Positions 1 through 32,327 of a DNA stretch of 32,327 nt are shown one piece after another. Each line of letters opens with the position of its first letter. Position 1 is the stretch's first letter. Both the position numbers and the translations under genes were made by a program. The DNA is taken from NCBI GenBank assembly GCA_913054495.1, contig CAJXIY010000029.1, positions 1 to 32,327 of the forward strand, written 5' to 3'. The notes below the pieces were generated by a model. It saw only the letters and a list, made by a program, of their open reading frames with translations, searched no databases and had not been told where the DNA came from. Source of the DNA: an uncultured Gammaproteobacteria bacterium (GTDB lineage Bacteria > Pseudomonadota > Gammaproteobacteria > Pseudomonadales > Pseudohongiellaceae).

Positions 1-10
1 GTAGTATTTC

Positions 11-46
11 TCTGACCCCATCTATCCATAACTCTCACCCCATTTA
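11..46 (-). repeat. GGGGTCAG-type intergenic repeat, left copies
   Basis: TCTGACCCCA (11-20) and a one-mismatch relative of ACTCTGACCCCATTTA (31-46) lie just beyond the 3' end of the first gene. They are in inverted orientation to AAATGGGGTCAGAGTAA at 2304-2320, so the gene is bracketed by inverted copies. The motif recurs at 4802, 8784 and, as GGGGTCAGGT, at 2563, 2634 and 27052. From memory, such motifs are common in gammaproteobacterial intergenic DNA and resemble REP-like elements; that link is an inference. Confidence 0.5.
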
Positions 47-66
47 ACCAGGTCCCGGTTACTCGA

Positions 67-2259
67 TTAGTTAGCTAGGGGATCAGGTCGCATTTGAAAG
101 TGATACACCTTGCTCGATGTCCCCGCACCGGTCTCCATATGAAAAGGCGTCCTGCTGCTAAAAGTTGTCCACAAACCGCGGCCTTTCCAGCCCGCGTTCG
201 GATCATCGATACGACCGTCCATCCACTTGGTGTAGAAACCCAAGGGATAAGGCACCCGCAAGCGAACCCATTCGCCGTCATGAAGTGCTAACAGTGCGCC
301 CGATTGATTTCCCGTATTGATCGGCGTGTTTTCACCCAGCCCGAGGGTATCGAACTGATCCACCCAGGTGTAATAGCTGCCTTCGGAGCTGCCCGGTGTA
401 TCGATATTCTTGAACTGGGGCAGTGGCTCGGCATAGAAGGTCCAGCCTTCCGGACAATGCTGCCCTGTCGCCTCCGGGCCGTTCAACGGCCCCTGGCAGA
501 GAGACCGGTCGAAGCTCGCCATGTGGCCACTGGCCAGGGCCACCCAGGCGACACCGTTGCGATCGATATCCATACCACGGGGGGAGAAACCCTCGATCGG
601 ATCGCCGTTGGCATCGAGCGGCAGTTCATAATATTCCGTCAGGGCGGTAACACTGGGGTTATCACCCGGCATCAGTCGCACGACCGCACCGGGATAGCTG
701 AGGTTGGACCCCCACACAGACCCATCCGGTGCAGGTGCCACGGCATAAAAACCGGAGTTGATGCGCTTGTCCCGTGAAGGATCGACCGGTTGGTCCGGCT
801 CCACGTAATCGGCATCCCGCCGCCCGTTGCCGTTAGTATCCAGGATGAAGGGTGTCCACCCCTGGGCCGCTATCGCATCGCCTGTTTCCAGGTACTGGCG
901 GGTATTCAGCCAGCCTATCACCCTGCCGCCGCCGCTGGTCCACAGGGTGTTGTCTTCATCCTCAGCGAACATGAGGTGATGGGTGCTGAAACAGGTGTTG
1001 ATTGGCGTGTAATCATCCGTGGCTGGATCATAGACACCGAGATGTCGTCCGGAGCGCCCCAATGGAAACACTTGCGCAGAGGGGTGATCGGAGCCTTCCT
1101 GGCAGAATGCCGGTACATCTTGCGGGGCCCGTGCCCGGGCAGTGATCCAGACTCTGCCATCCTGATCCAGCATGGGATTGTGTACCGTTGTCGAGGCATC
1201 CCAGATTGGCTCGTCACCCCAATAGGGTGATTCCGCCATAGGAGGGGCCGGCTCGGGATTGTAATTCGGGTCTTCCGGGAACACTGCCACCTGGGAAATT
1301 GTATTCGTTTGAGGATCCAGTACCGGCAGATAATCCGCGCTGTTTTCCAGGGCGCCGTAGATTTTGCCGTAAGCATTCCTGGTCGGATCGCGCCTGTCGG
1401 TGGAAACGAGATCGTGCAGGTACGCGGTGGGATCCGCCCAGTCCCACTGGGTAATGACCACGTTGCGCTCCAGGCCGGACGGGCGGTCCGGTACCGGCGG
1501 CAACTCACCGGCCACAATCCTGTCGGTCCAGTCGGCATACATCTGCAGCGCTCGGTCTCCCATGCCGGCCAGGGCCCTGGACATGGAGCCTCCGGCCTGG
1601 CCCGATCTGACGCGACGATTCCAGGCTTCAATTGATGTATCGTAACCGCTGAACAGGGCAGGCATGTTACGGATTGCCGCGTTACCTAACTGGTGACAGG
1701 CCAGGCAGCCACCGCTACTCACTCGCCGCATAAAGTCGGCCTGGTTGTGAATATTGGGAGAAATACCGTTACCGTCCGCACCGGTACCGGGAAATTCACT
1801 CTTGTCCGGGATCTCCAACAGCGAGTACCAGTTTCCGGCAGGGTAATAGTCAGCGGCCGCTGCGGCATCGGGCGCAATCACCGCGTTCAGATTCAGGGAT
1901 TGACCGGGAACGGCGTTGACCTTCTCCGAATCCACCAGGCCGTAACCCCGCACCCAAATGTCATATTGTGCGTTAGGTAAGTCGGGGATGAGATAGCGCC
2001 CGTCCTCGTCGGTTACTACGGTTTTTGAATAGAGAGTGGGTAAATCGTCCGTTTCGGCGATGACCCATACGCCGGCTTCAGGTCCGTTGCTACTGGTGAC
2101 GACACCCCCGATATCATCCTGATCGACGCCGATACTTGGCGCATCGGAGGCAACTGGCTCAGCTTGTGTCGAGTTTTCTTGTTCCGGCTGACCACAGGCC
2201 GCGAGGGCCAACAGGCATCCTGCAAGGGTAATTCTCAATAATGGTGTTTTTATTGTCAT
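67..2259 (-). CDS. Secreted lipoprotein: regulatory-like beta domain, c-type haem site and beta-propeller
   Basis: The 730-residue product starts with a lipoprotein signal whose lipobox LAAC ends at Cys22. A Gly-rich acidic linker follows, then a carboxypeptidase-regulatory-like (CnaB-type) beta domain at about 51-131. A single haem-c motif CLACH lies at 185-189. The rest, about 270-730, has the repeated GxVW/DxxG character of a Vgb/streptogramin-lyase-like propeller. The start ATG is preceded by a strong GGAGGTG ribosome site. It is probably an outer-membrane or periplasmic electron-transfer or binding protein; the substrate is unknown. No second haem motif or obvious catalytic motif was found. 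It is transcribed alone and bracketed by inverted GGGGTCAGA repeats. Architecture is well supported, function is not. Confidence 0.8.
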   Translation of the reverse strand: MTIKTPLLRITLAGCLLALAACGQPEQENSTQAEPVASDAPSIGVDQDDIGGVVTSSNGPEAGVWVIAETDDLPTLYSKTVVTDEDGRYLIPDLPNAQYDIWVRGYGLVDSEKVNAVPGQSLNLNAVIAPDAAAAADYYPAGNWYSLLEIPDKSEFPGTGADGNGISPNIHNQADFMRRVSSGGCLACHQLGNAAIRNMPALFSGYDTSIEAWNRRVRSGQAGGSMSRALAGMGDRALQMYADWTDRIVAGELPPVPDRPSGLERNVVITQWDWADPTAYLHDLVSTDRRDPTRNAYGKIYGALENSADYLPVLDPQTNTISQVAVFPEDPNYNPEPAPPMAESPYWGDEPIWDASTTVHNPMLDQDGRVWITARARAPQDVPAFCQEGSDHPSAQVFPLGRSGRHLGVYDPATDDYTPINTCFSTHHLMFAEDEDNTLWTSGGGRVIGWLNTRQYLETGDAIAAQGWTPFILDTNGNGRRDADYVEPDQPVDPSRDKRINSGFYAVAPAPDGSVWGSNLSYPGAVVRLMPGDNPSVTALTEYYELPLDANGDPIEGFSPRGMDIDRNGVAWVALASGHMASFDRSLCQGPLNGPEATGQHCPEGWTFYAEPLPQFKNIDTPGSSEGSYYTWVDQFDTLGLGENTPINTGNQSGALLALHDGEWVRLRVPYPLGFYTKWMDGRIDDPNAGWKGRGLWTTFSSRTPFHMETGAGTSSKVYHFQMRPDPLAN

Positions 2260-2303
2260 GATTTCACCTCCACGGTAATTGAATTTCTCGTCATAAAAAG
2301 AAT

Positions 2304-2320
2304 AAATGGGGTCAGAGTAA
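2304..2320 (+). repeat. GGGGTCAGAG repeat, right copy
   Basis: AAATGGGGTCAGAGTAA lies upstream of the lipoprotein gene and is the inverted counterpart of the copies at 11-46. The 560-base gap from 2260 to 2819 holds this copy, the hairpin element at 2563-2656 and the leader of the NhaC gene. I see no gene in it. Confidence 0.5.
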
Positions 2321-2562
2321 AAATACAGTAGTTTTGGTCATTTCCTTGGGGTGGAAGGGGACCTGATAAGTTAGCAATTTAGGCACCAACTCGAAGGCCC
2401 AAAATTGGAGCATCGCAATGATCAAAGAGCGGTGCCACGGATGTCGGTGATTTACCCAGTCAAATAGGGCCAGGTTCCCAACTGCACATTGAATGGATTG
2501 GAATGTGCAGAGAGAGAGCCGCGAAATTATATCAGTACCGGTAGCCCGGAATCTGCGACCGG

Positions 2563-2656
2563 GGGTCAGGTCTTTGATTTATGATTATCGCGCGGCTAAG
2601 CTTGTTCAGTAATAATCTGCGGATTTGTTAAAGATCATAAATCAAAGACCTGACCC
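2563..2656. repeat. 94-nt palindromic element with perfect 23-nt arms
   Basis: The left arm at 2563-2585 begins GGGTCAGGTCTTTGATTT and is exactly reverse-complementary to the right arm at 2634-2656. The loop is 48 nt (2586-2633). The arms contain the GGGTCAGG core shared with the other dispersed repeats. A relative, TGACCCTC, follows at 2667-2674. It lies about 165 bp before the NhaC gene. It is probably a non-autonomous REP/MITE-like element; no transposase lies nearby. Confidence 0.7.
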
Positions 2657-2819
2657 TATGTCCTCTGACCCTCTGTCCTCTATAATCCGCAACGGTTCTG
2701 ATACAATCGAGCGTGCTAGCTGTACACTGCATCATGTTCTGTCTGACAGGCTCCACAAAAATAATATCACAGCTCAAATATGCTCAAGATTAAGAATAGA
2801 AATTCGGAAATAGAAAAAC

Positions 2820-4316
2820 ATGGATGATTACGGCATCCTATCGATCGTTCCCCCGCTGCTAACAATCGCCGTCGCTCTCTACAGCAGAAACGTCCTGCTT
2901 GCCCTGGTCTGCGGAATCCTCAGCGGCTCCCTGATTATTTCCAATTTCAATCCCTTCGCCGCTATCCTGGATGCCATCGAAAATCAAGTTCTGAGTGAAG
3001 TCGCCAATGGCACACAGATACAGGTGATCCTGGTTATACTCATCATCGGCGGCTTCGTTAAGCTGCTTGAGGTTTCCGGCGGCGCCAGCGCGTTTGCACG
3101 CAAGATGACTGCCGTGGTCACCAGCCGATCCAAGGCACAACTGTTAGTGTGGCTTTCCGGGTTGGGAATATTTTTTACGGACTCCGGCAATAGCCTGATT
3201 GTTGGTCCCCTGTACCGATCGGTATTTGATGAATTCAAACTCTGTAGAGAGAAGCTTGCCTATATTCTTGATACCACTTCGTCCCCCATTAGTATTCTGA
3301 TTCCCTTCATCGGTTGGGGCGCCTATATCATGTCTCTTATCGATAAGTCCTACGCAGAAGTCGGGCTGGACGAAAATGCTTTTAGCGTTTTGATCGCTGT
3401 TATTCCCTACCAGTTTTATGCATTCCTGGCACTGGCCACGGTGCCCATCGTCATCTTTACCCAAAGCGAATATGGCCCGATGCGGCGGGCGCAAGAGCGT
3501 TACGAGTCGAAGGTCGAGAAAACCCAGGATAAGAAGGCGATTGAATCTACGATTATAGAAGACGATTCCACTTCAACTCGAATCGGTATCTTCCTCTACC
3601 CCCTGGGCGTGATGCTGTTAATGGTGGGTGGGCTCATTACCTGGCATGCAACCCACGAAGGCATATCCGCTGTTCATATCAGATCGACCTTGGTGATCGC
3701 CTATCTCTCTGCTTCTTTTACCTGCATGGAAATGATGCGCCGGCACCAATCAGTGTCCTACACGAAATCTCTGGGAATTTTTATCAAGGGCGCCGAGTCG
3801 CTGGTTTATATTTCAATTGTGTTGGTGCTAGCCTGGTCCTTAAGTTCGGTGACGACGGATATTCATACCGCTGATTATCTGGCCTCCATCATCGGCGGAA
3901 CGGTCGCGCCCATGTACTTCCCCATGATTGTCTTCGCCCTCGGCGTGATAATATCCCTGTCTACCGGTTCATCCTACGGTACTTTTGCAATTCTGATGTC
4001 AATCGCAGTGCCAGTAGGTTTCGAATTGGGCGCATCGATGTACCTGACTATTGCGGCGGTACTAAGCGGTGGCTTGTTTGGCGATCATGTTTCGCCCATC
4101 TCGGATACCACGGTGCTGGCATCGGTGGGCGCCGAATGCGCCCACCTGGACCATGTCACCACCCAGGGAGCCTATGCCGGAGTAACGGGTCTGGTAGCAC
4201 TTTTTGCCTATGGTCTCGCTGGTGCTTATGAAACGCCCTATATTTTGCCCATCGCTCTGGTGCTGCTCTTCGTCACGATGGTCACCATGATGAAGGTGTT
4301 TGGATCAAAGGTATGA
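2820..4316 (+). CDS. NhaC-family Na+/H+ antiporter-like membrane transporter
   Basis: A 498-residue polytopic inner-membrane protein, the usual length for NhaC-like antiporters. Family features are GGFVKLLEVSGG around 80-90, FFTDSGNSLIVGP around 117-130, DTTSSPISILIPFIGWGAY around 150-170, and the C-terminal GDHVSPISDTTVLAS motif around 422-437. NhaC proteins exchange Na+ (or carboxylates/amino acids in some members) against protons. The exact substrate cannot be read from sequence. The ATG at 2820 has only a weak purine-rich leader. A thioesterase gene and a second membrane protein follow on the same strand, so co-transcription with 4369 (52-nt gap) is plausible. Confidence 0.88.
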   Translation: MDDYGILSIVPPLLTIAVALYSRNVLLALVCGILSGSLIISNFNPFAAILDAIENQVLSEVANGTQIQVILVILIIGGFVKLLEVSGGASAFARKMTAVVTSRSKAQLLVWLSGLGIFFTDSGNSLIVGPLYRSVFDEFKLCREKLAYILDTTSSPISILIPFIGWGAYIMSLIDKSYAEVGLDENAFSVLIAVIPYQFYAFLALATVPIVIFTQSEYGPMRRAQERYESKVEKTQDKKAIESTIIEDDSTSTRIGIFLYPLGVMLLMVGGLITWHATHEGISAVHIRSTLVIAYLSASFTCMEMMRRHQSVSYTKSLGIFIKGAESLVYISIVLVLAWSLSSVTTDIHTADYLASIIGGTVAPMYFPMIVFALGVIISLSTGSSYGTFAILMSIAVPVGFELGASMYLTIAAVLSGGLFGDHVSPISDTTVLASVGAECAHLDHVTTQGAYAGVTGLVALFAYGLAGAYETPYILPIALVLLFVTMVTMMKVFGSKV

Positions 4317-4368
4317 GACTTAGAAATACTGGCAAGATCTCGGCAATCGTTTCAGAGCAGGTCCTCAC

Positions 4369-4770
4369 ATGAATGACATGCAATCAGACGGGAACAACTG
4401 CTTCGTCTGCGGTCCCGGCAACAGTACCGGCCTTAGGCTGACGTTCCGAATAGAAGATGATATTTGTCGATCGAAATTTACCCCGGCCGCCATCCACTGC
4501 GGCTACAACGGGGTTACTCACGGAGGCATTATTTTCTGCGTTTTGGACGATGTGATGGCGAACTGGATTTATCTCAAGGGTATTCGCGCCTATACCGCAA
4601 AATGTGACATCCGTTACAAAGACAGCCTGCCCACCGGCATCACCGTGGCGCTGGAAGGTCGTTGCATAAAACAAAGGGGGCGACTCATCGTCATGCAGGG
4701 CAGCATGATCAGAACCGATACCAATGAATTGGTAGCCGAGACCCAGGCCAGCTTCATGGTCGCAGCTTGA
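4369..4770 (+). CDS. PaaI-like hotdog-fold thioesterase
   Basis: The 133-residue protein begins with CFVCGPGN (Cys11, Cys14), typical of a PaaI/hotdog subgroup. It carries the HGGIIFCVLDDVMA helix at about 50-63, where this fold places the catalytic acid and the acyl-CoA contact. The length is normal for a single hotdog domain acting as a dimer or tetramer. The likely reaction is hydrolysis of an acyl-CoA in the cytoplasm; the acyl group is unknown. The start at 4369 is preceded by GAGCAGG; a second ATG three codons in is possible. It sits between two transporters, suggesting a small catabolic or detoxification unit. A perfect palindrome overlaps its stop codon. Confidence 0.85.
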   Translation: MNDMQSDGNNCFVCGPGNSTGLRLTFRIEDDICRSKFTPAAIHCGYNGVTHGGIIFCVLDDVMANWIYLKGIRAYTAKCDIRYKDSLPTGITVALEGRCIKQRGRLIVMQGSMIRTDTNELVAETQASFMVAA

Positions 4771-4785
4771 GAGTCTCAAGCTGCG
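4761..4785 (+). terminator. Perfect palindrome over the thioesterase stop codon
   Basis: CGCAGCTTGAGA and TCTCAAGCTGCG flank a single base, giving an 11-12 bp stem that contains the stop codon at 4768-4770. No T run follows, so it is not a classical rho-independent terminator. It could be an attenuator or an mRNA-stabilising hairpin between the thioesterase and the DUF819 gene. Confidence 0.5.
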
Positions 4786-4801
4786 AACGGAGCACCGAGA
4801 T

Positions 4802-4814
4802 AAATGGGGTCAGA
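4802..4814 (+). repeat. GGGGTCAGA repeat in the leader of the DUF819 gene
   Basis: AAATGGGGTCAGA ends 12 bases before the ATG at 4827, so this copy of the dispersed motif forms the translation leader. No better ribosome-binding sequence is visible in that leader. Confidence 0.5.
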
Positions 4815-4826
4815 TGAGAAACCAAC

Positions 4827-6077
4827 ATGAATCCCGAAGCACTCATCCAGAATGACGCATCCGTCCTCGGCTTGTTAGCTATCCTTCTGGCCGTGGTTTT
4901 TTATACGGCGCAGAGCGAACATGTCTTTTTCAGACGCTTTTACCGTTACGTGCCGGCACTGTTAATGTGTTATTTCCTGCCGTCGCTGTTAAACACTTTT
5001 AACATCATCGATGGCACCGGATCCAATCTCTATTTCGTCGCATCACGCTATCTGCTTCCCAGTTGTTTAGTCCTTCTGACTCTCAGTGTGGATTTTCAGG
5101 AGATTGCCAAGTTGGGCAAGAAGGCGGTGATCCTGTTTTTTACCGGCACCGTTGGCATTATCATCGGCGCACCCATAGCCCTGTTGCTGGTGTCCATGGC
5201 CTTTCCCGAACTGCTCAACGGCAATGGCCCGGAAGCGGTGTGGCGAGGAATGACTACGGTGGCCGGAGCCTGGATTGGCGGCGGCGCTAACCAGGCGGCG
5301 ATGAAGGAGATTTACGACGTAGGCGATAATGTTTTCTCGGCCTGGGTGACGGTGGACGTGCTGGTGGCGAACATCTGGATGGCCTGCCTGCTGATCATGG
5401 CGGCAAATTCGCGAGGTATCGACGCCAAAACCGGCGCCGATGTCAGTGCACTGAGATCCCTGCAGAAGAAAGTGGAGGAGTTTCATGCCACCCATGCTCG
5501 CATCCCTCAATTGCCAGACCTCATGATAATTATTGGCGTCGGCTTCGGCGTAACCGGTTTCGCTCATCTGCTCGCCGATATCATTCAGCCCTGGATGGTG
5601 GAGCATGTGCCCGGGGGCGCTCGCTATAGTCTACACAGCGGCTTCTTCTGGCTGATTGTCATTGCGTCCTTGATGGGCCTGGGTCTGTCGTTTACCAGGG
5701 CACGTAAACTGGAAGCGGTGGGCGCATCGAAAATAGGCAGCGCCATGCTTTACATTCTTATTGCCACCATCGGCATGCAGATGAACATCCGGGCCGTTGC
5801 GGAGGTGCCGCTCTACTTCGTCATTGGCATCACCTGGATGATTATTCATGCCTCCCTGATGCTCGCTGTCGCCAAGTTTATCAATGCGCCGGTGTTTTAT
5901 ATGGCCGTGGGCAGTATGGCTAACGTCGGCGGCGCCGCTTCGGCACCGGTCATCGCCGCCGCCTTTCATCCCGCACTGGCCCCGGTAGGTGTATTGCTGG
6001 CGGTACTGGGATACACGGTGGGCACCTACATGGCCTGGTTCTGTGGCCAGATCCTGCAAGTTATCGGGGCGTCATAA
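4827..6077 (+). CDS. DUF819 family membrane protein (YjcL-like)
   Basis: A 416-residue inner-membrane protein with about ten hydrophobic segments. Family-typical features are the N-terminal stretch with RYVPALLMCYFLPSLLN, the early SRYLLPSCLVLLTLSVD, the central TTVAGAWIGGGANQAAM around 147-163, and the C-terminal SMANVGGAASAPVIAAAFHP. DUF819 proteins are predicted transporters without an agreed substrate. Its last codons and first downstream bases recur as a diverged copy at 7522-7565. It is convergent with the decarboxylase pair that follows. Confidence 0.85.
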   Translation: MNPEALIQNDASVLGLLAILLAVVFYTAQSEHVFFRRFYRYVPALLMCYFLPSLLNTFNIIDGTGSNLYFVASRYLLPSCLVLLTLSVDFQEIAKLGKKAVILFFTGTVGIIIGAPIALLLVSMAFPELLNGNGPEAVWRGMTTVAGAWIGGGANQAAMKEIYDVGDNVFSAWVTVDVLVANIWMACLLIMAANSRGIDAKTGADVSALRSLQKKVEEFHATHARIPQLPDLMIIIGVGFGVTGFAHLLADIIQPWMVEHVPGGARYSLHSGFFWLIVIASLMGLGLSFTRARKLEAVGASKIGSAMLYILIATIGMQMNIRAVAEVPLYFVIGITWMIIHASLMLAVAKFINAPVFYMAVGSMANVGGAASAPVIAAAFHPALAPVGVLLAVLGYTVGTYMAWFCGQILQVIGAS

Positions 6078-6093
6078 GAGGAGTTGGTTTGGC
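6050..6093 (+). repeat. Diverged direct repeat, copy A (3' end of DUF819 gene)
   Basis: Bases 6050-6093 match 7522-7565 at 36 of 44 positions. The match includes the last codons and TAA stop of the DUF819 gene plus downstream bases. Similarity weakens but continues through GCGCACTAC in both copies. The two copies bracket the decarboxylase gene pair. Confidence 0.6.
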
Positions 6094-6204
6094 AACAGGG
6101 GCCTGGCGCACTACGTCATCGACAACTAGGACATCGGGCGATTCTTCACATGCGGCCAACAAAAACACTAACAGCAGCAGACTTAGTCGAATGTTTATAT
6201 TGCT

Positions 6205-6810
6205 TCAACTCATCGCTTCTGTGCCGAGCAGAGCAAGCCTAAAACGGTCTCTGAGGAAGGCGCCGTCTTTTGGAGGAAGCACCAAAGCTAATTCTTCCGC
6301 ACGGACTTTGATATTGAAAAAGAGTGGTCCCTTTCCCTCTCGAATCTGGACCAGCATCGACTCCAGGCCGGCATCATCATGAATAGTCTCGCAGCCAGGG
6401 ATGCCGGTGGCCAATGCTACCGCCGCCAAATCCACATCACCAGCGGTATGGGTAGATTGCATCCCAGTCTCACCGTAACGTTCATTGTCCAGGACGACAA
6501 TAGTTAAATTTTGCGGTGCTTGAATGGCGACTGTTGCGAGCGAACCCAGCCCCATCAACATTTCTCCATCACCGGTGATAACCAGGACTCTCCGAGCAGC
6601 TTGCGCCAGGGCCAGACCCAGCCCCATCGACACCGCGCCGCCCATCGCCCCCCACAGGGGAAAGTTTAGAGGCCCATCTCCCGCGGCAGTTATATCCCAG
6701 GCCGCCGCCCCGAGTCCGGCAACTACCAAACTGTCGCCGCGTTGACTTAGAAGTGCCTTTACCACCTCGCGTCGACGCAGAGGGTAGTGTTCGCTGCGAT
6801 TAGAATCCAT
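6205..6810 (-). CDS. TPP-dependent 2-oxoacid decarboxylase, beta (TPP-binding) subunit, ComE-like
   Basis: The 201-residue protein matches the C-terminal (PP) domain of TPP enzymes. It has GAMGGAVSMGLGLALAQ at about 54-70 and the pyrophosphate/Mg motif beginning GDGEM at residue 80 and ending at Asn109 in LDNERYG. Its size matches sulfopyruvate decarboxylase beta (ComE) and phosphonopyruvate decarboxylase-like split enzymes. It would bind TPP and Mg2+ and form the active site together with the alpha subunit encoded just upstream. Only two bases separate the alpha stop from this ATG, so translation is probably coupled. The actual 2-oxoacid (sulfopyruvate, phosphonopyruvate or another) cannot be told from sequence. 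Confidence 0.85.
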   Translation of the reverse strand: MDSNRSEHYPLRRREVVKALLSQRGDSLVVAGLGAAAWDITAAGDGPLNFPLWGAMGGAVSMGLGLALAQAARRVLVITGDGEMLMGLGSLATVAIQAPQNLTIVVLDNERYGETGMQSTHTAGDVDLAAVALATGIPGCETIHDDAGLESMLVQIREGKGPLFFNIKVRAEELALVLPPKDGAFLRDRFRLALLGTEAMS

Positions 6811-6812
6811 GA

Positions 6813-7340
6813 CTAGTTCTCAAAGGTTTTTGTTCCAAGAATGCTTTGTGAGATTAAGACGGCAGCTGCCACCGAGTTTTCAAATACCTGCCGTGCCGCC
6901 TCATCGACCGTGTCTGCCAATTGACTGCTGTCGAAAACTGGAAAAGTCTGAACGCCCGCAGTGGTCAATAATTTCCCGGCGCTCTGTCCCATCGGTATCT
7001 GCCAGGGATTGAATTCTCCCTGCTCTCCTCGCATGGTCACCAACATCAACAAGGGCAGCTGACACACTCTGGTGAGGGAAAACATATTGAGGCAATTACC
7101 CACACCACTACTTTGCATCAATAGCACACCACGATCTCCTCCCAGCCAGGCTCCCGCCAGCAAGGCGACACCTTCCTCCTCAGTGGTCAGGGGCACGGAG
7201 ACAATTTGTTCGCTGGATATACAGCGATCTATTAGATGCAAGTGTCCAGCATCCGGCACATATGCTACTTGGCGAATATCGTGCCTCAGCAGTGTCGAGA
7301 AAATTCGGTCAGACCAGGTAGCGAAATCCAGTTCCGTCAT
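6813..7340 (-). CDS. TPP-dependent 2-oxoacid decarboxylase, alpha (PYR) subunit, ComD-like
   Basis: The 175-residue protein matches the N-terminal (PYR) domain of TPP enzymes. TTEEEGVALLAGAWLGG at about 52-68 contains the Glu that activates the TPP aminopyrimidine, and MQSSGVGNCLN follows at 75-85. The length fits ComD-type subunits. Together with the gene downstream it reconstitutes one decarboxylase. The ATG at 7340 has AGGA about eight bases upstream. The operon is convergent with the DUF819 gene. Split ComDE is best known in coenzyme M synthesis of archaea. In bacteria such pairs also serve other 2-oxoacids, so a sulfonate or phosphonate link remains an inference. Confidence 0.83.
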   Translation of the reverse strand: MTELDFATWSDRIFSTLLRHDIRQVAYVPDAGHLHLIDRCISSEQIVSVPLTTEEEGVALLAGAWLGGDRGVLLMQSSGVGNCLNMFSLTRVCQLPLLMLVTMRGEQGEFNPWQIPMGQSAGKLLTTAGVQTFPVFDSSQLADTVDEAARQVFENSVAAAVLISQSILGTKTFEN

Positions 7341-7521
7341 AATTGTCCTGGGGCAATATCAAGAGTAAGGAATGAGGTGAAGCGAATATACAGTACAGCA
7401 ATCAGACTCAGAGAATCTATACCATCGTTCTGGCCGCTTGGCATCTCTTGTTTTGTTGCTCTCAGGACCGCCGATTATTCCCTCTATGTCTAAATACAAG
7501 CTGGTTTGCCTCGCGCAATCT

Positions 7522-7565
7522 ATTCCCGCAAGGTATCGGGGCATCATAAGAGAAGCCGGTTTGGC
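7522..7565 (+). repeat. Diverged direct repeat, copy B
   Basis: The partner of 6050-6093 (36/44 identical). Read in the frame of copy A it ends ...GIGAS-stop, like the DUF819 C-terminus (...VIGAS-stop), but the upstream codons no longer resemble DUF819. It lies in the 410-base gap 7341-7750, which otherwise holds a 10-bp palindrome GGGACGTCCC (7624-7633) and the hairpin repeat at 7653-7691. No gene is seen there. Confidence 0.55.
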
Positions 7566-7652
7566 GGTGGGCCTGGGGGCAGTTCTGCGCACTACTATCT
7601 ATTGTCTAGATTTTAATCTTGTCGGGACGTCCCCAGTGCACCAGACGGTTTT

Positions 7653-7691
7653 GGGAGTTCGGGGGGTCAGTAACTTTAATATTCGAATTCG
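7653..7691. repeat. GGAGTTCG-type hairpin repeat with GGGGTCAG
   Basis: GGAGTTCG (7654-7661) runs into GGGGTCAG (7663-7670) and is answered by CGAATTCG (7684-7691). The bases after it include CAATATTG and GAATTACGGTCAC. Relatives occur at 8861-8917 and 10173-10207. Together they flank the hydrolase gene and the PadR/GyrI pair. Confidence 0.5.
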
Positions 7692-7750
7692 GGGTTAAGT
7701 GCCTTCAATATTGAATTACGGTCACTGCTTCCCGTATTCCCTACTTGCCA

Positions 7751-8689
7751 CTACGTGGATTCCTTTACGAGGGCGCTTATCCGGTTCAGTACCTCTACTC
7801 GGATAATGCTGATCCCTTTGCCGACCGGTGTCTCCAGAGCATGGCCCGATCCTTCAAACACCACCACTTCGATGTGGGGATTACCAAGCGCTTCTAATCG
7901 ATTAACACTTTCATTAGTAGGAACATTGGTATCGTCCACGCCATAGAGAACCAGAGCGGGAATCGTAACCCCATCCCAGTGCTGGATCGGATCGAAGTTT
8001 CCCACAGAATCCCAGAACTGAGTCCGGCGGATCTCTATCAGTGACCAGCGCCCGGCGTATGCGAAAAGATGCGCGAATCCCGGAAGTACGCCCATCTGCC
8101 GGATATTGTGAACCTCCTCATAGAGCAGGGCGTCATGTGCTGGGACCGCCCCACCGACCATGTTAACGACAAAGGCAAGTTCGTCCGATTGGGTAGCAAC
8201 GATGGGCGCGATGCGACCCCCTTCGCTCATTCCGATCACCCCGATCGATGAGATCGGTACAGCACCCTGCGAGCGGAGGAATTCAACCGCGGCCAGGGTG
8301 TCGGTTGCCAGATCCTCGTAACTCGACGTCCGCCAATCTCCCGCGGACGACTCCGACCCGCGTTTGTCGGGAAGCAGCACGGTGATACCTTCCCGTTGAA
8401 GGTGCTCGACAAGGGTCAGGTACCACGCATTGTTGCGAACACTGGTGCCGGACCCGTGGATGATCACTGCCGCTGGAAACGGCCCGTCACCGCTCGGAAT
8501 GAAGAGCAGGCCCTTCAAATCGAGATTCTGTGTCTGATTCCTGAATGCGATCTCCCGGAATTCGAGGTCGTCCAACCATACTCCAGAGAACGAGCGCTGA
8601 TCTTGGGGAAGCAATTGGGACAGAACCACTGGAATAACCAGGATCGCAAGCAGCAACAACCACACCGCTGGCCAACGTATTTTCCCCAT
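7751..8689 (-). CDS. Membrane-anchored or secreted alpha/beta hydrolase
   Basis: The start at 8689 is chosen because GGGAG lies five bases upstream. A GTG at 8707 would add six residues. The 312-residue product has an N-terminal hydrophobic signal or anchor segment (about 5-28). The hydrolase core follows: oxyanion-type HGSG at 78-81, nucleophile elbow GMSEGG with Ser155, acid Asp252 in YGVDDTNVP, and His283 in GSGHALE. It resembles dienelactone hydrolase/S9-like esterases of the BAAT/prolyl-oligopeptidase clan. It probably acts in the periplasm on an ester or peptide; the substrate is unknown. It is transcribed alone. Confidence 0.82.
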   Translation of the reverse strand: MGKIRWPAVWLLLLAILVIPVVLSQLLPQDQRSFSGVWLDDLEFREIAFRNQTQNLDLKGLLFIPSGDGPFPAAVIIHGSGTSVRNNAWYLTLVEHLQREGITVLLPDKRGSESSAGDWRTSSYEDLATDTLAAVEFLRSQGAVPISSIGVIGMSEGGRIAPIVATQSDELAFVVNMVGGAVPAHDALLYEEVHNIRQMGVLPGFAHLFAYAGRWSLIEIRRTQFWDSVGNFDPIQHWDGVTIPALVLYGVDDTNVPTNESVNRLEALGNPHIEVVVFEGSGHALETPVGKGISIIRVEVLNRISALVKEST

Positions 8690-8783
8690 GGTCGCTCCCA
8701 CCGACACATTCTAGTCGCTAGCCTAGTACCTGTAGCAGCTACAGATGCAAGGACATCTGGCTGATATCCAGCCTTCGTATAGT

Positions 8784-8792
8784 GGGGTCAGA
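8784..8792 (+). repeat. GGGGTCAGA repeat copy
   Basis: AGTGGGGTCAGA lies about 95 bases upstream of the hydrolase start, in the 303-base gap 8690-8992. That gap also holds the hairpin at 8861-8917 and the padR promoter. Confidence 0.4.
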
Positions 8793-8860
8793 CAAGTGCC
8801 ATAAATTGCTAAGTTGCCATTGTGCTTACTCCCCCTTCTCAGGGTGAAGACATCCATTGC

Positions 8861-8917
8861 GGAGTTCGGGACTCTGTGACCGTAATATAGAATTAGGGTC
8901 ACCTCCCCTCGAATTCC
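8861..8917. repeat. Nested hairpin repeat before padR
   Basis: An outer inverted pair GGAGTTCG (8861-8868)/CGAATTCC (8910-8917) encloses an inner pair GTGACC (8876-8881)/GGTCAC (8897-8902), with further TAAT/ATTA pairing. It belongs to the same family as 7653-7691 and 10173-10207. It may act as a terminator or insulator just upstream of the padR promoter. Confidence 0.5.
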
Positions 8918-8934
8918 AAGATCCCAAAAAATTG

Positions 8935-8963
8935 TTGACGCATTCTCTTGGCTATTCTAGTAT
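8935..8963 (+). promoter_or_regulatory. padR promoter
   Basis: TTGACG (8935-8940) and TAGTAT (8958-8963) are separated by 17 bp, giving a sigma70-like promoter. The -10 box lies inside the first of two palindromic operators. Transcription would start about 20 bases before the ATG at 8993, leaving a very short leader with no clear Shine-Dalgarno sequence. Confidence 0.55.
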
Positions 8964-8993
8964 TAGAATACTAATTATCCTAGTACTAGAATA
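8953..8993. promoter_or_regulatory. Tandem palindromic operators for PadR
   Basis: TATTCTAGTATTAGAATA (8953-8970) and TATCCTAGTACTAGAATA (8976-8993) are identical at 16 of 18 positions and start 23 bp apart. Each is a near-perfect palindrome with one mismatched base pair. The first covers the -10 box and the second touches the start codon. This fits autorepression by the PadR protein encoded immediately downstream; the binding itself is inferred. Confidence 0.7.
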
Positions 8994-9541
8994 TGGTACG
9001 CAAAGACCTCACAGATAATGAATTGCTGGTCCTCGGCTTGGTTGCCGAGATGCCCCGTCACGGCTACGAGCTGGAACAGCTTATCGATCGGCGAGGCATG
9101 CGGGAATGGACCCAGATTGGCTTTTCTTCCATTTACTTCGTACTGGGGAAGCTTGAAGCGAAGGGCTTCGTTAAGGCCGAGACGCCGAAAACTGCCAAGG
9201 CAAAGAAGTGTTACAAGCTCACCAGGACCGGCAAGAAAGCCCTGGTGAATCAAACAATGTTCGCCCTCAAGAACCTCCGTCCCAGCTCCTCTTCCTTGCT
9301 TATGGGAATGATTCATTGGCCAGCACTCTCAAGAGATCAAGCTTTGGAAAGCCTACAGGCACGCGGTGAAGCCGTGTCAAAAGAGCTAAGCCGTTTTAAG
9401 GACATCCATTTCGAACAACAACCCATGCCCGATTATATCGATACAATGTTTGAGTATTCGCTCGCTCAGCTTAAAGCCGAAGCAAAATGGATTGCCAAAA
9501 CACTGGCGTATATGCAAACCAAGCCCTGGGATACTCGATAG
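8993..9541 (+). CDS. PadR-family transcriptional regulator
   Basis: The 182-residue protein has an N-terminal PadR winged helix-turn-helix: LTDNELLVLGLVAEMPRHGY, then SSIYFVLGKLEAKGFV and the wing KKCYKLTRTGKKAL, about residues 5-85. A C-terminal helical dimerisation region follows (about 95-180), as in the longer PadR-s2-like members. Such repressors usually sense small aromatic or xenobiotic compounds and repress themselves and neighbouring genes. Two palindromes at its own promoter support autoregulation. The GyrI-like protein gene starts 15 bases after its stop and is very likely co-transcribed and co-regulated. Confidence 0.9.
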   Translation: MVRKDLTDNELLVLGLVAEMPRHGYELEQLIDRRGMREWTQIGFSSIYFVLGKLEAKGFVKAETPKTAKAKKCYKLTRTGKKALVNQTMFALKNLRPSSSSLLMGMIHWPALSRDQALESLQARGEAVSKELSRFKDIHFEQQPMPDYIDTMFEYSLAQLKAEAKWIAKTLAYMQTKPWDTR

Positions 9542-9556
9542 AGAAGGAGAACAAAA

Positions 9557-10186
9557 ATGGACGTAGAAGGATTCCATAAACGCCTACGAGAACTGTATTC
9601 ACCGCCCGAAAATCAGTTCACATTGATAGATGTACCCGAAATCAGATTTGCTGTTATTGATGGCAAGGGCAATCCGCAAAGCGACGATAGCGCTGACGCC
9701 GTGAAGTGGCTCTACTATCTGGTTCATTTGCTAAAACCCCTGGTGCAAGAACGTATGGGAAAGAGATTTGTCTACCCTCCACTGGAATTCTTGCACTGGG
9801 CAGACAGCGAAGAGGATTTTGTTTCAGGCCGCAAAGACAAATGGAGATGGCGAGCGATGATTGTTTTCATCGATTGGATAACTCAAGAAGCCTTTACAGA
9901 TGCCGTCGCCGAAGTTGAAAAGAAACGCGGCCCAGCTCCCAAGACACTTCGTCTCGAAAATCTTCACGAACGCAAGAGCGTGCAGATTATGCATGTGGGG
10001 GACTACACTGAAATCGGATCAATCTGCGAAAAATTGTATAAGGAATATCTACCAGAGAATAATTTGAAACCTAATGGCTATTACCATGAAATCTTTCTGA
10101 ATGACCCTGACCGAACCGCCTCGAAGAATAGGAAAACTGTGATACGCCAACCCGTTGAATTAATCGTCAGCGGGAGTTCGGATTGA
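9557..10186 (+). CDS. GyrI-like small-molecule-binding domain protein
   Basis: The 209-residue protein belongs to the GyrI-like/SRPBCC-adjacent ligand-binding family. It has an N-terminal FTLIDVPEIRFAVIDGKGNPQ strand pair, a conserved PPLEFLHW segment at about 74-81, WRWRAMIVFIDWIT, and a C-terminal HVGDYTEIGSICEKLY and GYYHEIFLNDP. The start is set by AAGGAGA at 9544-9550. Stand-alone GyrI-like proteins bind or in some cases hydrolyse hydrophobic xenobiotics. Coupling to PadR suggests a ligand-response pair. A catalytic role is not shown by sequence. Confidence 0.85.
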   Translation: MDVEGFHKRLRELYSPPENQFTLIDVPEIRFAVIDGKGNPQSDDSADAVKWLYYLVHLLKPLVQERMGKRFVYPPLEFLHWADSEEDFVSGRKDKWRWRAMIVFIDWITQEAFTDAVAEVEKKRGPAPKTLRLENLHERKSVQIMHVGDYTEIGSICEKLYKEYLPENNLKPNGYYHEIFLNDPDRTASKNRKTVIRQPVELIVSGSSD

Positions 10187-10207
10187 GGTTGCTGTCCCTC
10201 GAACTCC
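10173..10207. repeat. GGAGTTCG hairpin at the end of the GyrI-like gene
   Basis: GGAGTTCG (10173-10180) and CGAACTCC (10200-10207) form an 8-bp stem with a 19-base loop and overlap the stop codon at 10184-10186. It is related to the elements at 7653 and 8861 and may serve as a transcript end. Confidence 0.5.
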
Positions 10208-10387
10208 TTGTGGATGTCTCCGCTACAGTAGCTCAACCGATCCTGCCTGGGTGAGACGGTGTCTGCCTCTGCACCATCTAGATACGCCTGGCTTGGCACG
10301 AAAATTCCAATTGCCCGGGTTTTAAAGCACAATCCATCGTGACTTGCTCCGCTGATGGAGATAACTGACTTGTGAAGGTATGAAGGC

Positions 10388-11386
10388 ATGAGAGTTTTAC
10401 TGCTTCTTTTAAGCTTCGTCGTACCCACGTGCGTATTTGCACAATCGGGCACGACGATGCAGGCAATCCAGTTGCAGCAGTTCGGAGGTCCCGAGGTACT
10501 GCAGATTCGCAAAATTCCACGACCCGACCCAGCCGTGGGGGAGCTACTGGTTCGGGTACGGGCTGCCGCTGTCAATCCCGTAGACACAGGGATTCGGTCC
10601 GGCGGAGCCAGCGGTCTGTCCGGCGCCGTACCTCCCTATGTGCCTGGCTTCGATGTCAGCGGCGTGGTGACTGCGATCGGAACTGGTGTCAGCAATTTCG
10701 ACATCGGTGATGAAGTATTCGCCATGCTCAGTCTTCGACGCGGCGGGGCTTACGCCGAGTACACAATAGTCAAAGAAGATGAAGCCGCACGGAAACCCCC
10801 CGGGATAACGCACGCGGAGGCCGCCTCAATTCCCCTGGTGGCGCTGACGGCGTGGCAGACTCTCTTCGAGATCGCAGATTTACAGGCGGGCCAGACGGTT
10901 CTCATCCACGCCGGTGCCGGCGGCGTCGGTTCAATCGCCATTCAACTGGCGAAATGGCGCGGCGCGACCGTGATCGCCACCGCCTCGGATTACAACCATG
11001 ACTTCCTGCGGGAACTCGGGGTCGATATAGCGGTGGACTATCGCACCCAGCGATTCGAAGACTTCGCTGCAGACATAGACGTCGTGCTCGATTCGATCGG
11101 TGGCGAAACCCAACTACGCTCCATGGCGATACTCAAGGAAGGAGGCATTCTCGTGTCTATTGTAGGATTGACGCCTGAAGGCAGGAATCCGCAGCGCAAC
11201 ATCCGTGTCACCTCCACCCTGGTCCAGCCGAGTTCGGAGCAGCTTGGCGAAATTGCAGATCTAATCGAAACAGGCGTTGTTCGGCCCATCGTGAGCTATC
11301 GTTTTCCACTGCATGAAGCGCCGCTGGCCCATGAGCAGAGCCAGACCCGGCGCACCCGCGGCAAGATCATTTTGGAGATAGATTAG
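10388..11386 (+). CDS. MDR-superfamily NADP-dependent oxidoreductase (quinone reductase-like) with signal peptide
   Basis: The 332-residue protein is a zinc-independent medium-chain dehydrogenase/reductase. A GroES-like half includes VRAAAVNPVDTGIRSG, and the Rossmann half has AGAGGVGS at 175-182. It would reduce quinones or enones with NADPH. Unusually, residues 1-18 form a signal peptide (MRVLLLLLSF ... VFA). A typical cytosolic relative would begin at Met24 (MQAIQLQQFGGPEVL). GAAGG nine bases before the ATG at 10388 supports the longer start, whereas the Met24 codon has no ribosome site. A tiny ATG-AAG-GCA-TGA frame overlaps the start. Export of an NADPH enzyme is odd; the signal could be a non-cleaved anchor. 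Confidence 0.82.
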   Translation: MRVLLLLLSFVVPTCVFAQSGTTMQAIQLQQFGGPEVLQIRKIPRPDPAVGELLVRVRAAAVNPVDTGIRSGGASGLSGAVPPYVPGFDVSGVVTAIGTGVSNFDIGDEVFAMLSLRRGGAYAEYTIVKEDEAARKPPGITHAEAASIPLVALTAWQTLFEIADLQAGQTVLIHAGAGGVGSIAIQLAKWRGATVIATASDYNHDFLRELGVDIAVDYRTQRFEDFAADIDVVLDSIGGETQLRSMAILKEGGILVSIVGLTPEGRNPQRNIRVTSTLVQPSSEQLGEIADLIETGVVRPIVSYRFPLHEAPLAHEQSQTRRTRGKIILEID

Positions 11387-11416
11387 GGCAGCTCTGAACG
11401 ATGCGGTGATGCCTCA
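11386..11416 (+). repeat. 31-bp direct repeat, copy 1
   Basis: It is identical at 28 of 31 positions to 12756-12786. The core is ATGCGGTGATGCCTC, preceded by CTCTGAAC. The two copies enclose the selenoprotein gene, merR and both of their operators. Copy 1 begins at the last base of the oxidoreductase stop codon. Confidence 0.65.
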
Positions 11417-11436
11417 GTAAAGTAATCTGAAAAACG

Positions 11437-11467
11437 TTGCTTCTGTAGTGGGTACAGATGTTAAGCT
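11437..11467 (+). promoter_or_regulatory. MerR-type promoter/operator of the selenoprotein gene
   Basis: The -35 TTGCTT (11437-11442) is followed by a 19-bp spacer and a weak -10 TAAGCT (11462-11467). The spacer holds the dyad CTGTA-N5-TACAG at 11443-11457. Long 19-20 bp spacers with a central dyad are the hallmark of promoters that MerR-family proteins activate by DNA distortion. The first 13 bases, TTGCTTCTGTAGT, are identical in the promoter at 12671. Confidence 0.65.
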
Positions 11468-11538
11468 CGGCAATTCGGCGTATGTGTCGGTATCGAATCA
11501 CCATCTGCCGGGATCGATCGAGGACCTGAACAAACGAT

Positions 11539-12243
11539 ATGACAAAGCCAATTTTAAAACTGCTATTCGTCCTGCCTCTGTTGATGGCACCGCTACCGGC
11601 GTCCCTGGCCTCACAGGCTGCGGCTGCCGAAGCCGAGTTATCGAAGGTGACCTTGTTCGTCGAGGGTATGATGAAAAGCCGCGGCGGCGTAACCTGACTA
11701 AGCTGACCAGATAGTGTTGTTGCGGCTCTGTCAGAGCTCGCCGGGGTAGATGAAGATATTGAGGTGTTTCTCGATAGGGATGCCTTCACCCTCGACTATG
11801 ACCCCGCCCTCGTAAACCTCGAGGACATGTACACCGCGATTCGCGGTTTGGGTTACGAGCCCCGTCTCAGCGCGGGAGAAGAGGTCGAGTCTGCCATCGC
11901 CGAGGCTGGCGCAGCGGTACCGGAACCTGTTGCCACGGCGCTGGCTACGGCAAAAACCGAGGGCAAGCTGGTGTTTCTCGATTTCTATGCCGAGTGGTGT
12001 CTGGCCTGTAAGGTCCTGGAGGAAAACACCCTGCTCGATTCTGCGGTGGCCAGTACCCTGGAAAAATTAGTCAGCCTCACAGTCGATACGGATCTATATA
12101 CCCCGGCCTCTCTCCACTACAACATCGTGGGAATGCCCACACTGCTTGTGCTCGACAGCGATGGCACGGAGATTTATCGATCAGTCGGTCTGATTACGCC
12201 GTCGGAACTAAACCAGGCCCTGAATGATTTGCTCAGCAGGTAG
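11539..12243 (+). CDS. Secreted HMA-thioredoxin fusion, predicted selenoprotein with UxxU
   Basis: Translation from the ATG at 11539 stays in one frame to the TAG at 12241-12243 if the TGA codons at 11695 and 11704 are read through (234 residues). Residues 1-27 form a Sec signal peptide. An HMA-like domain spans about 34-110: VTLFVEGM, then Sec53-Leu-Ser-Sec56-PDSVVAALSELAGV, then FTLDYDPALVNLEDMYTAIRGLGYEP. Aligned with the HMA pattern CxxCxxxVxxAL, the two TGA codons fall exactly on the two metal-binding Cys. The loop between GM and this motif is about seven residues longer than usual. A DsbD-gamma-like thioredoxin domain covers 130-234, with WCLAC (153-157) and cis-Pro200. Regulation by the convergent MerR suggests binding of a soft metal such as Hg in the periplasm. 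An ordinary gene caller would report only the GTG-started part from 11764. The alternative is a pseudogene with two nonsense codons. Confidence 0.8.
11707..11742 (+). promoter_or_regulatory. Candidate bacterial SECIS element
   Basis: Directly after the second TGA the mRNA can fold as follows. The upper stem GCUCU/AGAGC (11725-11729/11733-11737) closes a GUC loop. A single U (11738) is bulged. The lower stem GCG/CGC is 11722-11724/11739-11741. The first loop base is G11730, with 23 bases between it and the second TGA and 32 between it and the first. Both distances are within the roughly 16-37 nt window used for bacterial SECIS elements, and a G at the start of the loop is the expected SelB contact. 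Confidence 0.65.
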
Positions 12244-12246
12244 CAG

Positions 12247-12645
12247 TCAGGCGTCAAACAAGCTGTCGATAATGGGACATTGGGGCACATTGCCTTGATT
12301 ACACTGGGCCGCCATCGCCTGCAGCACCCCTTCCATCTTCTTCAAATCGACAATTTTCTCGGTGATCTGCCCGGCGTGGTGGATCGTCAGTTCATGCACT
12401 TCCTTGCAGGCGAAATCGCCCGAATCCACCAGGCTGAGCAAGCTATTAATTTCCTTCAGAGAAAAGCCGAGACCCCGACACTTATGGATGAAATTCAGTC
12501 GTCGAACGTCCTCGTCGCTGTATATTCTGCGGCCTGCAGGGCTACGCATTGGAGTCGGTAAGATACCTTCGCGTTCGTAGTAGCGAATCGTTTCGATGTG
12601 TACGCCTGTTTTCCTGGATAGCTCGCCAATGGCCTGAGTTTTCAT
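12247..12645 (-). CDS. MerR-family metal-responsive regulator (mercury-type three-Cys sensor)
   Basis: The start at 12645 is chosen because GGAGGG lies six bases upstream. An ATG at 12663 would add six residues. The 132-residue product has the MerR winged helix (IGELSRKTGVHIETIRYYEREGIL, then GRRIYSDEDVRRL) and a dimerisation helix. In the longer numbering Cys86, Cys121 and Cys129 (FACKEV; QCNQGNVPQCP) match the spacing of the three Hg-binding cysteines of MerR (82, 117, 126): 35 residues, then 8 rather than 9. It should repress and activate promoters with 19-bp spacers. Two such sites lie nearby, at 11437 and 12671. Its stop is three bases from that of the selenoprotein gene. The metal could also be another soft or divalent ion. 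Confidence 0.86.
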   Translation of the reverse strand: MKTQAIGELSRKTGVHIETIRYYEREGILPTPMRSPAGRRIYSDEDVRRLNFIHKCRGLGFSLKEINSLLSLVDSGDFACKEVHELTIHHAGQITEKIVDLKKMEGVLQAMAAQCNQGNVPQCPIIDSLFDA

Positions 12646-12670
12646 GCCGATCCCTCCAAGCATCTACCAC

Positions 12671-12701
12671 TTGCTTCTGTAGTAACTACAGGATACATAA
12701 T
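12671..12701 (+). promoter_or_regulatory. MerR-type promoter/operator facing the GDCCVxC gene
   Basis: The -35 TTGCTT (12671-12676), a 19-bp spacer holding the perfect dyad CTGTAGTAACTACAG (12677-12691), and the -10 CATAAT (12696-12701) form a classic MerR-family promoter directed away from merR. The same operator would also control merR itself on the other strand. It shares 13 identical leading bases with the site at 11437. Confidence 0.75.
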
Positions 12702-12755
12702 ATCCTATGGGAGTACAGTAACACCACCGTCTCCCCCACCTGGCATTGCGAAGCC

Positions 12756-12786
12756 GGGCATCTCTGAACCATGCGGTGATGCCTCG
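12756..12786 (+). repeat. 31-bp direct repeat, copy 2
   Basis: The partner of 11386-11416 (28/31). Within it GGCATC (12757-12762) and GATGCC (12778-12783) can pair, so the repeat is itself a small hairpin. It lies downstream of the promoter at 12671 and before the GDCCVxC gene. Confidence 0.65.
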
Positions 12787-12859
12787 GACTTTCAGGCGTC
12801 TTAGTATTCGAGGCTGGGTTGCGCAGGAATATAAATTACCTTTACAAGCGGTACTAACG

Positions 12860-13093
12860 ATGAGTGCTAATCTGCCTGAAAGCCCCATGGGGCGGGCCCA
12901 AAAATTGGAATCCACGATTAAATGCCCCCATTGCGGATATCATCGGACAGAGACGATGCCCACGGCGTTTTGCCAGTTTTTCTATGATTGTGGGAACTGC
13001 GGCAAGACCCTGAAGCCCCTGACAACAGATTGTTGCGTGTTCTGTTCTTATGGGACAGTGCCTTGTCCACCCATGCAGGCAGGGACTTGTTGA
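12860..13093 (+). CDS. GDCCVxC-type cysteine-rich small protein
   Basis: The 77-residue protein has the CPxCG-N-CxFFYxC-CxxC pattern and the signature DCCVFCSYGTVPCPP near the end (TDCCVFC here instead of GDCCVFC). Ten or more of its residues are Cys, consistent with binding zinc or a soft metal. Members of this family are often found with mercury-resistance genes. The start at 12860 gives the usual length. An upstream TTG in frame (12746) would add a non-homologous stretch over the repeat and is rejected. Its promoter is the MerR-type site at 12671. The ribosome site is weak. The C-terminus ends ...GTC, one Cys short of the usual terminal Cys pair. Confidence 0.8.
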   Translation: MSANLPESPMGRAQKLESTIKCPHCGYHRTETMPTAFCQFFYDCGNCGKTLKPLTTDCCVFCSYGTVPCPPMQAGTC

Positions 13094-13117
13094 ACGAACT
13101 CTTGGCGAGGATCAAGC

Positions 13118-13673
13118 GTGAGAATTATTATGTCACTTGAATTAGTTGCACCGGGTTCATTGTCGAAACCCGGACCGGTAGGTCGATTGGTCAGATTCTT
13201 GCTCGGAATACTGTGCCTTTATGCACTCTGGGGGTCTTAAAAATATTGCATCCGACTTCGTTGAAAATCCTATAGGCCTGTTACCGAATCTGGGTCTTAT
13301 GATCCTATTTGCACTATGTATCTTTAATTACTTCGTCAACATCGGTTTTTCCAGAGACTGGTATCGCTATCCCCTGATCCTCTCCTTGATCTTCCTGCTT
13401 GCAGTCGCCACAGTCGGCTATCTGTTCACCTGTGATGCAGGCACAGAAGTGCTGGGGGTTACGGTTTTACTCTGGCTGGGATATTTCTATACTCATCTGG
13501 GCATTTCCTTTTTACTAGCCGCTGCTTTGGCTACACCAGGCTGTGAGGAGCGGGCAATACTAGAATTAGTCGGTAAAATTACCCACAGGGAATCGAAAGA
13601 GCACCTCTGCCCCGTCAGTATTCTCTCGGTAATCGATCAATGGGAAAAGCGCCGATCTCTCGAAACAGAGTAG
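13118..13673 (+). pseudogene. Four-helix membrane protein interrupted by a frameshift
   Basis: A GTG start at 13118 with GAGG upstream (or ATG 13130) opens a frame that stops at 13238-13240 after ...LGILCLYALWGS. The next frame carries ...GLKNIASDFVENPIGLL and continues to 13671-13673. Removing one base from the G run at 13230-13234 joins them as ...LYALWGLKNIAS... and gives one protein of about 185 residues. It has four membrane spans, a conserved-looking HLGISFLLAAALATPGCE stretch and a soluble tail ending EHLCP...IDQWEKRR. It follows the GDCCVxC gene in the MerR-controlled direction, so a role in metal transport or tolerance is plausible but unproven. A sequencing error, a natural mutation or programmed slippage could explain the shift. 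Confidence 0.65.
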
Positions 13674-13782
13674 TATCCGGGTAATGGCCTTGAAAGCACC
13701 GGTACCACAGAATTTGAATGGCACCGCATTGGAAAATGATCTCTGGTTTTCGTGTCAACCTTTAATGGGTCACAGGCACATA

Positions 13783-14769
13783 ATGATTCGATGCTTAAAA
13801 CGAATTGCCCTCTCCCTGGGATTACTACTCGGATCCATAACGTTTATTGTGTGGTTTCTGTGGATTTCCTCCGCGCAAGAGCCAACTTATATTTTTTATG
13901 AAGCCTGGGGCGAAGCGGGAAGCAACCCCGGCCAATTTCGAGACCCCACCGGCATTGCTGTGACCGCAGATGAAGTTTTTGTCAGCGATGCCCGCAATAG
14001 TCGCATCCAGGTATTCGATCACCACGGTCGCTTTAAACACCAGATTACAGGTCGCGGCCTGCCAGCGGCTGAACTGGGGCGACCCATGAACCTCGATATA
14101 CACCGTGGCGAACTCTATGCAGCCGACTACTGGAATGACTGCATTCAGGTTTATGCACTGGATGGGACACACCGCCGCAATATCGGTACGAATGGTAGTG
14201 AACCGGGACAATTTAACTCTCCCGGTGGTGTAGCCGTCGACGTTCGGGGCGAAATCTATGTGGCGGATTTCTACAACCAGCGAATTCAACACCTGAATGC
14301 GGACGGTCAATTTATTGAGCAATGGGGAATCACTGGGACCGTGGGCTTCGGAAGCGGTGAGTTCAACTACCCTACGGATGTCGCTATCGGCCTCGATGGA
14401 CAGATTATTGTCGGGGATGGCTACAACGATCGGATTCAGGTATTCGATTCAGCAGGCAGCTTTGTCAACAAGTGGGGTGGCCCGCTGGCCATGAACATTT
14501 TTGGTCCGTTTCCGGGTTGGTTCGCGACCGTAACTTCAGTCGCAGTCGGTCCACAAGGTAATGTGTTCGTTGCCGATTTTTACAACAACCGGGTGCAAAA
14601 ATTTAGTGCCAAGGGTTTATTCCTTACCTCCTTTGGCGGCAGTGGAACTGGTCCTGGACAATTTTCTTACATCATGGCAGTGGCGGTGGCGCCCGATGGC
14701 ACGGTGTTTGCGACCGACCTGGGTAATAACAGGGTGTTATCTTTTAGACCCGACCCTGAGAATAATTAG
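13783..14769 (+). CDS. Membrane-anchored NHL-repeat beta-propeller protein
   Basis: From the ATG at 13783 the product is 328 residues, with an N-terminal signal anchor (MIRCLKRIALSLGLLLGS...). A start at 13684 would add 33 residues before this anchor and is less convincing. About six NHL repeats follow, each with the pattern GxFxxPxGIAV...VxDxxNxRIQVF, for example DARNSRIQVFD, ADYWNDCIQVYA, ADFYNQRIQHL, GDGYNDRIQVFD, ADFYNNRVQKF and TDLGNNRVLSF. They should close a six-bladed propeller outside the inner membrane. No catalytic residues are recognised. It starts about 110 bases after the frameshifted membrane protein and may belong to the same transcript. Confidence 0.8.
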   Translation: MIRCLKRIALSLGLLLGSITFIVWFLWISSAQEPTYIFYEAWGEAGSNPGQFRDPTGIAVTADEVFVSDARNSRIQVFDHHGRFKHQITGRGLPAAELGRPMNLDIHRGELYAADYWNDCIQVYALDGTHRRNIGTNGSEPGQFNSPGGVAVDVRGEIYVADFYNQRIQHLNADGQFIEQWGITGTVGFGSGEFNYPTDVAIGLDGQIIVGDGYNDRIQVFDSAGSFVNKWGGPLAMNIFGPFPGWFATVTSVAVGPQGNVFVADFYNNRVQKFSAKGLFLTSFGGSGTGPGQFSYIMAVAVAPDGTVFATDLGNNRVLSFRPDPENN

Positions 14770-14914
14770 CCCCAGCTCTAGGCAATCTGAACAATCGTTA
14801 TGAAATCTTCGTAAGCCCCGGAAAAATGGGCCTGGCATCACTTCATTTTCTTCCTTCGACGCCTCGTGAGCTATTTATGAAAGTACTATGCATTCAGTAT
14901 ATACCACAATCTAT

Positions 14915-15727
14915 CTATGGATTTGAAGAATTCTTAAACGGTTGTATAAGCAAATAGGTGAGCTTGGTCGACTTCTCGTCCAGAAAGCCATTAATACCAA
15001 TATCCATATCTGCATGTGACATTTTTGGTTGATCCAGATAGCTACCAAAGAGACGGTCCCAACCGGAAAAATTGAATCCAAAATTACTATTGTGCTCGAT
15101 GCTGTCGGTGGAATGATGAACTCGATGCATGTCCGGCGTCACCAGAATTATTCGTAGGACGCGATCCACGCCCTCAGGCAATTTGAGGTTGCTGTGATTG
15201 AACATGGCAGTGACGTTTAGAACCACTTCTGCAATCAGAATCGCGGCAGCAGAAGCGCCCAACACAATTACCAGCGCAATCTTGATGGCGGCTGATATCA
15301 AGATGGAGAAGGGATGAAATCGGCTACCGGTGGTGAGGTCATAATCCACATCCGTGTGATGCATGCGGTGAAACCGCCACAGCCATGGCACTACGTGAAA
15401 CAAACGGTGCTGCCAGTAGATGGCGAGATCGAACAGCAGTAAAAAAATAAGGATGTTCAGCCAGGGAGCTACCGCTAACTGATTCAACAAGCCCCACTGC
15501 CGATCCTGTGCCAGCATTGCCGCCGCCACACCTGCTATGGGGAAGCTGATTCTAACCACCAGGGTATTGAGAGCACTGATGCTGAGATTGCTCAGCCATC
15601 TTTTTGGTTTGGAGTAAGCAGGTTTTCGTCGTGGGAACAAAACCTCGGCGACGGCCAGAAGCAGGAACATTCCCAAAAATATTGCGAGTCTAATGCTGGA
15701 TTCTGAGTCGGCAATCAAGTTATTCAT
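14915..15727 (-). CDS. Sterol desaturase/fatty acid hydroxylase family membrane enzyme
   Basis: The 270-residue integral membrane protein carries the His boxes of the di-iron hydroxylase family: HRLFH followed by HRMHH near residues 108-124, NHSNL, and HRVHHS. Four or so hydrophobic segments surround them. The family hydroxylates or desaturates lipids, sterols or carotenoids using O2 and a reductant. The substrate here is not identifiable. A small membrane protein gene lies 31 bases upstream on the same strand and is probably co-transcribed. Confidence 0.87.
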   Translation of the reverse strand: MNNLIADSESSIRLAIFLGMFLLLAVAEVLFPRRKPAYSKPKRWLSNLSISALNTLVVRISFPIAGVAAAMLAQDRQWGLLNQLAVAPWLNILIFLLLFDLAIYWQHRLFHVVPWLWRFHRMHHTDVDYDLTTGSRFHPFSILISAAIKIALVIVLGASAAAILIAEVVLNVTAMFNHSNLKLPEGVDRVLRIILVTPDMHRVHHSTDSIEHNSNFGFNFSGWDRLFGSYLDQPKMSHADMDIGINGFLDEKSTKLTYLLIQPFKNSSNP

Positions 15728-15758
15728 GATTTATTATCAGGGAGCTTCCGATTACTCC

Positions 15759-15977
15759 TTAGCCCCAGTCCAGGTATTTGAACAATTTTGGAACAGCCAT
15801 CAACACCGCACCGGTGACGATCATGCCGGGGTTGGTAGTAACCGCATAGGGAAATACCATCAGTCCAATTCCAGAGTAGTAGGCGATCTTGTGTTTCTGC
15901 TTTTTGCCGTAAAGAAAATACCCCAGGCCGATAGAGCTAAATACCACGGTGGTCAGCAAATATGATGTCTCGAACAT
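15759..15977 (-). CDS. Small two-helix membrane protein
   Basis: The 72-residue protein has two hydrophobic helices joined by the basic loop YGKKQKHK, followed by GIGLMVFPYAVTTNPGMIVTGAVLM and an acidic-aromatic tail. I recognise it as a conserved hypothetical type found widely in proteobacteria but know no function. It precedes the sterol-desaturase-family gene on the same strand. Confidence 0.65.
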   Translation of the reverse strand: MFETSYLLTTVVFSSIGLGYFLYGKKQKHKIAYYSGIGLMVFPYAVTTNPGMIVTGAVLMAVPKLFKYLDWG

Positions 15978-16137
15978 TCCGGTACCATCAACCTGGAAAT
16001 CCAGGCAGCAGGTTTTGAAGAATTCATAGTAGCAACAATACCCCGCCGCCGCTTCAAATGGCTTTTACTATGGTCAATTTATTGCTAATGTCTTGAAAAA
16101 GAGATACCAAAGATCATTGGGCTCGAGGAGAACAATA

Positions 16138-17244
16138 ATGCGCTTTCACACCCCCCTGTCGATGTGTGTGGTATTGAGCTTTACGCTCTGCATACCACTG
16201 GCTTCTGCCCAGATCACCCCCGAAGAAATCTCCACTGAAACCATGCCCGAGCCCGGAACCAACTGGTTTATCTCCAAGACGAGCAATGGCGGCTATATAT
16301 TCGATGCCAGCACCGGTGAAATGCAGGGAATGTTGTCGCTCTCGCGCCGGACCCCTGCCGTCACCATGTGGAACCCGCGCCGGGAGTTTTATGCCGCCGA
16401 GTCCTACATCTCCCGTGGCGTTCATGGCGAGCGTACGGACATCGTTGCTATCTACGATTTTGACAATCTGAGGCCTGTGGCTGAGGTCGTCATCCCCAAT
16501 CATATGGCACGGCTTTCGGTACGTAATCATATGGGCTTGATGAATAACGGGCGCCATCTGGCGGTGCATAATATGAATCCTGGGCACTCGGTTTCTATTG
16601 TGGACGTCCAGGATCGTGTCTTTATCTATGAAGTCTCAACCCCGGGCTGCGCCGTGATCATGCCGGTGGCGGAGAGTGACTTCCTGCAGGTCTGTGGCGA
16701 TGGCACCCTGCAATTGATTCAGCTCGACCTCAGCGGCTTCGAACAGAATCGGGTTCGCAGCGAGGTGTTTTTTAACGTGATAGACGATGCGGTGTATGAC
16801 CGCACCACCCGTTCCGCCGATGGCTGGTTTTTAGTGACTCACGCAGGCACCATTTATGAAGCCAGCACCTCGGGAGCCATTATTAATATTAGCGATGGCT
16901 GGAGTTTGTTGCCCGCAGATGAAGAAGGCTGGCGCCCTGGCGGTGGCGAGTTCATTAGCGCCCACCGGCAACTTGGCCTTCTCTTTGTCGCCATGCACGA
17001 GGGTGAGGTTGATACCCATCATGAGCCGGGCACAGAGATTTGGGTATTCGATGTGGATACTAGGCGTCGTATCTATCGCATCGAGCTGGAGACTCCGGTG
17101 AACAGCCTGATGGTGACCCAGGAAGACAAACCCAAGTTGATCGTTGCCGACAAGGATGGCGGCACCCATGTCTATGATGCGCTGACCTTCGTCCATGAGC
17201 GCACGATTGAGACACCGGGCGCCTCGATGTTCGAGGATTTCTAG
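16138..17244 (+). CDS. mauB: Quinoprotein amine dehydrogenase, large (heavy) subunit
   Basis: The ATG at 16138 is preceded by GAGGAG at 16125-16130, giving 368 residues with a Sec signal peptide (cleavage near ASA-QI). The mature protein is a seven-bladed propeller of the methylamine/aralkylamine dehydrogenase heavy chain family. Typical parts are MLSLSRRTPAV, AAESYISRGVHGERTDIVAIYD, the CxxV...CGDGTL pair, GGGEFISAH and the C-terminal WVFDVDTRRRIYRIEL. It would pair with the TTQ-bearing light chain encoded downstream as a periplasmic heterotetramer oxidising a primary amine to aldehyde. Aralkylamine versus methylamine specificity is undecided, so aauB is an equally possible name. It is the first gene of a five-gene operon. 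Confidence 0.87.
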   Translation: MRFHTPLSMCVVLSFTLCIPLASAQITPEEISTETMPEPGTNWFISKTSNGGYIFDASTGEMQGMLSLSRRTPAVTMWNPRREFYAAESYISRGVHGERTDIVAIYDFDNLRPVAEVVIPNHMARLSVRNHMGLMNNGRHLAVHNMNPGHSVSIVDVQDRVFIYEVSTPGCAVIMPVAESDFLQVCGDGTLQLIQLDLSGFEQNRVRSEVFFNVIDDAVYDRTTRSADGWFLVTHAGTIYEASTSGAIINISDGWSLLPADEEGWRPGGGEFISAHRQLGLLFVAMHEGEVDTHHEPGTEIWVFDVDTRRRIYRIELETPVNSLMVTQEDKPKLIVADKDGGTHVYDALTFVHERTIETPGASMFEDF

Positions 17245-17247
17245 CCG

Positions 17248-17853
17248 ATGCTGGATCCAGTCATTCTCCGCATCATTTCAGTTGGCTTCGCGCTACTGTT
17301 TATCTTTGCTGCTGCGCACAAGTTCAACAATAAGCTCCAATTTCTCGGCATTCTCGAGGCGTACCAGATTCTCCCAGGCGCCATGCTCGGTCTCACCGTC
17401 AACGTGATTCCCGTGCTTGAGCTGATGCTGGGACTGGCATGGGCATTGACCGCCCTGCTGTTAATACAGATAACATTGCTGCCCCTGATAAGTGCCATGC
17501 TCCTGATCACTTACGCGATGGCTATCGCCATTAACCTGTTTCGTGGTCGCTCCTACATTGACTGTGGTTGTGGTTTTTCATCAATAGCCGGATCGACTCG
17601 CAGCGAATCGAATTCTGGCGGCATTCAACAACTGTCGAAGGCGTTGGTAATGCGCAACTGTGTGTTGAGTGTCGTGGCACTGTTAGCTGCAGCTTCCCCC
17701 TCGTCACGTGAATTAGGATTCATGGATTTCCTGAGTCTGGTAATGGCGAGTTTTACACTAATATTGTTATATGGTGCTTTCAATCAGTTGCTGGTAAATC
17801 GCAATATCATCGGCGCCTGGTTAAACTCGCCAGGGAGCAACTCACATGGTTGA
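17248..17853 (+). CDS. mauE: MauE/DoxX-like membrane protein for amine dehydrogenase maturation
   Basis: The 201-residue inner-membrane protein has about four to five spans, starting LDPVILRIISVGFALLFIFAAAHKF. A CGCGF motif follows an RGR-SYID segment at about 103-113, the conserved Cys pair of MauE. MauE is needed, with MauD, for correct light-chain maturation and disulfide formation. It begins three bases after the large-subunit stop and overlaps mauD by eight bases, so translation is coupled. Confidence 0.85.
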   Translation: MLDPVILRIISVGFALLFIFAAAHKFNNKLQFLGILEAYQILPGAMLGLTVNVIPVLELMLGLAWALTALLLIQITLLPLISAMLLITYAMAIAINLFRGRSYIDCGCGFSSIAGSTRSESNSGGIQQLSKALVMRNCVLSVVALLAAASPSSRELGFMDFLSLVMASFTLILLYGAFNQLLVNRNIIGAWLNSPGSNSHG

Positions 17854-18496
17854 AGCCCTGGTAATTTCCAACATCATCCTATGGATAGTTGTGATCGTTC
17901 TCGCCCTGCTCGTATTTGCCCTCACGCGACAGGTCGGTATCCTGTTCGAACGAGTAGCGCCGGCCGGTGCCTTAATGCCCACATCCGGGCCCAAGGTCGG
18001 CGAACTCACTACAGAACTTGCGCTCAGCACCATAGCGGGTAAGCCCTTGCACATTGGTGGCAGCAATGAATCCGGTCTTGCTTCCTTTATATTGTTTATC
18101 TCTCCCACCTGCCCGGTGTGTAAATCTCTGGTGCCTACCGCCAAGGCCCTGGTCAACTCGGAGAAAAATCGCATGCAGCTTATTTTCGCCAGTGACGGCG
18201 ATGAGCTTGAAAAACACAAGTCCTATGCCCGAGACCTGGGGCTGGATGACTATCCCTATGTGCTGTCCGAGGCGCTGGGCCGGACCTTCGAGGTGAGCAA
18301 ACTGCCTTTCGCAGTTTTAATTGCCAGTGACGGCACGCTCAGAGGCAAGGGCCTGGTGAATACACGGGAACACATGGAGAGCCTGATCGAGTCGATGGAT
18401 ACCGGCATTACCACCGTGCAGGAATATGTCAATAATTCACACGCAGACACAGCCAGTTCAGAATTCGAGGCTTCAGCAATGGAAGAAACATCATGA
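17846..18496 (+). CDS. mauD: MauD, thioredoxin-like disulfide protein for amine dehydrogenase maturation
   Basis: The 216-residue protein has an N-terminal membrane anchor (about 5-27) and a periplasmic thioredoxin-like domain with the CPVC active site (Cys89-Cys92). The domain carries SKLPFAVLIASDGTLRGKG with its cis-Pro loop near 150-155. MauD is thought to form or isomerise the six disulfides of the light chain. It overlaps mauE at the 5' end and mauA by an ATGA at 18493-18496. Confidence 0.88.
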   Translation: MVEALVISNIILWIVVIVLALLVFALTRQVGILFERVAPAGALMPTSGPKVGELTTELALSTIAGKPLHIGGSNESGLASFILFISPTCPVCKSLVPTAKALVNSEKNRMQLIFASDGDELEKHKSYARDLGLDDYPYVLSEALGRTFEVSKLPFAVLIASDGTLRGKGLVNTREHMESLIESMDTGITTVQEYVNNSHADTASSEFEASAMEETS

Positions 18497-19029
18497 ATAT
18501 CGAACGCATAATAGACCGCGGCTACTACTGGATCGATGAGAATGCGCGCAAGACCAGCCTGGCCTTGGCACGCAGGCTGTCGCGCCGACATTTCCTCTCA
18601 CGGCTGGGCATGATCATCGCCGGTGCGGCGGCATTTCCCTTATTGCCCGTGGCGCGATCCTTCGCCCAGAGCTCGGTAGAGGAAGTGGGCGACCCCCAGA
18701 GCTGTGAATACTGGCGTTACTGCGCGATGAGCGGAACCCTGTGTTCCTGCTGCGGTGGTTCTTATTCTTCCTGTCCACCTGGCGCCGAGCCTTCACCAAT
18801 TACCTGGGTGGGTACCTGCCGTAATCCCGTAGATAACCGTAACTACTTGATGTCTTATAACGATTGCTGCGGCAAGTCAGTGTGTTCCCGCTGTAGTTGC
18901 CACAATACCGAGGGCGACAAGCCGGTGTATTTTAATAGCAACAGCAGCACCGTGCTGTGGTGTTTCGGCACCGAGAACACCAGCTATCACTGCACCGTGT
19001 CCCTGGTACTGGGCACGACGGACGAATGA
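18493..19029 (+). CDS. mauA: Quinoprotein amine dehydrogenase, TTQ light chain
   Basis: The 178-residue precursor has a long twin-arginine-type leader (SRRHFLSRLGM at 30-40) and a Cys-rich mature part with CEYWRYC and CSCCGGS. Compared with Paracoccus methylamine dehydrogenase numbering (offset 48), Trp105 and Trp156 are Trp57 and Trp108, which crosslink into tryptophan tryptophylquinone. Asp124 matches Asp76 and Thr168 matches Thr122. The position of Asp32, important for TTQ formation, is Ser80 here. The protein would be the catalytic subunit, passing electrons from amines to a blue copper protein or cytochrome. It overlaps mauD and the cytochrome gene by ATGA. No mauG-like gene is in the window. 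Confidence 0.9.
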   Translation: MNIERIIDRGYYWIDENARKTSLALARRLSRRHFLSRLGMIIAGAAAFPLLPVARSFAQSSVEEVGDPQSCEYWRYCAMSGTLCSCCGGSYSSCPPGAEPSPITWVGTCRNPVDNRNYLMSYNDCCGKSVCSRCSCHNTEGDKPVYFNSNSSTVLWCFGTENTSYHCTVSLVLGTTDE

Positions 19030-19496
19030 ACTCGGGTGCGGCAGTGACCGCTGCCAACATATTATTCCCCCCGAAGTACCGACAGCTTAAACCATACCTG
19101 TTGGTACCGGTCTTGTTGCTATTTTTGATAGCCAGCAATCTTGCTTCAGCCGCCAGTCCACGTATCAACTACCTGCTTTACTGTAGCGGTTGCCATCGTC
19201 CCGGCGGCGAAGGCAAACCACCCCATGTACCCACCCTGCATCATGAGCTGGGTAGGATGTTATCGGTGCCGCAGATGCGAGCTTACCTGGTGCGCATACC
19301 GGGTGCGACCCAGGCCCCCATTAACGATACCGAACTGACTGGAGTAATAAACTGGGTGCTGGAAGAGTTTAATGCCGATACCTTGCCCGAGGGTTTCGAA
19401 TATTTGAGCGTCGAAGAAGTCACTGCGGCGCGGAAGAAACTATTGGCAGATCCGCTCAAGTATCGAACGCGATACTGGAAGGCTTATCCGAACTAA
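19026..19496 (+). CDS. Small c-type cytochrome of the amine dehydrogenase operon
   Basis: The start at 19026 overlaps the light-chain stop (ATGA), giving 156 residues. A longer frame from 18957 is rejected because it would lie inside mauA. A hydrophobic signal or anchor (about 23-42) precedes one haem-c motif CSGCH (Cys53, Cys56, His57). The tail EVTAARKKLLADPLKYR is helical. It probably receives electrons from the amine dehydrogenase in the periplasm. It is the last gene of the operon. Confidence 0.85.
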   Translation: MNSGAAVTAANILFPPKYRQLKPYLLVPVLLLFLIASNLASAASPRINYLLYCSGCHRPGGEGKPPHVPTLHHELGRMLSVPQMRAYLVRIPGATQAPINDTELTGVINWVLEEFNADTLPEGFEYLSVEEVTAARKKLLADPLKYRTRYWKAYPN

Positions 19497-19601
19497 TCTC
19501 CGGAAACAGACTGGGTACTTAGTATCCTGTCCCTATTTCTTTGTCCTGCTGTTTCAATAATAATGGGAATGTTCAGCACGCACTTAATCCGTGGAAATGC
19601 C

Positions 19602-22600
19602 ATGAATAGTTATTTTTTTACCCGAAGTCAGCGATTGCCACTTACAGCTATGTTTGCCCTATTGCTTATTGCAGCGCCTGCACAAGCGCAAACCCTAATG
19701 CTTCGCCAACCCGCCTTAAGCGAGTCTCACCTGGCTTTTGTTTATGGCGGCGATATATGGATCGCTGACACCAATGGCGAGAATCCTCGCAGGTTGACTT
19801 CTCACCCTGCGACAGAGTCCAATCCGAAATTTTCTCCCGACGGCGAGTGGCTGGCTTTTTCTGCCGCCTATGAGAACAACACCGATGTCTATGTGATCTC
19901 GGTTGATGGTGGCCAGGCCAGGCGTCTTACCTGGCATCCCCAGGCGGACACTGTGAATGGCTGGAGCAATGATGGCAGAAATATATTATTTGCCTCGGCG
20001 AGAGCAATTCGAAACGGACGCAGCAATCAGCTTTATCACGTCGCCCTGGAAGGCGGGTTTCCAGAAAAACTGATGGATGCGGTTGCAGTAGAGGGGGCAT
20101 GGGCGCCGGATGGCAGACGCATTGCTTATCGGCCTCACTGGGCCGCCCATGCCGGCAGCAGCGGCTGGCGCCTGCACCGTGGCGGGGCAACGCCGCCGAT
20201 CTGGATCATCGATACGCAGACCCAGGAAGTAGAAAAAATTCCCCATCCCCGTGCCAGCGAGACCAACCCGATGTGGCGATCTGACATGGTGTATTTTGTT
20301 TCTGATCGAGACAATAACGCCGCTAATCTATTTGCCTATGACACCGTCAATAAATCGATTACCCAACTCACCGAAGAAACACAATGGGACATCAGAGCAG
20401 CTGACATTCATAACGACAGAATAATTTACGAGGTAGGCGGTCGCCTGAAGACCTATAATCTGAGCAACAATCGGATCGCCAATCTGCAGATTTCGATCAA
20501 TCCCGATTCGCCGCAAACGCTTCCCGGCTGGAAGGATGCTAGCTCCACCATCCAGAACATCGAGCTTTCCCCGACTGCCCAGAGAGCACTGATAACCGCC
20601 AGAGGAGACGTCTTCACCGTACCCATCGATGCGGGCTCGACTCGCAATCTCACTGCCAGCGGAGGGGTGCGGGAGAATGGTGCCATCTGGTCTCCCATGG
20701 GTGACAAGATTGCCTACATCAGCGACGCGGGGTCGGTGCACAGTATAGTGGTCGTGGACCAAACCGGGCGTGGTGAAAAAGAAGTGTACGGTTTGGGAGA
20801 AACGGACTACTACTCATTACTGGCCTGGGGAAAAGCCGGCGAGAGGTTGATCTATGAAGACAATCATCTGCACCTGTTTTCCCTGAATCTGGCAAGCGGT
20901 GAACACACGCTGATTCGCACAGATATACGTCGCAATCCTACCGCTGTCTCGATTAGTCCCGATGGCAAATGGCTCGCGTATACGCGAAGCCTGGCAAATC
21001 ACTTTAGTACAATCATGCTCTATGAATTTGCCAGTGAAACTTCCTTTCAACTCACCGATGGTCTGAGCCTGACCGGGTCACCAACCTTCAGCAGAGACGG
21101 GCAATACCTCTATTTCACCGCCTCCACCAACGCCGGCCCACTGCAGGTTGGACTGGATATGTCTACCCAGGAAAGACCCTTGCGCAATGCAATCTATGCG
21201 GCGGTCCTGGCCAGCGATGGCAGGTCACCACTGTTGCCAAAATCGGGTGATGAATCGCCAGCCGACGAGAACCCTGACGCCGACGAAGAGGATAACGAGA
21301 CTCCCGTCACCAGAGTCGACCTGGATACCATCGAGCGACGCCTGGTTGCACTGCCGATTCCTGAGCGATATTACACAGATCTCAGTGTCGCCGAAGATGG
21401 CTCGCTATATTTCATGGAACGACGACAACCCGGTGTCAGCAACGATCTACCAACCAGCGAACGGCGGGCAATCCACCTGCTGAATCGATTCGACTTCGAA
21501 GACAAGGAAGTCAGTCAGGTAAAAGATGAGATCGCCAATTACATCATGAGCGGGGATGGGAAAACACTGCTTCTTATGGGACCGGAGCAGTCGTTGCTGA
21601 CGGCAGACATCGCCGACGAAATCAAACCCGAAGCGCTAAACACCAGTGACCTGAAGATGTTCATCGACCCACGGCAGGAATGGCGGCAGATATTCGATGA
21701 GATCTGGCGCATGGAGAAACAGTTTTTCTATGCCGAAAACATGCACGGCCTGGACTGGCAAACGATCCGCGGTCGTTATGAGGTATTGCTGCCCTACGTC
21801 AGCACCCGGGAAGATCTCAATCTGTTGTTGGTTGAAATGATTGCGGAGCTGCAGGTGGGCCACAACCGCATCGCCGGTGGTGATATCCACCGGGAAACTC
21901 CCGTCGCTATAGGTCTGTTGGGTGCGGATTTGTCAGTGCAGAACAATGCCTATCGTGTTGACAAGATCTACACCGGCGAGCAGTGGAATCCATTCCTGAA
22001 GGCGCCATTGGCAGCACCGGGCATCGGCATCGCCGTGGGCGACTATATCCTTGAAGTCAATGGCATAGGGCTGGATGCCGGCAGCAATATCTATGCCTTG
22101 CTGGCACAGACTGTCGGCAAGCAAGTTACGCTTCTGGTTAACGACAGGCCCGAGATCGATGGTGCTCACGAGATAGTCGTCGAGCCCGTGGCCAGCGAAA
22201 GGGCATTACGCCAATGGAGCTGGATCGAAGACAATCGTAAGTATGTGGAGGAGCAGACCGGTGGCAGAGTTGGCTATGTCTATCTCCCCGATACCGGCGC
22301 CAGTGGCTTTACCTTCTTCAATCGCATGTTTTTTTCCCAGATTGACAAGGAAGCGATGATAATCGATGAGCGCAGAAACGGTGGTGGCCAGGCCGCCAAC
22401 TATATAACGGACGTCTTAGGCCGGGGCTATCTCGGTAGCTGGAAAGACCGGGATGGCTTGATTTTCGATACCCCGGGCGGTGCGCTCTACGGCCCCAAGG
22501 TCATGTTGGTTGACCAGGATGCCGGCTCCGGTGGCGACTTTTTGCCCTATGCATTCAAGCACCAGAATATTGGCACCCTGATCGGGAAGACGACCTGGGG

Positions 22601-22874
22601 TGGCTTGATCGGAATCTCGGCGAATCCGGCTCTGATCGACGGCGGTTCCCTGGTGGTCCCTTTCTTTCGCTTCTTCTCGACCACAGGCGAATGGCGCATC
22701 GAGAACGAAGGCGTTTCACCGGATATTGAGATTGACCTCGAACCCGATGCGGTAAATCGCGGCGTCGATACGCAGCTCGATGCCGGTATAGCGGAAGTCA
22801 TGCGGCAACTGGAAGACTACCAGGCCATAAAGCAGATTGAGGCACCCCCCCTGCCCACCGTACTGGGTCAATGA
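19602..22874 (+). CDS. Tricorn-like S41 family serine protease, secreted
   Basis: The start at 19602 gives a clean signal peptide ending AQA (1090 residues). An ATG at 19563 would add 13 residues before it. The order matches Tricorn: a WD40-like beta-propeller pair with repeats such as NPKFSPDGEWLAFSA and NPMWRS (about 30-560), an acidic linker (DENPDADEEDNE), a C1 helical region (about 680-770), a PDZ domain (about 780-880) and the S41 core. Catalytic residues match: His754 in VGHNRI, Ser976 in DAGSGGD, and the DERRNGGGQ strand. It should degrade peptides in the periplasm. It is transcribed alone; the 105-base upstream gap shows no clear promoter. Confidence 0.88.
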   Translation: MNSYFFTRSQRLPLTAMFALLLIAAPAQAQTLMLRQPALSESHLAFVYGGDIWIADTNGENPRRLTSHPATESNPKFSPDGEWLAFSAAYENNTDVYVISVDGGQARRLTWHPQADTVNGWSNDGRNILFASARAIRNGRSNQLYHVALEGGFPEKLMDAVAVEGAWAPDGRRIAYRPHWAAHAGSSGWRLHRGGATPPIWIIDTQTQEVEKIPHPRASETNPMWRSDMVYFVSDRDNNAANLFAYDTVNKSITQLTEETQWDIRAADIHNDRIIYEVGGRLKTYNLSNNRIANLQISINPDSPQTLPGWKDASSTIQNIELSPTAQRALITARGDVFTVPIDAGSTRNLTASGGVRENGAIWSPMGDKIAYISDAGSVHSIVVVDQTGRGEKEVYGLGETDYYSLLAWGKAGERLIYEDNHLHLFSLNLASGEHTLIRTDIRRNPTAVSISPDGKWLAYTRSLANHFSTIMLYEFASETSFQLTDGLSLTGSPTFSRDGQYLYFTASTNAGPLQVGLDMSTQERPLRNAIYAAVLASDGRSPLLPKSGDESPADENPDADEEDNETPVTRVDLDTIERRLVALPIPERYYTDLSVAEDGSLYFMERRQPGVSNDLPTSERRAIHLLNRFDFEDKEVSQVKDEIANYIMSGDGKTLLLMGPEQSLLTADIADEIKPEALNTSDLKMFIDPRQEWRQIFDEIWRMEKQFFYAENMHGLDWQTIRGRYEVLLPYVSTREDLNLLLVEMIAELQVGHNRIAGGDIHRETPVAIGLLGADLSVQNNAYRVDKIYTGEQWNPFLKAPLAAPGIGIAVGDYILEVNGIGLDAGSNIYALLAQTVGKQVTLLVNDRPEIDGAHEIVVEPVASERALRQWSWIEDNRKYVEEQTGGRVGYVYLPDTGASGFTFFNRMFFSQIDKEAMIIDERRNGGGQAANYITDVLGRGYLGSWKDRDGLIFDTPGGALYGPKVMLVDQDAGSGGDFLPYAFKHQNIGTLIGKTTWGGLIGISANPALIDGGSLVVPFFRFFSTTGEWRIENEGVSPDIEIDLEPDAVNRGVDTQLDAGIAEVMRQLEDYQAIKQIEAPPLPTVLGQ

Positions 22875-22931
22875 GCCTGGTGGAAGCGCCGGGCAGCCTT
22901 TAAAATTGCAGTGTGCGGCAATATGCGAGGA

Positions 22932-22961
22932 TTGACTCCAACTACCCCCAGGGTCTACAGT
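22932..22961 (+). promoter_or_regulatory. Possible sigma70 promoter for the copper protein gene
   Basis: TTGACT (22932-22937) and TACAGT (22956-22961) are 18 bp apart, about 130 bases before the GTG at 23091. The boxes are acceptable, but there is no independent support. Confidence 0.3.
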
Positions 22962-23090
22962 GAAGCCTAATAAAATCAAGGGTATCTGCACATTTTGACC
23001 GTTCGGGTCATGGAATATGCAAGATAGTGCTTGCTACGACGATACTGTCGTTGGGTGTCGTTAGAAACCAGCACAAATCGAGGACACACC

Positions 23091-24791
23091 GTGAATAAAT
23101 TCAAGCTGATCAGAAAATTCATTCTCCCCACCCTGTTACCCATTCTACTGCTACCTGGCCTTGTTGGCGCCGTCGATCGAATTGGCGACTTCTCGCTGCT
23201 GGATCAGGACGGCAAATTCCACAACATGAGCTGGTATGACGACCATGCAGCCATTGCCCTGCTGGTGCATACCCTCGACAGCGAGGCCACAGCCGCAGCG
23301 CTGCCAGTGTTCGAGGCACTCAAGGAGAAATACGACGCCGAAGGCATCGAATTTATGATGATTAACCCGATGGGATACTTGAACCGCGACGAAGTACAGA
23401 AGCAGCTCGCTATGCACCATACTGAAATCCCGGTACTGATGGATGATGCCCAGGTCATCTCCCAAGCCCTGGGTATCGACAAAACCGGCGAAGTGTTCCT
23501 CTACGACCCCAAGTCATTCACCGTTAAATACCGGGGGCCGGTGGCCGATTCGGAGCTGGCCATGCAGGAGTTGCTGGCCGGAAAAGAAGTCGGTACGCCA
23601 GTCGTTGCCACCATGGGTTCTGCCGTGAGCTACCCGACATCCCATCCCCTCTCCTACCAGCAAGACATCGCGCCTATCATCGCGGAGAACTGCGCCAGTT
23701 GTCACCGAGAGGGGGGTATCGCCCCGTTCGCCATGGACAGCCATGCCATGATTCAGGGCTGGTCGCCAATGATCAGGGAAGTACTGATGACGAAACACAT
23801 GCCACCGGGCCAAATCGATGGCCATGTTGGCGACTTTATTAACGATCGATTACTCAGCGAAGCCGAAGTGCAGAAAATCATTCAATGGGTTGAAGCCGGT
23901 GCAGTGAGCGATGGCGACACCGACCCGCTGGCCGCACTGAGCTGGCCGGAAAGTAAATGGGCATTCGGTGAGCCAGATGTCATTCTCGAGGTGCCGGAGC
24001 AGCATGTTCCGGCCACCGGTGTTCTGGATTATCGCTATATTAATGTGGCCATCGACCTCGATGGCCAGGATCGCTGGCTACGTGGCAGTCAGTATCTTCC
24101 TGGGGACCGGACGGTGTTGCACCACACCGTGAATAATCTGCGAGACCCGGGCCAAGTGGGACGACGAGGCGGCCCCAATCAAGCCAACATCACCGCGTAT
24201 ATACCCGGTGTCACACCAAAGATGGCGCCACCGAATACCGGTGGATTATTGAAGGATGGATCCGTGCTTCGATTGAACATGCACTACACCACCAATGGTA
24301 AGGAATCCATCGACCGGGGTGAAATCGGACTGTGGTTTTACCCGGAAGATGAGGTGCCGACCGAAAGAATGTCCGGTCGCTGTGCCTGTATTTTCACCGC
24401 CGACTGGACCAACATACCGCCTTATGATCCAAATTTCGTGCAGACGCAGACTATCACCATCGCTGAGGATGCCCATATTCACAGCATGCTGCCCCATATG
24501 CATTTCCGTGGTAAGAGCATGCGCTTCGTCGCCGAGTATCCGGATGGGACTTCCGAGGAATTGATTAACATCGCCAATTATAATTACAACTGGCAGTTGA
24601 CCTACACCTATGAGGAGCCGAAGTTTGTGCCTGCTGGTACCAAGATCACTGCGATAGGCGCCTTCGACAATTCAGAGCAGAATCCGGCCAATCCCGACCC
24701 ATCACGTTCCGTACCCTGGGGACAGCAGAGCTGGGACGAGATGTTTTTCGGTTCCGTGCGTTGGAAGAATGTGGATCAGAGCCGCAACTAG
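23091..24791 (+). CDS. Redoxin-cytochrome c-PHM-like copper monooxygenase fusion
   Basis: The GTG at 23091 with GAGG ten bases upstream gives 566 residues. A TTG at 23031 would add 20 residues before the signal peptide and is not preferred. After the signal peptide comes a redoxin/AhpC-like domain (about 28-160) in which the peroxidatic Cys region reads HTLDSEATAAALPVF and holds no Cys. A haem-c motif CASCH (201-205) follows, then a two-domain copper type II ascorbate-dependent (PHM-like) region. It keeps candidates for all six copper ligands: His344 and His345 (LHHTV), His398 (MHYTT), His469 and His471 (PHMHF), and Met551 (WDEMF). It is probably a periplasmic O2-dependent hydroxylase fed electrons by its own haem; the substrate is unknown. 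Confidence 0.8.
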   Translation: MNKFKLIRKFILPTLLPILLLPGLVGAVDRIGDFSLLDQDGKFHNMSWYDDHAAIALLVHTLDSEATAAALPVFEALKEKYDAEGIEFMMINPMGYLNRDEVQKQLAMHHTEIPVLMDDAQVISQALGIDKTGEVFLYDPKSFTVKYRGPVADSELAMQELLAGKEVGTPVVATMGSAVSYPTSHPLSYQQDIAPIIAENCASCHREGGIAPFAMDSHAMIQGWSPMIREVLMTKHMPPGQIDGHVGDFINDRLLSEAEVQKIIQWVEAGAVSDGDTDPLAALSWPESKWAFGEPDVILEVPEQHVPATGVLDYRYINVAIDLDGQDRWLRGSQYLPGDRTVLHHTVNNLRDPGQVGRRGGPNQANITAYIPGVTPKMAPPNTGGLLKDGSVLRLNMHYTTNGKESIDRGEIGLWFYPEDEVPTERMSGRCACIFTADWTNIPPYDPNFVQTQTITIAEDAHIHSMLPHMHFRGKSMRFVAEYPDGTSEELINIANYNYNWQLTYTYEEPKFVPAGTKITAIGAFDNSEQNPANPDPSRSVPWGQQSWDEMFFGSVRWKNVDQSRN

Positions 24792-24799
24792 AATTTAGT

Positions 24800-24834
24800 A
24801 GGGACAGAGGGATATGTTTGTTCACTCCGTCCCT
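24800..24834 (+). terminator. Hairpin downstream of the copper protein gene
   Basis: AGGGAC (24800-24805) pairs with GTCCCT (24829-24834), with imperfect pairing inside. It is followed by a second small inverted repeat GGGGTGTCCCC. It starts nine bases after the stop codon. No T run is present, so it may be a REP-like or factor-dependent end. Confidence 0.4.
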
Positions 24835-24934
24835 GGGGTGTCCCCACAAAATATCGAGTTAACTCAAAAAGATTGGAAAAAAGATCCAGTGTTTCTTGCT
24901 GGGCCTGGGTAAATGTGTGCGCAGATTGTCCGCT

Positions 24935-25093
24935 AATCTGAGACATGTAGTCCCCTTGCGCACGCCCATATATCCTTCCCTTTAGCCAGCGCTGCGGAAC
25001 TCGCTTCGCTCAGACAGTCCTCGCTCAACCTGTCTAAAGGGAAGGATATAGACATGGCCTGATTGTGCGCAAGGGGACTACATGTCTCAGATT
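24935..25093. repeat. 159-nt long hairpin element
   Basis: The outer arms 24935-24963 and 25065-25093 are perfect 29-nt inverted repeats that begin AATCTGAGACATGTAGTCC. Inner arms 24969-24985 and 25034-25050 are perfect 17-nt inverted repeats (TATATCCTTCCCTTTAG). The loop 24986-25033 contains ACTCGCTTCGCTCAG. It occupies the 400-base gap between the copper protein and the first MBL hydrolase. The form is that of a MITE or other non-autonomous mobile element, or a very strong transcript end. No transposase gene is near. Confidence 0.75.
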
Positions 25094-25191
25094 CGCTTGA
25101 TTCAATGAAAGCTGGTAATCCATAGACTTTAATATAGTTTACGACCACATAGCTCAGATCTACACTGAACATAGACAATGGGACGAATATT

Positions 25192-26100
25192 ATGAAAAGA
25201 ACAATCCTGGTGACCGCGCTGGCTGCGGTGAGTATCGCCGTAATTGGTCTGGCGGGTGCGCAGCAGCGCCCGAGCATGACGCCCGAGCAATTGCAGCGGG
25301 TACAGATTAGGCCAGTCCCTGGCAAAGATGGTCTCTATGTAATCCCCGGCTTCGATGGCAATATGTCTGGTGGCAGTATCGCGGTGCTGGTCACCGGTGA
25401 GGGTGTCATTATTGTCGACAATAAGTTCTCCGATAGTTTTGCAGACATCGTGCGGCAGGTCGCGAGCGTGACTTCTGAACCGATTCGCTATGTATTGAAT
25501 ACCCACCATCATTTCGATCATGCCGGCAGTAATGCGAATTTTATCCCTACCGCCCAGGTTATCGGTCATGAGAATGCCCGTGCCAATATGCTCAAGAATA
25601 ATGGGACCAGTGCCCCGCCGTCTGGGGCCCCACCGATGACCTTCTCGCAACGCACCAGTGTCTACCTAGGCGGCGCCGAGGTGCAGGCCCACCATTTCGG
25701 GCGCGGCCACACCGGTGGTGACGCGGTAATTTATTTTCCACAACAGCGCACGGTGCACACAGGCGATCTTTTCATCTGGGGTGATCGCATGGATGGATCT
25801 ACGCTGGCGCCGTTTATCGACTATGACAATGGCGGTAGCGCAGCCGATTGGACTGCCACCCTGGATGGCGTGCTGACACTGGACTTCGACACCGTCATCC
25901 CCGGCCACGGACCCCTGCTGACGAAAAACGAGATCAGAGAATTCAAGGACAAATTTGACAGATTGGTCATGCGCATAACGCGTCTCATAGAGTCAGGTGT
26001 CACCCGTAATGACATCGCCGACAGACTCAACATCGAGGACCTGAACTGGCCGCTGGCGCCGGATCGTATCCAGGCAATCTTCGATGAACTTGCGGAGTAA
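25192..26100 (+). CDS. Secreted MBL-fold metallo-hydrolase
   Basis: The 302-residue protein has a signal peptide ending AGA-QQ and a metallo-beta-lactamase fold. It carries the THHHFDHAG motif (His105, His107, Asp109, His110), a further metal His at 173 in GRGHTGGD, VHTGDLF and the late PGHGPLL. This set binds two Zn ions and hydrolyses an ester, lactam or lactone in the periplasm. It looks like the common lipoprotein/periplasmic MBL group rather than a known carbapenemase. A second MBL gene starts 39 bases downstream, so the two probably form an operon. Confidence 0.87.
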   Translation: MKRTILVTALAAVSIAVIGLAGAQQRPSMTPEQLQRVQIRPVPGKDGLYVIPGFDGNMSGGSIAVLVTGEGVIIVDNKFSDSFADIVRQVASVTSEPIRYVLNTHHHFDHAGSNANFIPTAQVIGHENARANMLKNNGTSAPPSGAPPMTFSQRTSVYLGGAEVQAHHFGRGHTGGDAVIYFPQQRTVHTGDLFIWGDRMDGSTLAPFIDYDNGGSAADWTATLDGVLTLDFDTVIPGHGPLLTKNEIREFKDKFDRLVMRITRLIESGVTRNDIADRLNIEDLNWPLAPDRIQAIFDELAE

Positions 26101-26139
26101 TCCAGCTGTGCTAAGCGATAACAAATATGGAGAATTTGA

Positions 26140-26997
26140 ATGAACAGTTGGCAAATTGGCGAGGTGAAGATTAGCTGTATCGTAGAAACTATTTTACCTG
26201 TTGCCTACTACGAAAAGTATCCGTTCATGCGCGAGGCGACACCGCAGGCGCTGCAGGAAATTCCCTGGTTGTATCCCAATTTCGTCAGCCCGGAAGGCGT
26301 GCTTCAACTCTCCATACACGCACTGCTGGTGGAAGCGCCGGGTCTGCGCCTGTTGGTAGATACCTGCATCGGTAATGATAAGCCGCGCAAGATTACAGGC
26401 AACGAAAGTTTACACACCGAGTTCTTGCAATATTTGAAAGCGACAGGCTGTCCCCGCGAGACTATCGATATTGTGGTGTGCACCCATCTGCATGTCGATC
26501 ACGTTGGCTGGAACACCATGAAGGACGGAGACCAATGGGTGCCAACATTTCCCAACGCACGTTATTTGATTGGTCGGCGCGAGTATGAATACTGGTCGGC
26601 GGATACCAGCGAGGATCAGGTGCCTGTAATGCAGGACTCGGTGACGCCGATATTTGATTCTGGTTTGGCCGATCTGGTCGAATCCGAGCATATCGTTTCA
26701 CCCCATATTCGATTGTTTCCAACTCCCGGCCACACCCCCGGGCACGTCAGCGTGATGATCGAGTCCGAAGGCGAGACGGCGATGATTACCGGCGATACCA
26801 TGCACCACCCCTGCCAGATTGCCAGGCCAGATTGGAGCGTGACTTTCGATGAGGATCAGGCTGCTGCAGCCAGTTGTCGCAAGAGCCTTCTGGAGGACGT
26901 TGCGGATTCCTCGGTACTGGTAATTGGAACCCACTTCGCTTCTCCCACTGCAGGGAAAATTATCAGGGATGGCGATACTTACAAGTTTGTAAGTTAG
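26140..26997 (+). CDS. Cytoplasmic MBL-fold hydrolase (lactonase/parathion-hydrolase-like)
   Basis: The 285-residue protein has no signal peptide. GGAGA at 26129-26133 sets the start. It has the metal motif THLHVDHVGWN (His116, His118, Asp120, His121), RLFPTPGHTPGH, GDTMHHP and the late GTHFASP. The combination HVDHVGWN plus an early VDTCIGNDKPR resembles the AHL-lactonase/methyl parathion hydrolase-like subgroup. The true substrate is unknown. Its pairing with an exported MBL hydrolase suggests sequential attack on one compound. Confidence 0.85.
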   Translation: MNSWQIGEVKISCIVETILPVAYYEKYPFMREATPQALQEIPWLYPNFVSPEGVLQLSIHALLVEAPGLRLLVDTCIGNDKPRKITGNESLHTEFLQYLKATGCPRETIDIVVCTHLHVDHVGWNTMKDGDQWVPTFPNARYLIGRREYEYWSADTSEDQVPVMQDSVTPIFDSGLADLVESEHIVSPHIRLFPTPGHTPGHVSVMIESEGETAMITGDTMHHPCQIARPDWSVTFDEDQAAAASCRKSLLEDVADSSVLVIGTHFASPTAGKIIRDGDTYKFVS

Positions 26998-27051
26998 TTC
27001 TAACTAGTCTCGCCTACACGCACGATCAATCCCCACCGGCTGTGCAGATGG

Positions 27052-27064
27052 AGACCTGACCCCA
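27052..27064 (-). repeat. GGGGTCAGGT repeat copy
   Basis: AGACCTGACCCCA, the reverse of the GGGGTCAGGTCT form seen in the arms of 2563-2656, lies in the gap between the MBL gene and the OPT transporter. Confidence 0.4.
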
Positions 27065-27114
27065 GGGATTCTGTATAGTGACTTCTGCCACTACCCTTGA
27101 GAACTGGATACGCC

Positions 27115-29010
27115 ATGACCGACGCCGTCGATACAGCACAAGCAAGCGCAGCCCCACGCAAGGAATTGACCGTCAGGGTGGTGATACTCGGTCTCCTGCT
27201 CGCAGTCGTCATGGGCGCCGCCAATGTCTACGTGGGACTCAGAGCTGGAATGACGGTGTCGGCCTCTATCCCGGCTGCAGTTATGGCGATGTTGTTATTC
27301 AAAATGCTTTTCAAAGACTCTACTATATTGGAAGCGAACCAGGTGCAAACCTGTGCTTCCGCGGGGGAGTCCCTGGCCGCGGGCATCATCTTCACCATGC
27401 CGGCGATGATTCTAATCGGCTTCTGGGATTCCTTCGATTTCTGGTCGGTGACAATCATCGCCCTCACCGGTGGCCTGCTCGGCATCCTCTTCATGATTCC
27501 CATGCGCAAGGTGTTTATTCTGAATAATGATGAACTGGCCTATCCGGAAGGTGTCGCTTGTGCCGCCGTACTGAAAGCCGGAGAGGAACAGGGTAATACA
27601 GGCGCGGGTCGTAACCTGCTTTTGGGCGGCCTGCTGGGCGGTGCGGTTGCGATCTCGGCAAAGCTGTTTGGCGCAATTACCGGCACCCTGGAAGCTGCGG
27701 CGGCAGTCGGCTCACGAATTTTTTACTTCGGTGGCGATCTCTCACCGATGTTGATTGCCATCGGCTTTATCGTTCGACTCAATGTTGCCGTCCTGATTTT
27801 TATTGGTGGGGCGATTTCCTGGCTCATCGGTATTCCCCTGCTCGGTGGGGCCGAGCAGTTTCCCGTTGCCCTCGATGGTGCCTATGAATTGTGGAGTACA
27901 AAAATTCGCTATGTGGGCGTCGGCGCCATGGTGGTGGGTGGTTTTAGCTCGCTTTACTCTGTCAGGCTTGGGCTGGTCGCAGCAGTCAAGGAACTCGGCA
28001 AAAACCTGAGCGGCGGCAGATTACTGGAGCACGATACCGAAAGAGACATATCGACCACGGCTATTATCGGTCTGGGTGCTGCCTGCATCGTGGTACTGGC
28101 CTTCGTCAACTATCGATTCACCGGCGGGATTGGCATTACCCTGCTTTCTACGGCAGTCATGGTGGTCATGGGCTTCTTCTTCACCGCCGTGGCGAGCTAC
28201 ATCGTTGGACTGGTGGGTAATTCCAACAGTCCGGTATCAGGAATGACAATCACCGCCGTCCTGGTTGCAGGCGGACTATTGTGGTTGTTTAACTATTCCG
28301 GCATGGAAGCCATGGTGGCGACGCTCGGCATTGCCGCTATTGTCTGCTGCGTTGCTGCTACTGCAGGTGACGTCTGCAATGACCTGAAGACCGGCTCCCT
28401 GGTCGGTGCGGCGCCGTTCAGACAACAGATGATGCAAATAGCCGGCGTCTGTGTCGCTGCCTTTATCATGTCGCCGGTGTTAAATCTGCTGCATAACAAT
28501 ATTCCCGGTGGCATTGGTGGCCGCGAGTTGTCCGCTCCCCAGGCCAGTCTGTTTGCATCACTGGCACGTGGATTTTCCGGCGAGGGTACATTGCCCTGGG
28601 ATCTTATCGGCGTGGGTGCCGTGGTGGGCCTGATAATCCTCGGCATCGACCGCTACTTACGCTTGCGGGAAAGCAATTTCCGGGCGCATTTAATGCCCAT
28701 CGCAGTAGGCATGTATCTGCCATTCGGCCTGGCGACTCCGATCCTTATCGGCGGCCTGATAGCGCACTATTATTCCAAGGGCACACCCGCTGCCGAGCAC
28801 GATCGTGTATTGCACCGGGGTGTACTGTTCTCCTCGGGTGTGATCGCGGGAGAGGCCCTGATGTCCGTCGGCCTCGCCTGTGCTACGGCACTGGGATTCC
28901 AGTCACTCGACCTGGGTTTGTCGCCGGGGTTGGTTACGGCGCTTTCATTCCTTGCCGCCGTAGCAGTGGTGCTCTGTTTTGTCAGGCTCACTCGCCCACA
29001 AAATATTTGA
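27115..29010 (+). CDS. OPT-family oligopeptide/metal-chelate transporter
   Basis: The ATG at 27115 gives 631 residues; a TTG 18 bases upstream is less likely. About fourteen to sixteen membrane spans occur. Family features are NVYVGLRAGMTVSASIPAAV near 42-61, QTCASAGESLAAGIIFTMPAM, PMRKVFILNNDELAYPEGVACA, and the C-terminal GMYLPFGLATPILIGGLI. Prokaryotic OPT members import small peptides or metal-siderophore complexes by proton symport; the substrate is not deducible. The hemolysin III gene begins eight bases after its stop, implying co-transcription. Confidence 0.87.
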   Translation: MTDAVDTAQASAAPRKELTVRVVILGLLLAVVMGAANVYVGLRAGMTVSASIPAAVMAMLLFKMLFKDSTILEANQVQTCASAGESLAAGIIFTMPAMILIGFWDSFDFWSVTIIALTGGLLGILFMIPMRKVFILNNDELAYPEGVACAAVLKAGEEQGNTGAGRNLLLGGLLGGAVAISAKLFGAITGTLEAAAAVGSRIFYFGGDLSPMLIAIGFIVRLNVAVLIFIGGAISWLIGIPLLGGAEQFPVALDGAYELWSTKIRYVGVGAMVVGGFSSLYSVRLGLVAAVKELGKNLSGGRLLEHDTERDISTTAIIGLGAACIVVLAFVNYRFTGGIGITLLSTAVMVVMGFFFTAVASYIVGLVGNSNSPVSGMTITAVLVAGGLLWLFNYSGMEAMVATLGIAAIVCCVAATAGDVCNDLKTGSLVGAAPFRQQMMQIAGVCVAAFIMSPVLNLLHNNIPGGIGGRELSAPQASLFASLARGFSGEGTLPWDLIGVGAVVGLIILGIDRYLRLRESNFRAHLMPIAVGMYLPFGLATPILIGGLIAHYYSKGTPAAEHDRVLHRGVLFSSGVIAGEALMSVGLACATALGFQSLDLGLSPGLVTALSFLAAVAVVLCFVRLTRPQNI

Positions 29011-29018
29011 ATACGTGA

Positions 29019-29666
29019 ATGAGCAATAGCGCAGAGATATCCCGCTACTCTCCCGCCGAAGAAAGCCTTAACGTCACCTCCCACGCCATCGGTTTGGTGC
29101 TGAGCATAGGCGCTCTGGTGGCGCTGCTAAGGCACACCATCCCAATGGACGATGCCAGGCTTGCTATTAGCTTCTGCGTCTTCGGCTTAAGCCTAATATT
29201 TCTCTATGCTACTTCGACGGCGTATCACGGCAGCAAAAATCAAGCGCGGCGCGGCAGGCTTCGAATTCTCGATCATGTCAGTATCTATATTTTGATTGCA
29301 GGGACTTACACTCCGTTCACCTTGATTACCCTGCATGGCCCGACTGGCTGGATGATATTCGGCGCATCCTGGGGCATGGCCTTTACCGGGATTATTCTGA
29401 AGTTTTTCTTTACCGGGAAATACAGACTGTTATCGACACTGATGTATGTGTTCATGGGTTGGTTGATTGTTTTCGCCATCGGCCCCCTGATCGACAAACT
29501 CCCCCAGGCGGGATTGACCTGGTTAGTCGCCGGCGGTCTCGCCTATACCCTGGGCGCTGCGCTCTACAGCATCAAGAAGATTCGATTCAACCATGCGATC
29601 TTCCATGTATTCGTGCTGTTGGGTAGTAGCTGCCATTTTATGGCGGTGTATTTTTATATTGTTTGA
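29019..29666 (+). CDS. Hemolysin III family (PAQR-type) membrane protein
   Basis: The 215-residue protein has seven spans and the family motifs NVTSHAIGL, STAYHGS, DHVSIYILIAGTYTPF and the C-terminal HAIFHVFVLLGSSCHF, which hold the metal-binding Ser, Asp and His residues of PAQR proteins. Length and order are typical of YqfA/HlyIII. The bacterial function is membrane homeostasis or a lipid hydrolase-like activity, not true haemolysis. It is coupled to the OPT gene upstream. Confidence 0.9.
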   Translation: MSNSAEISRYSPAEESLNVTSHAIGLVLSIGALVALLRHTIPMDDARLAISFCVFGLSLIFLYATSTAYHGSKNQARRGRLRILDHVSIYILIAGTYTPFTLITLHGPTGWMIFGASWGMAFTGIILKFFFTGKYRLLSTLMYVFMGWLIVFAIGPLIDKLPQAGLTWLVAGGLAYTLGAALYSIKKIRFNHAIFHVFVLLGSSCHFMAVYFYIV

Positions 29667-29702
29667 CTGCCTTAAGGCCGGAGTACTGATATCTGCTCGC
29701 TG

Positions 29703-30680
29703 TCAGTGCTTAAAAAAATCCCAAATCAGTTCACTGGCGGATATCTCCTGAGATTCCTCTCTGTCCCCGCTTGTTGACGTAACCCCAGGCCAGACGTGAC
29801 CGCCGCCTTCCATTAAATACCATTCGGTTTCGGCCTCACAGTTTCTCCAGTAGTAGCGCACCACCTCACTATTTATACGTTGTGCAAGGGACTCCGTGTC
29901 GCACTCATTATGTACTGCCCATCTGCGCATGACTTCCATCATGGGCGGATCGAACCAGGGTTCGTCAAAACCTTCGATAGGTACGATGCGATCCGCATCT
30001 CCCTGAAACGAAAGCAGAGGACGTGGCCCGGCGCCACTGCACTCCTCGACGTTATAGTAGCGATAGGTTACTGGCGCGAATGACATAAATGGTGTGTGTA
30101 GCAGACAAGCGAGTGCGGAGACCATATCGCCGCCGGCCGACATGCCGGTGGCGAATAAGTCCTGAGTACAGTATTCATTTTTTACAGACTCGACCAGCTC
30201 TAGAATGAAATCTATATCATAGTCCCGCTCGCGCAAGTTTGCTTCCCAGGCGCCGTCCCAATAACTGGCCAGCCCATGATTTTGATCCGGATATTTTTTA
30301 TTAGCATCCGGATATACCAGAATGATGCCTTCCCGATCCGCCAGCGGTGCGAATCCAGAGTATCTGAATTCCTTCTCTGCGGTACTACCGGCGCCATGAA
30401 AATCGAAAATCACATCGGCGCAAGAATCTTGCTCGAATCCCGCCGGCAACCTCAGCAAGTAATGGCGCTCAATTCCGATACCGGTTATCAAGCTGCGTGA
30501 TTCGTATGGGCGACCGGGTCTATCTACACTGTCGCGCCTGCCTTCTATTTCGGATGGTGATGGGGGCACCGGGGCTTGGGAATTGCTAGCAGTACAAGCA
30601 GTCAGAGCGAAACTGCACAGCAATAGAACAAGCAATTTATAGCGATTGTCTTCTCGTTTCAGGGGTTCGCTGAAATTCAT
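29703..30680 (-). CDS. Lipoprotein esterase of the PHB depolymerase/feruloyl esterase (LpqC) family
   Basis: The 325-residue protein has a lipobox LTAC ending at Cys29 after a rather long charged n-region. It has the HGAGS oxyanion motif (95-99), nucleophile elbow GMSAGGDM with Ser181, acid in QGDADRIVP, and His in GGGHVWPG. The family hydrolyses polyhydroxybutyrate oligomers or feruloyl/acetyl esters of polysaccharides outside the cytoplasm. It lies alone and is convergent with the hemolysin III gene. Confidence 0.86.
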   Translation of the reverse strand: MNFSEPLKREDNRYKLLVLLLCSFALTACTASNSQAPVPPSPSEIEGRRDSVDRPGRPYESRSLITGIGIERHYLLRLPAGFEQDSCADVIFDFHGAGSTAEKEFRYSGFAPLADREGIILVYPDANKKYPDQNHGLASYWDGAWEANLRERDYDIDFILELVESVKNEYCTQDLFATGMSAGGDMVSALACLLHTPFMSFAPVTYRYYNVEECSGAGPRPLLSFQGDADRIVPIEGFDEPWFDPPMMEVMRRWAVHNECDTESLAQRINSEVVRYYWRNCEAETEWYLMEGGGHVWPGVTSTSGDREESQEISASELIWDFFKH

Positions 30681-30928
30681 GGCTCTGGCTTCGTGGTTTT
30701 TGATTGTCGAATCTTACAATAATCGCAGACTACACCCAATCATCAACTGCACAGGCTCTCCAGCCCGCCAAAATTTCTGCGGTGCTCAAGTCTGCATCGA
30801 TACCGCGAAGACGGCTACCGTGTATTTGGTCATTTCATCGATTACCGTCGCCGTCTGCATTGCAATTGGCTATAGCCAGACCTACACTCGATGCATAATC
30901 TCCAGACAACAGCATAGGTTGAAACCCC

Positions 30929-31324
30929 ATGAAAATGGTAAAGTTTATCGCCACAACATTTACGACCCTGAGTATCTCAGCCTGTGCCGTATCTGCAGCC
31001 ACTCAGGCCCTGATGGATGAATACGAACGCACGATCCCCAGCTGTGCCAGCGACCAGGACTGCGGGCCCAAATGGGCCGCCGCACGCACATGGGTGGTGC
31101 AGAATTCGGATTTTTCGATTCGCAGCGAGGGTGACTCGCGCATCATGGCCACCAGCAATATCATCTCCCAAAGTGGCATGGGGGTTACGGCGTACAGAGT
31201 TGCAGCCGACGCCGGTGGCTACCAGATAACGGTGACTGTTGAATGCTTCTCCGCCTATGGTTGCCCCAATTTATGGCAGGCCATGGTGGAATTTAATCAG
31301 GCCGTCAACACCGCGCAGCGTTAG
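30929..31324 (+). CDS. Small secreted protein of unknown function
   Basis: The 131-residue product starts with a basic n-region and a hydrophobic stretch (FIATTFTTLSISACAVSA). ISAC could be a weak lipobox, but a signal-peptidase I site after VSA is likelier. The mature part has four Cys (SCASDQDC; VECFSAYGC) that could make two disulfides, and a predicted mixed alpha/beta fold with FSIRSEGDSRIMATSN. I do not recognise the family. Upstream bases give only a weak ribosome site. It is followed by a 427-base gap without genes. Confidence 0.6.
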   Translation: MKMVKFIATTFTTLSISACAVSAATQALMDEYERTIPSCASDQDCGPKWAAARTWVVQNSDFSIRSEGDSRIMATSNIISQSGMGVTAYRVAADAGGYQITVTVECFSAYGCPNLWQAMVEFNQAVNTAQR

Positions 31325-31553
31325 CTTAAACCGATAGCAACCGAAGGCACAGATATTTCCTTAATGCGGTGCCCCTATACCTCTCCAAATTGGAAAAGCA
31401 ATCGCGTACTAACAATTACTGGCTGGTTTTCCCAAATAGCAATGAAACTGGCAAAATGAAGGATTTGGGCACCTGACAGAAAGGCGTAAGTAGCTTAGTT
31501 ATGGAATTCAAAGGCCTGCAAATGAATAGATACGTAATTCTGGAATATTCCCC

Positions 31554-31583
31554 CAATTTGACATAATGTTTTACGTCAAATTG
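31554..31583. repeat. Small inverted repeat in a gene-free stretch
   Basis: CAATTTGAC (31554-31562) and GTCAAATTG (31575-31583) form a perfect 9-bp stem with a 12-base loop. The surrounding region 31325-31751 is AT-richer and I see no gene in it. It could be an operator or transcript hairpin for the following pseudogene. Confidence 0.4.
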
Positions 31584-31751
31584 ATACTTACTTAAATGTT
31601 ATGTGTTTCATAGCGTCGGTTTCTGGCCAATAGCCGCCGTCAGAGAAGTGGAACTAGATAAAAAAAGAATCAGCTTGCATGCCTTAAAAAGCAAACCGGC
31701 CTCGGTATACGAATCTAACATGGGTCACGAAATTATGGGAATAGAACGATC

Positions 31752-32207
31752 TTGAATACAGACTTGCCCATTAAGGGAGGATGCGCTTGCAGGAACATAC
31801 GCTATACCTGCACTCAACTACCATTCTTAATGTTTCAGTGTCATTGCCGCGATTGTCAGCGTGCTGTGGGCGGTCTTTTTGCTGCCAATGTTTGGTTTGC
31901 TACGAGTGAAATTTCGTTCGATACGGAACCGACTAGTTACATTGTTAAAAGCGATACAGGCAACACTGTGCACCATGAATTCTGTTCCGAATGCGGTTCA
32001 CCTGTAGGGATGCGGATTGAAGAGAAACCAGGTGCGAGAGGTCTACGAGCATCTACACTTGACGACCCTACATGACTCGAGCCAGATGCCGACATTTTTG
32101 TAAAGAATGCTTACCCCTGGTAAGTGTTCGATTCAGCACGGCCAAAGTACTCAGACGCGCCACCAACAGAGTTAATCGAACAACTTAGATTGAGGGTACT
32201 TACATAA
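31752..32207 (+). pseudogene. Decaying GFA (glutathione-dependent formaldehyde-activating)-family gene
   Basis: From a TTG at 31752 the frame encodes the Zn-binding GFA/CENP-V-like domain: GGCACRNIRY, QCHCRDCQR and FCSECGSP, the normal Cys sets. At 32073 a TGA falls where relatives have Trp in DDPxWFEP, and the same frame continues LEPDADIFVKNAYPW. A TAA at 32121 interrupts again before FDSARPKYSDAPPTELIEQLR, which ends at 32205-32207. Two in-frame stops and the lack of an ATG start suggest a pseudogene, although the first 107 residues might still fold. No SECIS-like hairpin is evident after the TGA and the aligned residue is Trp, so selenocysteine is not proposed. Confidence 0.65.
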
Positions 32208-32327
32208 CACCAAACGATTGGATGTTCGCTATTGGCTGAAAACTGTCTTCAACTAAGGATAATGTAGAGAGTGAGACTGTACGTCGTCAGCCCATTTGGG
32301 ACCACTGACACTAAATCCTAAGAGACA
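32208..32327. other. Window end without recognisable gene
   Basis: The last 120 bases contain no supported reading frame. GCTATTGGC (32228-32236) is the exact reverse complement of GCCAATAGC at 31626-31634, so the GFA pseudogene is flanked by a short inverted match. This alone is not enough to call an element. Confidence 0.35.

What the first reader, a model, noticed from the sequence alone, without database searches (positions are those of the whole stretch)
11539..12243. Double-selenocysteine HMA domain (UxxU) fused to a thioredoxin domain
Two TGA codons (11695-11697, 11704-11706) lie in an otherwise open frame from a signal peptide through an HMA-like domain into a DsbD-gamma-like thioredoxin domain. 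They fall exactly on the two metal-binding cysteines of the HMA motif: CxxCxxxVxxAL becomes UxxUxxxVxxAL. Random nonsense mutation would be unlikely to hit both Cys codons and leave the rest of the frame clean. Selenolates bind Hg and other soft metals far more tightly than thiols, and the gene sits in a MerR-type regulon. I know of selenoproteins with UxxC or CxxU but do not recall a described UxxU HMA-thioredoxin fusion. Gene callers would truncate it to the part from 11764.
Basis: partly seen in the sequence, partly recalled or inferred. Interest (0 to 1): 0.95.

Follow-up and report, generated by a model that had tools for sequence, protein, structure and literature searches.

The report
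Double-selenocysteine metal-binding thioredoxin fusion
A conserved gene, found mostly in uncultured gammaproteobacteria and cut short by standard gene calling, is predicted to make a secreted protein that would grip a toxic metal, likely mercury, with two selenium atoms in place of the usual sulfurs, and that carries its own thioredoxin (reducing-type) domain.

Summary
Frame 11539-12243 has TGA at exactly the two metal-ligand positions of an HMA domain and runs on into a DsbD-gamma-like thioredoxin domain. In 27 further loci with both domains, both TGAs are present every time (28 of 28 with the window); no Cys form was found. The 17 codons before the first TGA are under strong purifying selection. 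A hairpin 32 and 23 nt after the two TGAs fits the published bacterial SECIS model, is paired in all sequences and shows compensatory changes. The host has selA, selB, selD and a tRNA-Sec (anticodon TCA). TGA ends 14 of 30 window genes, so a general TGA=Trp code is excluded. A MerR-type operator precedes the gene in 20 of 28 loci, and one relative abuts a merR-T-P-F-A cluster. Best reading: a Sec-dependent periplasmic soft-metal (probably Hg) binder with a built-in reductase. UxxU metal-binding selenoproteins are already catalogued (NF041115); this protein fails that family's cut-off, and the thioredoxin fusion is not among the 119 families of a 2026 review. Sec incorporation and metal binding are untested.

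The parts
11437..11466 (+). MerR-type promoter/operator TTGCTTCTGTAGTGGGTACAGATGTTAAGC
   Evidence: dyad TGTAGTNNNTACAG; within 1 mismatch upstream of the gene in 20 of 28 loci (offsets -204 to -263 from TGA1), against 75 of 1120 random 540-bp stretches of the same loci (some overlap real sites). -35/-10 assignment by eye.
11539..12243 (+). Complete UxxU HMA-thioredoxin gene read through two TGA codons (234 aa)
11539..11631 (+). Likely signal peptide (residues 1-31)
   Evidence: By eye: basic start, hydrophobic stretch, Ala-rich end; residues 1-31 have pLDDT under 50 in the model. No predictor run.
11638..11868 (+). HMA domain, about residues 34-110
   Evidence: Pfam HMA (control); model of residues 29-113 alone matches ATP7B HMA 6a71 and MerP 1osd (TMt 0.91, rmsd 1.1)
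11695..11697 (+). First TGA, predicted Sec53 (first HMA metal ligand)
   Evidence: TGA in 28 of 28 loci
11704..11706 (+). Second TGA, predicted Sec56 (second HMA metal ligand)
   Evidence: TGA in 28 of 28 loci
11725..11737 (+). SECIS-like hairpin GCUCU-GUC-AGAGC; 32 nt between TGA1 and the loop, 23 nt between TGA2 and the loop
   Evidence: 130 of 130 cells paired, 3 of 5 pairs with changes on both sides; codons GCT CTG TCA GAG nearly frozen; in the lowest-energy fold of 27 of 28 loci (not L043)
11917..12240 (+). Thioredoxin domain, about residues 127-234, DsbD-gamma-like, with WCLAC at 11995-12009
12247..12663 (-). MerR-family regulator, convergent
   Evidence: Best NCBIfam model TIGR02051 MerR (mercury) 133.4 bits, below its cut-off 150.85; adjacent convergent MerR-family ORF in 15 of 28 loci
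12671..12701 (+). Second MerR-type operator/promoter, reading right
   Evidence: direction by eye
12860..13093 (+). GDCCVxC-domain protein (Cys form), probable regulon member
   Evidence: NF041374 92.3 bits, cut-off 40 (given from 12746); related ORF in 8 of 28 loci
13221..13673 (+). Small protein, membrane-type by eye, probable regulon member
   Evidence: No NCBIfam hit at E<=0.01; cluster of related ORFs in 8 of 28 loci

Best explanation
The gene at 11539-12243 is predicted to encode a secreted selenoprotein with two selenocysteines (UxxU) at the metal-ligand positions of an HMA domain fused to a DsbD-gamma-like thioredoxin domain, and it likely binds Hg(II) or a similar soft metal in the periplasm under the likely control of a neighbouring MerR-type regulator. 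Steps shown by the calls: both TGAs are invariant in the loci found; selection acts on both sides of them; a SECIS-like hairpin with compensatory changes lies at the right distance for both; the host has the Sec machinery; the two parts have HMA and thioredoxin folds in the models; the gene sits in a MerR-type context. Steps inferred: UGA is decoded as Sec at both sites by one shared hairpin; the protein is exported; the two selenolates bind the metal; the fused WCxxC thioredoxin domain, fed by a DsbD-type donor, reduces the diselenide that would otherwise form in the oxidising periplasm, so that the trap can be reused; the metal is then passed to a MerT/MerC/MerF-type transporter or held.
For: TGA/TGA in 28 of 28 loci and in one further intact copy on a contig outside that set (L147). 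24 of 80 database hits reach the motif and all 24 read W at both places, as code-4 gene calls would give; some match loci L034 and L035 by eye, where the DNA has TGA. No Cys form among them. Purifying selection upstream of TGA1: dN 0.148, dS 1.57, 25 loci. Hairpin: 130 of 130 cells paired, 3 of 5 pairs with changes on both sides; 0 of 500 shuffles reach the observed cells paired, both-side changes or covariation score (188 of 500 reach the number of further pair types); 2.2% of synonymous variants keep it; loop 3 nt, G first, spacing 32 and 23 nt, within the bSECIS rules quoted in PMC13188914. Sec machinery of the host. In the 22 genomes that hold the 27 other loci, SelB is over cut-off in 18, tRNA-Sec in 18, at least one of the two in 19. 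TGA ends 14 of 30 window genes. Mer context: L027 has merR, merT, merP, merF (102.5 bits, cut-off 50) and merA (539.4, cut-off 454.45) beside the gene.
Against: No direct proof of Sec or of metal binding. Within the family selA does not discriminate: 15 of 18 carriers and 78 of 119 non-carriers have it. Folding energy after TGA2 is not lower than in synonymous variants (z -1.56 to +0.63 over 25 loci); the hairpin is missing from the lowest-energy fold of L043; Rfam has no match in the window at gathering score. The helix was taken from these sequences, which favours it. One frameshifted copy exists (L148). The MerR is below the cut-off of the mercury model; the MerC-like (L022), MerT (L027) and MerP (L027) proteins are below theirs too; one mer cluster with merA among 28 loci is a thin basis for Hg; 8 of 28 loci lack an operator within one mismatch. 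No match over cut-off to Sec-type formate dehydrogenase was found in the host, so no other selenoprotein of the host was shown.
Confidence: 0.65

Rival explanations
1. The UxxU protein is a redox enzyme rather than a metal carrier: the HMA-fold domain is a diselenide/selenol catalytic centre (for example reducing peroxides, selenite or a metal ion) that takes electrons from the fused thioredoxin domain.
For: Fusion to a WCxxC thioredoxin domain of DsbD-gamma type; a review holds that most uncharacterised selenoproteins likely serve redox functions (PMC13188914, section 7 parts 1 and 2 read).
Against: The two predicted Sec sit at the HMA metal-ligand positions, and neighbours in several loci are metal-resistance types.
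Confidence: 0.22
2. The metal is not mercury but Cu, Ag, Cd, Pb or Zn; the protein works as a selenium-based metallochaperone in another MerR-type regulon.
For: The MerR scores 133.4 with the Hg model but also 116.6 (CadR-PbrR) and 114.5 (CueR), all below cut-off; a transporter family that looks RND-type by eye recurs in 6 of 28 loci.
Against: The best model is mercury MerR; MerC-like proteins in 5 of 28 loci, and one locus with MerT/MerP/MerF/MerA.
Confidence: 0.25
3. The genome reads TGA as tryptophan (code 4), giving WxxW.
For: 24 database proteins have W at both positions.
Against: TGA is the stop of 14 of the 30 window genes that I took, and none of the other 29 has an internal TGA once the frame of the gene at 12860 is set right.
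Confidence: 0.01
4. A pseudogene, or two pieces separated by stops: nonsense mutations or sequencing errors, with only the part from 11764 translated.
For: One frameshifted relative (L148); gene calling truncates it.
Against: 28 of 28 TGA/TGA, constraint upstream, conserved hairpin.
Confidence: 0.02

Closest known systems
NCBIfam NF041115 UxxU_metal_bind ('metal-binding (seleno)protein'; 'putative mercuric reductase' in reviews)
   Same: Metal-binding selenoprotein with UxxU (motif as listed in PMC9312934 and PMC13188914); the model aligns with the HMA part here (residues 33-107)
   Different: 74-position single-domain model; this protein scores 30.9 bits against a cut-off of 95 and has a fused thioredoxin domain; 0 of 398 phylum genomes had a match over that cut-off. 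I saw no member sequence of NF041115.
MerP (TIGR02052) and the MerT/CopZ fusion-like selenoprotein NF045683
   Same: HMA fold (1osd MerP, TMt 0.91); mer-type neighbours in some loci
   Different: 18.9 bits against a cut-off of 92.55 for MerP; L027 has a separate Cys-type MerP beside the UxxU gene (56.9 bits, also below cut-off)
DsbD C-terminal (gamma) domain
   Same: Fold and active-site type; top structural hit 1vrs_D
   Different: Only the end of the DsbD model matches (positions 463-572 of 574), 71.5 bits against a cut-off of 330
TsoB rhodanese/DsbD fusion-like selenoprotein (NF045694)
   Same: A DsbD-like thioredoxin part in a protein listed with two Sec
   Different: Only the thioredoxin part matches, 45.3 bits against a cut-off of 805
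Prx-like and FmdB-type UxxU selenoproteins
   Same: UxxU motif (Table 1 of PMC13188914)
   Different: Other folds or families by their listed domains (PF00578, TIGR02605)
GOS 'Mercuric transport protein MerP' selenoprotein (PMC2398784)
   Same: A Sec-containing MerP-type protein from marine metagenomes
   Different: The table row reads 2, 1, 0 (column heads not in the passage seen); the sequences are in a supplement that I could not open, so identity or difference is unknown

Membership tests
Bacterial selenoprotein | In-frame UGA at a functional Cys position with conserved flanks on both sides | tested here: met
   28 of 28 loci TGA/TGA; dN 0.148, dS 1.57 upstream, 25 loci
Bacterial selenoprotein | bSECIS: 3-9 nt loop, 4-16 bp stem, G in first two loop positions, 16-37 nt from UGA, MFE <= -7.5 | tested here: met
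   Rules from PMC13188914; loop GUC, 5-bp core, 32 and 23 nt; MFE of the 48 nt after TGA2 -8.6 to -15.7 in 28 loci, hairpin in the lowest-energy fold of 27; covariation. No Rfam match in the window at gathering score
Bacterial selenoprotein | Host has selA, selB, selC, selD | tested here: met
   Own genome. Other hosts: 18 of 22 for SelB and 18 of 22 for tRNA-Sec
Bacterial selenoprotein | Cys-containing orthologues at the same place (Sec/Cys pair) | tested here: not met
   None among 28 loci and 24 motif-bearing proteins; a usual criterion of discovery, not a requirement. Cys occurs at these sites in remote HMA domains
Bacterial selenoprotein | Selenium in the protein | not testable with these tools
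   Needs 75Se labelling or mass spectrometry
NF041115 UxxU_metal_bind | Score over the curated cut-off (95 bits) | tested here: not met
   30.9 bits
HMA domain (PF00403) | Gathering score 24.8 | tested here: inconclusive
   29.0 with Cys at the TGA sites; 17.7 with X there, so the pass depends on reading the sites as Cys-like
HMA domain (PF00403) | beta-alpha-beta-beta-alpha-beta fold | tested here: met
   Model of the domain alone, mean pLDDT 79.8; best hits HMA domains and MerP
Thioredoxin domain (PF00085) | Gathering score and WCxxC | tested here: met
   40.8 against 23.5; W153-C154-L-A-C157
MerP (TIGR02052) | Score over the cut-off (92.55) | tested here: not met
   18.9 bits
MerR, mercury type (TIGR02051), for the neighbour | Score over the cut-off (150.85) | tested here: not met
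   133.4 bits, its best model

The most novel reading that the evidence does not exclude
A Sec-obligate family, with no Cys form found, in which two selenolates on an HMA fold make a periplasmic mercury trap with its own covalently attached reductase, both Sec being inserted from one shared SECIS: a diselenide/dithiol relay that captures, and perhaps reduces or hands over, Hg(II) ahead of the classical mer transporters.
Probability: 0.4. Interest if true: 0.88.

Novelty: new variant of a known kind. Interest (0 to 1): 0.76.

Why it matters
It would be a selenoprotein family that uses paired selenolates as metal ligands instead of a single catalytic Sec, with no Cys fallback found, which makes directly testable why evolution pays for selenium in metal detoxification. 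It also gives a compact natural test case for insertion of two Sec nine bases apart from one bacterial SECIS, and it shows a gene class that gene calling cuts in half or reads as WxxW.

Tried and rejected
Genome-wide TGA=Trp: rejected, TGA ends 14 of 30 window genes (the start 12855 used there was off frame and gave three false internal TGAs; from 12860 there is none). Pseudogene: rejected by conservation. Unusual overall RNA stability as an argument: rejected, z -1.56 to +0.63 against synonymous variants; only the exact hairpin is unusual. selA co-occurrence inside the family as proof: rejected, not discriminating. Membership in NF041115 or MerP: rejected by cut-offs. Stand-alone versions of this N-terminal domain: an 81-residue query gave 2 hits at E<=1e-5, a fragment that runs into the linker and a piece that starts after the second TGA. 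Plasmid carriage: no match of an 80-residue query in 72,556 plasmid records. Sec formate dehydrogenase in the host: best match 101 bits against a cut-off of 814.2, no TGA inside. Evenly drawn class sample of 369 genomes: in the listed matches only the window's own gene reaches back beyond query position 84 (the match table is cut). Rfam: nothing at gathering score in the window; a permissive search of L022 gave seven matches far below gathering score and none near the gene. The whole-chain structure searches were filled by thioredoxins; the domain alone found HMA chains. Paper searches on this subject; passages only were seen of PMC9312934, PMC2398784, PMC12013277 and PMC1088965; of PMC13188914 passages and section 7 parts 1 and 2 of 3 (39, 43).

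Full report

Is the TGA pair real? A protein search of 5.8 billion sequences gave 80 hits. 24 of them reach the motif and all 24 read W at both positions; 52 begin after the second TGA, which is how gene callers treat a stop; four are other thioredoxin-type proteins. W is what a code-4 gene call writes for TGA: by eye, several of these proteins match loci L034 and L035, where the DNA has TGA. A scan of the collection of 84,980 species genomes found 312 relatives and kept the best 80, 79 loci. In 27 of them (L022-L048) the match spans both domains; in the other 52 it lies in the thioredoxin part (from residue 104 on, in L100 from 64). In all 27 and the window both positions are TGA (28 of 28). 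Identity to the window goes down to about 30% for a locus labelled Planctomycetota (L048). Among 25 of these 28 (L023, L025 and L037 left out as close relatives of others) the 17 codons before TGA1 have dN 0.148 and dS 1.57, pooled over pairs. If translation ended at, or began after, the TGAs, these codons would not be expected to be kept in this way.

SECIS. After the second TGA there is a hairpin, GCUCU-GUC-AGAGC, at 11725-11737, with 32 nt between TGA1 and its loop and 23 nt between TGA2 and its loop. The rules quoted in PMC13188914 (Fig. 2 legend, passage) ask for a 3-9 nt loop, a 4-16 bp stem, a G in the first two loop positions, 16-37 nt spacing and MFE of -7.5 or lower; one hairpin meets them for both codons. 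In 29 sequences (26 distinct) 130 of 130 cells are paired and 3 of 5 pairs show changes on both sides; 0 of 500 shuffles reach the observed values of four measures, while 188 of 500 reach the fifth, the number of further pair types. That tool warns that a helix drawn from the same sequences is favoured. The codons CTG (25 of 25) and TCA (all 22 Ser) are frozen at the hairpin while other conserved residues use several codons. Of synonymous variants 2.2% keep it. Against this: the folding energy of the whole stretch is ordinary, the hairpin is not in the lowest-energy fold of L043, and Rfam reports nothing in the window at gathering score.

Host machinery. The window's genome (3.39 Mb, 201 contigs) has selA, selD, tRNA-Sec with anticodon TCA and a selB that is cut by a contig break, its parts sharing 18 residues. 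The 27 other loci lie in 22 genomes; SelB is over cut-off in 18 and tRNA-Sec in 18; only G014, G020 and G022 lack both. In the window's family of 137 genomes, 18 carry the gene, all in one genus (a nineteenth hit, in G484, is 27 bases long without the motif, and is dropped). 15 of these 18 have selA, as do 78 of the 119 others, so co-occurrence there proves little. New among them are L147, intact with TGA/TGA, and L148 (G473), frameshifted at the motif. TGA ends 14 of 30 window genes, so it is not a sense codon in general.

Context and mechanism. A MerR-type dyad, TGTAGTNNNTACAG after a TTG box, lies 204-263 bases before TGA1 within one mismatch in 20 of 28 loci, against 75 of 1120 random stretches. 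MerR-family ORFs are near in 18 of 28 loci, adjacent and convergent in 15. The window's MerR scores best with the mercury model (133.4 bits) but below its cut-off; its three C-terminal cysteines resemble the Hg ligands of MerR (recalled). Related neighbours include MerC-like proteins in 5 of 28 loci (the one tested, from L022, 81.7 bits, cut-off 140) and GDCCVxC proteins in 8. In L027 the gene adjoins merR (129.6, below cut-off), merT (100.8, cut-off 150), merP with Cys (56.9, cut-off 92.55), merF (102.5, cut-off 50) and merA (539.4, cut-off 454.45); merA was seen in this locus alone of the 28 by motif. I infer a secreted soft-metal binder, probably for Hg(II). Its two selenolates would oxidise to a diselenide in the periplasm, which gives a reason for a covalently attached DsbD-gamma-like reductase. 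Export, Sec insertion, metal identity and reduction are untested.

What is known. UxxU metal-binding selenoproteins are in print: PMC9312934 and PMC13188914 list a 'putative mercuric reductase'/'metal-binding protein' (NF041115), and PMC2398784 lists a Sec MerP (passages seen). The original Olavius symbiont paper is not held. I read all of Table 1 of PMC13188914 (119 families by its own count) and saw no HMA-thioredoxin fusion; the listings of searches showed none. These cover only open-licence papers. By score the protein is neither NF041115 nor MerP. I rate it a new variant of a known kind: a new, apparently Sec-obligate architecture.

Noticed in passing
window 7751-8707 (-), operator at 8750 reading left: An alpha/beta hydrolase (weak esterase EstD match, 67.9 bits, cut-off 600) has the same MerR-type operator at its 5' side; a protein that looks similar by eye lies upstream of the UxxU gene in L027. 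It may belong to the same regulon.
   Followed up: partly
L027 8001-11630: UxxU gene next to a merR-merT-merP-merF-merA cluster.
   Followed up: yes
L148 (G473): A copy frameshifted at the motif, either decay or a sequencing error.
   Followed up: no
L149 (G484) 1501-1527: A 27-base match (93%) to query bases 88-114, that is window 11727-11753 around the hairpin, without the GMMK motif in any frame: chance, or another gene with a similar SECIS.
   Followed up: no
G475, G476, G480, G521: Four genomes of the genus carry two copies of the UxxU gene.
   Followed up: no
window 16093-19496: By eye, a cluster resembling an aromatic/methylamine dehydrogenase operon (large subunit, MauE- and MauD-like, small subunit, cytochrome); recalled, not tested.
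   Followed up: no
L048: The Planctomycetota-labelled copy has a lipobox-like LVCGVGC before the HMA domain, so it may be a lipoprotein.
   Followed up: no
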